Assembly (NCBI GenBank): GCA_012799995.1
Contig: JAAZKE010000087.1
Location: forward strand, 1 to 64,000
DNA from: Chloroflexota bacterium
GTDB lineage: Bacteria > Chloroflexota > Anaerolineae > Anaerolineales > Anaerolineaceae
DNA length: 64,000 bases
Direction of reading: 5' to 3'
Made by a program: the position numbers and the translations under genes. The notes under the pieces are model-generated. The model ran no database searches, was not told where the DNA came from, and was given only the letters and a program-made list of their open reading frames with translations. This document shows, one piece after another, positions 1 to 64,000 of the stretch; the first letter of the stretch is position 1, and each line of letters starts with the position of its first letter.

Positions 1-2390
1 CCTACCACGATATATCGTATCGCATATTTTTGCAGGATCGCGAGCGCGATATCCGGCGAAGCGTCATTATAAAACGTACTCACATCTTCGATCCTCTGCC
101 AAACCTGGTCAGACAGACCCGGTCGTTGTTGGCGTTGATGATAGTTCCAGCCAATCACACCCGGCAGCCCGGTATAGATTGTGTATCGATTGCCCCATTT
201 ATATTCGGTAGCATTCCCCTCAATAATTACCGGCGATCCCTGCACATGATCCTGCATCCATTTTATCGCAGCGAAATCCTCTGCCAGCTCCATCGTGAAT
301 CCATCCTGGAAATACTGGGAGCTTTCCATATAAGCCATTCCATTCAACGTATGAGGTGCGGCCATCGACATCCGGTCTTTTATCTTGTCAATCGATGCCA
401 GGATGGGATAGGATGCGGCAGCGATGACCAGCAGATAGAATATGGACAGTCGCCACGCCGGCAGGGCGAACTCCGATTTTGAATCTTCTCTGAACACTGT
501 ACCAGTTCCAACCGCAGCAGGCAGAACGAAAAGAATCCAGGCTTGCATATATAGTTTGAAAACCATATTCATCCGTCCCAAATCAGCCTTGAGGCAGAAA
601 AATTCAACGAATAATGTGATGAAGAATGCTGTCCCTGCCATGAAAAGCAACACATTTTTCACCAGGCTGTTCTCCCTGCGCAGCATCAACAGGAAGACCC
701 ACAGCATCATTGGCAGTGCAATCCATCCGATCCAGACGCTCTTGAAGGCAAAGAAGATCAGGCAGGCTGTGATCAAAACGATCATCGCAATCAGCTGATT
801 CTTGTATTTGCGCAACATTACCCGCGCACTCCTAAGCGGCGTTTCCGCCATCCAGGCCGTAGTTTCAGCCACAAGCCAGTTGACAATACATAGCAGAAAC
901 AATCCCCAATGCATCAGGTAGGACCAGACCGGCGTTCGCGCGCCATTCCATATTTGGATGCCGTTTTGCTGTGTGTTATTTAATAAATAGGGCAGAAACA
1001 CAACCACGCTCAACAACCCGATCACTCCGGCAAGGACAGCGCCACTCATTCCAGATATAAGCGCCCTGGGACTGGCAAAGGATGAAGGCAGCCCGACATT
1101 GGTGCTCAGGAACAGCCCAATCATAAAAAACAGCGCGATCGTCAGCAGCAGGTAAGTTGGAAAATCCCAGGTATTGGTCGGTATCAAAGACCCCAGCAGG
1201 ACAACGCCACCCCAAAAAACAGGCAACAAACCGGTAAATGTCCACTTGCGTTTGTTTTGAGTCAGTATAACCAGCGAACTTAGCCAGCATAGGACTAAAA
1301 CGGTGATCGGTAAGGCGTATAAATGCGCATGCGGATCGCCATACAGGAAAGTAAAGTAGGGAAATTCAGTAATCGGTTCACCCGGGATCGCCCTGCTCGG
1401 AACCCAATACCAGTCCCCGCGATACATTTGAAAAGGAGTACCCTGAAGCATGCGGGCGATTCCAACGAAAAACGCGCCCGCCAATTCCAGGAAGGTTGCC
1501 GTTTCGGGAGTTGATACACCGCCCAATTCGACCAGTTCTTTGGCAACCATGGCAGGAATGCCTAAATTTCCAAAAACCTGCGCAATTAAAACACCAAAGA
1601 TACCGATGATTCCTACTCTCTTCGATTTTGCACTCGAATCCTGGTTTGAAGTTCCTCTGACGTGCAAAGAAAGACTGGTGATGGCAGCGTAAAAAGCGCT
1701 CCCCAAAAGGGCATACCATAGCGGCAGGATCAGATTGTAAGCAACGCTGGGAATGATCCCAAGCGCCTTGACTCCCAACCCTGCCAGATACGCCCCATAG
1801 TAGTAATAATTGAGCTTGCCACCGGCAAACCAAGGATCATATGGAGGGAAACTGGCACTCTTGAGGATGGCATTGAAGTAGGAAAAATCCATCGGTTTCT
1901 CACCACCTTTGGAAGGATGCCAAAGGTCCGGATTTCCCAATCGAATCAAAAGAAAGAACAGGAACAATCCGAGAAACAGTGTTTCCGCCTGCAGGAATAA
2001 CTTCCAGTCATCGTGAAGCTGTTTCAGGATATCATTTTTATTTTTGACAAACAAAATCAAATTGAAAAATGCAGCTGCTGCAAGAACAATAAGAATTGTT
2101 TGATGGGTATAGGGTACGCCCAAACTGACAGAAAGCCAAACCACTACACCGATTACCAATAGACCGAACAGGCGTGAAATGCCGAACCCTTTATCCCGTA
2201 ATCCAGCGAAAACCAGCCTGGTTAATGGAAAAAATGCTACTCCGATGGCGCTGAAAAACAGATACCAGACCAATACGGCAATCACGTCACTGCTGTTCAC
2301 CCAAGCAGTACGATTAAACAGCGTTGACCAGGTACCGCCCGCTCTTTGCAGTTCCCATTGTGTTGCCGTGAGCATTTGATCAACCGCCAA
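1..2390 (-). CDS. Partial (3' end off window): DUF2298/'YYY'-type polytopic membrane protein
   Basis: Not in the ORF track because no stop lies in the window. Reverse-strand reading gives an open frame from TTG 2390 (GGAGG just upstream) or ATG 2375, including ...GGKLNYYYYGAYLAGLGVKALGIIPSVAYNLILPLWYAL... and ...FPYFTFLYGDPHAHLYALPITVL... Confidence 0.8.
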   Translation of the reverse strand, partial: MAVDQMLTATQWELQRAGGTWSTLFNRTAWVNSSDVIAVLVWYLFFSAIGVAFFPLTRLVFAGLRDKGFGISRLFGLLVIGVVVWLSVSLGVPYTHQTILIVLAAAAFFNLILFVKNKNDILKQLHDDWKLFLQAETLFLGLFLFFLLIRLGNPDLWHPSKGGEKPMDFSYFNAILKSASFPPYDPWFAGGKLNYYYYGAYLAGLGVKALGIIPSVAYNLILPLWYALLGSAFYAAITSLSLHVRGTSNQDSSAKSKRVGIIGIFGVLIAQVFGNLGIPAMVAKELVELGGVSTPETATFLELAGAFFVGIARMLQGTPFQMYRGDWYWVPSRAIPGEPITEFPYFTFLYGDPHAHLYALPITVLVLCWLSSLVILTQNKRKWTFTGLLPVFWGGVVLLGSLIPTNTWDFPTYLLLTIALFFMIGLFLSTNVGLPSSFASPRALISGMSGAVLAGVIGLLSVVVFLPYLLNNTQQNGIQIWNGARTPVWSYLMHWGLFLLCIVNWLVAETTAWMAETPLRSARVMLRKYKNQLIAMIVLITACLIFFAFKSVWIGWIALPMMLWVFLLMLRRENSLVKNVLLFMAGTAFFITLFVEFFCLKADLGRMNMVFKLYMQAWILFVLPAAVGTGTVFREDSKSEFALPAWRLSIFYLLVIAAASYPILASIDKIKDRMSMAAPHTLNGMAYMESSQYFQDGFTMELAEDFAAIKWMQDHVQGSPVIIEGNATEYKWGNRYTIYTGLPGVIGWNYHQRQQRPGLSDQVWQRIEDVSTFYNDASPDIALAILQKYAIRYIVV

Positions 2391-2474
2391 GGTGCCTCCG
2401 CAACAATGGAATAATGGGATTCAGGCAGTATATTCCACCGTTTCTGGAAGATCGATATGGTTTCAAGCTGATTT

Positions 2475-4679
2475 TCATGGCACCAGATAGGAATAGAAGT
2501 CTCTGCCGGGGATCTCGTTGGGATGGAGCTTTTTCAATCCTGAGGGAAATGTACTTTCCAGCAGCATTTCAGTCTCCACGTCATCGGGTTTATATAGGAA
2601 CAAGAGCGGTCGTGTAACCTCAACCAACGAAGGAACCAGCGAATGATCAAGCGCGGTATCCCTCTTGACATACCCCGCTGTGATCCCAACTAGCCTCGTA
2701 TCAACCCAATGAGGATAGGGCATAACGAAAGCAGAAGCGATTTCTCCCACTGATACACTGTATCCGCGAATCACATCGCCCATCTCGCGGGTATTCCAGG
2801 CATTCTGAGCATAATTCTTTTGATAAGTTTCGAAAGTCAGCCGATAGTTCAGCACAGCGCTGGCAGTAACCAGCACCCCTGCCATCAGTCCAATAATCAC
2901 CGTCTGAACCGGTTTATTTCCAGTGCGATCTAGCATCATTCGGATTAAGACCCAAAAACCGTATGCAGCGATGCAGAAAATCGGAATCATCGCCGCACCA
3001 GTACGATTCAGCGACGGATTTTCATCTGGAAAGGCAATCGATAACACCGAAGGCAGCATAAATAAGGGAATGGATATCAACAGCACGCTATCCATCCAAA
3101 ACCGTCGGCGGATTATGCGAATAATCAGGAAAACCAGCCCGATCGCAAAAAAGGCTGCGGTGAAAATGTCCAAAGCAGGGCGAAAGGGAATCGAATGCAC
3201 CCAGATTCTGCCATTATCCCAAAAAGGCATAATCAATGCCTTCCATAAGTTATCCAACAGAACCTGCAACGGATTTGCGCTAAGCTCCGTTTCCACACCC
3301 GATAACCGTGTCATTGAGCGATACAACACATTCGCTGGCATCACCGTCAAGACGCGCAACAGCGGAAGCACAGCCAAAATTGTAAAATATACCAGGATGC
3401 CAAATCCGGCAAAGGCTTCTTTACGTAGGAATGGCTTGACCGCCAACAGATAGCTAATGAAAAACAGAACAAATGCAAGTGGCACGATCCGCATCGCGCT
3501 GTATCCCTGCAGTCCCAGCCCCAGCAGAAGACCGCTCAAAATCAGGTGCTTGATTTTCCTGTCCTCCAATCCTGATAGCAGATAGTAGAAGGCAGGCGCA
3601 GTGAACATCGGGTAAAAAGCAAAGCGCAGCGCCACTCGATCGATCACGTTCGGCCAGTAGGCAATACCGCATAGTCCCACCGCCAGCAACCCGACATGGC
3701 GGTTGAAGACTTTTTTGCCAATCAGATAGATAAAAGGCAATGCGATGATTCCTGCCAGCGCAGTGCCAATCTTTAAGCTCAGAAAACTCATACCTGTGCC
3801 AAATAACCTGGCGATTAAGGCCGTCCAGTAAAATTGAAACGCTTCCCGACCGGTGTTGCGTGTAAAAAAGACGGCTGTTTTCCCGTTCAGCAGGTCATCA
3901 ACATCCAGCAGCTTCTCAGCATGATCGCTGAACATATCAAAGGGGACGCTATCCAACCGATACAGCCTGAAGAAGACACTCACCAGAAACACCAGAATCC
4001 ACAGGAGTGCAAACCCATCCAGGCGAATACCGCGCCTTGTCAGCGCCCGCCAAGCGCTTTTTACACGTTGAAATATGCCAGTATCACCATCTTTATGACA
4101 AAAAGCTGCTAACGCGAATCCGATCGAAAGCAGCCATAACAGTGTATTTAACAATGTAAATCGATTTGAACTGAAAAGCAGGAAGGCAGCGACAGCAAAC
4201 CCCAATGAAAGCGCCAGAGGAAGCGGGTTAAAGCTTAAATCAAAACCAGCTGAGCAGGCTTCAGGCTGTTCTTTTTTTATTGTCTTAAATAAGCTATCTG
4301 TCTGGGAATGTCGCTTCAGGGAGAAAATCGTACCAAGCACAATCAGCACAACGCTTATCCCATAGAGGATCAGCGAAGGGTTGGGAGTACGAATTCCACG
4401 GTGGATCTGCGGATCAAGCAACGACTGCCCAAAAATCGCAGTTATAAGAATGAGAATCACCAGCCAGATCGGAAAAGCTGTGACTTCATTTTTTCCAAGG
4501 GTTGAAACTTGCTGTATTTTCTCCGCTAATAAGAAAAGGAAGCCCCGATTTTTCAGCCCATCTCTTGGAAAAGAGCGTCGTTCTTCAGAAACTGGATCCG
4601 ATTCCGGCAGGATATCACGATGCCAGTTCTCAGGTTTGATTTTCAGACGGATATACTCAAGAACACTCATCTCGTCCAT
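2475..4679 (-). CDS. Polytopic membrane glycosyltransferase-like protein (GT39/ArnT-like)
   Basis: 734 aa, many TM segments, FRLYRLDSVPFDMFSDHAEKLLDV...NTGREAFQFYWTALIARLFG pattern of PMT-like enzymes. Confidence 0.75.
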   Translation of the reverse strand: MDEMSVLEYIRLKIKPENWHRDILPESDPVSEERRSFPRDGLKNRGFLFLLAEKIQQVSTLGKNEVTAFPIWLVILILITAIFGQSLLDPQIHRGIRTPNPSLILYGISVVLIVLGTIFSLKRHSQTDSLFKTIKKEQPEACSAGFDLSFNPLPLALSLGFAVAAFLLFSSNRFTLLNTLLWLLSIGFALAAFCHKDGDTGIFQRVKSAWRALTRRGIRLDGFALLWILVFLVSVFFRLYRLDSVPFDMFSDHAEKLLDVDDLLNGKTAVFFTRNTGREAFQFYWTALIARLFGTGMSFLSLKIGTALAGIIALPFIYLIGKKVFNRHVGLLAVGLCGIAYWPNVIDRVALRFAFYPMFTAPAFYYLLSGLEDRKIKHLILSGLLLGLGLQGYSAMRIVPLAFVLFFISYLLAVKPFLRKEAFAGFGILVYFTILAVLPLLRVLTVMPANVLYRSMTRLSGVETELSANPLQVLLDNLWKALIMPFWDNGRIWVHSIPFRPALDIFTAAFFAIGLVFLIIRIIRRRFWMDSVLLISIPLFMLPSVLSIAFPDENPSLNRTGAAMIPIFCIAAYGFWVLIRMMLDRTGNKPVQTVIIGLMAGVLVTASAVLNYRLTFETYQKNYAQNAWNTREMGDVIRGYSVSVGEIASAFVMPYPHWVDTRLVGITAGYVKRDTALDHSLVPSLVEVTRPLLFLYKPDDVETEMLLESTFPSGLKKLHPNEIPGRDFYSYLVP

Positions 4680-4682
4680 CAG

Positions 4683-5495
4683 TTACCCATCTTTGCGAGT
4701 GATATAAAAGGTATAAGCACCTTCCGCCTGTTCTCTGTTTTCGTTGTAATACTTGCGGCAAATTTTCTCTGTCAGCCGGAGATTCCAGTGCGTTGGAGCC
4801 AGAACCCATTTTCCAAACATGCTATGCGAAATCAGCGAAGGCAATCCAAAATAATGTCCCCACTCCAATGTATGAAAAGCCCCTTTAGAGAAATAATGCC
4901 AGTATTTTTCAACGGTAAAGCCATTATCATTGAGCCTTTTTGTCCATGTTTCCGGATCGTCACAATGGTAATGGCGCGAAATTCTATTGAAAAAGCTGCG
5001 ATACCAGTCAGCCAGGAATTTCAGATGAATCCGATCAAAGAAGTTTGATACGGATAAATTGGACAGAAACTGATGGTTGGGTACGCAGAAGATAAACTGA
5101 CCTCCCGGCATAATGACACGCGCCGCTTCCGATATAACTGCATCCACGTCGGGGATGTGCTCAAGAACCGAGTTGCTGATAATCGTTTTAAACGAATGAT
5201 CGGGAAAAGGAATCGAAGCACCTTCTGCCTGCAGAACCTGTTCGTAAGCGCCGCTCAACGCAGCCTGCTTTAACGGACCTTTCCAGGGGTCAATGCCAAC
5301 TTCGATCGGTTTCATAAACGTTCGTGAGGCGAAGTGACCATCTCCGCAGCCTAAATCCAATACCGGGGAGACGAGCGTCAGATCCTGATACACCCTGGCT
5401 TCCATCGAGCGCAATAATCCACGAAAATAGGGCAATTCGCTGATTTGAACCCATAGAAAATCGCGTTCCTGGGTATTCTTTATCGGATCAGCCAT
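4683..5495 (-). CDS. Class I SAM-dependent methyltransferase
   Basis: VLDLGCGDGHFASRTF motif I, ISNSVLEHIPDVDAVISEAARVIMPGGQFIF. Confidence 0.85.
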   Translation of the reverse strand: MADPIKNTQERDFLWVQISELPYFRGLLRSMEARVYQDLTLVSPVLDLGCGDGHFASRTFMKPIEVGIDPWKGPLKQAALSGAYEQVLQAEGASIPFPDHSFKTIISNSVLEHIPDVDAVISEAARVIMPGGQFIFCVPNHQFLSNLSVSNFFDRIHLKFLADWYRSFFNRISRHYHCDDPETWTKRLNDNGFTVEKYWHYFSKGAFHTLEWGHYFGLPSLISHSMFGKWVLAPTHWNLRLTEKICRKYYNENREQAEGAYTFYITRKDG

Positions 5496-6648
5496 TTACA
5501 CCATACTTTTCAAACATCTTTTCATAAGCTTCTGCAACTACAGCTGGTTGATAAAAGGAACGGATTGTCTCTTTTTTATCGGAGTAATCGCGATTCTCTT
5601 TCAACACTTTGATGATTTTCTCTGCAAGATCATCTGCATTGCCAATTTCAATAATCTCTCCCATTTCATGCCTTGTTACCGGCACGCGAATGCCAGGCAA
5701 ATTTGCTGAAACGCATGGCTTTCCCTGCATCATCGCTTCAATCTGAACCAGCCCGAACGAATCCGTTCGGTTCAGGCTGGGCATCGTCAGAAGGTCAATC
5801 GTTCGATAGAATTTCGTCATCTCTGTTGGGTTCAAACTGCCGAGGAATCTCCATTGTCCTTTTGCAATCAATTCGTCCAGGCGCGGTTTCAGCTTTTCAT
5901 AATACGCTCGTTCCCCCAGCACATTATCATATGGTCCTGCAAAAAACACACATGCATTCGGATAAACAGCCAAAATCTTCGGTAGTGCATCCAACAAAAC
6001 TTCAACGCCTTTGTCTGCTGCAAATCGACAAGCCATACCGATAATTGGGTTCTTTTTTTCAGGATTAACCTTGCCCTGAAATCCTTCAACCTCAGAAGAT
6101 GAAACATCAGGCAGACTGACAGGCGGCTGAATTATATTCACCTTCTCGCGAAACTTCGGTAAAAAGAGTGAATATTCCGCATAATCTTTTGTATATGCCA
6201 CGATCGCATCGCAGTAGGAACCTGCCAGATCATTCATTTTCAAAACGACACGATTGGCAATTTGATTGACAAAACCGGAAGGCATCTGCAAATCGCAGTG
6301 ATAGGTCAACACTGAAAACACGCCAGCCACGTGCGCCCTGTGTGCTACCCAGGCAGCGTCAAACTGCGGCAAATGAATGTTGACCACATCTGATTCCTTC
6401 ACCAGCTGAGCAGTCTTTTGCCAAAAGCGCGGCATCAAGCCACCTTTGGAAATACGCATCAGAATCGGCGCACGGACAACTTTCACACCCTCGACAACCT
6501 CTTCAAGCGGAAGCGAGCTGTCATGCTGCGATGTCAGCACCGTCACCTGATGCCCGGCATCTGCCCAGGCTTTGGCAATTCTTTCAGCATAGATTGTCAA
6601 TCCGCTGATGTAGGGGGCGTAATAGGTTACTGCAACCAGAATCTTCAT
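5488..6648 (-). CDS. Glycosyltransferase family 4 (GT-B)
   Basis: Start MKILVAVTYYAPYISGLTIYAERIAKAWADAGHQVTVLT preferred over upstream Met of the 6678 ORF; PSLNRTDSFGLVQIEAMMQGKPCVSANLPGIRV. Confidence 0.9.
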   Translation of the reverse strand: MKILVAVTYYAPYISGLTIYAERIAKAWADAGHQVTVLTSQHDSSLPLEEVVEGVKVVRAPILMRISKGGLMPRFWQKTAQLVKESDVVNIHLPQFDAAWVAHRAHVAGVFSVLTYHCDLQMPSGFVNQIANRVVLKMNDLAGSYCDAIVAYTKDYAEYSLFLPKFREKVNIIQPPVSLPDVSSSEVEGFQGKVNPEKKNPIIGMACRFAADKGVEVLLDALPKILAVYPNACVFFAGPYDNVLGERAYYEKLKPRLDELIAKGQWRFLGSLNPTEMTKFYRTIDLLTMPSLNRTDSFGLVQIEAMMQGKPCVSANLPGIRVPVTRHEMGEIIEIGNADDLAEKIIKVLKENRDYSDKKETIRSFYQPAVVAEAYEKMFEKYGVNG

Positions 6649-7673
6649 GCAATCAGGTCCCAGTTTTCTTTCGTCCATTGATAAAGGCGTCTGATTCCGT
6701 CTTCAACGCCAACTTTTGGTTTCCATCCCAAACATTCGCTTGCTTTTCGGATATCGGAAACGTAGATAAGCTGATCTCCCGGGCGCCAATCGCCATAGGA
6801 AACATGAATCTTCTTGCCAGCCAGCTCTTCGAGCACCGGACCAAATTCTTTCCAGACTGAGATGACATTCTGAGGGCCACCACCGATGTTGAACACTTTT
6901 CCTGCGGAAACATCCGACTGAGCGATTGCAGCCTGATAAACGTCAACCAGATCGTCGATGAACAGCAAATCACGCACCTGCTTGCCATTGCCATAAATGG
7001 TGATCGGCTTACCGGTCAAAAATGCGATAATGAACCAGGAAACCCACCCCTGATCTTCTACACCGAACTGACGCGGCCCAAAGATCGCGCTCTGACGGAA
7101 TACAACACTCGGGATATCGTAAATCCGCGCATAATCGCGCACATACTGATCGCCAGTTCCTTTTGAACAACCATAAGGCGAGTGAAAATCGAGGTGGCGG
7201 TCTTCGGAAATACCATTTGGAAAATCCGCATAAGCATAGCGCGTTTCTTCCTCAATAATGCGCACATCTTCCATTCCACCATAGACCTTATTGGTAGAAG
7301 TATAAAGCACCATCGGTTGCCTGCCGCCTAACCGTGCCGCTTCAAGTACGTTAAAGGTTCCCAGCGCGTTAATCTCAAAATCCTCGCGCGGGTTGGTTAC
7401 AGAGGTGGTCACGGCAACCTGAGCCGCCATGTGTGCAATTACATCGATGTTCTTCACCGCCTCATTCAAAGATGATGCATCACGCACATCACCCTGGATC
7501 AATCGAAACGAGTCCGCGCCAAACCGGCTTCGCAGCCAGTTGATGTTGTGGCGAGAGCCACTGCGCGAGAGATTATCGAAAATGGTTACTTCCTGATTGT
7601 TATTCAGCAGGGCAGCCGCAAAGTTGGAACCGATAAATCCGGCGCCTCCTGTGATCAGATATTTTTTTGTCAT
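6645..7673 (-). CDS. NAD-dependent epimerase/dehydratase (CDP-paratose 2-epimerase-like)
   Basis: GGAGFIGSNF, YxxxK-like SPYGCSKGTGDQYVRDYARIYDIPSVVFRQSAIFGPRQFG. Confidence 0.85.
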   Translation of the reverse strand: MTKKYLITGGAGFIGSNFAAALLNNNQEVTIFDNLSRSGSRHNINWLRSRFGADSFRLIQGDVRDASSLNEAVKNIDVIAHMAAQVAVTTSVTNPREDFEINALGTFNVLEAARLGGRQPMVLYTSTNKVYGGMEDVRIIEEETRYAYADFPNGISEDRHLDFHSPYGCSKGTGDQYVRDYARIYDIPSVVFRQSAIFGPRQFGVEDQGWVSWFIIAFLTGKPITIYGNGKQVRDLLFIDDLVDVYQAAIAQSDVSAGKVFNIGGGPQNVISVWKEFGPVLEELAGKKIHVSYGDWRPGDQLIYVSDIRKASECLGWKPKVGVEDGIRRLYQWTKENWDLIA

Positions 7674-8683
7674 TCCACATCTTCCTTTTGAGACAAATCA
7701 GTATGCTTCAGGCGTGTGAATACCTCGCTGAATCTCTGTCCCTGAATAATAAATCCAATAATGCCATAAATGACCGGGGTAATGATCCCCAGTGTGTGAA
7801 CGAACATGCCAAAACCCAGTGATCGTGACTGATCAATGCCGAAAAATGCCAATGCTGTTACAAATGCGCCTTCAATTACGCCTATTCCGGCAGGGGCAGC
7901 AGGGATTGCGCCACCCAGCGCAGTAATGCTCTGCACGAACAAGGAAGCCCAGGCAGGCAGTTCCGGAAAGAATGCACGCATTGCAATGTTAAGCGATAAC
8001 AACCAACAGACCCAGGTCATCAGGATCCAGAAAAGCCAGATCATAAATTTCCCCGGGTTGTTTAAGATCTGGAATCCGCTGAACAGCGAGTTCAACTGGG
8101 GATACAGAAATCGCCCCAGTTTCCTCTCCTCGGAAATGAATTTTTTCATAAAGGAGATAAACTGCTGCTGATTACGAATGATCAGATAAAGAACAATCAG
8201 TCCCGCAACCAGAATTCCGCCCAGTATCAGATACAGCCCCACCGACAGGTTCACCTGAGAAACCAGCGGGATTGTTAAAAACAGAATAATCAGCGTGATG
8301 AGAACATCAAACAACCGTTCCAGCATCACAGTTGAAAAAACGCGCACTGGCGACTCATTGATCAGCCCACCCATAATTACTGATCGACCAATCTCACCCA
8401 ACCGAAACGGCAGCAGGTTCAGTAAATATCCTTCTGTAATTGTCAAGAACGACTGCATAACCGAAGGCTTTTTGTCCAATGTCACCCGCCAGGCCAAGCC
8501 ACGGAAGAAAAAAGCCACCGTTTGCAAAAGAAAGAACATCAACACCAGTTCGAGGGAGACATTGCGGAAAGTCTGTAAAAGGATTTGGGGATCAACCACT
8601 GCTGCCAGTATCGCGATTACAACAACGCTGATCACGATTCCAGGGAGTATTCTTCTAATAAATGATTTCGGTTTTTCTTCCAT
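7670..8683 (-). CDS. Flippase-like/lysylphosphatidylglycerol synthase TM-domain protein (UPF0104)
   Basis: GYLLNLLPFRLGEIGRSVIMG...ITALGGAIPAAPAGIGVIEGAFVTAL. Confidence 0.85.
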   Translation of the reverse strand: MEEKPKSFIRRILPGIVISVVVIAILAAVVDPQILLQTFRNVSLELVLMFFLLQTVAFFFRGLAWRVTLDKKPSVMQSFLTITEGYLLNLLPFRLGEIGRSVIMGGLINESPVRVFSTVMLERLFDVLITLIILFLTIPLVSQVNLSVGLYLILGGILVAGLIVLYLIIRNQQQFISFMKKFISEERKLGRFLYPQLNSLFSGFQILNNPGKFMIWLFWILMTWVCWLLSLNIAMRAFFPELPAWASLFVQSITALGGAIPAAPAGIGVIEGAFVTALAFFGIDQSRSLGFGMFVHTLGIITPVIYGIIGFIIQGQRFSEVFTRLKHTDLSQKEDVE

Positions 8684-8699
8684 GAATAATTATCGACGG

Positions 8700-10502
8700 T
8701 TAATTGTCATCGTTCAACTGCAGAACCGCCATAAAAGCTTCCTGAGGGATTTCAACACTACCTACCATCTTCATACGCCGTTTGCCGCGCTTTTGTTTCT
8801 CAAGCAGCTTCCGCTTCCGGCTGATGTCACCACCATAGCATTTCGCAAGCACATCTTTTCGCAGCGCTTTGACGTTGGCGCGGGAAATCACCCGTCCCTG
8901 CGAGCTGGCCTGAATTGCCACATCATACATCTGGCGCGGAATCAGTCCTTTCAATTTTGTAACCAGCAGCTGACCCTTATGATATGCATCTTCCTTATGA
9001 ACAATTGTTGCCAGTGCATCCACCGGTTCACCGCCGACCAGCACCTCCACTTTGACCAAGTTGCCAGGGCGATATTCTGCCACGTGGTAGTCCATCGAAG
9101 CGTACCCTTTCGATCGTGATTTCAATTCATCAAAAAAGTTGACGATCAATTCAGCCAGAGGAATTTCAAAGTTAAGTTGTGCACGGTCGGGCGCCGGGTA
9201 ATCCTGATCGATGAACACTCCGCGTCTTTTGCGAACCAGTTCCATGATCGTCCCATAATACTCCATCGGCGTAAAAATCTGCAATTTCATCCACGGCTCG
9301 CGAATTTCCTGAATCAGCCGTTCCTCAGGCAATTGAACCGGCGAATCAATCAGCAAGACAGATCCATCTAACATGACTGCTTCGTATTCAACTGATGGCG
9401 CGGTCACCACAATATCGAGGTCATACTCGCGTTCAAGTCGTTCCTGAATGATTTCCATGTGGAACAGCCCTAGAAAACCGCATCGAAAACCAAAATTCAG
9501 CGCCTGTGAGGTCTCCGGTTGAAAATCAAGTGATGCATCGTTGAGCTGCAGTTTTTCCAGCGCGTCGCGCAACAAGTTGTAATCTTCACCTTCCACCGGG
9601 TAAATACCGGCAAAGACCATCGGTTTTGCCTTTTTATACCCCGGTAACATTGCTTTAGCGCCATTCACTGCTGTCGTGATCGTGTCGCCAACGCGACATT
9701 CACGGACAGTCTTGAGCCCGGTTGCAACATATCCCACCTCTCCAGCTTTCAACTGGGGAACTGGCTTCATCGCCGGAGAGAAAATGCCAATTTCAACCGG
9801 TTTTAAATCAGCACCGGTCGCCATCAGGTGTAGGGTTGTATCGGTGGTCAACGTACCTTCACGCACGCGTAAATAGGCGACGACGCCCTTATAAGAGTCG
9901 TATTCAGAGTCGAAAATCAGCGCTTGAAGCGGTGCGTTTTCGTCGCCGGAGGGTGGTGGTACCAGCGTGACGATTTTTTCCAAAACCTGATCAACATTAG
10001 AACCTTCTTTCGCAGAGATGCGCGGGATATCTCCGCTGTCGATCCCCAACAAATTGGAAATCTCTTTTGCAACTTCGACAGGTTGCGCAGAAGGAAGATC
10101 AATTTTATTAATCACCGGGATAATCACCAGGTCAGATTCAAGCGCCAGATAGAGATTCGCCAGCGTCTGCGCCTCGATCCCCTGCGTCGCATCCACAATC
10201 AGCAATGCCCCTTCACAGGCTTCCAGTGCACGGCTCACTTCGTAATTAAAGTCGACGTGACCGGGGGTATCGATCAAGTTTAACTCGTAAGTTTCACCAT
10301 CTGCTGCCGTATAAGTCATGCGCACCGCGGATGCTTTGATCGTGACGCCCTTCTCCCGTTCCAACTCCATTGAGTCGAGCACCTGATTCATCATCTGCCG
10401 ATCCGAAATTGTTCCGGTAAGCTGCAACAAACGGTCAGCCAGCGTTGATTTTCCATGATCCACATGCGCAATAATGCAGAAATTGCGAATATTTTCTTTC
10501 AT
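8700..10502 (-). CDS. lepA: Elongation factor 4 (LepA)
   Basis: [31 protein letters not shown]-terminal [26 protein letters not shown]. Confidence 0.98.
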
Positions 10503-10935
10503 AACCGGTGAATAAGTATAACATTGAATAAGAGGCTTGATCCCCGTTAACGGATGCTTTGTTCACCCGATTATTAGCGATGATCAATAATCTCAACTGC
10601 AATAATCAGCTATTGACATCACGGTTAAATGTTTTATTTATAAGGAGTAAAGTGAAATTCCAACAAACTAAAGCTTCTGAAATCCAAGTAGGAGAGTTTG
10701 TATCATTATTGTTCCGTAAATAATTTCTAATTCCAATTATTCCATGCTCAGAAGTTACTACGAAATCGTTGTTTAAAAAAGTAAGAAAAGTAATCAAAGA
10801 AATGGAAATAAGAATTCCAATTTCTACTCCGTAGTATTCTCTCAAAATCAATCGATGGGATGATGATTTGAGCGTATATGGAACTCTACAGGACGATATG
10901 AATACATTATCGGATGGAGCTTGTGACTAACACAT

Positions 10936-12045
10936 TCATTTGGAATTATAAAACGAATGTATAGACTCACAAACATATTGAATCTCATCTTCTGTAAGAA
11001 AAGGATCTATCGGAAGGCTGATCATAGTCTTGGCCAATTCTTCGGTAATTGGAAAGTCACCAACTTTATAACCTAAATCTTCATAAGCTTGAGAAAGGTG
11101 AGGAGGTATTGGATAATGAATCATCGTATCAATACCATCATTTTTTAAATGACCAATTAATTCATCCCGTTCTTTACATCTAATTACGAATTGGTGCCAG
11201 ACATGTTTTACATTTTCGGATACAGAAGGCAAAATAATTGGGTCGTAACCCTTTAGCTTATCCACATAAAACGAAGCAATTCTATTCCGTTTTTGATTCC
11301 ATTCCTCTAGATAGGATAATTTCACTCTTAAAAAAGCAGCTTGCAGGGGATCGAGACGTGAATTATGACCTTTAACTATGTTTTGATATTTTTTCTCCAA
11401 ACCATAATTCCGTAGTATTTTCAGCTTCTTTGCAAGCAGTTCGTCATTTGTTACGATTGCTCCTGCATCACCGAACGCTCCCAGATTTTTAGTAGGATAA
11501 AAACTAAAGGCTGCTGCATTCGATAATGCACCAGAAAAGTTTCCACGATACAATCCGCCATGATTCTGTGCTGCGTCCTCAATGATGGCAAGATTGTATT
11601 TTTTTGCAATAGAAATGATCTGATCCATTTCTGAATACTGCCCATATAAATGAACTGGAAGGATCGCACGAGTTCGTTCGGTGATCGCTTTCTCAATCAA
11701 TAAAGGGTCTATATTAAAGGTACTTATATCGGGTTCGACCGGAATAATTTTTGCTCCAACATAGGAGATTGCAAGCCATGTTGCAATATACGTGTTCGCC
11801 GGAACGATTACTTCATCTCCTCGCCCGATATCGAGTCCCATTAGGATTAATTGAAGTGCTTCCAGACCATTCCCAACACCAATGCAATGGTCTACTTTAT
11901 TGTATTCAGCGAATTCCTTCTCAAAGGTTTCGACTTCTTCTCCCAAAATGTACCAGCCGGAATTTATTACTCTAGAATAAGCGTTATCGATTTCTGAACT
12001 AATACTTGTATACTGTTTAGATAAATCCAGGAAAGGAACTTTCAT
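10936..12045 (-). CDS. DegT/DnrJ/EryC1/StrS family PLP aminotransferase (FdtB/WecE-like)
   Basis: [20 protein letters not shown]...[16 protein letters not shown]...[22 protein letters not shown]. Confidence 0.92.
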
Positions 12046-12983
12046 TTTCCTATTTCCTTCACGAAAATGTCATAGTCGCGGATGTAATCAGCGGCATTAT
12101 ACTTCTGAGAGGCAAGAACAAGCAACACTGCGTCGGAAGAATACTTATATTCAACAGCCCATACCATAGGTGGAACATGCACTCCTATATTTGGATGATT
12201 CAATAATACTTCTACCCGCTTTTCACCATCATCAACCATTACAGAGCATGTACCATGTACACAGGAAATAAACTGATGACATTCATAATGAGCATGCGCT
12301 CCTCTCACCTCTTTACTGGGGACGCCATAAACAAGGAAGTATCTTTCAGGGACGAAAGGTAAATGACCATGTATTTCGGCAAATGTCAGTTTTCCCCGAA
12401 GATCCACAACTTCAGGAAGCGTGACAATCGATACGCCCTTTACATCAAGTTCCCTGATACCTACATCTGTATCCGTATTCTCAATAACTACTGCTGATTT
12501 TCCCATTCCTTCTGCATAACCTTTAATTCTGGCAGGGTTCCCAACGACGATTGCATATGGAGGCACATCCTTGGTTACCACAGCTCCAGCGCCTATCATT
12601 GCATATTGTCCTATCGTGATTCCTGGAAGGATCGTTGCATTAGCCCCCAATGAAGCGCCTTTTCTAACGATTGTTTTTGGATAATTTGAAAGATGCCTTT
12701 TACTGCGAGGGAATGGGTCATTCGAAAAAGTAACGTTCGGCCCAATAAAAACATCATCCTCAATCGTGATGCCGTCCCAAATCTGGACACCGTTTTTAAT
12801 CGTTACGCGATTGCCAACTTCAACTTCATTTTCAATAAAAACAGCCTCACAAATATTACAATCTTCACCTATTTTGGCGCCTGGCAGAATATGTGAAAAG
12901 GCCCAAATTCGTGTGTTTGAACCTATATGTTTAGAATCTATTAATGCATTGGGGTGTGAAAAATAATTGTTATTCGCCATCAA
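12042..12983 (-). CDS. Fused hexapeptide acetyltransferase + cupin dTDP-4-keto-6-deoxyhexose 3,4-ketoisomerase (WxcM/FdtD-like)
   Basis: N-terminal left-handed beta-helix repeats ([35 protein letters not shown]); C-terminal [44 protein letters not shown]. Confidence 0.85.
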
Positions 12984-13926
12984 TATCGCCTTTTTCTTTC
13001 TCGTAAACTTTATCGATTATGAATAAAGGACGTTTTCGGGTCTCATCGAGTCCCCTCCATAGATATTCGCCCAAAACGCCTAACATAAGCATCTGAATCC
13101 CAGCTGTGAAGGTGAGGATAATCATCATGGGAACCCATCCTTGGACTACTGTTCCCCAAAATATCCATGATAATAATATAAACGCACCATACAAAAACGA
13201 TGCTATTGCGACCATTAATCCTATAGCGGAAAGCGCTCGAATTGGAACATAGGAAAACCCTACGAAAGTATCTAAAAACAATTTGATCTTTTTGGAGAAC
13301 GTCCAGCGTGATTTTCCCTTTTTCCTCTTTTTTCTCGTGTAAGGGATCAATACTGGATCAAAACCTGTCCAATAGATTAAGGACATTATATTTGTGTTTT
13401 TTTCAGAAATCTTATTTATCTCAGTTATGATCTGCTTATCAGCTAAAAGGAAATCAAATCCTCCCGGCGGATAAGATTCAAGCGCGTACTTCCTGACCAG
13501 TTTATAAAAAAGATTCGAAAATTTTCGTTCAAAGAAAGAGTCTTCCCTGTTCTCACGGACTGCTAAAATAAGTTTATTTCCCTTCTCCCAGCTTTCAATC
13601 ATTTGAACAAACAGTTCTGGTGGGTCCTGGAGGTCAGCCGTAATTACTCCAACACAGTCACCATTAGCGATTGAAAATCCCGCAGCAATTGCAGCCATGG
13701 AACCAAAGTTACGAGATAATTTTGCCACGCGGATAATATCTGGATATTTTCTTTGATAATCGATCAAAATACTTAGCGAATTATCTTTTGACCCATCATC
13801 TACAAATATTATTTCAAAAAGGTAGTTTTTACTGTTATGATGCGTGAGCTGAATCAACCTCGGGACAGTATCGAGCAAATTCTGTTCATTAAAATATACA
13901 GGGATTACGATCGAAATTTTTTTCAT
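12970..13926 (-). CDS. Glycosyltransferase family 2 (DPM1/ArnC-like) with C-terminal TM helices
   Basis: MKKISIVIPVYFNEQNLLDTVP...IIFVDDGSKDNS...SRNFGSMAAIAAG...TADLQDPPEL. Confidence 0.92.
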   Translation of the reverse strand: MKKISIVIPVYFNEQNLLDTVPRLIQLTHHNSKNYLFEIIFVDDGSKDNSLSILIDYQRKYPDIIRVAKLSRNFGSMAAIAAGFSIANGDCVGVITADLQDPPELFVQMIESWEKGNKLILAVRENREDSFFERKFSNLFYKLVRKYALESYPPGGFDFLLADKQIITEINKISEKNTNIMSLIYWTGFDPVLIPYTRKKRKKGKSRWTFSKKIKLFLDTFVGFSYVPIRALSAIGLMVAIASFLYGAFILLSWIFWGTVVQGWVPMMIILTFTAGIQMLMLGVLGEYLWRGLDETRKRPLFIIDKVYEKEKGDIDGE

Positions 13927-14339
13927 TTTTCGTTATTATTCACTAGTAAAAAATTATAATGTATTAGTAGATGAACAAAAAATATATTTCCTAAAAAACA
14001 TTTTGTTGGTGTCCATGACAAGATAAGAAAATAAAACATTAATTAAATCTATGTTGTATAGAACGATCAGGTATAAGCCAGAATGCCTTATTACATGATA
14101 AGTTATATCAGTTAAAAAACCGCTCGCCAAACCAGGCGATTGTAATTCATTCATCATTACTAATAATTGTCCTAGCTTTCATAACTTATTGATAAATAGG
14201 AAATCCCATAGGATAACTGAAAATGAGAGGCCAATATGGGATTATGTGAAACATTTTTTTATCCACCCGCGTAACATGCAAATTTCTGTTTCGCCCTCTT
14301 CGTGTCCTCAACAGACTTAAGCCTTAAAACAAGAAACGT

Positions 14340-14364
14340 CCCGCAAGAGCAGCCTCCTGCGGGG
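14340..14364 (-). terminator. Putative terminator of the efflux operon
   Basis: CCCGCAaGAG...CTCcTGCGGG imperfect stem, T-rich on minus strand afterwards. Confidence 0.5.
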
Positions 14365-14404
14365 CAAAAACGTTCACAAATTTTCTTGAAATCAGACGTG
14401 GGTT

Positions 14405-15583
14405 TTAGTCAAATGTTACCGTCGCGGTCATTCCCCACAGCAAATTCAGTGAGTTCGGATTCAGCTTAATTTCGACCGGGTAAACTACCTCTCCCAGATA
14501 CTTATCAGACCAGTTAGTTACTTTCGTTACGACCCCGGTCAGCTCCTTCTCAGGATAAGCGTCAAATACAACTGTTACGGTGTTTCCGACTTTGACTTTG
14601 CTCATATCAGTTTCAGAAAGGTCAACGGTCTTGAGCACCATCTCGCTTGGGTCCACTAACAGGATCAGTGTTTCACCAGCTGCAGCCAACTCACCAACCT
14701 CAACATCGACCCGCGTAACCACACCATCGAATGGTGCAATGATTTTCATCAGTGCAATATTCTTTTCTGCGTTGCTCTGAGCGCTTTTCGCGGCGTCAAT
14801 CTGCTGATTAATCACATCCAGCTCTTCCTGCTTCGGGCCATCAGCAAGTTCTTCTACTTCCCGCTGCGCATCTTTCAATGCTGCTTCTGCAGAAGATACA
14901 TTCGCCTTCGCAGTGGCTTGTTCATTCAACAGCTTCTGGTAATCCCGCAGCAGTTCATCATAAGCCTGACGTACAGTGACGAAGTCATCTTCAACCTTGA
15001 TACGTCGATCACTCTCACGGGAGAGATCAGCAACGTCGTCTACCAGTTCCTGAGCGTCCTTGACATCTTTGTATTTATCGCGCGCGGCTTTGTTGGCATT
15101 ATCCAGCTCAGTCCGAAAGGTAGGTTTTTCATAAGGCTCAAAATCCCTCTTCATTTCGTCAAGCACATCCTGCGCTTTGAGCACTTCCAGTTCAGCCAAT
15201 GCTTTTGAAGATTCATAGCCGTCCTGCAGCGCTTTCAGGTCTTTTTCAGCCTGTTTTAAGGACAGGGTTGCTTCAGCATAAGCCAGATCATATTGCTCTT
15301 CGCCCTGCAGCACAGCCAGTACGTCACCGGACTTCACAACATCACCCACCTGGACATTCACTTCCGCAATAATTCCAGAAGATCTGAACCCCAGGGAGAC
15401 ATCCTTCTTCGGCCACAGATTGGCTTCAGCGATCGTACCCGTCATAATCGGGGCAACTACTGCTGGCGCTTCGGTAGCCACCGGCTCTGTCGATTTCTGT
15501 TCAAACAAAGGGATAAAAGATGCCAGAATCACGACCAATGTCGCCACTGTCACTAATCCAATAAACCATTTTTTCATAAACAT
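14405..15583 (-). CDS. HlyD/RND-type periplasmic adaptor subunit
   Basis: Single N-terminal TM, VNVQVGDVVKSGDVLAVLQ biotinyl-lipoyl half, long coiled coil, APFDGVVTRVDVEVGELAAAGETLILLVD. Confidence 0.88.
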   Translation of the reverse strand: MFMKKWFIGLVTVATLVVILASFIPLFEQKSTEPVATEAPAVVAPIMTGTIAEANLWPKKDVSLGFRSSGIIAEVNVQVGDVVKSGDVLAVLQGEEQYDLAYAEATLSLKQAEKDLKALQDGYESSKALAELEVLKAQDVLDEMKRDFEPYEKPTFRTELDNANKAARDKYKDVKDAQELVDDVADLSRESDRRIKVEDDFVTVRQAYDELLRDYQKLLNEQATAKANVSSAEAALKDAQREVEELADGPKQEELDVINQQIDAAKSAQSNAEKNIALMKIIAPFDGVVTRVDVEVGELAAAGETLILLVDPSEMVLKTVDLSETDMSKVKVGNTVTVVFDAYPEKELTGVVTKVTNWSDKYLGEVVYPVEIKLNPNSLNLLWGMTATVTFD

Positions 15584-15608
15584 CCTCCTGGAGTTTTCAA
15601 AACTCTCT

Positions 15609-18011
15609 CTATTCTGCCGATAAAACTTCCTGAATCGTTAACCGGATCGCGGAACGCGCCGGCATCAAACTTGCCAGGGCTGCGAAAAACAGGGAAAATC
15701 CCAACCAGACCACATAACCAACCCAGGTATAAGCCGGGTCCATCATGCTGCCGAAGACTGCATTTCCCATCGCCTGTGAAAGAAAATGAAAGAAGGGGAA
15801 GGAAAGCACAATCCCACCAATCCAACTCAGCACACCGATCATGATTCCTTCTGTCATAATGTTCTGCAACACCGCTTTATCCGATGCTCCAATAGACCGT
15901 AAAATTCCAATTTCGCGCGTGCGTTCCATTACATTTAAAGACATCGTCCCTGTCATACCAATACTGCCCACAATGGCCACCAGAATTGCCATGATAAACA
16001 TAAACGCAGACAGAATCGACAAACCTGATGCAGCATCGTGAATAAAATGGTCATTGCGCTGAATTGAACGGACTTTGTATCCATTAGCCGTCAGGGCGTC
16101 CTCAATTTGACGCAATTTGTTTTCACTGTCAGTATCCATACCCTCATGGATTTTTATTTCAAACCGGGTTGTACGCGATCCCAGGCCAGACACTTCCTGC
16201 CAGGACGAAAGAGGCATATAACCCATGTAACCTCCTGATTTTCCTGCCATGGTGAAGAACCCCACTACCACCCATTTCCGTTTCAACCCACTGCTGTTAA
16301 TTTCCAGTTCAATTTCGTCGCCTACCTTGAAAGCAGATGGACCGGTCATAAATTTTTCACTGAGCGCAATGGCATTGATCTCGCCTGGTTCATACCAGCG
16401 ACCCTCTTTCATTTTCGGAACAATCAATTGTGAGTGATCGGACGGTGCCAGAATCTGCACATTCGGACCGTCATTCTGCCCAACCAGCTTAACTACCGCC
16501 GTTCCGGCTCCCCAACCCTCCACGAAGTCAACGCCCTCAATCGTTTTCAATATTTCCGTAACACGATCCTCCCGCGCAGGCGTCATCAGGTTGGCGCTGT
16601 ATTCCGCCATGAAATAGCGACTGATCGCCTTAGTGTGATTGTCAATTGTTTCTGTCACATTGAAGGTAGCGATAAAAATTCCACCGCCAATCGATAACGT
16701 CAGCAAAGTCAGGAACAACCGCAGGCGGTTGGAAATCATATTCCTCAGCGACAATGCTACCGGCCGGGAAAACAGGCGGGTTGCCCAGCTGAACATACGC
16801 GAGCTGTTATCATGTGCCGATAGACGTGCACTTCCGGTGGTATTCAACGCTTCCTGAATACTGATCCTCACACCCTTGCGAACCGGTAAAATGCCGGACA
16901 ACTGCGGAATGATGATTCCAAGTAGAATCTGAACGATGATTGTTTGCCAGATAATACCGGTCAGAACGATGCGGTAATTGATAGCACTGGCAAGGAACCG
17001 TCTGAACCAGCTGGCTGCCACCATACTCAGCGGAATCGCCAGAATAAGCGCAGCGAGCGAAAACAGGAAGATGAGATAGAAATACATCCGGTTCAGCTTG
17101 CCTGAACTGGCACCGATCGTTTTCATCGCTCCAATCTGTTTGATCTGCTGCGAAAGGATCGCCGACAGCGTGTTAAATATCAAGGTTCCGCTCAGGAAAA
17201 GGATCAGGATACCGACAATAAACAGCACACCTGCGATTGCGTCAATATAGTCTGAGATCGGGTGAACAGAAGTTTTTGCCAGCGTAACGCTGTTGATCGA
17301 AATACCGCTTTTCTCTATCCGATCAGTAACGATCTTGCTCACATCTTGGATCGACGTGAGATCATTGCCATCGCCGTTGATGACAACATTCAGCAGGTTC
17401 CAGTTTTTGGGCAGTTCTACGCTGGTCAGCGTGTCCGGATGAATATATCCAGTGATCGGTGCCATGAAAACCTGGCTGTAATTGATCACTCCCAGGCTGG
17501 GATCCCGTACGCGAGCGACAATTGTCAACAATATGTCTTTGCCGGAATCCGTCCGAATCGGAATCGAATCGCCGATTTTATACCCTGTCAGGTTAAATTT
17601 GAAATTTTCGAGCGCGATTTCACCCTTTTTCAACGGCCACGATCCCTCCAAAACTTCCACCTTGTTGACTTGCCAGCTGTCCATTTCGGTCGCATTTAAC
17701 GATATGTTTTCAAGATCACCTTTAGCCGTGATAGTACGCAATGAGGCGGATCGACTCCCCTGTGCATGTGAGATTTCAGGCAGACTCTGGATTGAGCGCA
17801 CCAGAGAATTGTCAAATTTAGACAGTTTAAAGTAAATATTTGCCGGATTGATTTCCTCGTATCCGATCCGGATATCATCCGCCAGGCACAACCAAACCGT
17901 CATGATCGTACCAATCGCGAACAGCCCAACTGCAATCGACAGGATGATCAGGATTGAGCGTCCCGGGTTGGATAACAGATCGTGATGAACTTTTCGTCTA
18001 CTTGGAGTCAT
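15609..18011 (-). CDS. ABC transporter permease with two FtsX-like domains
   Basis: 800 aa; two FtsX-type TM regions; MERTREIGILRSIGASDKAVLQNIMTEG. Confidence 0.88.
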   Translation of the reverse strand: MTPSRRKVHHDLLSNPGRSILIILSIAVGLFAIGTIMTVWLCLADDIRIGYEEINPANIYFKLSKFDNSLVRSIQSLPEISHAQGSRSASLRTITAKGDLENISLNATEMDSWQVNKVEVLEGSWPLKKGEIALENFKFNLTGYKIGDSIPIRTDSGKDILLTIVARVRDPSLGVINYSQVFMAPITGYIHPDTLTSVELPKNWNLLNVVINGDGNDLTSIQDVSKIVTDRIEKSGISINSVTLAKTSVHPISDYIDAIAGVLFIVGILILFLSGTLIFNTLSAILSQQIKQIGAMKTIGASSGKLNRMYFYLIFLFSLAALILAIPLSMVAASWFRRFLASAINYRIVLTGIIWQTIIVQILLGIIIPQLSGILPVRKGVRISIQEALNTTGSARLSAHDNSSRMFSWATRLFSRPVALSLRNMISNRLRLFLTLLTLSIGGGIFIATFNVTETIDNHTKAISRYFMAEYSANLMTPAREDRVTEILKTIEGVDFVEGWGAGTAVVKLVGQNDGPNVQILAPSDHSQLIVPKMKEGRWYEPGEINAIALSEKFMTGPSAFKVGDEIELEINSSGLKRKWVVVGFFTMAGKSGGYMGYMPLSSWQEVSGLGSRTTRFEIKIHEGMDTDSENKLRQIEDALTANGYKVRSIQRNDHFIHDAASGLSILSAFMFIMAILVAIVGSIGMTGTMSLNVMERTREIGILRSIGASDKAVLQNIMTEGIMIGVLSWIGGIVLSFPFFHFLSQAMGNAVFGSMMDPAYTWVGYVVWLGFSLFFAALASLMPARSAIRLTIQEVLSAE

Positions 18012-18751
18012 GTTTGCCCTCCCTCGACGTTCATTTGCGCTTTATCAAAACTGCTGGCTTCAGCTTTCGGGCTGGTTTCATCCTGAAGGAGGTTGCCATC
18101 GGAGATGCGCAGCAGACGGCTGGTACGCTGTACCATATCCTGATCGTGTGTAACCATCAGGATTGTTTTATCGCGCTCAACCAGGCTTTGGAACAGGTCA
18201 ACCACTTTGGAAGCTGTAACCGAGTCCAGGTTTCCTGTGGGTTCGTCAGCGATCAGGATTGGCGGGTCATTTGCCAGCGCGCGGGCAATCGCTGCAATTT
18301 GCTGTAACCCACCTGATAATTCATGCGGATATTTATCAGCAAACGGAACCAGCGCCAGCTCAGCCAGGATCTTGTTCGCACGATCGGTCCGCGCATTCAT
18401 TGGCAGCTCGTTTAGATAGTCCATCGGCAGCAATATGTTTTCCATCACAGTCATCACCGGTAAAAGCTGAAAAAACTGAAAGACGATGCCAATATTTTTG
18501 CCGCGCCATATCGACAGCTCATTTTCGCTCATCTTTTCCAAATGGTTCCCGTTGATCACAATTGACCCCTCCGATGGATGGTCAATTCCAGTCAGCATGT
18601 TGATCAGCGTAGTCTTCCCACTGCCGCTTTTACCGACGATACCGACAAATTCCCCCTCATCAACATTGAACGACACATCATTGAGCGCAACTACCCGCCC
18701 GGATTCAGAATCAAAGAATTTACTGAGATGACTGACTTCGATCAGACTCAT
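18008..18751 (-). CDS. ABC transporter ATP-binding protein (LolD/MacB-like)
   Basis: GKSGSGKTTLINMLTG, LSGGLQQIAAIARAL, ILIADEPTGNLD. Confidence 0.93.
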   Translation of the reverse strand: MSLIEVSHLSKFFDSESGRVVALNDVSFNVDEGEFVGIVGKSGSGKTTLINMLTGIDHPSEGSIVINGNHLEKMSENELSIWRGKNIGIVFQFFQLLPVMTVMENILLPMDYLNELPMNARTDRANKILAELALVPFADKYPHELSGGLQQIAAIARALANDPPILIADEPTGNLDSVTASKVVDLFQSLVERDKTILMVTHDQDMVQRTSRLLRISDGNLLQDETSPKAEASSFDKAQMNVEGGQT

Positions 18752-19458
18752 GAGTCTCCTGCCTTCTCGTCTGAGACAATCAGCCCGTCATGCAGGCGAA
18801 TGACACGCTGGAATCTTTTTTCCAGCGAATTATCATGCGTGACGATTATCATCGTCATACCGTTGGCAAAAATCTGGTCGAAGAGGTTGAAAATTATTTC
18901 CGAAGTCCCGGCATCCAATCGGCCGGTAGGTTCATCAGCCAGCAGAATCTGCGGCTCTGAGATCAAAGCCCGCGCAATGGCAACACGCTGCTGTTGTCCT
19001 CCGGAAATCTCCGAAGGATACTTATTCACATGCGCTTCCAGCTCCACCATTTCAAGCAACATCATGGCGGCGTCCCTGGACTTCTTTTCTTCATACTTAC
19101 CAATGAAATCCAGTGGCAACATCACATTATCAAGCAATGTCAATCCAGGCAGCAGATGAAAGGATTGAAAAATAAAGCCGAGATTTTCTCCCCGCCAACG
19201 AGCACGCTCATTTTCGTTCATGCCATGGATGTCGGTTCTTCCAATCAGCACCGAACCGCTGGTTAACGAGTCCAAACCAGCAAGCATGTTCAGCAAGGTC
19301 GTTTTGCCGGAACCGGATTTGCCCATGATTCCGACATATTCCCCTCTGCGTATATTTAGGTCAATTCCTTTTAATGCTTCTGTTATAACTTTGCCGGTTC
19401 GGTAATTCTTTCGAATTCCCTCCGCCCGAATTAAAGTCGAAAAGTTAAATTCAGTCAT
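18748..19458 (-). CDS. ABC transporter ATP-binding protein (second, LolD/MacB-like)
   Basis: GKSGSGKTTLLNMLAG, ISGGQQQRVAIARAL, ILLADEPTGRLD. Confidence 0.93.
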   Translation of the reverse strand: MTEFNFSTLIRAEGIRKNYRTGKVITEALKGIDLNIRRGEYVGIMGKSGSGKTTLLNMLAGLDSLTSGSVLIGRTDIHGMNENERARWRGENLGFIFQSFHLLPGLTLLDNVMLPLDFIGKYEEKKSRDAAMMLLEMVELEAHVNKYPSEISGGQQQRVAIARALISEPQILLADEPTGRLDAGTSEIIFNLFDQIFANGMTMIIVTHDNSLEKRFQRVIRLHDGLIVSDEKAGDS

Positions 19459-19542
19459 ATACCCATATTATTTTATCGAAAAAAATGTTTATCCGCTTGA
19501 CATTTTTAACCAATTGTATAAAATTTTGACAGAATTTATCTT

Positions 19543-20217
19543 ATGTATGATAATCATATTATGAGTATAGAAACCAGAGAAACCACTTCCAGACATTCCC
19601 TCATGACGCAGCGGCTCATCGCCCAGGCGCTGAAAACGTTGATGAGTGAAAAGCCGCTGGAGAAAATCACCATTCAGAATATCGCCGACCGCTGCGGCAT
19701 CAAACGTCAAACTTTCTACTACCATTTTCGCGATATTTATGATGCGCTGGAGTGGTTATATGAGGAAGAAACCGTTTCCATCCTGCAGCAGTTCTCCTCT
19801 GTCGAGAACTGGGAAGATCCTGCGCTTCTTATTCTGAAGTACATGCAGGAGAATTCAGCCGCCTGTTTGAACGTCTTAAACTCAATGGGCAACAAGCTGA
19901 TTAGAAAATTTTTCTTCCAGGATTTCTACACCATTTATCATAAAGCTTTCATCAACTTGACCGCTGGCTATGACCTTGATCCCAAGCTGGTAGATTTTTT
20001 CGCTCGGATGACAGTTTACGCCATTGAGGGAAGCGCCATCAACTGGCTTGAAGAGGGGATGAAACGCTCACCGGAAGAACTGGTGACCATGGTTGGCATT
20101 TATCTGGATGGGATGATCAACATCCTTATCAACCATGAACATAATTCCTTCGATTTTAAGAAAAGTAATACTAAGAAAGCTATTTTTAAGGTCATGAAGC
20201 AAAAACGGATCGGATAA
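19543..20217 (+). CDS. TetR/AcrR family regulator, divergent from efflux operon
   Basis: ITIQNIADRCGIKRQTFYYHFRDIYDALEWLYEEE; start may be ATG 19561. Confidence 0.85.
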   Translation: MYDNHIMSIETRETTSRHSLMTQRLIAQALKTLMSEKPLEKITIQNIADRCGIKRQTFYYHFRDIYDALEWLYEEETVSILQQFSSVENWEDPALLILKYMQENSAACLNVLNSMGNKLIRKFFFQDFYTIYHKAFINLTAGYDLDPKLVDFFARMTVYAIEGSAINWLEEGMKRSPEELVTMVGIYLDGMINILINHEHNSFDFKKSNTKKAIFKVMKQKRIG

Positions 20218-20980
20218 GCATCTTCAGGTCATTTCGTGGCGCATTCCGATTTTGAATCAAGACTAAAAACTCGGTGTTTCCTTTCGGCCCCAGCAATGGC
20301 GACCGAATTGAATTAACCACTGCCATTCCAGTTTCTTCCACAACTCCAAGGATATCCGTCAACACTTCCGCGTGTACTTTTGGATCGCGGATGACCCCCG
20401 CGCCTTTTGCGGCTTCAACACGTCCCGCTTCAAACTGCGGTTTGACCAACGCAATCAATTGACCGATTTCAGGTTTCAGCCAGTTTTTTACGACCGGCAG
20501 TAGAATTTTCAGTGATATAAAGGAGGCGTCAATCGTACCGAAATCTGTCAACTCGGGCAACATTTGAACATCACGGGCGTTCGTCTTCTCCATACAAATC
20601 ACGCGAGGATCATTACGCAGTTTCCAGTGCAGTAGACCTGATCCGACATCAATCGAATACACTCTGGCAGCCCCTGCCTGCAACATGCAATCAGTAAAGC
20701 CACCGGTAGAAGAGCCTACATCAAAACACACCAGATCGCTTAAATCCGTCAAGTTGAAAGCGTCCAGTGCTCCCTGCAACTTTTCACCACCCCGGGAAAC
20801 GAAGCGCGGTCCATGATCAACAACAATTTCAGATTCTTCAGCCACCATCACCGATGGTTTGATCACCTGTACCTTGTTGACGGTCACCTGACCAGCCATG
20901 ATCAGGCGTTGTGCAAGCGTTCTGCTTTCGGTCAACCCGCGCTCAACCATCAGCGTGTCCAGCCTGGTCTTGTTCTTCAT
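20192..20980 (-). CDS. tlyA: TlyA family rRNA 2'-O-methyltransferase/hemolysin-like
   Basis: N-terminal S4 domain RLDTLMVERGLTESRTLAQRLIMAGQVTVN; FDVGSSTGGFTDCMLQAGAARVYSIDVGSGLLHW. Confidence 0.92.
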   Translation of the reverse strand: MKNKTRLDTLMVERGLTESRTLAQRLIMAGQVTVNKVQVIKPSVMVAEESEIVVDHGPRFVSRGGEKLQGALDAFNLTDLSDLVCFDVGSSTGGFTDCMLQAGAARVYSIDVGSGLLHWKLRNDPRVICMEKTNARDVQMLPELTDFGTIDASFISLKILLPVVKNWLKPEIGQLIALVKPQFEAGRVEAAKGAGVIRDPKVHAEVLTDILGVVEETGMAVVNSIRSPLLGPKGNTEFLVLIQNRNAPRNDLKMLIRSVFAS

Positions 20981-21060
20981 GATCCTTCCTCCTTTCCTGT
21001 GTGAATGTTCCAGCGGATGCTGCCCTCAGAATTCGCTACGATTATAATATACCCATAATT

Positions 21061-21930
21061 ATGAAAACTCGAGATGTCATCGCTGGTATGCGCATCAAAC
21101 AATGGCCCAAAAACGGTTTTATGTTTGCCGCAATCGTTTTTGACGGCCAACTTTTTCACTGGCAGGCGCTCTCAAAGACGCTAGTTGGCTTTGTCTTACT
21201 CTGTCTTCTTAACAGCGGAGTTTATTACTTTAATGACCTGATTGATCTGCCATCTGATCGCAGTCATCCGAAAAAGAAATTCCGCCCCATCGCCGCCGGC
21301 ATGATCCCTGTTCACTCCGCGCGCGTCATCTCAGCTGTATTGCTGTTTATTGCGTTGGTGGGCGCATTTTTCCTGAACAGAACCTTCTTCCTAGTATTGA
21401 TTTTGATTCTCGCAATCAACATTATTTACACGCTCTACCTCAAGCACATTCCGCTGATCGACGTGGTAACGATTGGTATCCTGTTTATTCTGCGCGTGAT
21501 TGCCGGCGTTGTGCTGATCAAAGTAAAAGTGTTTTCGCCATGGTTGTACCTGGTTACCTTTATGCTGGCGCTCTATCTGGGATTCGGCAAACGGCGTGCT
21601 GAGTTGGTTCAGATTGGCAATCACGCTGGGGAGACCCGTCCAGTGCTCAATGGGTATACCCTGCCGCTGCTTGATCAGCTGGTTACAATCGTCTCGTCAG
21701 TCACCATCATTGCCTATTCACTCTATACTTTTTCCGGTCCAACACTGCCGGATAATCATCTGATGATGCTCACCATTCCGATTGTGGTATTGGGAATATT
21801 TCGCTATCTTTACCTGATCCAGGTAAAACACAGTGGCAGTGCTCCTGAAGAAATCCTGATTGGCGATCGGGTCATTTTAGGGACGGTCGCAACTTTTATT
21901 CTATTCGTTCTCGCAATCTTATACTTCTGA
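21061..21930 (+). CDS. UbiA-family prenyltransferase (decaprenyl-phosphate phosphoribosyltransferase-like)
   Basis: MKTRDVIAGMRIKQWPKNGFMFA...NDLIDLPSDRSHPKKKFRPIAAG; ORF extends to 21001. Confidence 0.85.
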   Translation: MKTRDVIAGMRIKQWPKNGFMFAAIVFDGQLFHWQALSKTLVGFVLLCLLNSGVYYFNDLIDLPSDRSHPKKKFRPIAAGMIPVHSARVISAVLLFIALVGAFFLNRTFFLVLILILAINIIYTLYLKHIPLIDVVTIGILFILRVIAGVVLIKVKVFSPWLYLVTFMLALYLGFGKRRAELVQIGNHAGETRPVLNGYTLPLLDQLVTIVSSVTIIAYSLYTFSGPTLPDNHLMMLTIPIVVLGIFRYLYLIQVKHSGSAPEEILIGDRVILGTVATFILFVLAILYF

Positions 21931-21937
21931 GGATGAA

Positions 21938-22846
21938 ATGGGGAGCGCCTGCGCAAAAGCGATCTTATTTGGAGAACATGCAGTCGTCTATGGCGAACCT
22001 GGCATTGCAATCCCTGTCCCTCAACTGACCGTAACTGCAACCTTCTCCGAACAAGACTACATGAAATCTTTTCGATCTCTTCATATAAATTCTCCTGAGG
22101 TTGGTCTGGATACTGACATTTATGACCTCAAGTCCACCCATCCTATTCGTCACTTAATTGAGTTATTGCAAATTGAGCTGGGCATTTCCGAACTACCGCA
22201 TAAAACACTTACCATCCGTTCTTCCATCCCGCTTGAATCCGGCCTCGGATCAGGGGCAGCCACATCAATTGCAATTATCCGGGCTTTTTCCGGAGAATAT
22301 GATCATCCGCTTTCGGTTGACCGCGTTTCAGCACTGGCATATGAGATTGAGAAAATTTATCACGGCACACCCTCAGGGATCGATAATCAGGTCATCGCCC
22401 ACGGCATACCGATCTTTTTTCGCAAAGGCTCACCGGTCGAACCATTGAACCTCACCCAGTCTTTACCGCTGATCATTGCGAACTCCGGAATCAAGAGCCC
22501 AACCAGAGAAGTAGTTGGTGATATCCGTGATCACTTTGACCAGCATGAGCAGGTCATTCATGAAATCGGCTCGCTTTCGCTGGCGGCGCGGGATGCATTA
22601 CTGCGATGGGATATGGAACAGGTTGCAACCTTGATGAATGAAAATCAACGCCTGTTGAGGCTTTTGACCGCTTCCAATGAACGGCTCAATGATTTGATCG
22701 ATATCGCGCTGAAAGCGGGAGCCCCTGCTGCTAAATTGACTGGCGCAGGCAGAGGTGGCAATCTGATTGCTCTCTATCGCAATGAATTAGAACGTATGCA
22801 TATCCAGAAAGCATTGAGCGAGGCAGGAGCACAGGTTTACTTATGA
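21938..22846 (+). CDS. mvk: Mevalonate kinase (GHMP kinase)
   Basis: AKAILFGEHAVVYGEPGIAIPVP; IPLESGLGSGAATSIAIIRA; KLTGAGRGGNLIAL. Confidence 0.9.
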   Translation: MGSACAKAILFGEHAVVYGEPGIAIPVPQLTVTATFSEQDYMKSFRSLHINSPEVGLDTDIYDLKSTHPIRHLIELLQIELGISELPHKTLTIRSSIPLESGLGSGAATSIAIIRAFSGEYDHPLSVDRVSALAYEIEKIYHGTPSGIDNQVIAHGIPIFFRKGSPVEPLNLTQSLPLIIANSGIKSPTREVVGDIRDHFDQHEQVIHEIGSLSLAARDALLRWDMEQVATLMNENQRLLRLLTASNERLNDLIDIALKAGAPAAKLTGAGRGGNLIALYRNELERMHIQKALSEAGAQVYL

Positions 22847-23634
22847 TCACTTATCTCAAACTAGGCGGATCGTTAATCACCGATAAAAACAAGCCACACA
22901 TCATCAGACAGGCAGTCCTGCAGCGTTTGGCAGAGGAAATCAGGGCAGCATTGGACGCAGAGCCAGACCTCCAATTGATCATCGGGCATGGCTCCGGCTC
23001 TTTCGGCCATTTTCCAGCCAGCCAATATGGGACGCGCGACGGTGTTGCGACAGCTGAGCAATGGCGCGGATTCGCTCAGGTTCATGCGGAAGCTGCCGAG
23101 CTCAACCGCACCGTCACAGCTGAACTGCGCAAAGCCGGCGTGGACTGTCTGACATTTGACCCGCTATCGCTCTTTGCGGGCGGATCAGACAACCATCAAA
23201 GAGCATCCCAATCAGTTTTTACCGTATTGGAAAAAGGGTTGGTCCCGCTGGTATATGGAGATACCGTGCTGAACCCTGAACGAGGCGGCACCATCCTCTC
23301 CACTGAAGAGGTTTTTATCCAATTAGCGTCTGCTCAGAATCAACCCGCACGTTTTCTGCTTGCCGGAGATGAACCCGGTATCTGGCGTGATTTTCCGGAG
23401 AAGACAGAATTGATCCATTCGGTAGACATTTCCCTTTTTCATCAAATGAATGTAAAATTTATTTGTGGAGCTGCCACAACTGACGTGACAGGGGGAATGC
23501 GCGCAAAAGTAAACCTGGCAGTTTCTTTATTGAAAAAAGGCTTAGGAAAAGAAGTGCTCATTTTTTCAGGGTTGGAACCGCAAAACGTATTTAAAGCGTT
23601 ACTTGGTGAAAACCCAGGAACCCTTATCGCCTGA
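22843..23634 (+). CDS. ipk: Isopentenyl phosphate kinase (amino acid kinase fold)
   Basis: MITYLKLGGSLITDK...IGHGSGSFGHFPASQYG...VYGDTVLNPERGGTILSTEEVF; overlaps mvk by 4 nt. Confidence 0.87.
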   Translation: MITYLKLGGSLITDKNKPHIIRQAVLQRLAEEIRAALDAEPDLQLIIGHGSGSFGHFPASQYGTRDGVATAEQWRGFAQVHAEAAELNRTVTAELRKAGVDCLTFDPLSLFAGGSDNHQRASQSVFTVLEKGLVPLVYGDTVLNPERGGTILSTEEVFIQLASAQNQPARFLLAGDEPGIWRDFPEKTELIHSVDISLFHQMNVKFICGAATTDVTGGMRAKVNLAVSLLKKGLGKEVLIFSGLEPQNVFKALLGENPGTLIA

Positions 23635-23701
23635 AACTAAAGGGTTCCCTTAAAATCTAAAGCAACTATATAAAAAAGGAAAGAATCAGAGACGGATCGG
23701 C

Positions 23702-24856
23702 ATGAACTACGCATCCAATATGGTTATTTATCGGAAAGAAGAGGAAATACTCGCGCCTTATGCTATTCACACAGCCAACAGCAAAGGGCGCACCTACCCC
23801 GAACCCGAGCACGATTTCCGCCCCTGTTTTCAACGCGACAAAGATCGAATCATTCATACCAGTGCATTTCGTCGACTCGAATACAAAACCCAGGTATTTG
23901 TCAACGACGAGGGCGATTATTACCGCACACGTATGACTCACACGCTGGAGGTTGCGCAAATCGGGCGCACGCTTGCCAGAGCCTTGGGCGCAAACGAAGA
24001 CCTCACTGAAGCGATCTGCCTGGCACATGATATTGGCCATCCACCATTCGGTCATTCCGGTGAAGCTTCCCTGGCAAAAATGATGGTTGATTCTGGCTCT
24101 TTCAACCATAATTTACAGACGATGCGAATCATCACCCGATTGGAGAAAAGATATTCCGGGTTTGCCGGGTTGAATCTGACCTATGAAACTCTGGAAGGGA
24201 TTGCCAAGCACGAGACCGAATACGAGGATCCTGCCAGAAAGCCGGAGACAACTGATCTTCGAGGGTCATTTGAGGCGCAAATCGCCAATGCTGCTGACGA
24301 AATTGCCTATTCCGCGCATGATCTGGACGATGGATTGCGGTCAGGGCTGATCAAAGCCAGCCAATGCGAGGATCTGATGGTTTGGAAAACGATTGCTGAT
24401 GCGCTGAACTGGGTTGGCCCGCGTTTTTCAGATCTGACCCGTCATCAGTTTATTCGCAGTCTGATCAATATGATTGTTACCGATCTTTACCATGCCACTC
24501 AGGAAAAGGTTAAAGATTCCGGTGTGCGAACTGTTGAAGACGTGCAGCGGCTGCCCTACAATCTGGTGAGCAACAGTGCTCCTTGGCTGCTGCAATTGCG
24601 CGAGCTGAAAGACTTCCTTTTCAATAACCTTTATCGGCATTATCATGTGATTCGCATGAGTTATAAAGCCGATTTGATCATCACGCGCCTCTTTGAAGCC
24701 TATCGACAGGAGCCCGCGCTGTTGCCCCCACACATTTTGGAAAACATTGCATCCGAAGGACGCGATGTCGCGATTTGCGACTATATCGCAGGTATGACGG
24801 ATCGCTTTGCAATTGATCAATATCAAAAATTATTTGAACCAGAATTTTTGCCGTAA
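23702..24856 (+). CDS. Deoxyguanosinetriphosphate triphosphohydrolase-like HD protein
   Basis: FRPCFQRDKDRIIHTSAFRRLEYKTQVFVN...THTLEVAQIGRTLARAL...CLAHDIGHPPFGHSGE. Confidence 0.93.
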   Translation: MNYASNMVIYRKEEEILAPYAIHTANSKGRTYPEPEHDFRPCFQRDKDRIIHTSAFRRLEYKTQVFVNDEGDYYRTRMTHTLEVAQIGRTLARALGANEDLTEAICLAHDIGHPPFGHSGEASLAKMMVDSGSFNHNLQTMRIITRLEKRYSGFAGLNLTYETLEGIAKHETEYEDPARKPETTDLRGSFEAQIANAADEIAYSAHDLDDGLRSGLIKASQCEDLMVWKTIADALNWVGPRFSDLTRHQFIRSLINMIVTDLYHATQEKVKDSGVRTVEDVQRLPYNLVSNSAPWLLQLRELKDFLFNNLYRHYHVIRMSYKADLIITRLFEAYRQEPALLPPHILENIASEGRDVAICDYIAGMTDRFAIDQYQKLFEPEFLP

Positions 24857-24868
24857 GGAGTTTGGAAA

Positions 24869-25339
24869 ATGGCACCCAATACCACTTATTTAACCGCGGA
24901 AGGAGCGAAAAAACTACAGGAAGAGTTGGCTGAGCTCAAAGGTGTAAAACGTGAGGAGATCATGGAACGCTTGCGATTTGCCATCTCGCAGGGTGATCTC
25001 TCTGAAAATGCCGATTATTCTTCCGCAAAGGAGGATCAGGCATTTCTTGAAGGAAGAATTCTGGAGCTTGAATCGCTGTTGTCCAACGTGAAAATCATCG
25101 ACAATATCAAGGCTGAATCAGGTGTCGTGAATATTGGTTCAACGGTTATTATCCAGGAAGAAGATTTTGAGCCGGAAGAATACCGCATTGTCGGTTCACA
25201 GGAAGCCGACCCCGCCAACGGGCTGATCTCTTTCGAATCTCCGATTGGTTCAGCTTTATATCAGAAAAAAGTGGGCGATGTGGTGCAGGCAGAAACTCCA
25301 ACCGGGAACATCACCTTCAAAATTCTTAAAGTAAAATAA
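24869..25339 (+). CDS. greA: Transcription elongation factor GreA
   Basis: LTAEGAKKLQEELAELKGVKREEIMERLRFAISQGDLSENADYSSAKEDQAFLEGRI. Confidence 0.97.
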   Translation: MAPNTTYLTAEGAKKLQEELAELKGVKREEIMERLRFAISQGDLSENADYSSAKEDQAFLEGRILELESLLSNVKIIDNIKAESGVVNIGSTVIIQEEDFEPEEYRIVGSQEADPANGLISFESPIGSALYQKKVGDVVQAETPTGNITFKILKVK

Positions 25340-25350
25340 GCTCCCCTGTC

Positions 25351-25390
25351 AAAAAAAGAATGCTTCAAAAATTTTGAAGCATTCTTTTTT
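25351..25390. terminator. Bidirectional intrinsic terminator
   Basis: AAAAAAAGAATGCTTCAAAA/ATTTTGAAGCATTCTTTTTT. Confidence 0.85.
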
Positions 25391-25410
25391 ATCTATATAC
25401 CGATATCTGG

Positions 25411-27060
25411 CTATGGTTCCAATTGCCAGACGCGCACATCAAATACCACTTTATTGAAATAGCTGCGCTTGCCGCTGCTGCCGGTGCCATACTCCAGTTC
25501 AGTCACTATCACGATCATCTTCAACGTTTCGGACAACACCTCGTAGGGCTTGTTAACTTCGATCAAGTCGTACCGACCCTTGTTCTTCAATCGTTCCAAC
25601 ATGATGTCATTGGTATATGCGAAGTCGCTGAGCAGGAAATGGGTTGGTGTATGAACGTCATCGCGATCGAACAGCCAGATTTCAAACGCAGTCACTGCTT
25701 TAGGATCGGTATTATTGATCGTTTCCGCAATGCCTATGCCACATTCACCGATGAATTTGTCTTCCTTGTCATCCAATGAGAAGGTCTCGTCAAAGAAATC
25801 ATCGCCCAGTTTGTAGGTTGCCTGATAATGAATCAACGGCTCATTCAGATTCGCAGGAGCAGTCGGTTCCTCCGCCTCATTGTCAGCCTCATCGAGCACC
25901 GGCGAACCGGTAAAAGCTGTTCCATCTAATTCTTCCTCGCTGAACTCCTTACTCTCCTCAATTTCAGCGATCGTATCCGCGTCAATCGTCTCGTCCAGTT
26001 CCAATGCGGATTCAAAATCGGTTACGTCTTCCTCACTACGCAAACTTTCCGTGCTGAGATCAATCATTTCACTGGATGCTTTGTCAGGATACTCTTCATC
26101 TTCCAGGATATCGGATAAATCGTCATCGAAGGCTGTATCCTCTTCCTCTGCGTTGGGGATATCCAAATCGTTGGCTTCATCCTGCTCGGCAAGTTTTTCC
26201 CAGAATGGCGCGTCCTCATCAGTGACAGCTTCTTCTCCCGCAGGGATTTTGCTCAGTTCAAGCTCCGGTTTTTCTCCGGCTGGTTTCTGTTCCTCAAACC
26301 AGTCTGCAGAGACCGATTCGTAGCGCAAACCACCCTCAACAGAAGTGCCTGTTGTCGTCGTTGGTTGATCGGCAACTGCAGTTACTGGCTGTCTTGTTCC
26401 TGATGGAACATCCGGGATGGGATGTTTCCTGAGGAAAGGTTCAGCTGAGCCCTCCTTAAGCGTCATCTCATCTTCAGGTTGACCATTCCTGCGCAGCAGT
26501 CGTTTAATCGATGATCGAAGAGCCAGGAAGAAGGCTTTCCCCCGTTCTGTCAGCAACAGGTACACCACAATGGCCGCAATTAATAACAGCGTCAAAACCC
26601 AGAGAATCACCCGAATCACACTATTCCCTTTATCTGGAAGAGGTGTCGTTTCCGTTTGCAGATCAGGCGAAGCCAGTGAATAGTCACCAACCACCCGCGA
26701 GAATTCCAGCAGCGCCAATGGATCAGTCAGTGGGTCTTTTTTGAGCAGGTTCAAGTAAGAGGTACCGCTGTTCTCAAATCGGTCATAGCGCCAGATCGCC
26801 CGCGGTTGATTGCGGGTAAACGCATATTCTGAGACTGCCATCCGCAGGTAATCTTCTTTCAGAATCTGATCTGCGTTTGCAAATCCATCGCCGGATCCGA
26901 TACTGAACAGGCTGATAAATCCCAACAAAACCAGACAGGCGAGGAATCCCAGAACCAGCCCGCTCCAGAGCGGATATTGCCTGATCAGGTGGTTGAACTT
27001 CTCTTTTATCAATGCCACATTCAAACCTTGATAAGCTGATTTTATCCTGTTCATAATCAC
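25411..27060 (-). CDS. Membrane-anchored protein with long Asp/Glu-rich region, unknown function
   Basis: 549 aa; TM at N-terminus and after ~150 aa; acidic low-complexity centre; conserved-looking C-terminal domain (IHYQATYKLGDDFFDETFSLDD...). Confidence 0.75.
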   Translation of the reverse strand: MIMNRIKSAYQGLNVALIKEKFNHLIRQYPLWSGLVLGFLACLVLLGFISLFSIGSGDGFANADQILKEDYLRMAVSEYAFTRNQPRAIWRYDRFENSGTSYLNLLKKDPLTDPLALLEFSRVVGDYSLASPDLQTETTPLPDKGNSVIRVILWVLTLLLIAAIVVYLLLTERGKAFFLALRSSIKRLLRRNGQPEDEMTLKEGSAEPFLRKHPIPDVPSGTRQPVTAVADQPTTTTGTSVEGGLRYESVSADWFEEQKPAGEKPELELSKIPAGEEAVTDEDAPFWEKLAEQDEANDLDIPNAEEEDTAFDDDLSDILEDEEYPDKASSEMIDLSTESLRSEEDVTDFESALELDETIDADTIAEIEESKEFSEEELDGTAFTGSPVLDEADNEAEEPTAPANLNEPLIHYQATYKLGDDFFDETFSLDDKEDKFIGECGIGIAETINNTDPKAVTAFEIWLFDRDDVHTPTHFLLSDFAYTNDIMLERLKNKGRYDLIEVNKPYEVLSETLKMIVIVTELEYGTGSSGKRSYFNKVVFDVRVWQLEP

Positions 27061-27074
27061 CTGCCGTCTTTAGA

Positions 27075-29513
27075 TCATGCGTTGACTACTTCAATTTTCT
27101 CCTTACAATCCAAACATTGCAAGGTATCTTTATTGATTTCTACCATCATTCCGTCACAATTGGGGCATTTTTGAGCAACTGGTTTCTTCCAGGAGACAAA
27201 ATCACAATCCGGATAGCCGGAACAGCCATAAAAGAGCCGTTTCGATTTTGATCGGCGCTCGACAATCTTTTTCCCGCATTTTGGACAGGAAACGTCCAAC
27301 GTTACCTGAATACTTTCAGTGTATCGACATTTGGGATAAGCGCTGCATCCTATAAACCGCCCCGACTTACCATTGCGATACAACAGATCACTTCCACATT
27401 CAGGACAGGCTCTGCCAACCTTTTCCGGCTCAATTCTGGTTTTTGGCAACGATTCCCGCGCAGTTTTCACCGAAGGCTCAAAATCGGTATAAAAATCACG
27501 AATGAGATACTTCCAGTCTTTCTCACCGGATGCCACACCATCCAGCTCGTCTTCCATCTCCGAGGTGAAACCTTCATTGACAATATTGGGGAAGCTTTTT
27601 ACCAGCAGATCATTGACCAGGATTCCCATCTCTGTCGGGACTAATCGCCGCCGATCGCGAACCACATAGCCCCGATCAAGGATGGTCGTTATCGTGGCAG
27701 CGTAGGTTGAAGGCCGTCCAATTCCTTTCTCTTCCAGCGCTTTTACGAGTGTTGCTTCAGTGAAGCGCGCCGGTGGCTGAGTAAAATGCTGCTCGGGAAT
27801 CGTCTCAAGCCAGATTTGTCGCTGGCCTTCTTTCAACCCTTCCGGGAAGATCACATTCTGGTCAGCGTTCTCATCTTTCTCCTGTCCGGACTGGTCATAG
27901 ACCTGCAGAAACCCCGGAAATACCATTTTGGAGCCGGTAGACCGGAAGTGATAATCAAGTTTTTGTCTACCTGTTACATTGACAGTCAGTGTCTCAAAGA
28001 CTGCGTTCTCCATTTGCGAAGCCACAAAGCGTTTCCAGATCAGAGAATAGAGCTTCATCTGATCAGCAGAGAGGAGCGTTTTCAGTTTCTCCGGAGTGCG
28101 GGTAACATCGGTGGGCCGGATCGCCTCATGCGCTTCCTGTGCCCGTTGTGCTTTGGTTTTATAGACGGGAGGCTGATCGGGAACAAAATTCTTGCCGTAT
28201 TTTTCTACAATAAATCTGCGTGTTTCATCCTGCGCAATCTGAGAAATGTTGGTTGAATCGGTACGCATATAGGTGATCAACCCGGTCATTCCTTCGCTGC
28301 CAATATCAATACCCTCATATAGCTGCTGAGCGATCTTCATCGTCTTTGAAGTCGAATAGCTCAAAGATTTGGATGCTTCCTGCTGCAATGTAGAAGTTGT
28401 GAAAGGTGCAGCAGGTTTGCGGCGTTTGGTTCCACTCTTGATGGAATCGATGTGATAGGCAGCAGTGCGGATGTTCTCCAGATGTTCGTCAACTTCCTCT
28501 TTTCGGTTAAGTGCAACTGCATCGCTGCCGATCTTGACGAGCCGGGAGAGGTAACTTTGTTCGCCACCTTCCGGTTTCAACGAAACCATGACGGTCCAGT
28601 ATTCGATCGGATTAAAGGCATCAATCTCGCGTTCGCGATCCACCACCATTTTGACAGCGACGGACTGCACCCGACCTGCGGAAAGGTTGCGTCTCACTTT
28701 GTTCCACAGCAGCGGGCTCAGGTTGTATCCAACCAGTCGATCAAGCAACCGCCTTGCCTGCTGTGCGTCCACCAGATTCATATTCAGATCGCGGGTGTTA
28801 TCAAAAGCTTCTTTGATCGCCGGTTCGGTGATTTCATGAAACACAACCCGTTCGGTAGTTGCCGGATCCATTTCGGTGGATTCCATCAGGTGCCAGGCAA
28901 TCGCCTCCCCTTCACGGTCAGGGTCAGTTGCGATATAAACTTTCTTCGATTTTTGAACCAGCGCAGTAAGCTCCTTAATCAAAGCTCTTTTTTCATTCGG
29001 AACGCGATATTGCGGTTCAAAGTTATTCTCTATATCGATAGATAAGCTGGATTTTTTCAAGTCGCGCACGTGTCCCATTGAGGCTTTCACGACATATTTC
29101 TTACCAAGAAACCGGCTCACAGTTTTGGCTTTGGCTGGACTTTCGACAATAACCAGCTGGAGATTTCCTTTAGATTCCGAAGTAGACGAACTGGTTTTTC
29201 TGGCAGACACTTTGTTGGTGGAAGCTTTTGCCTTCGTTTTTCCAGCGGACATGGACTTCTTCCGGGTCTTGCTGATGCTTTTTCCTTTAGCAGCATCCCC
29301 ATTTTTTCTTTTCGCAGATGTCTTTTCGGATTCTTTGGTTACAAACTGATCTTTATCAACATGCTCATGCGCAGGTGTCCGCCCCATTCTACTGATTTTG
29401 CCATGGCATACCGCGCATTCTCCTTTTGTGATTGCCGCCCCGCGGACAGTATATTCTGCCCGCGGATTTTCAATTTCCCGGTTCTGTTTACATTTCAGAC
29501 AATATGCTTCCAA
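27075..29513 (-). CDS. topA: DNA topoisomerase I with extra N-terminal zinc-ribbon-like domain
   Basis: LQLVIVESPAKAKTVSRFLG, TYMRTDSTNIS, IGRPSTYAATI, C-terminal Cys4 fingers; N-term YCLKCKQNREIENP...GECAVCHGKI plus Lys-rich linker. Confidence 0.95.
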   Translation of the reverse strand: MEAYCLKCKQNREIENPRAEYTVRGAAITKGECAVCHGKISRMGRTPAHEHVDKDQFVTKESEKTSAKRKNGDAAKGKSISKTRKKSMSAGKTKAKASTNKVSARKTSSSTSESKGNLQLVIVESPAKAKTVSRFLGKKYVVKASMGHVRDLKKSSLSIDIENNFEPQYRVPNEKRALIKELTALVQKSKKVYIATDPDREGEAIAWHLMESTEMDPATTERVVFHEITEPAIKEAFDNTRDLNMNLVDAQQARRLLDRLVGYNLSPLLWNKVRRNLSAGRVQSVAVKMVVDREREIDAFNPIEYWTVMVSLKPEGGEQSYLSRLVKIGSDAVALNRKEEVDEHLENIRTAAYHIDSIKSGTKRRKPAAPFTTSTLQQEASKSLSYSTSKTMKIAQQLYEGIDIGSEGMTGLITYMRTDSTNISQIAQDETRRFIVEKYGKNFVPDQPPVYKTKAQRAQEAHEAIRPTDVTRTPEKLKTLLSADQMKLYSLIWKRFVASQMENAVFETLTVNVTGRQKLDYHFRSTGSKMVFPGFLQVYDQSGQEKDENADQNVIFPEGLKEGQRQIWLETIPEQHFTQPPARFTEATLVKALEEKGIGRPSTYAATITTILDRGYVVRDRRRLVPTEMGILVNDLLVKSFPNIVNEGFTSEMEDELDGVASGEKDWKYLIRDFYTDFEPSVKTARESLPKTRIEPEKVGRACPECGSDLLYRNGKSGRFIGCSAYPKCRYTESIQVTLDVSCPKCGKKIVERRSKSKRLFYGCSGYPDCDFVSWKKPVAQKCPNCDGMMVEINKDTLQCLDCKEKIEVVNA

Positions 29514-29521
29514 AACTACTC

Positions 29522-30604
29522 CTATAAATACGAGTTTAATTGGTTTTTCTTGAGATAATCCACTACTTCACGGACACGTTGAGAATCACTTTTTCTACAT
29601 ACCAATATCGCTTTATCCGTCTCAACAACAACTGTGTCTTCCATGCCGATCAGAACGACCATTTTTTGTGAATCCGTAGTAGAAGTCAGTGATCCCTTAC
29701 TGTCAAGCGCGTAACTTTGTCCATTCAATACGATCACACCCTGGTCATCGGCAGGCATCACATCAAAAAGCGACTCCCAGGAACCGATATCGTTCCAGGC
29801 AAGGTTCTCCGCCGGCAGGACAACCACGTCGTCCGATTTCTCCATCACGCCAACATCTACCGAAACCTGCACCAGAATTGGCCATACTTTTTGAATATTC
29901 TGCTGGAATTCTACTTCATCCGCAGAATCGAGAATCTGGTCCAGACTTCGGGTCAGCTCCGGCAGGAATCTGGCAATGTCTTTCTTGATTTGATCGGCAC
30001 GCCAGATAAACATTCCCGAATTCCAGTAGAAATTTCCCTTCGCCAGGAAGGCTTCCGCTTTTTCTTTGTTTGGTTTTTCGTGGAATCGCTTTACCCTCAG
30101 CAAGGGGTAATCGGTTGGCAGCGGATCCCCAAATTCGATATATCCCATGCCCGTTGAGGGAAACGTCGGCTTAATTCCCATCGTAACAAGATGCTTCCGA
30201 TTGGCTGCGTCGTATCCATTGCGTAATAATTCATGAAACAAAGGAACATTTTGGATATAGTGGTCAGCCGGCAACACTGCCATCACCGCATTCGGATTTT
30301 TTCGCAGCAAATAAACCGCAGCCAGCCCAACTACACTGGCAGTCCCTTTTGGCAGGGGCTCGATCAAGAAGTTCTCAGCAGGAATGTTTGTTTGTGCCTT
30401 CAGTTTGTCAGTTTGCTCGGCAGTTGATACCACCAGAATATGATCCGTGTCGATCACACCCTTCAATCGGTCAATTGTCAGCTGGAACATCGTGCGTTCA
30501 CCAGCAAGTTTTAGCATCTGCTTCGGATGGTCTCGCGTTGAGATCGGCCACAATCGCGTTCCTCCACCCCCCGCCATGATTACAGCATAAAAGTTGTCAT
30601 TCAT
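29522..30604 (-). CDS. manC: Mannose-1-phosphate guanylyltransferase
   Basis: MNDNFYAVIMAGGGGTRLWPISTRDHPKQMLKL; FHEKPNKEKAEAFL; WNSGMFIW. Confidence 0.92.
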   Translation of the reverse strand: MNDNFYAVIMAGGGGTRLWPISTRDHPKQMLKLAGERTMFQLTIDRLKGVIDTDHILVVSTAEQTDKLKAQTNIPAENFLIEPLPKGTASVVGLAAVYLLRKNPNAVMAVLPADHYIQNVPLFHELLRNGYDAANRKHLVTMGIKPTFPSTGMGYIEFGDPLPTDYPLLRVKRFHEKPNKEKAEAFLAKGNFYWNSGMFIWRADQIKKDIARFLPELTRSLDQILDSADEVEFQQNIQKVWPILVQVSVDVGVMEKSDDVVVLPAENLAWNDIGSWESLFDVMPADDQGVIVLNGQSYALDSKGSLTSTTDSQKMVVLIGMEDTVVVETDKAILVCRKSDSQRVREVVDYLKKNQLNSYL

Positions 30605-30739
30605 TGTCGGGTCTCCTTTCAATTCCATCCGTCCGATTCATTTTTTCCAATAATCCTAACACAGGTTTAAACGCGTTTTAGAAACAATCAAAAAATATTT
30701 GCATGGTCTGTTTTTTTCCTGGGACTGATTTGAATGCTG

Positions 30740-31846
30740 CTAAAAAAGCGATTGATTCTTCCGGTAGGTGTTCGGATTGGTTTCTGTCACAAACCCTTTG
30801 ATCTCAAGCATCGTCAATATCGCACCAATTTTTCCAGCTGGCAAGTGCAAAACACGCGATATTTCGTCTATGTGAACGGCTTCATCAGAGATCAATTCGA
30901 TTATTCTCTGCTCCAGTGGGTCTTCAAAGCTCATTTGTAATGGTTTTGAGATCGTCTTTGGCTTGGAGATAACAGTCCTCTTCATAAAGTCCAACAGATC
31001 TTCTTTCTGCAGCAATGGAATGGCGCCATCCCGGATCAGGCGATTGGTACCTATTGATTGCGGTGTATTGACGTTGCCGGGAATCACAAACACTTCACGG
31101 CCTTGTTCTGCGGCAAATTTCGCGGTGATCAGTGCACCCGATTTTTCGCCAGCTTCTATCACGATCGTTGCAGCTGCCATTCCGGAGATAATGCGGTTCC
31201 GCGGTGGAAAATTCGTACGATCCGGCGGAGTTCCGGGCGGATAATCACTGACCAGGGCACCGTCATGCATGATGCGTTCGGCAAGAATCCGGTTTTCAGC
31301 TGGATAAATAATATCCACACCTGATCCCAGCACAGCTACTGTTTTGCCATTATGTCTGACGGTTGAGTGATGAATGACCGTGTCGATCCCGCGCGCCATT
31401 CCCGAGACCGTAACAACACCATTATCAGCCAGATATTCGGCCAGATCAGCCGCAGTTGATGACCCATAGGAGGTCATGCGCCGAGTTCCCACGATCGCGA
31501 CTGATTTTTCCATCTCCAATGGCAAATGTCCGCGAATGTAGAGAATCGGTGGAGGGGTGGCAATTGTCTTGAGCAGGGATGGGTATTCATCATCATCCCA
31601 GCGGATGACCTCGATCCCTTTGTCGTATATTTCCTGTGTGATTTTTATCGGCTCAATTTTCTTACGCGCCTGTTGGATTACGGAAACCAACCGGGAAGGA
31701 ATTCCAGCTGAAACCAGTCGCGTCGGTGTCGCTTCCCAGGCTTCCTGTAATGAAGGAAAGGCTGTCAGCAGCATGCGGAAGCGCACCGCTCCCAACCCCT
31801 TTACGTGGCTGAACGCTACCCAATAGGGGAGATCATCATCAATCAT
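30740..31846 (-). CDS. dprA: DNA-processing protein DprA
   Basis: VAIVGTRRMTSYG...VVTVSGMARGIDTVIHHSTV...GSGVDIIYPAEN...EAGEKSGALITAKFA. Confidence 0.95.
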   Translation of the reverse strand: MIDDDLPYWVAFSHVKGLGAVRFRMLLTAFPSLQEAWEATPTRLVSAGIPSRLVSVIQQARKKIEPIKITQEIYDKGIEVIRWDDDEYPSLLKTIATPPPILYIRGHLPLEMEKSVAIVGTRRMTSYGSSTAADLAEYLADNGVVTVSGMARGIDTVIHHSTVRHNGKTVAVLGSGVDIIYPAENRILAERIMHDGALVSDYPPGTPPDRTNFPPRNRIISGMAAATIVIEAGEKSGALITAKFAAEQGREVFVIPGNVNTPQSIGTNRLIRDGAIPLLQKEDLLDFMKRTVISKPKTISKPLQMSFEDPLEQRIIELISDEAVHIDEISRVLHLPAGKIGAILTMLEIKGFVTETNPNTYRKNQSLF

Positions 31847-32418
31847 GTTTCATACCAGTCAGGTGGTCGAATAATGATCTTTTGAGCAGTCAGATCTATC
31901 TTTACCACCACTTGCGGAATGGCAGCAATCAGTTCTTCGCTGCCATCTGTTTTTTCAATAACATAAACATCATTCGCGCCGGTTTCAAGAATTTCTTTTA
32001 ATTTTCCGATCAGGTCATCTTGTTCATTTACCACATCCAGTCCGATTAACTGATGGAAGTAATATTCCCCTTCCGGAAGTTCGGGCAGAGACTCCTTTCG
32101 CACATAAACAAAAGTGTTTACCAGCGCTGAGACCTCTGTTTCATTGTGATATTGCAGAAACTTGATCAATAAAAAAGGCGGTTTCTGCCTGACCTGTTGA
32201 ATTTTGCTTTCTTTGTATTCTCTGCCAATAAAGACGGTTTTTCCGGCCTGAATCCGCTCCGGGAAATCAGTCAGAGGCCGGAAAACGACCTCTCCATGGA
32301 TGCCGTGACTGCGATGAATCTTTCCTATGCAAACGAAGACAGACCCATCTTGAAAAGATGAGTCTGCTTCAACGTTGTATTCCAAGTTCGACCCGGACAC
32401 CATACCACAAGCGGTCAA
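31843..32418 (-). CDS. rimM: Ribosome maturation factor RimM
   Basis: VCIGKIHRSHGIHGEVVFRPLTDFPER...YYFHQLIGLDVVNEQDDLIGKLKEILETGANDVYVIE. Confidence 0.93.
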   Translation of the reverse strand: MTACGMVSGSNLEYNVEADSSFQDGSVFVCIGKIHRSHGIHGEVVFRPLTDFPERIQAGKTVFIGREYKESKIQQVRQKPPFLLIKFLQYHNETEVSALVNTFVYVRKESLPELPEGEYYFHQLIGLDVVNEQDDLIGKLKEILETGANDVYVIEKTDGSEELIAAIPQVVVKIDLTAQKIIIRPPDWYET

Positions 32419-32697
32419 TTAGTACTTTGTATCGGGTTCCATTACATCCATCGTGACCTGTCGTCCATCCCGATTTGAGGTCACTTTAAGCAGCTGTCTG
32501 ATCGAATTCGCGACTTTTCCACCTTTGCCGATAACGCGGCCCATGTCTTCTTTGGCGACATGCAGTTGAAGTCGTATTTTCGCACCATTTTTCGCCTGCG
32601 TTACCCGCACACTACTGGTGTCTTCGACTAACGCTAATGCAATATATTCAACCAGTTCTCTTGCTGACTCACTTTTTACGGGAGTTTTTCTTTGCAA
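32419..32697 (-). CDS. khpA: KH-domain RNA-binding protein KhpA
   Basis: VRVTQAKNGAKIRLQLHVAKEDMGRVIGKGGKVANSIRQLLKV, between rpsP and rimM. Confidence 0.92.
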   Translation of the reverse strand: MQRKTPVKSESARELVEYIALALVEDTSSVRVTQAKNGAKIRLQLHVAKEDMGRVIGKGGKVANSIRQLLKVTSNRDGRQVTMDVMEPDTKY

Positions 32698-32724
32698 GGG
32701 ACACCTCTTTTTCCGATATTACGA

Positions 32725-33075
32725 TTATTGAGCTGCACCAGTTTTGGGGTTAACAACCCGATTTGCGTAATATTCATTTGCTTCAGCCATCAGTTCTTCC
32801 AGCGTAGCTTTTCCGCTCTTATAGCGTTCAAAGCGCTCGGTCAAACCGACGCTTTTGAAGAGTTGGCTCACGGATTCACTTGGCTGAGCACCATTCTTCA
32901 ACCATTCATAAACGCGGTCCTCTTTTACCGAAAATGTAAAAGGCTCTGTCCGGGGATTATAGTTCCCCAAAATTTCCAGAAAACGACCGTCGCGCGGGCT
33001 TTCTTTATCTGCCGCGATGATACGATATGTTGCCTGTTTTTTCAAACCATTCCGACGTAATCGAATACGAACCAT
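32725..33075 (-). CDS. rpsP: 30S ribosomal protein S16
   Basis: MVRIRLRRNGLKKQATYRIIAADKESPRDGRFLEILGNYNP. Confidence 0.97.
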   Translation of the reverse strand: MVRIRLRRNGLKKQATYRIIAADKESPRDGRFLEILGNYNPRTEPFTFSVKEDRVYEWLKNGAQPSESVSQLFKSVGLTERFERYKSGKATLEELMAEANEYYANRVVNPKTGAAQ

Positions 33076-33193
33076 GTTTCTAAAAAATCTCCTGTCCTTC
33101 GTAATTCCAAAATTTTAGTATCGCTGATGATCGTCCGTGACGAGGGTTGCGCAGAAGGAGTACGCAAGGGTCTTGTTCTACGGATTCCAGGTT

Positions 33194-34516
33194 TCAGCGG
33201 AACAGGTTGGAGAGACCCTTTCCACCTGTTTTTTGTATTGTTTTCATCATCTTCTGGCTTTCGCGAAACTGCTTCAGAAGGCGATTTACATCCTGTACAT
33301 CAGTCCCGGAGCCTGCCGAGATGCGTCGTTTCCGGCTGGCGTTCAGAATATCCGGGTTGGCTTTCTCCTTTTTAGTCATCGAGTTCAGAATTGCTTCTGT
33401 GACCTTCAGGCTCTTTTCCGCTTCCTGCGGATCAATGCCGCGGGCAGCTTTGCCCAAATTTCCCGGGAGCATATCCAAAATCTGACGGATCGGCCCCATC
33501 TTTTTCATTTGCCTTAACTGCTCAGCAAAGTCTTCTAACGTAAAACGGCCGGACATCAACTTTCCGGCGTTTTGCACAGCCTGCTTCTGATTATAAACCG
33601 ATTCAGCTCTTTCGATCAAACCGATCAAATCACCCATGCCCAGAATTCTGGAAGAAAGGCGCGCCGGATCGTACTCCTCTAACGCATCAATCCCTTCCCC
33701 TACACCAAGGTATTTAATCGGCACACCGGTTACACTGCGAATGGATATCGCCGCGCCACCGCGTGAGTCGCCATCCATTTTGGAGAGGATCAAACCGGTG
33801 ATGTTTACGGTATCGCGGAACCCTTCAGCAACGTGTAGCGCTTCCTGCCCAATCATCGAGTCCACAACTAAAAGGATTTCAACCGGGTTGACGTTTTTCT
33901 GAATCGCCTGCAACTCCGTCATCAACTCATCGTCAAGCTGAGAGCGACCGGCGGTATCGATCAACATCGTGCTGAATCCGCCTTTCCTGGCGTACTCTAA
34001 AGCGCGTTTGCTCAGTTCCGGCGGTTTGAATCCGTCTTCTGTATAGACTTCGACATTGACGCGTTGCCCAAGTGTTTGCAGCTGTTTGATCGCTGCAGGC
34101 CGATACGGGTCTGCCGCAACCAGCAATACACGCTCACCATGCGCACGCAATCGTTTTGCAACCTTGGCAGCCTGGGTAGTTTTACCAGAGCCCTGTAAAC
34201 CAACGAACATCACCACGCGCGGCTTTTCACCGGTCAGGTTGAGTTTTGAAGATTCGCCAAGCGTCTTGATCAGCTCTTCATTGACGATCTTGATCACCAT
34301 CTGTCCGGGGTTAAGCGCTTCGGACACTTCTGTCCCAATAGCGCGTTCACGAACATTGGCAACAAATGTTTTCACAACCGAATAATGAACATCCGCTTCA
34401 AGCAGTGCAATGCGGACCTCACGCATGGCAGAGTCAACGTCTTCAACGCTGAGCCTTCCGCGGCGCGTTAATCCGGCAAATACTTTATTCAGTCGTTCAG
34501 TTAAGCTGTCAAACAT
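33194..34516 (-). CDS. ffh: Signal recognition particle protein Ffh
   Basis: MFDSLTERLNKVFAGLTRRGRLSVEDVD...GLQGSGKTTQAAKVAKRL...C-terminal M-domain. Confidence 0.98.
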   Translation of the reverse strand: MFDSLTERLNKVFAGLTRRGRLSVEDVDSAMREVRIALLEADVHYSVVKTFVANVRERAIGTEVSEALNPGQMVIKIVNEELIKTLGESSKLNLTGEKPRVVMFVGLQGSGKTTQAAKVAKRLRAHGERVLLVAADPYRPAAIKQLQTLGQRVNVEVYTEDGFKPPELSKRALEYARKGGFSTMLIDTAGRSQLDDELMTELQAIQKNVNPVEILLVVDSMIGQEALHVAEGFRDTVNITGLILSKMDGDSRGGAAISIRSVTGVPIKYLGVGEGIDALEEYDPARLSSRILGMGDLIGLIERAESVYNQKQAVQNAGKLMSGRFTLEDFAEQLRQMKKMGPIRQILDMLPGNLGKAARGIDPQEAEKSLKVTEAILNSMTKKEKANPDILNASRKRRISAGSGTDVQDVNRLLKQFRESQKMMKTIQKTGGKGLSNLFR

Positions 34517-34735
34517 CGTCCATTACCATGCAACACAAAATATTCTGCTTCTGAAAAGCAGCCTGTCAATTTTATCCTACTCCGACTGCCGTGTAAAGCC
34601 TTACTGGCTCAAATTGTTTCAGGAGTTGATCAATGTCGATTTAACGGGGCAACCAGTTGGCGAAGAAGAAACAGTTTCCCGCAAGCCAGCGACAGAATTT
34701 AAAGATGATGATAATCTCATTAAATAAAGAAAATA

Positions 34736-34765
34736 ACTTGTTGTGTTGTGTTGTGTTGTGTTGTC
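34736..34765. repeat. Pentanucleotide tandem repeat (TTGTG)n
   Basis: cttgttgtgttgtgttgtgttgtgttgtc read directly. Confidence 0.9.
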
Positions 34766-34863
34766 TTCCCTGCTGCGTCGTTATGAAGGAAAAGCGAGTT
34801 TATCTATACGAAATTGATGTAAATGAACCATTGCAAAAAGCAGCTGCTTATGGAAGTTGCGAT

Positions 34864-34904
34864 GCCTCCTGCTTGTTAGATGAAAAGTTCAACAAGCAGG
34901 AGGC
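34864..34904. repeat. 14-bp perfect inverted repeat (hairpin, 13-nt loop) downstream of ldh
   Basis: GCCTCCTGCTTGTT agatgaaaagttc AACAAGCAGGAGGC; no U tract on either side. Confidence 0.85.
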
Positions 34905-34960
34905 TATCTCATCATACCTCATTCGAGGTGTATTCGTGCTGTTTCAATCAAAAAAAGCAA

Positions 34961-35914
34961 TTAAATATTTTTCGTTAAATCAATAACTGAACGGACTGCA
35001 GCTCCAGATTTTCGGAGAAGTTCCAATTCATTAGGCGGCAATTGGACTTCAAGCACTTTTTCAATGCCTTCGCTACCAACAATGCAAGGGACACTGACAA
35101 CTGTATCGTGCAAACCGTACTCGCCATCTAAAACACACCCGACCGTATAAATTATATTTCTATCATTAAGAAATGAAGTACACAATTCAGTAGCTACAAT
35201 ACCTATACTGTAGAAAGTTGCACCTTTTCGCTTGATTACTTCAGCACCGGCTTTTTTGTTTAGCTCACCCATTTCAAATTTTTCTTTTTCAGTAAATTCA
35301 ATGCCGGATGCTTTACAGTAATCATCAATGCTGAAACCACTTATTCTTGAAAAACTCCACGCTGGGAATTGAGTTTCACCATGTTCGCCGAAAACATAAG
35401 CGTAGATATTTTTCATACCAATGTTAAATTTATCAAATAGCAAAGTCCGTAAACGGATGCCATCAAGAACCGTGCCTGATCCAACTACCGTACCGCGCGG
35501 CAAGCCTGTCCATTTACTTACATGGTAGGTCAAAACATCAACCGGATTCGAAATTACCAGGATGAGCCCGCCATCATAATGTTCCATGATACTCTCAGTC
35601 ATAGCTTTGGCAATTCGAACATTTTTCTCTGCCAGGTCCATACGGGTTTCACCCGGTTTGCGTCCCGCACCAGCTGTTATCACGATAATATCAGAGCCTT
35701 TGATATCTGAATAATCGCCGGCATAGATCTTTAGACGATCCATGTAAGATAAACCGTGTCGGATATCCCGCGCTTCACCTTCCGCTTTTTCACGGTTGAC
35801 ATCGATCAGCACTAATTCATTGCATATTTGTCGAATTGCCATAGCATAAGCAACGGTTGCTCCCACATTTCCAGCGCCAACAATTGCTATTTTTCTTCCC
35901 TCGATTGTTCTCAC
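34961..35914 (-). CDS. ldh: L-lactate dehydrogenase
   Basis: KIAIVGAGNVGATVAYAMAIRQICNELVLIDVN...VISNPVDVLTYHVSKWTGLPRGTVVGSGTVLDGIRLR...VFGEHGETQFPAWS. Confidence 0.95.
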   Translation of the reverse strand: MRTIEGRKIAIVGAGNVGATVAYAMAIRQICNELVLIDVNREKAEGEARDIRHGLSYMDRLKIYAGDYSDIKGSDIIVITAGAGRKPGETRMDLAEKNVRIAKAMTESIMEHYDGGLILVISNPVDVLTYHVSKWTGLPRGTVVGSGTVLDGIRLRTLLFDKFNIGMKNIYAYVFGEHGETQFPAWSFSRISGFSIDDYCKASGIEFTEKEKFEMGELNKKAGAEVIKRKGATFYSIGIVATELCTSFLNDRNIIYTVGCVLDGEYGLHDTVVSVPCIVGSEGIEKVLEVQLPPNELELLRKSGAAVRSVIDLTKNI

Positions 35915-36004
35915 AGCGATACCTCTTTCATTTGATATATTATTTTTTTAACTTTTACTGTAGAAAAGTATATATTGATGGGTATTCTAATCGTTCGCGA
36001 TTGG

Positions 36005-36363
36005 AAAAGCAAGAGATTGTATAGGTTCAAATGTGTTTCTGAACCTGCTCACCTGGAAATTAGCCATGGATATATTTTTTATATCACAACATAATTAATT
36101 TGATTCTTGCGATTTTTCTACATGTCAATTTTTGTTGAATTTTTCACTTGCAGATAAAATAGAATAGATGTAGTTCCTAAAGGATGGAAAAAAACTTTTG
36201 GCAGAATCTTATGTCAAACTATTACACTTACTAATTGATCGGTTCCTTCCGGACATGTTATGAAGCATATCAAATGCAGGAAATACATCTATCTTGACAG
36301 CATTAAAAGAATCTGCCAGGCGTTTGACTGAGGTGTGGACAATTTTTTGAAATTTATTGAATA
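36005..36363 (+). repeat. Island repeat, R part, copy A (contains decayed XRE/HTH_26-like gene relic)
   Basis: Same order as 39379-39727: TTCAAATGTGTTTCTGAACCTGCTCA...ATGTTATGAAGCATATCAAATGCAGGAAATACATC...ATTAAAAGAATCTGCC. Confidence 0.8.
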
Positions 36364-36554
36364 TAGGTTGATGAAGCATGAATAAAATTTTGGAATCTTG
36401 ATTAAATATGCTAAGGATAGACGAAATAGGAGAAAAGGTCTTTTGGAATATCGCGCAAACCCAGTTAAGGTCATTTTTTCTAGTTGCTTAATGTATTCCT
36501 TATGTCTTTAATCAGTTATTATTATTCCGAATAAAGAAGGGGTAGAACGGTAAC

Positions 36555-37991
36555 ATGAGTAATCTAGTGGGAGCAGAGCGGCTCGTCTTTGAGATGGGTG
36601 TTGCTGATGAAGGATTTAGCTTTACATCTTCTATTGAAACAGCTTTTATATCTACAGAAACTGAAATAAAGAGACTTAAAGACACCATAAAATCAGTAGA
36701 AAATATCAGACCGGACTGTGATAAATTGGACTATGTTTTGGCAGCATGTTCAGGAGTTCTGTGTGGAATTATAGATATTTTTGTTGTCGGGAAACCCGGA
36801 GAATCTCCAGCAACTAATAAAACTGATGAGTGGGTTGCAAATAGAGTAACTGATTTCGCTAAACTTTGTGGTTGGGATGGAAAAGGAGATTTATCATCAG
36901 CGCTCAGATTCCTTGAGAAGGAAAAATTCAAAATTCCATATGACCAGACCGGCATAGGTGGTGCAGGGAAAGAAATATATGACTTGTACCCTTTAAATCA
37001 TCATTTTAAATCGCTAGGTCATAATCCAACTTTGCTAGGTCTGTTTTATTCAATATTAGATCAGTTTACAAATCAATCACACTTTGTTTCAGATGGTCAA
37101 CTGATAGCTTTAGTTAATGCTGATAGTAAATTTGAACTTCACGGCAATAGTTTTCTGGCAAAATTATTCTGTGGTTTCTGTAACTGGTTTGGTCATTTAA
37201 TTTCCGATGTTTCCGGATCATCAGGTAGTAAGGTCCGTGGGATGGGAATACCTTCTCCATTTTGGGCATGGACGAACGATATTATTGCAATAAAGAAACA
37301 GCTCGGAATTTCTGTCTCAGAGTTTGACAAAACAATAAATGAGCTAGCTCTGAGCATATACAAGAAAGGCTATGACATTCGCTTTCAAGTGACCCAGGCC
37401 ATTCCTGTCTTTATAAATGAAATGGTTGTCAGGCTGATATATTCAATAAGGCGATTTGTAAAATATTTAGTAACGACAGATAAAACAGATCTTTCCGCTA
37501 CCGCTGTGTGGAATGCCTGCGAGCCTTTTTCAAACCCTACAATAAAAAGAATGCTTTCAGTAGCACATGGAGTTTTTTGCATGATGGACCTTGGGGATGC
37601 TACTATAAGAGCTTTTATATCAGGTGGTGGCATCTTTGAATTAGCTGAATTTTCCCTTCGTCTTAACATCGTGGGTGTAGGACGTCTCGCTATTTCATTG
37701 TATGGTGAAGTAAAACAGACTAATGTAATACGAGTAGCTGAGTCTGAAGCTCAATTTTCAAGAAGAGAAACAACAATAGTAGAAAATTACCTTGCCGGTC
37801 TTACCTTGTTATCTGAATTATACGATGACAAAGAGCTTGTACATTTTATTGATGATTTTAAAAACAGTGATATGTATATTCAGGCATTCCGGAAATCTGC
37901 CCTTTTGGCAGAACTCAGAAAAGTTCCTGATAATAAGATACTTAGAACAAAATCTGACATAGATTCATATTTTGGAGATGCTAAAAGATGA
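36555..37991 (+). CDS. Uncharacterised 478-aa protein, first gene of a coupled pair
   Basis: RBS-like aaggggtagaacggtaacATG; conserved-looking NHHFKSLGHNPTLLGLFYSILDQFTN...CNWFGHLISDVSGSSGS. Confidence 0.85.
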   Translation: MSNLVGAERLVFEMGVADEGFSFTSSIETAFISTETEIKRLKDTIKSVENIRPDCDKLDYVLAACSGVLCGIIDIFVVGKPGESPATNKTDEWVANRVTDFAKLCGWDGKGDLSSALRFLEKEKFKIPYDQTGIGGAGKEIYDLYPLNHHFKSLGHNPTLLGLFYSILDQFTNQSHFVSDGQLIALVNADSKFELHGNSFLAKLFCGFCNWFGHLISDVSGSSGSKVRGMGIPSPFWAWTNDIIAIKKQLGISVSEFDKTINELALSIYKKGYDIRFQVTQAIPVFINEMVVRLIYSIRRFVKYLVTTDKTDLSATAVWNACEPFSNPTIKRMLSVAHGVFCMMDLGDATIRAFISGGGIFELAEFSLRLNIVGVGRLAISLYGEVKQTNVIRVAESEAQFSRRETTIVENYLAGLTLLSELYDDKELVHFIDDFKNSDMYIQAFRKSALLAELRKVPDNKILRTKSDIDSYFGDAKR

Positions 37992-39109
37992 TGAAAAAGA
38001 ATAAAACAAGGTTGCAAATTGCTCAAGAGCAGGCAGAGTCAGCAATTAAAAAAACAAATGAGAAAATTGAAGAGTTAGGTACGCATACAAGCAGGCTTTA
38101 CGATATCTTGAACGTCTTACAAAACTTCTTTGAAGAAATTAAGAATATCCCAAACGAAAAGCGATTAGAGTATGAAAAACTGAAAGAAATTCGCCTGAAC
38201 TGGAAACAGCAAGCGGAAAAGATTGAGTCAGATTACAAGAATGCTGCCGTAAAAAATGTAGGAAAAGGTGCCGTAGGTGTTGGCGTTGGAGTCGCAGTTG
38301 CAGCATTTGGACCCACTGCTGCAATGGGAGTTGCGACCACATTCGGTGTTGCTTCAACAGGAACAGCCATATCGGCATTAAGTGGTGCGGCAGCTACCAA
38401 TGCGGCATTAGCATGGTTGGGAGGAGGTGCGATCGCGGCAGGCGGTGGTGGAATGGTTGTCGGGAAAGCATTGCTGGCTCTTGCAGGACCTGTCGGTTGG
38501 GCAATTGGAGGAGTGGCACTTATTGGAAGTGGGATTCTGCTTTGGAGCGGTAAAAAATCGAAGGAAAAACTTGAAGATATTTTTACTCTCATCAGTAAGC
38601 GCGATGTTAAATCATACGAACTTGCTATTGTAGAATTAAACGAACGAATAAATCGTATTATAGACGAAAGTCAAAAACTAAATTACTCAATCGAGAGAAC
38701 TGTAACATTTGGTTTGGACTACAATAGCATGACGGAAGCACAGCAATATGAATTAGGTTCCTATGTGAATCTGATGAATTCATCAACTCAATTATTGGTG
38801 AATCCTATAATCGGATTGCAACCCAAATATAACAAAGGCGATTTACAACGATTTACAGCCCACAACAATAAAAGTATCGACAATAAACAGGAAGCTTTAA
38901 TTGTCGCCCTCTCAAATCTCTTATATAAGATAAACCTTGATGAAAAAGATAAGAAACTATTATGGATGTCTTTTAAAAGTAACAAGAAGTTCTTATCATC
39001 GATAGAAATATCAAAAAGTGATTTTAAATTTTCAATTATTGAAACGGTAAGTGATGCTCTTAATTATAAGTATGGGTTAGAAAGTGACGATAATAATTCA
39101 GTTGAATAA
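37988..39109 (+). CDS. Uncharacterised 373-aa protein: coiled coil + glycine-zipper hydrophobic core + C-terminal domain
   Basis: ATGA overlap with upstream gene; VGVGVGVAVAAFGPTAAMG...LSGAAATNAALAWLGGGAIAAGGGGMVVGKALLALAGPVGWAIGGVALIGSGILLW. Confidence 0.85.
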   Translation: MMKKNKTRLQIAQEQAESAIKKTNEKIEELGTHTSRLYDILNVLQNFFEEIKNIPNEKRLEYEKLKEIRLNWKQQAEKIESDYKNAAVKNVGKGAVGVGVGVAVAAFGPTAAMGVATTFGVASTGTAISALSGAAATNAALAWLGGGAIAAGGGGMVVGKALLALAGPVGWAIGGVALIGSGILLWSGKKSKEKLEDIFTLISKRDVKSYELAIVELNERINRIIDESQKLNYSIERTVTFGLDYNSMTEAQQYELGSYVNLMNSSTQLLVNPIIGLQPKYNKGDLQRFTAHNNKSIDNKQEALIVALSNLLYKINLDEKDKKLLWMSFKSNKKFLSSIEISKSDFKFSIIETVSDALNYKYGLESDDNNSVE

Positions 39110-39189
39110 TTTTCGATACATTTTTTACGCTCAATTGGCTCATTCCAAAATCTGATTAAATGTTTTCCTTATACTCAAGGCTGTCTTTC

Positions 39190-39378
39190 AAGTCGATTGT
39201 ATCCATTTTGTAGCCTTTAGCCAGCAGCAATGAACGGATTCGAACCAATGATCTATAAGAGTTGGGCTTTTTTGTGAACCTATAATTCCCGAGTTCAAAT
39301 TAGCAAAGGAAATCAGGTGTATTGCCAGGTTTCTTTTGAATCGTTCAACATATCCTTCAAAGACAGAAGACAAAAAGC
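39190..39378 (+). repeat. Island repeat, L part, copy B (tRNA TpsiC-arm-like segment on minus strand)
   Basis: Matches 45700-45888: GATTGTAT(C/T)C(A/G)TTTTGTAG...GGATTCGAACCA...GAACCTATAATTCCCGAGTTCAAATTAGCAAAG...TTCTTTTGAATCGTTCAACATATC. Confidence 0.82.
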
Positions 39379-39727
39379 AAGGGTTCTCTGTCTCAAATGT
39401 GTTTCTGAACCTGCTCAACTGGAACTCAGCCATGGATACAATTCTTTATATCGGCAATTAAGTTTATTTGATCCTTGTGACTTCTCTACAAGTCAAATTT
39501 TATTGAATTATTCACACAGAGATAATAAAATAGGTATAGTTTCTCAAGGACGGAAGGAAAAACTTTGGCAGGACCTATGACAAACTGTTACACTTATCAA
39601 TTGACCAGTTCCTTATGGACATGTTATGACACATATTAAGCGCAGAGAGTACATCTCACTCGACAGTATTAAAAGAATCTTCCGGATATTTGACTGCACT
39701 GTGGACGATATTTTGGAATTTATTGAT
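39379..39727 (+). repeat. Island repeat, R part, copy B (decayed HTH gene relic)
   Basis: Matches copy A; frames give TYDKLLHLSIDQFLMDML* then MTHIKRREYISLDSIKRIFRIFDCTVDDILEFIDEK*. Confidence 0.82.
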
Positions 39728-39736
39728 GAGAAATAA
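39626..39736 (+). pseudogene. C-terminal remnant of XRE-type (HTH_26-like) regulator
   Basis: REYISLDSIKRIFRIFDCTVDDILEFIDEK resembles the recognition/C-terminal part of small Cro-like regulators; N-terminal half broken. Confidence 0.55.
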
Positions 39737-39833
39737 CACTGGATGACATTATACTGATTTTGCTGATTACTGAAATCTTGCTGAAACGTCTCGGATTTAA
39801 GAATGGCAATAGGGAAAGGAGGGGAAAAGTTTT

Positions 39834-40394
39834 ATGGCAAATTCCAACATAACAAAACAAGCACTTTCAACTGCCTTGAAAGAACTCATGGAAGAAATTC
39901 CTTTCGATAAAATCCGTATAGCAGATATTTGTAATCGATGTGATATGAATCGAAAGAGTTTCTATTATCATTTTAAAGATAAGTATGACCTTTTAAACTG
40001 GATTTTTGATACCGAATTTATTTCATTTGCTAAGGATCTTTCACAAGCTGAAGAACTTAATGAGCATGTAGATGCAGTCCAAAATATATGCAACTATTTT
40101 TATGAAAACAGAGATTTCTATCGCAAGGCGTTGCAAACAAAAGGGCAAAACTCTTTTCCTGAACATTTCCGAGCATATGTAATGCCGATTATGAAGCTGC
40201 GAATTGAATATTTATTTGGTGACAGCGAAGATGATTTTACATTGAATTTTTTTACTGATGCAGCGGTGGCTACAATAGAGCGTTGGCTGTTAGACAAAAA
40301 CTGTATGCCACCGGATGAATTTATGAATAAATTAATGCACCTTGTTCAGCAGGGAGCTGAGGCATTACACAATGAATTAAATAAGGAAGAATAA
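39834..40394 (+). CDS. TetR/AcrR family regulator
   Basis: IRIADICNRCDMNRKSFYYHFKDKYDLLNWIFDTEF. Confidence 0.87.
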   Translation: MANSNITKQALSTALKELMEEIPFDKIRIADICNRCDMNRKSFYYHFKDKYDLLNWIFDTEFISFAKDLSQAEELNEHVDAVQNICNYFYENRDFYRKALQTKGQNSFPEHFRAYVMPIMKLRIEYLFGDSEDDFTLNFFTDAAVATIERWLLDKNCMPPDEFMNKLMHLVQQGAEALHNELNKEE

Positions 40395-40429
40395 TTGATT
40401 GAAATTCTCATGGTAATTATTCTTCGCAA

Positions 40430-41290
40430 TTAACAATTACTTTCTTTTAAGAAACTGGTGATCTTCACTCCATCTTGGTAACCTTTTTGATATAGTTGAT
40501 GGAGCGCATTTGTATCCCGGCTTAATGTGTTTATGCCACAGGTATCATCAGGTGCTATGATCAACAACATTCCACATGCAGCAAGTTTTTGAGCCAATAT
40601 CACACCTTTATTATATTCTTCTGCTTGATGGTCCAGTTTTTCGGCTATCAGCGGATATTCCTTTCGAATGAGAGCTGCAAGTTTCTTATCTTGATCAGAT
40701 GTCATTACCGTATTTTCAGGTAACGTTAGAAGGAGTACGACTCTATCGCAACCGAGCAAAAATGCTTTTTCAATCGGAATAGAATCGGCAAGGGAACCAT
40801 CGTAATAAAGTTTGTCTCCTATAACATAAGGGTGACATACAAAAGGAATAGAGCATGATGCTTTCAGAATACTGTAATCATCCTGATGTAAATCACTTTT
40901 ATCAAAATATTTTGCCTTGCCGGTTTCTGCTTCCGTAGCAACAACGATAAATTCCATGGGATTAGCAACAGCAGCCGGATAATCCAACGGATTTTCCCCA
41001 TCTGAATTACTTAGTGTGCTGTAAATGTAATCAAGATCAATGAATGATTTTTTGGAACGCAAATTATTGATGCTGACATACTCTTCTCGCGACATATATT
41101 CAGTATAAAACTGATAGCTTCTACCCCTCTGACCGGCAATATAGGTGATTAAATTGCCGCTTCCGGCAGATACACCAATTCCAAGATCAAAATGAATGTT
41201 GTAATCTATGCAGTAGTCCAGGACACCAGCTGTATAAATTCCTCCGAAACCACCGCCTACATCTACGATGCCTGTTTTTTCACTTTTCAC
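40430..41290 (-). CDS. Patatin-like phospholipase
   Basis: Oxyanion motif DVGGGFGGIYTAGVLDYC, nucleophile GVSAGSG, DGSLADSIPIEKAFLLGCDRVVLLLT. Confidence 0.88.
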   Translation of the reverse strand: MKSEKTGIVDVGGGFGGIYTAGVLDYCIDYNIHFDLGIGVSAGSGNLITYIAGQRGRSYQFYTEYMSREEYVSINNLRSKKSFIDLDYIYSTLSNSDGENPLDYPAAVANPMEFIVVATEAETGKAKYFDKSDLHQDDYSILKASCSIPFVCHPYVIGDKLYYDGSLADSIPIEKAFLLGCDRVVLLLTLPENTVMTSDQDKKLAALIRKEYPLIAEKLDHQAEEYNKGVILAQKLAACGMLLIIAPDDTCGINTLSRDTNALHQLYQKGYQDGVKITSFLKESNC

Positions 41291-42405
41291 ATTAATTCAC
41301 TTTCTTTTTTTGTACAAGTATTCAATAGAATATCTGTAATACTGCTATGAAAGAGATTATGGTGTCCATTCTCAAACGTCTTTTCACAATCACATAAATC
41401 TCCGTCTTTATTAAAATATACGAAACAGGCATCCTCTGAAATAATTGTGTCGACCAGACAATTATCCCCTTGCAAATCCCACGCGATCGTACTGTATGAT
41501 TGGTCAAGGCGAGTTTGCTTCACTGTCGAATAGATTATTTGGCGCACTTCGCTCGGACATTTATTTTCCGGAATCAGAACAGTGAAAACAGGTGAAAGTT
41601 GCTGAACATTACGAAACAGATCACCATTGATAATGGCCTCTGTGTCTTCTTGTCCATACTGATACCATATTGAGTAAAGCATGTTATTTGCACGGAGTTC
41701 AGCACAAACATCGGTGGCATTTTCGTCGTAACGGATAACTACCATCAGGTTTTTTAACATAGTCGTTTCTTGAAGAAATTTAAGGGTTATATCCTTCGTA
41801 TCACAAAACACACAAAAAGCACTTTCAGGGTGTTCTTTTACAAGAGAAAATATTTTTCCGGGTTGTTCCGATACAAAAAACATCCATGTGTAAATGCCTA
41901 AACTTTCACCCTCAAAGATCAGATCATCATATTTCTGGAATTTTTTTTCGTACTGTTTTGAGTCTATCTCAATGCACATTGCCCACGGAATATTGCAACC
42001 TAGAGCTTTCTCATTTTCACGGATACGTTGTGCACCTACGGTACAACTGTTATATCCAACATTGATGCCAAATGTGTAAAGATTCTCGGTGTCTACATGT
42101 GCTATGGTATCCCTTATTAGCTCATAATAAGCACTGTTCTCATTCTGCAGCATAGTTTGGACTACCGTAAAAAATTCTTTTTGAAATCTGCCATCTGAAA
42201 ATTGCAAAGCCATATCTATAAGGTTTCTGATGCCTTGTTCCGGACTGCGCTTAATATTTTCCAATGCCTTTTTAACAGTAGTTTCAATTAATAATCGAGG
42301 TATTCTGTTTTTCATTTTACATACATTGGCTCCTTCTAAATAGCACAGATATACCCTCTGCCTATCAAAAGGATATTTAAAGAGACAGATACTAACAATG
42401 CACAA
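41287..42405 (-). CDS. Radical-SAM-like paralogue lacking the CxxxCxxC cluster motif (pseudoenzyme candidate)
   Basis: Co-linear with the 42562 radical SAM protein (CNIPWAMCIEID vs CNIPWAILMDLT; GESLGIYTWMFFVSEQP vs GTEMGTYMYLYSGGEP; CFVYFNKDGDLCDCE vs SYLHINANGDIEPCAF) but cluster motif replaced by SKQYEKKFQ; likely start MKNRIPRLL. Confidence 0.7.
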   Translation of the reverse strand: MCIVSICLFKYPFDRQRVYLCYLEGANVCKMKNRIPRLLIETTVKKALENIKRSPEQGIRNLIDMALQFSDGRFQKEFFTVVQTMLQNENSAYYELIRDTIAHVDTENLYTFGINVGYNSCTVGAQRIRENEKALGCNIPWAMCIEIDSKQYEKKFQKYDDLIFEGESLGIYTWMFFVSEQPGKIFSLVKEHPESAFCVFCDTKDITLKFLQETTMLKNLMVVIRYDENATDVCAELRANNMLYSIWYQYGQEDTEAIINGDLFRNVQQLSPVFTVLIPENKCPSEVRQIIYSTVKQTRLDQSYSTIAWDLQGDNCLVDTIISEDACFVYFNKDGDLCDCEKTFENGHHNLFHSSITDILLNTCTKKESELM

Positions 42406-42561
42406 AGGCTCCGTGATGTCGTAAAAGGCGACAGATTATTAGTTATGTTACAATTTGGGACTTTTGCTTTTTAGTGTCTAATGCTCTTTCAGAGTCCCTT
42501 CCTTATAATTTGATTAAATAAAATCGTTGGTTAGAGAATGCGTAAAAAGGAGATACATACG

Positions 42562-43917
42562 ATGAGCAGAACAATTAAAGAAAATATGCAAGCATTTGCG
42601 ATAAAGCAGGTTCTAAACTACTTTGATGAAGATCCAAATAAGAGTTTTCCCAAAATCTTGGAATGGGTTGAAAGGTTTGACAAGGATGGTAAGAACGCAC
42701 ATTTGATTAGACCTTTTCGTGCCATTATTAATGACCCTGATAATAATTGGCATGTACTTCTTAAGAGTCTGTGGACGGATATAGACCCTGATGTTCGCAA
42801 AGTTGCCTTTGAGAATTTTGTTCTAAATACTTCTTTAATTTCTTCACACCAACGGGATAAATGGATAAAAACTCATAACTGCAATATTCCATGGGCAATT
42901 CTGATGGATCTTACGTCTGCCTGCAATTTGAATTGTATCGGCTGTTGGGCAGCCGATTACGGCCACAAGCTAAATTTGGAATACGAGGTCCTTGATGATA
43001 TTATCCGTCAGGGTACCGAGATGGGTACCTACATGTATCTTTACTCCGGCGGAGAGCCATTAGTTCGCAAGGACGATATCATCCGTTTATGTGAGGCACA
43101 TTCTGACTGCATGTTCCTCGCTTTCACCAATGGAACGCTGATTGATGAGAAGTTTGCTGACGAAATGTTGCGTGTCAAGAACTTCGTTCCTGCTATTAGC
43201 ATTGAGGGATTTGAAGACGCGACCGATCACCGTCGGGGCAAGGGAACTTATCAGAAAGTCAAGAACGCTATGCGTATTCTCAAAGAGAAAAAGCTAATAT
43301 TTGGTGCATCCTGTTGCTATACCTCCTACAACATAGATTCTCTTAGTTCTGAAGAATATATCGATATGTTGGTCGAATCAGGAGCGAAGTTTGCATGGTT
43401 CTTCCACTATATGCCAATTGGTAATACAGCTGCTCCTGAACTGCTGCCTTCACCCGAACAACGTGAGACCATGTATCGCAAAATCAGAGAGTATAGAAAA
43501 AGTAAACCTATTTTCACCATTGACTTTCAAAATGACGGTGAATATGTTAAAGGATGCATTGCGGGTGGTCGTAGCTATCTGCACATTAACGCCAATGGTG
43601 ATATTGAACCGTGTGCTTTTATCCACTACGCAGATTCCAACATTAGAAATCACACACTTCTGGAAGCCTATAAACGGCCTTTGTTTATGGCTTATAAAGA
43701 AGGGCAACCTTTTAATAACAACATGCTCCGTCCTTGTCCTATGTTGGAAAATCCGGAGTGTTTATGCAGTATGGTAAAGCGTACCGATGCACATTCAACC
43801 GATATGCAGTCTCCTGAAAACATTGACGATTTATATGCTAAGTGTAAGCCTTATGCAGACCTCTGGACGCCTAAATCTGATGAACTCTGGGCTGCAAGTC
43901 ACAACAAAAAAAATTAG
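42562..43917 (+). CDS. Radical SAM protein with SPASM-like C-terminus
   Basis: LTSACNLNCIGCWA (CxxxCxxC), YLYSGGEPLVR, C-terminal GCIAGGRSYLHINANGDIEPCAF...PCPMLENPECLC. Confidence 0.93.
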   Translation: MSRTIKENMQAFAIKQVLNYFDEDPNKSFPKILEWVERFDKDGKNAHLIRPFRAIINDPDNNWHVLLKSLWTDIDPDVRKVAFENFVLNTSLISSHQRDKWIKTHNCNIPWAILMDLTSACNLNCIGCWAADYGHKLNLEYEVLDDIIRQGTEMGTYMYLYSGGEPLVRKDDIIRLCEAHSDCMFLAFTNGTLIDEKFADEMLRVKNFVPAISIEGFEDATDHRRGKGTYQKVKNAMRILKEKKLIFGASCCYTSYNIDSLSSEEYIDMLVESGAKFAWFFHYMPIGNTAAPELLPSPEQRETMYRKIREYRKSKPIFTIDFQNDGEYVKGCIAGGRSYLHINANGDIEPCAFIHYADSNIRNHTLLEAYKRPLFMAYKEGQPFNNNMLRPCPMLENPECLCSMVKRTDAHSTDMQSPENIDDLYAKCKPYADLWTPKSDELWAASHNKKN

Positions 43918-44055
43918 TTTCTTACCTGAGACAAATAGAGGTCTAACACTTAGTGTCCAACCTCCTTATGTGTAATCTAAAAAGCAACTATATTCAGACT
44001 TTATAGCCAAACCATAAATTGATTACATCAACCACTCATTCCTTAGCCAAGTTGA

Positions 44056-44091
44056 GTGGACGGACATTGATTTAATGTCGTCCACTTTTTT
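44056..44091 (+). terminator. Intrinsic terminator
   Basis: GTGGACGGACAT tgattta ATGTCGTCCAC TTTTTT (one bulge). Confidence 0.75.
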
Positions 44092-44220
44092 CTTGCCCGC
44101 TATAATAATCAAGTGAAGATAAAGAATGGAGGTAAATCATGAATCTTAAATCCGAACAAAAAAGAATTGCTTTTGGTTACGACCGTGCTGCCCCAAAGTA
44201 CAAATTGATAAAACAATTCG

Positions 44221-45522
44221 TTAATCAAATTCAAGATCGAATTCAATTTGACGCTCTTGTAGATGTATTTTAATAGTATTCCAGTCTTCATTATGCCTAT
44301 GACGGTTTGTGCATTGCTTATTGCCTTTGTATATATTTAAAATAGTTTTGATTGATTCTTCCGATATTTCTGGTAATAAGTTTATAAATTCTCTTGTGTA
44401 AGAATCAGCAATAGAAAATGAATTAAAGGTGGGGATTGCTTCAGCCATTAGTACCATGTATTCATTGATATCGAAATTGTCTGTGTTCTTTAGAGTCTCA
44501 TAAATATCGAAGGTCCAAATGGGCTTATGTAAGTTGGTGTGTTCTTTGAAAAAATCATAAGTCGATTTTACTCCCTTTGGGAAAAACATTTTGTATAGGC
44601 GTAAATTGTTTGGATCTGAAAGTATCTTATCACTAACATAATTAAAAATATCGTTATTTAGTTGTAACTTATCCATTATAACTGGGAAATTAAGCATGAG
44701 TGATGCTAAAGCATTCAATCTCGTGGAGTTACTTTTTAGCAGGTCAATCTTTATTTGGTTAAAAATGGATATAATTTTATCTTCGTCAAACAATTGATGA
44801 TAACCAATATGAACGGCATGTTGAGTCATGGCATATGCAAAGTAGAATAATCCAACGAGATTTTTGTCACAATCCTCATTGTCTGTTACTAAAAGAAGTT
44901 TGATGAAAGTACGGTATGATTCCTTAAAGGAATCATACGTTAATCGGTTTAGATGTTTTTTAGTTATTGAATCAACAATTGATTCTTCCAACTTATCAAA
45001 GGATATGTCATATAAAAAAGAAGAATAAAATTCAATATCTGATTGAACAAAAGAAAAAAGATCTCTAATAAAAGGTGCTTTGACGGAAAAAATATTATCA
45101 TACATTGAGCAGATCAGCATACGAGCTTGGTAATCACTTGGAACATATAGGGAGTTATCATCTACCTTTAAGTGAGCACATTTATTTCTACAGTTTTTTA
45201 AGTATCCAATATCTTCAATAAATCGATTGAAATATGATGGTGAGTGTTGTTTAAAAAATTCAATTATTTCATTTTCTATTTGTGAATATTTTTCGTCGTT
45301 TTTGATCATTTGCTCAACTTCACGTAGTTTTGTATTTGCTTGTGAATCCCCTTCTTCCGCCATAACTTGAAGTTTAATAAATAAATCATAAATAACAAAA
45401 GAATAGAGTAATACAATGGTAGCTCGATAATTTTGATTATAGTAACATTGGAGAATTTCTTTAAAATACGTTCTAGAGTCCTCGCTGTAAAAGACATTTA
45501 AATCTTTTTCGTCAAAAAGCAT
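44221..45522 (-). CDS. HEPN-like domain protein (RNxxxH motif), candidate RNase/abortive-infection type
   Basis: GYLKNCRNKCAHLKVDD within an all-alpha-looking N-terminal region; AT-rich, isolated in island. Confidence 0.65.
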   Translation of the reverse strand: MLFDEKDLNVFYSEDSRTYFKEILQCYYNQNYRATIVLLYSFVIYDLFIKLQVMAEEGDSQANTKLREVEQMIKNDEKYSQIENEIIEFFKQHSPSYFNRFIEDIGYLKNCRNKCAHLKVDDNSLYVPSDYQARMLICSMYDNIFSVKAPFIRDLFSFVQSDIEFYSSFLYDISFDKLEESIVDSITKKHLNRLTYDSFKESYRTFIKLLLVTDNEDCDKNLVGLFYFAYAMTQHAVHIGYHQLFDEDKIISIFNQIKIDLLKSNSTRLNALASLMLNFPVIMDKLQLNNDIFNYVSDKILSDPNNLRLYKMFFPKGVKSTYDFFKEHTNLHKPIWTFDIYETLKNTDNFDINEYMVLMAEAIPTFNSFSIADSYTREFINLLPEISEESIKTILNIYKGNKQCTNRHRHNEDWNTIKIHLQERQIEFDLEFD

Positions 45523-45699
45523 ATGAATTTCCTCGCCGGCAAGAGTATACAGAAAAGAATTACAAATCTTTTCTTATGAAGTTATTTTAACAAAATCTAT
45601 ATAAAATTTAAAACAAAGATGATTTTGATGATTTTATTTTAGTGTACCTAAAACTGAGCTGTGCACCCAATTTTCAAATTTGCACCCAAGCAATATTTC

Positions 45700-45888
45700 C
45701 GAGTGGATTGTATTCGTTTTGTAGTACGATGCCAGCAGCGGGGAGCGGATTCGAACCACTGACCTTCGTGTATGGGCTTTTTTTGAACCTATAATTCCCG
45801 AGTTCAAATTAGCAAAGAAAATCAGGTTTATTATCAGGTTTCTTTTGAATCGTTCAACATATCTCTCAAAAATAGAAGACAAAAAGCC
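45700..45888 (+). repeat. Island repeat, L part, copy C (tRNA 3'-end-like on minus strand)
   Basis: Minus strand GGTCAGTGGTTCGAATCCGCTCCCCGCTG: AGTGG-TTCGAAT-CCGCT forms a T arm; rest matches 39190-39378. Confidence 0.82.
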
Positions 45889-45985
45889 TGGCAGAGAAAT
45901 GTTCAATTTTCCGATAAAATACCATATACTTCATCAAACTACATCGATTGCCTTACAGGATTTTCAGTTATAAGGGGAAATAAGT

Positions 45986-46681
45986 GTGAAAGTTAAATAT
46001 AAGTATAAGGTTTTTCTATGGCTGGTCTCATTGATGTTCGTTTCGGGTTATCTCAACTCGTCTTCCATAGTACTGTACTCTTATTCCATTTCACACCACA
46101 CCGGGAACATGGCCCAGATAGCTATCAATTTTTATATAAACGCTCCGCAAGAAGCATTGCGCTTGTTAGGGGTAATCGCAGCTTATTTTTTAGGTGGTAT
46201 AGTTTCCGGTTTTTTGTTTTATGAACATCATGTTGGGTTTTCAAAAAGATTTGGGGCCATACTGATTGTAGACGGAATTTTGCTCATTATTATCCACTAT
46301 TTTGTAGAGGATACTTTTATAAAATACATGACGATTTCCTTTATCATGGGCAATCAAAACGCCTTTCTCACCAGGTACAAGGGCATGACTACAAGAATCA
46401 GCCACATCACAGGTTATATCACTGACGCAGCTGTGTTTCTCGGCAGGATAATGAGGGGTAGCAGGAGCTTTGTGCGCCCCTTTTGGTTCATACTGTTGAA
46501 AATTTTGGGGTTTTTATTAGGTGCTCTTGCTGGTGTTTATTTGATACAAATTGACATCAGGTTTCATCTCCTGTTCCCGGCAGCGATATACATATTTGCA
46601 GGATTTTATTATCATTCGGTCATATATAAAGAGGAGATGGAAAAAAAGAAAAAGGTTCTCAGCATGTCAGGGAATTTGTGA
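45986..46681 (+). CDS. YoaK/DUF1275 family membrane protein
   Basis: SGYLNSSSIVLYSYSISHHTGNMAQIAI...IMGNQNAFLTRYKGMTTRISHITGYITD. Confidence 0.8.
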   Translation: MKVKYKYKVFLWLVSLMFVSGYLNSSSIVLYSYSISHHTGNMAQIAINFYINAPQEALRLLGVIAAYFLGGIVSGFLFYEHHVGFSKRFGAILIVDGILLIIIHYFVEDTFIKYMTISFIMGNQNAFLTRYKGMTTRISHITGYITDAAVFLGRIMRGSRSFVRPFWFILLKILGFLLGALAGVYLIQIDIRFHLLFPAAIYIFAGFYYHSVIYKEEMEKKKKVLSMSGNL

Positions 46682-46989
46682 AGGACTGTTACATGTGACA
46701 GGAATTGAGTTTGCTTATTTTAAAAGTGCTGAACAGTTTAACGCCCCTGGATAGAAGCTCATGCAGATTCGAACAGGAAACAGGCAACATATAATGCTGA
46801 ACCAGTCAAAAACACCATTTCTGTATATTTAGCTGAAACATAACGAAGAAACGCGGGACTTGTGATTTGAACCTTATGCCTGCCTACATGCGGGGGAAAA
46901 TAATCCGGCAAACTATGACCCAATCTACACTGCACTACTTACGCCGGATATGACCCTTGACCAGATATTCGAAAGTTGCTTTTTTGGAG

Positions 46990-47020
46990 CGGTAAAGCAT
47001 GGTGCAGTCATGCTTTACCG
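46990..47020. terminator. Hairpin, putative terminator without clear U tract
   Basis: CGGTAAAGCATG gtgcagt CATGCTTTACCG perfect 12-bp stem. Confidence 0.5.
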
Positions 47021-47056
47021 TCTTATCCTTAAAAATGCCCTCTCAGCCACTTGCCA

Positions 47057-47542
47057 CTATATTTTTAATTTCATCTGTAATAAGCTGCCATCTTGAGCAT
47101 CAAGTTTTACCTCATGCATATTTGCACCACGCTCATCTGTAATTTTTACTTTCCACAGGGTACGCTCTCTTTTCCTGCCCAACTTCCATTGTATAGGAGT
47201 AGATACAGAAGAAACATTTGAAGCAATAGCGTTAATCTCGCTAAATGGCAGCATCTTTTTCAGGTTTAATTTCCTTGCTTTTCGTCTTACAGGATTTCTG
47301 TGTTTCGGCTTAAGAACCTTAACGGTATTTTTTATAATATCTCCCGTCTGTGCGTTGAGTTTGAGTAAATGACGTTTTTTGCCATCATTTCCCATAATGG
47401 AATATTTATAAAATGGGCCTTTGTGAGCTAACCGAAATTTTGTCAGAATATCATCCGGATAATACTCGAAATATTTTTTAATAGCGTCATTGATGGAAAT
47501 AATGCCTAATTTCATCTCAAAAGTATTTGTCATTGCGCTCAT
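47057..47542 (-). CDS. PepSY-like domain protein (two repeats)
   Basis: YKYSIMGNDGKKRHLLKLNAQTGDIIK and LWKVKITDERGANMHEVKLDAQDGSLLQ. Confidence 0.65.
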   Translation of the reverse strand: MSAMTNTFEMKLGIISINDAIKKYFEYYPDDILTKFRLAHKGPFYKYSIMGNDGKKRHLLKLNAQTGDIIKNTVKVLKPKHRNPVRRKARKLNLKKMLPFSEINAIASNVSSVSTPIQWKLGRKRERTLWKVKITDERGANMHEVKLDAQDGSLLQMKLKI

Positions 47543-47887
47543 CCTTTCTTTTTAGATTAATACTTCCCCTTATTTATCATACCCTGAAGTTCGCCTATTT
47601 TTTGATTATTGAACCTTTTTAAAATTTGTATGTAAGCTTACACTCCATAAAAAAGTAAGTAAAGCGCCGCGAAAATGCAATTGAGAAGAAACAATCAGCG
47701 CACTAACCATATTCCGATGCGCCCATTGAAGTTCTTAATCACATCTTCAAGTCTTATCGCAGACTGTCCAATATGTTTGACAATCCTATAATAATTTTTT
47801 TCATTTTCTTTTCCCGCAACTGGCAATATTCTTTTATAATTTCCAACATACTGCTTGGTAACAAATTAGAATACCTGAAGGTGCCCT

Positions 47888-49156
47888 ATGGCTGTACATG
47901 TTATCGATGAAGCCAATCGCTGTCTGCAATGTAAAAAACCGCTTTGCCGCATTGGCTGCCCAGTTAACACGCCAATACCTCAAATGATCAAAATGCTGTT
48001 GGATTCTCAAATTAGTGCTGCCGGTCAGATGCTATTTGAGAACAACCCGTTATCGCTTGTCTGTTCGATGGTTTGCAACCACGACAAGCAATGTGAAGGT
48101 CACTGCGTCCTCCAGCGCAAGAATAATCCGATACACATCAGTTCAATCGAAAACTACATATCAAACAGCTATCTGGATTCGGCTGAAATTGAATGTGCAC
48201 CCGACAACGGCATGATGGCTGCTGTTATTGGTGCAGGGCCCGCCGGGATAACTGTTGCCATCGAACTACGGAAAAGAGGCTACGAAGTAACGCTTTTCGA
48301 ATCCAACGATCGCATCGGAGGGATCATGCGCTACGGAATTCCTGAATTCCGTCTGCCGAAAACGATCATAGATCGACTGGCTCGCAAACTACGCCAGACC
48401 GGCGTCCATTTGCGCCCCAATGTTGTGATCGGTCCGTCCATCACAATTGATGACATGTTCCGCGACGGTTACAAATCGGTATTTATTGGAACCGGTGTCT
48501 GGCGACCTAAGAAACTGGGGATTCCCGGGGAAAGCCTTGGGAACGTTCACTTTGCCATTGATTATCTCAAGAACCCGGAATCATATCGTCTAGGTGAGAC
48601 CGTAGTAGTCATTGGCATGGAAAACTCCGCGATTGATGTTGCCCGTACCGCTCTGCGCAACCGATCCCGCAATGTAACGATTGTGACGCACAGCAAGAAG
48701 GGGCAAGCGCGCGAGACTGAACTCGAATATGCAAAAATTGACGGTGCTGAGCTGGTCTATGGAATGAGTATTGGCGAAATTAACAAAACCGGTCCGCTGT
48801 TTTACAAAAACATTTTCGATGAAAATGACAAGGTTGTTGGCAAAGAAAAAGAACCCATCCAAATGAGCGCAGATTCAGTAATCGTCGCAATCAGCCAGGG
48901 ACCGATGAATCGTCTTATAAGCACCACTGGCGGATTATATGCCAATGACAAAGGATTGCTGATCACGAATGAATTTGGCGAGACCACCCGTAAAGGAATC
49001 TTCGCAAGCGGTGATGTCGTTCACGGCTCGCGTACAATTGTCGAAGCAGTTAATTCATCCAAGGTTGTTGCTCACCAAATGGATCGATTCATGCGAGGTC
49101 TGCCTTTTGAGGTGGTCGCTCAAGATTCCCACGAACGTGAACCGCTCATACCCTGA
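47888..49156 (+). CDS. FAD-dependent oxidoreductase, glutamate synthase small subunit (GltD)-like
   Basis: CLQCKKPLCRIGCPVNTPIPQMI; AAVIGAGPAGITVAIELRKRGYEVTLFE; GIMRYGIPEFRLPK; GIFASGDVVHGSRTIVEAV. Confidence 0.9.
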   Translation: MAVHVIDEANRCLQCKKPLCRIGCPVNTPIPQMIKMLLDSQISAAGQMLFENNPLSLVCSMVCNHDKQCEGHCVLQRKNNPIHISSIENYISNSYLDSAEIECAPDNGMMAAVIGAGPAGITVAIELRKRGYEVTLFESNDRIGGIMRYGIPEFRLPKTIIDRLARKLRQTGVHLRPNVVIGPSITIDDMFRDGYKSVFIGTGVWRPKKLGIPGESLGNVHFAIDYLKNPESYRLGETVVVIGMENSAIDVARTALRNRSRNVTIVTHSKKGQARETELEYAKIDGAELVYGMSIGEINKTGPLFYKNIFDENDKVVGKEKEPIQMSADSVIVAISQGPMNRLISTTGGLYANDKGLLITNEFGETTRKGIFASGDVVHGSRTIVEAVNSSKVVAHQMDRFMRGLPFEVVAQDSHEREPLIP

Positions 49157-49330
49157 AAATTTATCAGTTAGTTTATTGTGAATTATTCTGTTGAAATCCT
49201 GGTAAAAAGATTTAAAGAATCAAAGAATGTCGGGATTATATTAGATTTTTATTAATTCTTGTAAGATTTTTCATCTTCCGGATGAACCTGATAAAAATTA
49301 GGGTATTATTTTTATGAATATACGGAAGGA

Positions 49331-50047
49331 TTGGTAAAAATGGATTACTTTTCGACATATCTTATATATGCGTTAATCCCAATGATGTTGGGGCTATGGG
49401 CACAATACAAAGTCAGCTCGACTTTTTCAAAATATTCTAAAGTCAGAACGAAGACTGGAATAACCGGTGCAGAAGCTGCCCGAAAGATGCTGAATGATAA
49501 GGGTTTAACCGATGTCAGCATCGAGCCTGTTTCAGGCACATTGTCCGATCATTATGACCCGCGAAAACGTGTATTGCGCCTGAGCGAAGGTGTTTACACC
49601 TCAAACAGTGTTGCAGCAGTTGGCGTCGCGACTCACGAGGCTGGCCATGCCTATCAACACGCTGATCAATATAGCTGGCTGATGCTGCGCACCAGCATCG
49701 TGCCGCTGGTTAGTTTTGGCAGCCGCCTGGGGCCAATCCTGTTTATGGTTGGCTTGATTCTGACCGGGATGATTGGCAATTTTGGTTACCAGATTGCCTA
49801 CGCTGGTGTTGCAATCTTCGCACTCACTGCAATTTTTTCGCTGATCACGCTACCGGTTGAGCTGAACGCCAGCAAACGCGCGCGACAGTGGATTGCCAAT
49901 ACCGGTGTCATTTACCAGGATGAACAGGATGGTGCATCAAAGGTGCTAAGTGCAGCCGCCATGACCTATGTGGCAGCAGCAATTCAATCAATTTCGAACG
50001 TTTTGTACTATCTGTCAATCTTGAATAGAAGAAACCGAAGAAGATAA
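49331..50047 (+). CDS. YugP-type neutral zinc metallopeptidase
   Basis: VATHEAGHAYQHAD (HExxH), ITLPVELNASKRARQWI. Confidence 0.9.
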   Translation: MVKMDYFSTYLIYALIPMMLGLWAQYKVSSTFSKYSKVRTKTGITGAEAARKMLNDKGLTDVSIEPVSGTLSDHYDPRKRVLRLSEGVYTSNSVAAVGVATHEAGHAYQHADQYSWLMLRTSIVPLVSFGSRLGPILFMVGLILTGMIGNFGYQIAYAGVAIFALTAIFSLITLPVELNASKRARQWIANTGVIYQDEQDGASKVLSAAAMTYVAAAIQSISNVLYYLSILNRRNRRR

Positions 50048-50052
50048 ACTGT

Positions 50053-50650
50053 ATGGAAAAACGCAAGGAAATACCGGACATTATCGTTGGGCGTTTACCC
50101 CGTTATCTGCGGGTCCTGATCAATTTGAAGGAGACCAAGGTTACCACTAACTCCCATGAACTGGGGCTTTTGTTGGGCTATTCCGCCGCTCAAGTACGAA
50201 AGGATCTCTCTCAATTTGACGGATTCGGGAAACAGGGTACCGGGTATAACATTGAATCGCTGATCAACAATCTGGAAGAGATTCTGAACGTGAAAGTCCC
50301 ACGTGGGATTGTCCTGGTCGGAATAGGCAACCTTGGAAAAGCGATTCTGCACTATAAAGGATTCGAGAAACTTTGACGATGATCCTGACCTTGAGGGAGT
50401 ATTGATTGGAAACTGCAAGGTGAAATCGCAGAAAATGCTCCGTAGCTTTATCCAGGAAAACAATATTCAGATTGCGATGATCACCACACCAGCGTCAGAA
50501 GCGCAAAAAGTTGCTGAAGAGCTGGTAGCCAGCGGAATTTCGGCAATATTAAGTTATGCAACCACAATTTTGAAGTTACCGGAAGAAATCCGCGTTGAAT
50601 ACAGTGATCCAATTATTTCGCTGCAACACATGACATATTATCTCGATTAG
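50053..50650 (+). pseudogene. rex: Redox-sensing repressor Rex, interrupted by a frameshifting deletion near 50370
   Basis: Frame 1: IPDIIVGRLPRYLRVLINLKE...VLVGIGNLGKAILHYKGFEKL*; other frame continues FDDDPDLEGVLIG...YATTILKLPEEIRVEYSDPIISLQHMTYYLD*. Confidence 0.87.
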
Positions 50651-50654
50651 AGAG

Positions 50655-50692
50655 CAAAAAAGAGACCGGATGTTTTTCTCCGGTCTCTTTTT
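50655..50692. terminator. Bidirectional terminator between rex and ABC operon
   Basis: AAAAAAGAGACCGGA...TCCGGTCTCTTTTT. Confidence 0.85.
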
Positions 50693-50701
50693 GTCATTGT
50701 T

Positions 50702-51481
50702 TTATCCAATTACGCTTCTATCTAATTCCTTCCAGTACAGTGCTTTACGCTCAATTAATCCGGAAAGGATATACAGGATCAGTCCAATCATGCTCAGCAG
50801 GATCACGGCATTCAGAATCAGGCGAATGTCATAGGTTTCATTGCCAAGCGTCAGCAGATAACCCAGACCGGCTTTCGCACCGATCATTTCACCAATCACT
50901 GCACCGGTCATCGCCTGTGTCAATGCCAGTTTAATGCCCGACAAAAGCATCTCAAGCGAATACGGTACCTCAAGCTGGGTAAACACCTGCCAGCGATTGG
51001 CTTTGAGTACCTTCATCAGGTTGTAAGCATTATCGTCAATGGAACGAATTGCGGTGACTTCATTGATCATGATCGGGAAAGAAACCACCAAAATGACCAG
51101 CGCAGCTTTGGATTCAATGCCCAGCCCCATCCACAAGATGAACAACGGAGCCAGGGAAATTTTCGGGGCTGTCTGAACGATAACCACGAAGGGCATGACC
51201 AATCGTTCAATCACTTTGATCTTTGCCATGATGTAACCGAGCACCAAACCAATCACAATACCGACACCAGTACCAACAAAAATCTCTTGAAGCGTGATCA
51301 TGATATGCTTGGTGATTTCACCGGTTTGAAACAGACGGATCATCGATCCCAGCAAATCCATCGGTCTGGGCAGCAGATAGTCAGGAACCTGAAAGATCTT
51401 GATATACAGTTCCCAAACCAATATCAGAACTGGAAAAACAAGAATGGGTAAGATTACATTACGATTTTTCTGATAGAACAC
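50702..51481 (-). CDS. ABC transporter permease (SsuC/TauC family)
   Basis: BPD_transp-like EAA region SFPIMINEVTAIRSIDDNAYNLMKVLKANRWQVFTQLEVPYSLEMLLSGIK. Confidence 0.9.
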   Translation of the reverse strand: MFYQKNRNVILPILVFPVLILVWELYIKIFQVPDYLLPRPMDLLGSMIRLFQTGEITKHIMITLQEIFVGTGVGIVIGLVLGYIMAKIKVIERLVMPFVVIVQTAPKISLAPLFILWMGLGIESKAALVILVVSFPIMINEVTAIRSIDDNAYNLMKVLKANRWQVFTQLEVPYSLEMLLSGIKLALTQAMTGAVIGEMIGAKAGLGYLLTLGNETYDIRLILNAVILLSMIGLILYILSGLIERKALYWKELDRSVIG

Positions 51482-51501
51482 GCTTCATCTCCAATATCTA
51501 A

Positions 51502-52626
51502 TTATTTTATGTAGAGCAGGTCGCTGGCAGAGAAAGTCTTATCGATCGTGCCATATTCTTTGGAGTTGTCGATCAGTTTCTGCCACTTTTCAACATTTGA
51601 TGCGCCAATACCATGCTCTTTTGTGTAATCGCTCTGCCATAAAGTTTTCACGAATACTTCGTTGAGAATTTCAACAACAACGTCCCTTCTTTCAGCGAAG
51701 GTCGGAGCCATTTTCTCAATGGAGTAATCAACCGATTCCTCGACATTATTGATAACGTATTCGATACCTTTATTCAACGCTTTGACAAATCCATCAACCG
51801 TCGCGGGATCATCAGCAACCAGCTTGTCGCTGGAAATCAACACGTTACCGAAGGAAGGCAGGAACTGATCACTGACGATATCAGCAGCGGCGTAGCCCTG
51901 GTTATTGAGTTCAATGGTACGCAGTTTTGAGAATACGATCGCGTCAACCTGACCCTGTGTCAGTGCAGTCAGAATGGCGCCGGTGCCAATGATCTCAACA
52001 TTAACGTCATCGACAGTCATACCAACGCTTTTCATCGCAGCTTCCAATTGGAAGTAGTTTGCAGAGCCGTGGCTAGTGACGCCAACTTTCTTGCCTTTCA
52101 GGTCAGCGGGAGTCTTGATGCCAGAATCAACACCAAAAATGATCGCGCCCAAACCTTCCTGATAGGTAGTGCTGACTACTTTCACAGGGATATCCTGGGC
52201 ACGGGCAGCGACAACCGCGTCAGCATTTGGGAAACCAAATTCGACATTACCGGAAGCAACGTTTTTCACGATGTCAGCAGCAGCTGCATAGTAAAATTCA
52301 ACATTCAGACCTTCTTCTGCGAAGAAGCCTTTCTCCTGCGCCATGTACAAAGGTGCATAGTAGGGAACTGCGGCACCATCGATTTGAATTGAGACGGTTT
52401 TCAGTTCTTTGTCTGAAACAACCGGAGCTTCTGGAGAAGCTTCTGCTTCAGCTTCGGGGGAGGCTTCCACTTCAGCTGCTTCTTCAGCAGTTGGTTCAGC
52501 GGCAACTTCGGTAGGAACTTCTGTCGCAGGGACAGCGGTCGGAGCTACGGTCGGTTTTGCGCAACCGGTAGCAACCAGAGCGATCACAAGAACGCTCATA
52601 ACAAACCATACAATTTTCTTACTCAT
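51502..52626 (-). CDS. ABC substrate-binding lipoprotein (NMT1/THI5-like)
   Basis: Lipobox VATGCAKPT; VSIQIDGAAVPYYAPLYMAQEKGFFAEEGLNVEFYYAAAADIVKNVASGNVEFGF. Confidence 0.92.
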   Translation of the reverse strand: MSKKIVWFVMSVLVIALVATGCAKPTVAPTAVPATEVPTEVAAEPTAEEAAEVEASPEAEAEASPEAPVVSDKELKTVSIQIDGAAVPYYAPLYMAQEKGFFAEEGLNVEFYYAAAADIVKNVASGNVEFGFPNADAVVAARAQDIPVKVVSTTYQEGLGAIIFGVDSGIKTPADLKGKKVGVTSHGSANYFQLEAAMKSVGMTVDDVNVEIIGTGAILTALTQGQVDAIVFSKLRTIELNNQGYAAADIVSDQFLPSFGNVLISSDKLVADDPATVDGFVKALNKGIEYVINNVEESVDYSIEKMAPTFAERRDVVVEILNEVFVKTLWQSDYTKEHGIGASNVEKWQKLIDNSKEYGTIDKTFSASDLLYIK

Positions 52627-52653
52627 GAATAGATCTCCTTACATTCATTCTGA

Positions 52654-53442
52654 TTACCAGGCATGGGACGCCTCCAAAAATTTGGATGCGCCGGACAATG
52701 CCGTTTTACACAAATTAACCTGCGATTCCAGATTATCAACCAGCCATTCGTCGGTGATGCGATTGCAGTGAACCGAGCAGATACTGCCGGCATGAACCTG
52801 ATAAAGCGATGACAGTGTCAAAATCGTTTCCGCCTCCATCTCCAGATTCAAAATATTCAGCTTGCGATACCGTTCGATTTCAGCCGCTTCATCGTATCCT
52901 GTTTCAAAAGGTAATGCCCGCCCCTGGCCATGGTAAAACGACCCGACCGAAGCACATATGCCAGTTGTATATTCAACCCCATTTTCACGACAGGCATCAA
53001 TCAACGCGTTTGTTATTTCAAGCGAAGCAACGGCGGGATATTCCGGCGGTGCATAGAAAATGGAGGAACCACCCCTTCGCATTGCGCCCGTATTGATGAC
53101 ATAACTTCCACAGGGGATTTCCTCTTTCAGCACACCGGTTCCGCCAATGCGAATCAGCCCTTTTACTCCCAGCGAAATCAACTGAATCACAGCGATCTCG
53201 GTAGATGGGGCACCGATTCCGGTCGAACAAACTGAAATCTTCTTCCCGCGATAAAACCCGGTCCCCACAGTGTACTCGCGATTTTCCGAGAGGATTTCAA
53301 AATCATCACATAAATCATAAAAAAGTTTTACCCTTCCAGGGTCGCCCGGAAGCAGAACTACGTCTCCAATCTGTTCTTTACTGATGCGCAGATGAGGGAC
53401 TTTTCCATCGATAGAAGGGTTTGAAGCCGATGCGTATTTCAT
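52654..53442 (-). CDS. Nucleoside phosphorylase (uridine phosphorylase-like)
   Basis: PHLRISKEQIGDVVLLPGDPGRVKLFYDLCDDF...SVCSTGIGAPSTEIAVIQLISLGVKGLIRIGGTGVL. Confidence 0.88.
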   Translation of the reverse strand: MKYASASNPSIDGKVPHLRISKEQIGDVVLLPGDPGRVKLFYDLCDDFEILSENREYTVGTGFYRGKKISVCSTGIGAPSTEIAVIQLISLGVKGLIRIGGTGVLKEEIPCGSYVINTGAMRRGGSSIFYAPPEYPAVASLEITNALIDACRENGVEYTTGICASVGSFYHGQGRALPFETGYDEAAEIERYRKLNILNLEMEAETILTLSSLYQVHAGSICSVHCNRITDEWLVDNLESQVNLCKTALSGASKFLEASHAW

Positions 53443-53449
53443 CGATTTT

Positions 53450-54235
53450 CTATTCCTTTTTCGATTCATGCCAATAAAGCATTTTATTCTCCGCAATGTG
53501 GACCATCTCGTAGGTCGCAATGCCAAGCAGGATCGTCAACAGAATACCGGCGATTAACATCGGGGTTTCATAGGTAGAGGATGCATAAGTCAGAATATAG
53601 CCCAACCCCTGCTTTCCGGACATCCATTCAGCTACAATTGCGCCGATCACTGCCTGTACAATTCCGATCTTCAAGCTTGAGAATAACGATGGCAGCGCAT
53701 ATTGGAATTCCACCTGCGAAAAAATCTGCCAGCGATTCGCTTTCAGAACTTTCATCAGATTCTTCACATCAGAAGGGATGGATTCCAGACCGAGCATCAT
53801 GCCAGCCAGAACAGGGAAAACTACCATCGAAATGATCAGGATGATCTTGGATACCACTCCAATCCCAAACCAGACAATGAACAACGGAACAAGTGCGATT
53901 TTCGGAGCAGTCTGGAAGAAGATCAGATAAGGCATCAACGCGGTCTTGATCCAGTCAGTTTTTATGAACAAATAGCCAAGAACAATCCCCAAAAAAGACC
54001 CAATCAGGAAACCGAGCATTACTTCATAGGTGGTCGCCCACAAGTGTCCCCATACCAGCCCGCTGGTGAAAAGCCCAATAAAGCTGCTCCAAACCTGATC
54101 AGGCGATGGAAGGATATAAGTCGGAACATCGTTCAACTTTGTATAGAGGAACCAGATCAGGATGAAGAATCCGATCGAAAGCACATATTCCCCTATGGAA
54201 CGCAGGAAATTAGCAGTCTTACCATGTCTTTTCAT
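53450..54235 (-). CDS. ABC transporter permease (SsuC/TauC family), second
   Basis: VVFPVLAGMMLGLESIPSDVKNLMKVLKANRWQIFSQVEFQYALPSLFSSLKIGIVQAVIGAIVAEW. Confidence 0.9.
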   Translation of the reverse strand: MKRHGKTANFLRSIGEYVLSIGFFILIWFLYTKLNDVPTYILPSPDQVWSSFIGLFTSGLVWGHLWATTYEVMLGFLIGSFLGIVLGYLFIKTDWIKTALMPYLIFFQTAPKIALVPLFIVWFGIGVVSKIILIISMVVFPVLAGMMLGLESIPSDVKNLMKVLKANRWQIFSQVEFQYALPSLFSSLKIGIVQAVIGAIVAEWMSGKQGLGYILTYASSTYETPMLIAGILLTILLGIATYEMVHIAENKMLYWHESKKE

Positions 54236-54981
54236 CCAATTAACTCCCGCAGGTATTTGTTAAGCTCTGCAAAACGCGGATTGTTCCGAGTATCTTCATT
54301 GCGTGGACGCGGCAAATCAATGGTTACAATTTCGCGGATTCTTCCCGGTCGGGTTGCCATCACAAGAACACGATCCGAGAGAAAGGTTGCTTCCTCAATG
54401 CTATGGGTCACGAACAATATCGTTTTACCGGTTTTGGACCAGATCTTGAGCAACTGCAGGTTGAGGTGGTCACGCGTAAGGGCATCCAACGCTCCGAAAG
54501 GTTCATCCATCAGCAACAGCGGTGCATCGTATGACAACGCCCGAACAATCGAAACCCGCTGCTTCATACCGCCTGATAATTCTCGTGGCAGCGCAGTTGA
54601 AAATTCGGTCAAACCAGCCAGTTCCAGCAGCTCATCCAGTCTTTTTTCATTTTCCGGCGAGCGTTTTTTCTGAATGACCAGCGGGAACTCTGCATTTTCA
54701 CGTACATTTTTCCATGGCAGCAACACAGAGTCCTGAAAGACAAACCCCAGTTTGTTCTCTGGATCCGAGTAGATGATTTCCCCGGAGGTGGGCTTTTCCA
54801 AACCACCGATAATCTTCAACAGAGTCGATTTCCCGCATCCGGAGGGGCCAATAATCGAGACGAACTCACCATTCTCGATTTCCAGGTTGATATCCGTCAA
54901 AGCGACGGTATCATCTTTCAGCAGGTTCTTATAGACTTTTCCAAGATTCTTGGTAACAACACTGTATTTGGTAGATTCCAT
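54232..54981 (-). CDS. ABC transporter ATP-binding protein (SsuB/TauB family)
   Basis: GPSGCGKSTLLKIIGG, LSGGMKQRVSIVRAL, LLMDEPFGALD. Confidence 0.94.
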   Translation of the reverse strand: MESTKYSVVTKNLGKVYKNLLKDDTVALTDINLEIENGEFVSIIGPSGCGKSTLLKIIGGLEKPTSGEIIYSDPENKLGFVFQDSVLLPWKNVRENAEFPLVIQKKRSPENEKRLDELLELAGLTEFSTALPRELSGGMKQRVSIVRALSYDAPLLLMDEPFGALDALTRDHLNLQLLKIWSKTGKTILFVTHSIEEATFLSDRVLVMATRPGRIREIVTIDLPRPRNEDTRNNPRFAELNKYLRELIG

Positions 54982-54983
54982 AG

Positions 54984-55715
54984 CTATCCTATCTGGTTTG
55001 ATATTTGATCCGCACAAGCGATCAATTCGGGAATATATAAATCAGCATTTGCATCATCTTTGGTCGTAGTAAAGGCAAGCGCCGCGACTACGTTACGATT
55101 AAAATCGAAGACCGGGCACGCATATCCTTTGCGCCCCATTTGCAGTTCTTCATCGATACAGGCATACCCCAGTTCGCGCACCTTTGCCAGTTCCACTCGG
55201 AGCGCCTCAAAAGAGGTTATTGTATGCGGGGTGGATGGTTGCTCACGGATTGTGTCAAATAACACATGCACGTTCTCTTCAGGCATATAAGCGCAGTAGA
55301 CCCTCCCTGCAGAAGTAGAAAACAGAGGCAAGATCTGTCCAATTTTCACCATGTAATAACTGGCATCCTCCCGCTCCACACTGGCGATGTTGATTATTTG
55401 GGTGGCTTCCATCGCGCACAGGATTACAGTTCGTTCGATTTTGTCGGAAAGGCAGCGCATCAATGGCAGGGCCGCATCGACCAGTAGATCGTTTTTATAG
55501 AGATTAGAGGCAACTGTTAAAATCGTATAACCCAGACGGTAAAGCCGGGTTTGCTCGTTTTTCATCACAATCTTATTCGCGCGTAAACTGTTCAACAGCC
55601 TGTGTGTTGTTGAGGGCGGCAAGTTCAGCTCGTTTGCAGCTTCATTCACCGTCATCCCACCGGGGTGACTGCTCAGTGTTTTGATCAGGTCGATTGTGCG
55701 ATCTATTAATTTCAT
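54984..55715 (-). CDS. IclR family transcriptional regulator
   Basis: DLIKTLSSHPGGMTVNEAANELNLPPSTTHRLLNSLRANKIV; C-terminal effector domain. Confidence 0.92.
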   Translation of the reverse strand: MKLIDRTIDLIKTLSSHPGGMTVNEAANELNLPPSTTHRLLNSLRANKIVMKNEQTRLYRLGYTILTVASNLYKNDLLVDAALPLMRCLSDKIERTVILCAMEATQIINIASVEREDASYYMVKIGQILPLFSTSAGRVYCAYMPEENVHVLFDTIREQPSTPHTITSFEALRVELAKVRELGYACIDEELQMGRKGYACPVFDFNRNVVAALAFTTTKDDANADLYIPELIACADQISNQIG

Positions 55716-55729
55716 TATAATTCCGCTTT

Positions 55730-55746
55730 ATGGAATCTTATTCCAT
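55730..55746. promoter_or_regulatory. Candidate IclR-family operator
   Basis: Perfect palindrome ATGGAAT-CTT-ATTCCAT just upstream of the iclR start. Confidence 0.55.
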
Positions 55747-55794
55747 CTTCTGAAATTTAAAACAATTATATATTGTTTTACAATCTTGTCAAGT

Positions 55795-55825
55795 AAAAAT
55801 GACCTCTTTTATGAGGTCATTTTTT
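55795..55825. terminator. Bidirectional intrinsic terminator (mreB 3' side)
   Basis: AAAAATGACCTC tttt atGAGGTCATTTTTT. Confidence 0.85.
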
Positions 55826-55850
55826 GATTCACTTTTTATATCAACGGGAG

Positions 55851-56858
55851 TTATCCCTGCAGCAGCGACCGTTTATAAACTTCGCGCATCGTGATAGCTT
55901 TTGCGGCACCCAAAGCAGTACAGATTGTCGGTTCATCGACCATGTACGCTGGAATTCCCAGCGATTTGGTCAGGAATTTGTCTATGCCGCGCAATAAAGA
56001 AGTGCCTCCGCAAAGTGCCACTCCGCGATCAATAATGTCTGAAATCAACTCTGGAGGCGTTTTTTCCAATACCTTGCGTGCAATCCCAGCAATTTCGTTC
56101 AATGGGTCCTGCAAAGCATCCACGATGTCATCCGTAGTAAGCATGACTGGTTTCGGCAGCCCGGATACCTGATCCTGCCCCTGAATCTCCATTTGCTGTG
56201 GCTGTTCAACGTGAACAGCGCTGCCAATGCGAATCTTAATCTGCTCAGCGGTCGGTAAGCCGATAATGACCCCATATTTCTTTCGAACGTAACTTTGGAT
56301 CGCTTCGTCTAGCTTCAACCCCGCTGTTTGAGAAGATTCAGAGGTGACGAGCCCGTTCATTGCCATCACTGCCGCCTGGGTTAGTCCAGCTCCCAAGCAC
56401 AAGATCATGTTTCCTGAGGGGGTAGAAATCGGAAGGTCAACTCCAATCGCAGCCGCCAAGGGCTGTTCAATCAATAACACCTCGCGCGAGTTAGTCCCCA
56501 ATCCGACTTCGTGTACTGCACGGCGTTCGACGCTGGTAATCCCGCATGGAATGGTGATCAGAATCCGCGGACGAAAGATCAACATTGTTCCGCACACCTT
56601 TTGAATGGAAAAACGCAGCAGGTTTTCGGTGATTTCATATTCAGCGATCACACCATTTCGCAGCGGTTGAACCACTTCAATGCTCTCTGGTACGCGACCC
56701 ACCATGTCCTTCGCTGCCTGACCCCATTCAACCATCTTCATCTCTTCAACGATGATTGCCGCAAGGGTAGGTTCCTGCAACAGCAATTGCCGTCCTTCGG
56801 CAATTACCAGATTTAAAGTTCCCAGATCAATCCCAATTTCACGAGAGAAGAGTGGCAT
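55851..56858 (-). CDS. mreB: MreB-like actin homologue with divergent nucleotide-binding motifs
   Basis: REIGIDLGTLNLVIAEG...LLIEQPLAAAIGVDLPI...CLGAGLTQAAVMAMNGLV...DRGVALCGGTSLLRGIDKFLTKSLGIP. Confidence 0.88.
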   Translation of the reverse strand: MPLFSREIGIDLGTLNLVIAEGRQLLLQEPTLAAIIVEEMKMVEWGQAAKDMVGRVPESIEVVQPLRNGVIAEYEITENLLRFSIQKVCGTMLIFRPRILITIPCGITSVERRAVHEVGLGTNSREVLLIEQPLAAAIGVDLPISTPSGNMILCLGAGLTQAAVMAMNGLVTSESSQTAGLKLDEAIQSYVRKKYGVIIGLPTAEQIKIRIGSAVHVEQPQQMEIQGQDQVSGLPKPVMLTTDDIVDALQDPLNEIAGIARKVLEKTPPELISDIIDRGVALCGGTSLLRGIDKFLTKSLGIPAYMVDEPTICTALGAAKAITMREVYKRSLLQG

Positions 56859-56997
56859 GTATTTTCAGATCCAATCCCGGAACGGAACCCGTTCCGTAAT
56901 ATTCTTATTCACTAAAATAATAATCGATAAGTTGACAAAATCAGGAATTCTGTTTTTACTAATTGCAAATTCCTTTAAATTTTTTTTGCGCTGTAGA

Positions 56998-57441
56998 TCA
57001 ATGATGTTTAATTGTCTTTGAACTTGGTCGCCTTCGCCCATGCTTACGATAAGCGTTCATTCGCATGGTCGATTTCTTCATCAACATCATCGCTTTCATG
57101 AATTCGCTGGAACTGTGCGATGGGATACCTGCCATCATTTCAACCGCACGATTTCGGGCTTCTTCCGCTCGTTCATAATCAATGTCATCGATGTTTTCGG
57201 ACGAATCGACCAACACCCGAACCTGATCCGGTTTGACCTCAGCGATTCCCCCTGTCGAAGTAAAGAACAGATCCTCTCCTTCGGTCTTAAGTGTAATAAT
57301 CCCATTTTGAAGTTTAGTATACAAACGGACGTGGTTTTCCAGAATTCCCAGTTGTCCGGTAATGGAAGGCAGCAGCACCATATCCACTATGCCATCATAG
57401 ACAATGTGATATCGGGAAACAATTAAACAGTGAATAGCCAT
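56998..57441 (-). CDS. atpC: F1 ATP synthase epsilon subunit
   Basis: VDMVLLPSITGQLGILENHVRLYTKLQNGIITL...FTSTGGIAEVKPDQVRVLVD; follows atpD. Confidence 0.88.
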   Translation of the reverse strand: MAIHCLIVSRYHIVYDGIVDMVLLPSITGQLGILENHVRLYTKLQNGIITLKTEGEDLFFTSTGGIAEVKPDQVRVLVDSSENIDDIDYERAEEARNRAVEMMAGIPSHSSSEFMKAMMLMKKSTMRMNAYRKHGRRRPSSKTIKHH

Positions 57442-57446
57442 CTTAC

Positions 57447-59758
<2,312 letters not shown>

Positions 59759-59761
59759 TAG

Positions 59762-61426
59762 TTACTTCCAGATCATGTTAAATTTCTCAATGCTGTCTAC
59801 CAACATCGCTTCCAGTTCTTCTGTCAGCTTTTTCTGAGCTCCGATCATCCGGCAAAGACTCTCATTGCTGGAATGCATGTAATTCAAAAATTCCTTCTCC
59901 CAGCGACTGATGTCTGCTACGTTGATCTTGTCGAGGTAGCCGTGCGTTCCAGCATAAAGCACCATGACCTGATCTACTACCGGGTAAGGCGTATATTGCG
60001 GTTGTTTGAGCAGCTCCTGCAACACTTCTCCGCGCTCCAGCAACTGCATGGTCGTTTTGTCCAGATCCGATCCAAACTGCGCAAACGATGCAATCTCATG
60101 GAAAGCAGCCATATCAAGCCGCAGACTACCGGCAACTTTTTTCATGGCCGGGATTTGTGCCGATCCGCCAACCCGCGAGACAGAAATACCGACGTTGATC
60201 GCAGGGCGGATGCCGGCATTGAACAAACCGGTCTCCAAATAAATCTGACCATCGGTGATCGAAATCACATTGGTTGGCACATACGCAGAGACGTCCCCAA
60301 GCAGCGTTTCAATAATAGGCAGCGCGGTTGAACTGCCTCCGCTCCCTTTCAGCTGCCGAATCTCAAGCGTGTCATTTTCGCTTGCCTTATTCAGCGCATC
60401 TTCTGCTTCTTTCCTCGACATCGGGCCTTCAAAGACCCTGCCATCCACTGAATCGTTCAGCTCCACGAAGCCTTCCGGCGTATCCCTCTTTACCAGTAAA
60501 TATTTACGATCCAACTTGGCTGATCGCTCCAACAACCTGGAATGGAGGTAAAACAGATCTCCGGGATATGCTTCCCGTCCCGGCGGACGCCGCATCAGCA
60601 GCGAAAGCTGCCTATATGCCCAGGCATGCTTGGACAAGTCATCATAGACCACCAGCGCGTCCTCTCCCCGCTCCATGAAATATTCACTCATTGCACAGCC
60701 TGCATACGGGGCAATATACTGCATCCCGGCATTTTCATCCGCGCCGGCCATGATTACAATCGTGTTTTCCAACGCGTCCATCTCTTCCAGCTTGGCGATA
60801 ATCTGGGCAACGGATGATTTTTTCTGCCCAATCGCAACGTAAATACAATACACTTTTTGGTGGCTTTGATTGATGATCGTATCAATAGCGATGGCAGTTT
60901 TCCCGGTTTGGCGATCCCCGATGATCAATTCACGCTGTCCGCGCCCGATGGGTGTCATCGCGTCAATTGCTTTGATTCCGGTCTGTAGCGGTGTGTCTAC
61001 ATCTGATCGCTCAATAATTCCAGGCGCAATTTTCTCAATCGGTCGGTATCCTTCGGAGTTGACAGGGCCTTTCCCATCAATCGGTTCTCCCAGTGGGTTG
61101 ATCACCCGCCCCAGGAACTTCTTTCCAACCGGTATCGAGGCAACCCTGCCCAGCTTCTTGACAATTGAATCTTCTTTTATAGTGTAATAATCGCCGAGCA
61201 CAATGATGCCGATCGATTCAATCTCAAGGTTGAAAGCGATTCCCAGCGCGCCGTTTTCGAACTCTACCAGTTCCTGGCTGCCGATCGAATTCAGCCCAGC
61301 CACTCTGGCGATTCCATCGCCTACCTCTTTGACAATACCGATATCTTCAACATCAATTTTCTGCTCGTACTGGTCTATTCGATTGAACAAATCTGTAGTG
61401 ATATCGCGTATGGCTTTTTCCGGCAT
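59762..61426 (-). CDS. atpA: F1 ATP synthase alpha subunit
   Basis: [79 protein letters not shown]. Confidence 0.97.
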
Positions 61427-61673
61427 ATTTCCTCATCCCAACTTTTTCGAAATCAGTTCGCAGTCCCGCATCTTTATCAAGCACTTATACTGACTTCACC
61501 TGTCAATTATAGATTTATCCTGAATTTTTGCAGAGACTCAAGTCGTAAGCTGTTACGTGTGTTGCAGTTTCCATCTTGTCATTTTATTGTTGACCGAAAC
61601 AGCTACTTTTGATAAACTTTGACAGTCGGCGTTGTACCCTTCGCCGAATACTTTTTGTGAAAGGGCTTGATAA

Positions 61674-62210
61674 ATGAAAGTACTATTACTCAAAGATGTG
61701 TACAAACTGGGTCACGCAGGTGACGTAAAGAAGGTCGCGGACGGATATGGCAGAAACTATCTGATCCCTTACGGTTTTGCCACGCTGGCAACACCAACCG
61801 CAGTCAAAGCTGCCGCAGATATCAAAAAGAAGGCTGACAAACTGCGTGCAGAGATGACTACCGAGATAGAAGGCATAGCGAAGAAGATCGAAGGAACCGT
61901 TTTGACCTTCGCCAGCAAGGCTGGTGAAACCGGCAAGCTATATGGATCGATCACCTCCCAGATGATTGCTGAAGCGCTCAGCGAAATAGCCGGCACTATG
62001 ATCGATAAGAAACTGATCACCGTCGAACCGATTCGCACACTCGGCGAACATCCGGTGACTGTCCACCTCACCGCCGACATTTACCCTTCAGTTAAGGTGA
62101 TTGTCCATCGCGAAGGTGAAAAGATCGTTGTTGAGAATGTTGATGAAAATGCAGAAGAAGCCGTTGAAGAAGCTCCTGTTGCTGAAGAAGAAGCTGACGA
62201 GAGCAACTAA
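61674..62210 (+). CDS. rplI: 50S ribosomal protein L9 with acidic C-terminal tail
   Basis: MKVLLLKDVYKLGHAGDVKKVADGYGRNYLIPYGFA; tail ENVDENAEEAVEEAPVAEEEADESN. Confidence 0.96.
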   Translation: MKVLLLKDVYKLGHAGDVKKVADGYGRNYLIPYGFATLATPTAVKAAADIKKKADKLRAEMTTEIEGIAKKIEGTVLTFASKAGETGKLYGSITSQMIAEALSEIAGTMIDKKLITVEPIRTLGEHPVTVHLTADIYPSVKVIVHREGEKIVVENVDENAEEAVEEAPVAEEEADESN

Positions 62211-62233
62211 CTTTTCAGGAAAGCCTCAAATTG

Positions 62234-62262
62234 AAAAGGTCAGGCGCATTGCCTGACCTTTT
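62234..62262 (+). terminator. Intrinsic terminator after rplI
   Basis: AAAAGGTCAGGC gcatt GCCTGACCTTTT. Confidence 0.75.
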
Positions 62263-62281
62263 GCTTATATAATGGAACAAT

Positions 62282-63661
62282 ATGAACGCCGGTGAGTTGC
62301 TCAAAGAAGCTCGTGAGAAGTTGAACATTCCCCTCTCAAAAGCTTCCGATGATCTTTTTATTCGCATTACTTATCTTGAGGCGATTGAGAATAACCGCCC
62401 CGAAATCCTGCCCTCAGCCGTTCAGGGGCGCGGATTCTTACGTATGTATGCGGAATATCTGCATCTTGATCCACAGGAAATTCTGCGAATCTGGGACAGT
62501 GCAGAAGGTCTTAGACAACAGCAGGCTGATCAGATTCCCGCTGCCGAAACCGCTAAACCAGCCAAGCCCCGAGTATTCTTTCCGCTGAAAAAGCCACCTG
62601 AACAGCCAAAAGCTTCTCCGCCTGAAGAATCCCCCATCCCACCATTGGAAGCTGACCCGGTACAGGATATTTACAACGAGATCGGCAGTGAATTAAAAGC
62701 GCGCCGCGAAGCCCTGGTACTATCCCTTGACGATGCCGAGCGCTTCACGTTGGTTCGCAGCTATTACCTCAATTTGATCGAACAAGGTGATTTTGAGGCG
62801 CTGCCATCTACCGTGCAGGCCCGGGGAATGCTGAACAATTACGCAGCCTTCCTGAACCTGGATGTAGATGATGTGATGCTGCGCTACGCTAATGCGCTGC
62901 AACTTCGCACAGCGTCCAAAGCGAAGGAGGACCCTACCAATTATGGTCTAAGCAAACCTTCCCGCCAGAAACCCGTCAAAAAAGCCGGCAGACTGAACCG
63001 CTTTATCACCCCTGATCTGTTTGTGGGGGTAACAGTACTGCTGGTAATGGCCGCTATCATCATTTACAGCGCAGTAACAGTCACCGAATATAAACAGAAA
63101 GCCAGACAGAGTACAGCGGAGATGGCGCAGTATATGACCCAGCTCCCGCTCATCGCATCCGCTCAAGCAACCGAAGAAGCAACGCCTGTTGCAGTTTCTG
63201 CCACGCCATTGCCACAGTCTTTGCCGCTGGCTGTCGCTGAACTACCGAACATCGAACAGCAGACTGTGGAAGAAACGGCTGAAACAGCCACCCCAGAACC
63301 GGTTGGCCCGATTTATCTTTACATCGAAGCCAACCAGAGAACTTTCCTGCGGGTGGTAACCGATGGTACGGTCGCATTCAATGGCAGAACCCTGCCCGGT
63401 AACACCTATCCGTTTGACGGGAAGGAAAAAGTCGAGGTAACTATTGGCAACGCTGCGGCAGTCAGCATCGTATATAACAATCATAATCTGGGATCTCTCG
63501 GCAGCATGGGGCAGGTGATTTCGCTTGAATTCACCGGAGCCGGAATTCATACCCCTACACCGCTGTTCAGTCCTACCCCAACACTGGACATCACTGCCAC
63601 GCCTACTGAAGTGTTCCAGCGACCAACGCTTACGGTTACAATCACACCGTATATCCCCTGA
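62282..63661 (+). CDS. RodZ-like protein with two HTH_25 domains, TM and DUF4115-like C-terminus
   Basis: MNAGELLKEAREKLNIPLSKASDDLFIRITYLEAIENNRPEILPS...RGFLRMYAEYL and second IGSELKARREALVLSLDDAERFTLVRSYYLNLIEQGDFEALPSTVQARGMLNNYAAFL; TM ITPDLFVGVTVLLVMAAIIIYSAV. Confidence 0.85.
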   Translation: MNAGELLKEAREKLNIPLSKASDDLFIRITYLEAIENNRPEILPSAVQGRGFLRMYAEYLHLDPQEILRIWDSAEGLRQQQADQIPAAETAKPAKPRVFFPLKKPPEQPKASPPEESPIPPLEADPVQDIYNEIGSELKARREALVLSLDDAERFTLVRSYYLNLIEQGDFEALPSTVQARGMLNNYAAFLNLDVDDVMLRYANALQLRTASKAKEDPTNYGLSKPSRQKPVKKAGRLNRFITPDLFVGVTVLLVMAAIIIYSAVTVTEYKQKARQSTAEMAQYMTQLPLIASAQATEEATPVAVSATPLPQSLPLAVAELPNIEQQTVEETAETATPEPVGPIYLYIEANQRTFLRVVTDGTVAFNGRTLPGNTYPFDGKEKVEVTIGNAAAVSIVYNNHNLGSLGSMGQVISLEFTGAGIHTPTPLFSPTPTLDITATPTEVFQRPTLTVTITPYIP

Positions 63662-63676
63662 GACTGAAAAAGAGTT

Positions 63677-64000
63677 ATGCCCAAAAATACCTATCACCTG
63701 ATTTCGCTTGGTTGTGCCAAAAACACGGTAGATTCCCACCGCGTCGCTGAAATTCTCAACTGGGCAGGGATGAAGTTCAGCGCCAATACCGATGACGCAG
63801 AATTCCTGATTGTCAACACCTGTGGATTTATTCAGGCAGCGCGCGATGAAGCGCTGCAGATTCTGGACGATCTCGGACGCAAAAAACACAGCGGTCAATA
63901 TCTGCTGGCGGTCGGCTGCATGGCAGAGAACAATGGCGAATTAATCGTGCAGTGCTGTCCCAATGTCGATGGGATTCTCGGCACGCGAAAAATCACTGAC
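63677..64000 (+). CDS. rimO: Ribosomal protein S12 methylthiotransferase RimO (partial, runs off window)
   Basis: MPKNTYHLISLGCAKNTVDSHRVAEIL...FLIVNTCGFIQAARDEALQ. Confidence 0.92.
   Translation, partial: MPKNTYHLISLGCAKNTVDSHRVAEILNWAGMKFSANTDDAEFLIVNTCGFIQAARDEALQILDDLGRKKHSGQYLLAVGCMAENNGELIVQCCPNVDGILGTRKITD

Follow-up and report, generated by a model that had tools for sequence, protein, structure and literature searches.

The window analysed here, 64,000 nucleotides of a genome placed in one genus group with a Flexilinea MAG and assigned, like the other genomes given that family name below, to Anaerolineaceae (Chloroflexota), carries a gene for a radical SAM enzyme (RSAM) and, divergent from it, one for a cluster-less radical SAM paralogue (PS), along with genes for a patatin-like protein and a TetR-family regulator (Table 1). 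All four open reading frames of the first-pass annotation were confirmed at their positions. For PS, the annotated frame of 41287-42405 exists, but the TTG extension to 42405 is poorly backed by relatives, and the ATG at 42315 is the likelier start. The RSAM frame opens at 42538, with 42562 as its likely start.

Table 1. Genes and other features of the PS/RSAM locus, in window coordinates
Feature	Position	Strand	Remarks
Transferable cassette (proposed)	39485..43904		DNA block common to the Clostridia MAG loci L040, L041, L043 and L059 and to the Anaerolineaceae genome G095 (L023)
TetR-family regulator, DhaS-like	39834..40394	+	PF14278 above cut-off; convergent with PS and patatin
Patatin-like phospholipase	40430..41290	-	PF01734 and DUF6363; GVSAG serine motif; accessory, sporadic
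PS, cluster-less radical SAM paralogue, 342 aa	41287..42315	-	Partial (beta/alpha) barrel predicted; N-terminal helical domain
Operator-like array, PS/RSAM divergent promoter	42417..42479		Two units with a degenerate unit between
RSAM, radical SAM enzyme	42562..43917	+	CNLNCIGC and SGGEP intact; C-terminal Cys conserved (twitch/SPASM-like)
CxxxCxxC cluster motif of RSAM	42922..42945	+	Residues 121-128 from start 42562; deleted in PS

The resemblance between PS and RSAM, earlier seen by eye, is homology along the full length. BLASTP gives 58.9 bits (E 6e-14), and the hhalign match of the PS profile (52 members) to the RSAM profile (32 members) stands at 100% (E 2.3e-43) and spans 336 columns, which take in a common N-terminal helical domain. 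In the high-confidence AF2 model of PS (pLDDT 92.4, pTM 0.91) this helical domain leads into strands and helices that alternate as in a partial barrel. Among solved structures, Foldseek places two radical SAM proteins, SuiB and SkfB, closest to it, at modest TM-scores of about 0.46. A radical SAM-type barrel is therefore what structure prediction returns, as the first-pass annotation had supposed, and the profile search agrees. By this predicted partial TIM-barrel fold and by common descent PS fits the radical SAM superfamily; by the cluster motif it does not. The loss of the cluster ligands and of SGGEP described in the first-pass annotation holds: the CxxxCxxC loop is deleted and SGGEP is missing from the window protein as well as from each of the 61 relatives aligned (cluster motif in 0/61). 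Of the C-terminal NxDGDxxxC said to be shared with RSAM, the Cys is not a conserved position across the PS family.

RSAM itself scores 66 bits against PF04055, for which the cut-off is 29.5, and its C121, C125, C128 and GGEP are invariant in 32 sequences. Against the SPASM model PF13186 it reaches 19.6 bits with a cut-off of 21.5; C332, C351 and C392 are invariant. The predicted structure has the layout of PS plus a C-terminal extension, and the nearest solved folds are the radical SAM/SPASM maturases SuiB, SkfB and anSME, the first two of which are also nearest to PS, with the difference that PS has no cluster. Two functional assignments were considered and rejected. Viperin-type defence is not indicated, as the PADLOC matches of RSAM are weak and at superfamily level only. 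A RiPP system would accord with maturases among the nearest folds, yet no precursor peptide was noticed, the gap between RSAM and PS contains the operator-like array, and relatives have little common DNA beyond the cassette. From the literature (PMC13274423), the bacterial membrane-spanning lipid synthase (Mss) came into consideration as a possible relative of RSAM. A search against Rfam returned nothing of note.

To establish how widely PS occurs, genome contigs were scanned once with a seven-member PS alignment as query and two sequence patterns, one of them FGIN[LVI]G[HY]N. The scan recovered PS relatives at 66 loci, nearly all in Clostridia, Anaerolineaceae copies included; among 396 genomes drawn from the class, PS was found only in the window genome. 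Positions invariant within the family and peculiar to it are S61, Y63, Y64, F82, N85, G87, N89 and D284. Because the pattern selected for residues 82-89, their invariance is overstated; the missing cluster is unaffected by this bias. Pfam matched neither the window protein nor any of the 52 members scanned, and NCBIfam matched one of the 52, marginally and to an unrelated model. The PS family is thus covered by no Pfam or NCBIfam model and is unnamed. The haloarchaeal TIGR04347 (pseudo-SAM/SPASM) is comparable in that its protein, too, derives from RSAM and bears the name pseudo-SAM, but the window PS, which lacks any NCBIfam match, does not match it. In a joint tree, built by a quick method and with long branches present, PS and RSAM fall on opposite sides of one branch. 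Among close loci, dN/dS is 0.21-0.31 for PS, 0.06-0.16 for RSAM and 0.09-0.20 for TetR, and PS is under purifying selection. A local pseudogene or a chance resemblance is ruled out by these ratios, the 61 relatives and the profile comparison.

The neighbourhood of PS was surveyed by tblastn within 2.5 kb at all 66 loci. A TetR gene, convergent with PS, is present in 52/66, and RSAM, divergent from it, in 28/66, this being the usual arrangement; DegV/FakB-like genes occur in 14/66, Ca2+-type P-ATPase genes in 9/66, MntP in 2/66 and patatin in 5/66, counting a fragment in L041. The association that the first-pass annotation had put up for refutation by such a survey is therefore conserved. Its proposal of a catalytic/pseudoenzyme pair holds as far as that association goes, but the tightest link is a different one, since PS tracks TetR where RSAM is absent. 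When RSAM was searched for in 34 PS genomes, it proved adjacent by tblastn in two (L046, L095); 21 of the remaining 32 have a match elsewhere, some of only 33-34% identity, and the other 11 have none at E<=1e-40, a number that draft genomes may inflate by hiding some. On the PS tree, RSAM adjacency requires 9 changes and patatin 5. RSAM relatives without an adjacent PS are also found in the same bacterial family. At five loci (L044, L046, L047, L048 and L049) a DegV/FakB-like gene lies directly downstream of RSAM on the same strand, and the two apparently form one operon. TetR is missing from the vicinity of PS at eleven loci, which include an Anaerolineaceae clade (L082, L085, L089, L090 and L093), 25-29% identical to the window PS, that sits beside DegV with neither TetR nor an adjacent RSAM. 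A literature search found no description of this gene set.

Two kinds of unit, GGACA-N12-TGTCC and the 17-nt TGTC/TGTTAC...GACA, are spaced 28-29 bp apart in the intergenic DNA between RSAM and PS. In the window, AGACACTAAAAAGCAAAAGTCC lies at 42458-42479 (minus-strand reading) and is separated by the degenerate unit from TGTCGCCTTTTACGACA at 42417-42433 (minus strand). Such units recur across loci whose PS proteins have only about 30% identity. A strict GGACA-N12-TGTCC-type unit stands upstream of PS in 29/51 TetR-linked loci versus 1/11 loci without TetR (Fisher p 0.006), compared with 0/65 in an equal-length stretch inside PS and 0.17 expected from shuffles. Ten loci without an adjacent RSAM retain the unit upstream of PS, and several repeat it upstream of TetR, between TetR and the P-ATPase gene. 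Within the window genome the PS/RSAM promoter holds the only exact copy of the 17-nt site, and in seven Clostridia genomes 6/7 motif matches lie at the cassette by position. A broad regulon in the window genome was rejected, the sole exact match being at the cassette and one-mismatch matches being near control level. A single GGACA-like inverted repeat is also seen downstream of RSAM, at 44062-44083.

The TetR protein has as its nearest solved structures a Listeria DhaK regulator (4mk6, E 1e-20) and DhaS (2iu5, E 8e-10). It scores 115.3 bits against the DhaS equivalog TIGR02366, under the cut-off of 129, while the homologue in L055 reaches 134.4 bits, above it; in L055, L062 and L103, TIGR02366 is the sole match. 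In Lactococcus lactis, work by Christen from 2006 is said to have identified DhaS as a TetR-family activator and DhaQ, an inactive paralogue of DhaK, as its co-activator, and the DhaS operator reportedly pairs a GGACA with a TGTCC half-site in an inverted repeat. The window locus is alike in that a DhaS-like TetR lies beside a catalytically dead paralogue of the neighbouring enzyme and in having inverted repeats with the half-sites attributed to the DhaS operator. It differs in that the dead paralogue is a radical SAM barrel rather than a DhaK, that its TetR falls short of the TIGR02366 cut-off, and that DNA binding would be by analogy. Regulation of the DhaS-DhaQ type at this locus is suggested by linkage, the operator-like array and co-variation.

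A second DhaS-like regulator, pneumococcal FasR (SPV_0647), is structurally close to DhaS and affects fabM and fakB3, according to the excerpted text of PMC12647141, which gives its DNA site as unknown. FasR thereby resembles the window system in being a DhaS-like TetR and in its connection with FakB/DegV proteins; the same excerpt makes no mention of an RSAM or PS partner. Taken with DegV and patatin, the reported FasR targets point weakly to fatty acids or membranes, and the chemistry of the module is possibly lipid or membrane related. The lipid or acyl theme of the first-pass annotation is supported indirectly at most, by the DegV/FakB-like genes, some of them directly downstream of RSAM, and by the structural likeness to FasR, which affects fatty-acid genes.

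Patatin membership itself is clear, with 72.8 bits against PF01734 (cut-off 27.7) and, in the translation, GVSAG for the serine and DGS for the Asp of the dyad. The PS stop and the patatin start do overlap by 4 nt (GTGA), as first described, and a 4-nt overlap is also present in L040, L046 and L048. In the nearest Anaerolineaceae relative (G095, locus L023), TetR (88%), PS (77%) and RSAM (88%) are intact, whereas all that is left of patatin is its 5' end joined to its 3' end at L023:10365-10510, between intact PS and TetR. The four-gene set claimed at the outset consequently fails as a core, and patatin as a core member is ruled out by its distribution across PS loci. That the four genes make up one lipid-modifying pathway, with patatin supplying the substrate, is very unlikely: the overlapping start at several loci and the purifying selection on patatin (dN/dS 0.24) would fit, but the gene is rare among PS loci and is lost in close relatives with the rest intact.

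Clostridia MAG loci match the cassette, which sits in a low-GC stretch, at 77-92%, and the alignment ends at its borders. Acquisition by transfer is its likeliest origin. An assembly error is possible, but two Anaerolineaceae genomes carry the cassette. Around it extends a low-GC island (36005-45887) with PADLOC matches to BnzB (36555-37991, E 4e-102), PDC-M09A (37988-39109, E 6e-73) and PD-T7-3 (44221-45522, minus strand, E 1.5e-34). A repeat at 36005-36360, 39191-39726 and 45702-45887 has a right part that opens and a left part that closes two tandem modules (36005-39378 and 39373-45887), which meet at AAAAAGC; the left part includes a tRNA T-arm-like stretch. This module-end repeat is present three times in the window genome and absent from the family's 146 other genomes, and the two modules look like mobile cargo with common ends.

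Which partner PS has co-evolved with was assessed from ML distances over 25 loci, where linked loci have a common history. Distances correlate at 0.81 for PS-TetR, 0.55 for PS-RSAM and 0.54 for RSAM-TetR, and partial correlations are 0.73 for PS-TetR given RSAM, 0.22 (p 0.03) for PS-RSAM given TetR and 0.20 for RSAM-TetR. Rank correlations and subsets keep the same order, and in the window's clade the rank correlations are 0.90 for PS-TetR and 0.19 for PS-RSAM. PS therefore co-varies more strongly with TetR than with RSAM, which is support and not proof, because the slow-evolving RSAM carries a weaker distance signal.

As PS stays with TetR, sometimes without RSAM, it may be an expression-controlling sensor. 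The reading we favour, with about an even chance of being correct, is that PS is a dead-enzyme paralogue repurposed as a sensing co-regulator of the adjacent DhaS-like TetR. TetR would bind the array at the PS/RSAM promoter and PS would bind TetR, sensing a small molecule related to the substrate or product of RSAM through its retained barrel or a conserved N-terminal helical patch. Genes under the control of the module would then be PS, RSAM and, depending on the lineage, DegV, patatin or cation pumps. By analogy, the logic would be that of DhaQ with DhaS in Lactococcus, a dead paralogue sensing the ligand and adjusting TetR. Against a co-regulator stand the 11 loci with PS and no TetR nearby, the Anaerolineaceae DegV clade among them, and the 22/51 TetR-linked loci in which the strict unit is missing.

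A rather unlikely alternative is that PS is a non-catalytic partner of RSAM of the prozyme type, serving it as a scaffold, as an allosteric activator or as a subunit that delivers substrate, with TetR merely regulating both. Dead-paralogue activators are known, such as the trypanosome AdoMetDC prozyme (PMC5201418); at the 28 divergent loci one promoter array serves both genes, the common N-terminal helical domain could mediate pairing, and the PS-RSAM distance correlation exceeds all 500 permutations. However, PS is kept in the 11 of 32 genomes without a detected RSAM, RSAM relatives occur without an adjacent PS, and the PS-RSAM correlation shrinks once TetR is accounted for, to about zero in the window's clade. 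Less probable still, and decidedly improbable, is a ligand-binding or enzymatic role of PS's own (for instance on the RSAM product or a lipid), in which it neither controls TetR nor pairs with RSAM. The purifying selection, the PS-specific invariant residues and the clade beside DegV would suit such a role, but the search pattern itself accounts for part of the conservation at residues 82-89, and it would be left unexplained why PS is so tightly linked to TetR, why the operator is retained at PS and why PS co-varies with TetR.

We know of no described system in which a radical SAM barrel has such a regulatory role. The broader proposition, which we rate a little below even, is that radical SAM enzymes gave rise, once and long ago, to widespread cluster-less sensors that switch transcription with a dedicated TetR. 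If this is true, the radical SAM superfamily would gain a regulatory pseudoenzyme branch, and the dead-paralogue partner of a DhaS-like TetR would have arisen in an unrelated enzyme fold. The uncharacterised cognate RSAM of these gut and digester anaerobes would then become approachable via its own sensor and operator.
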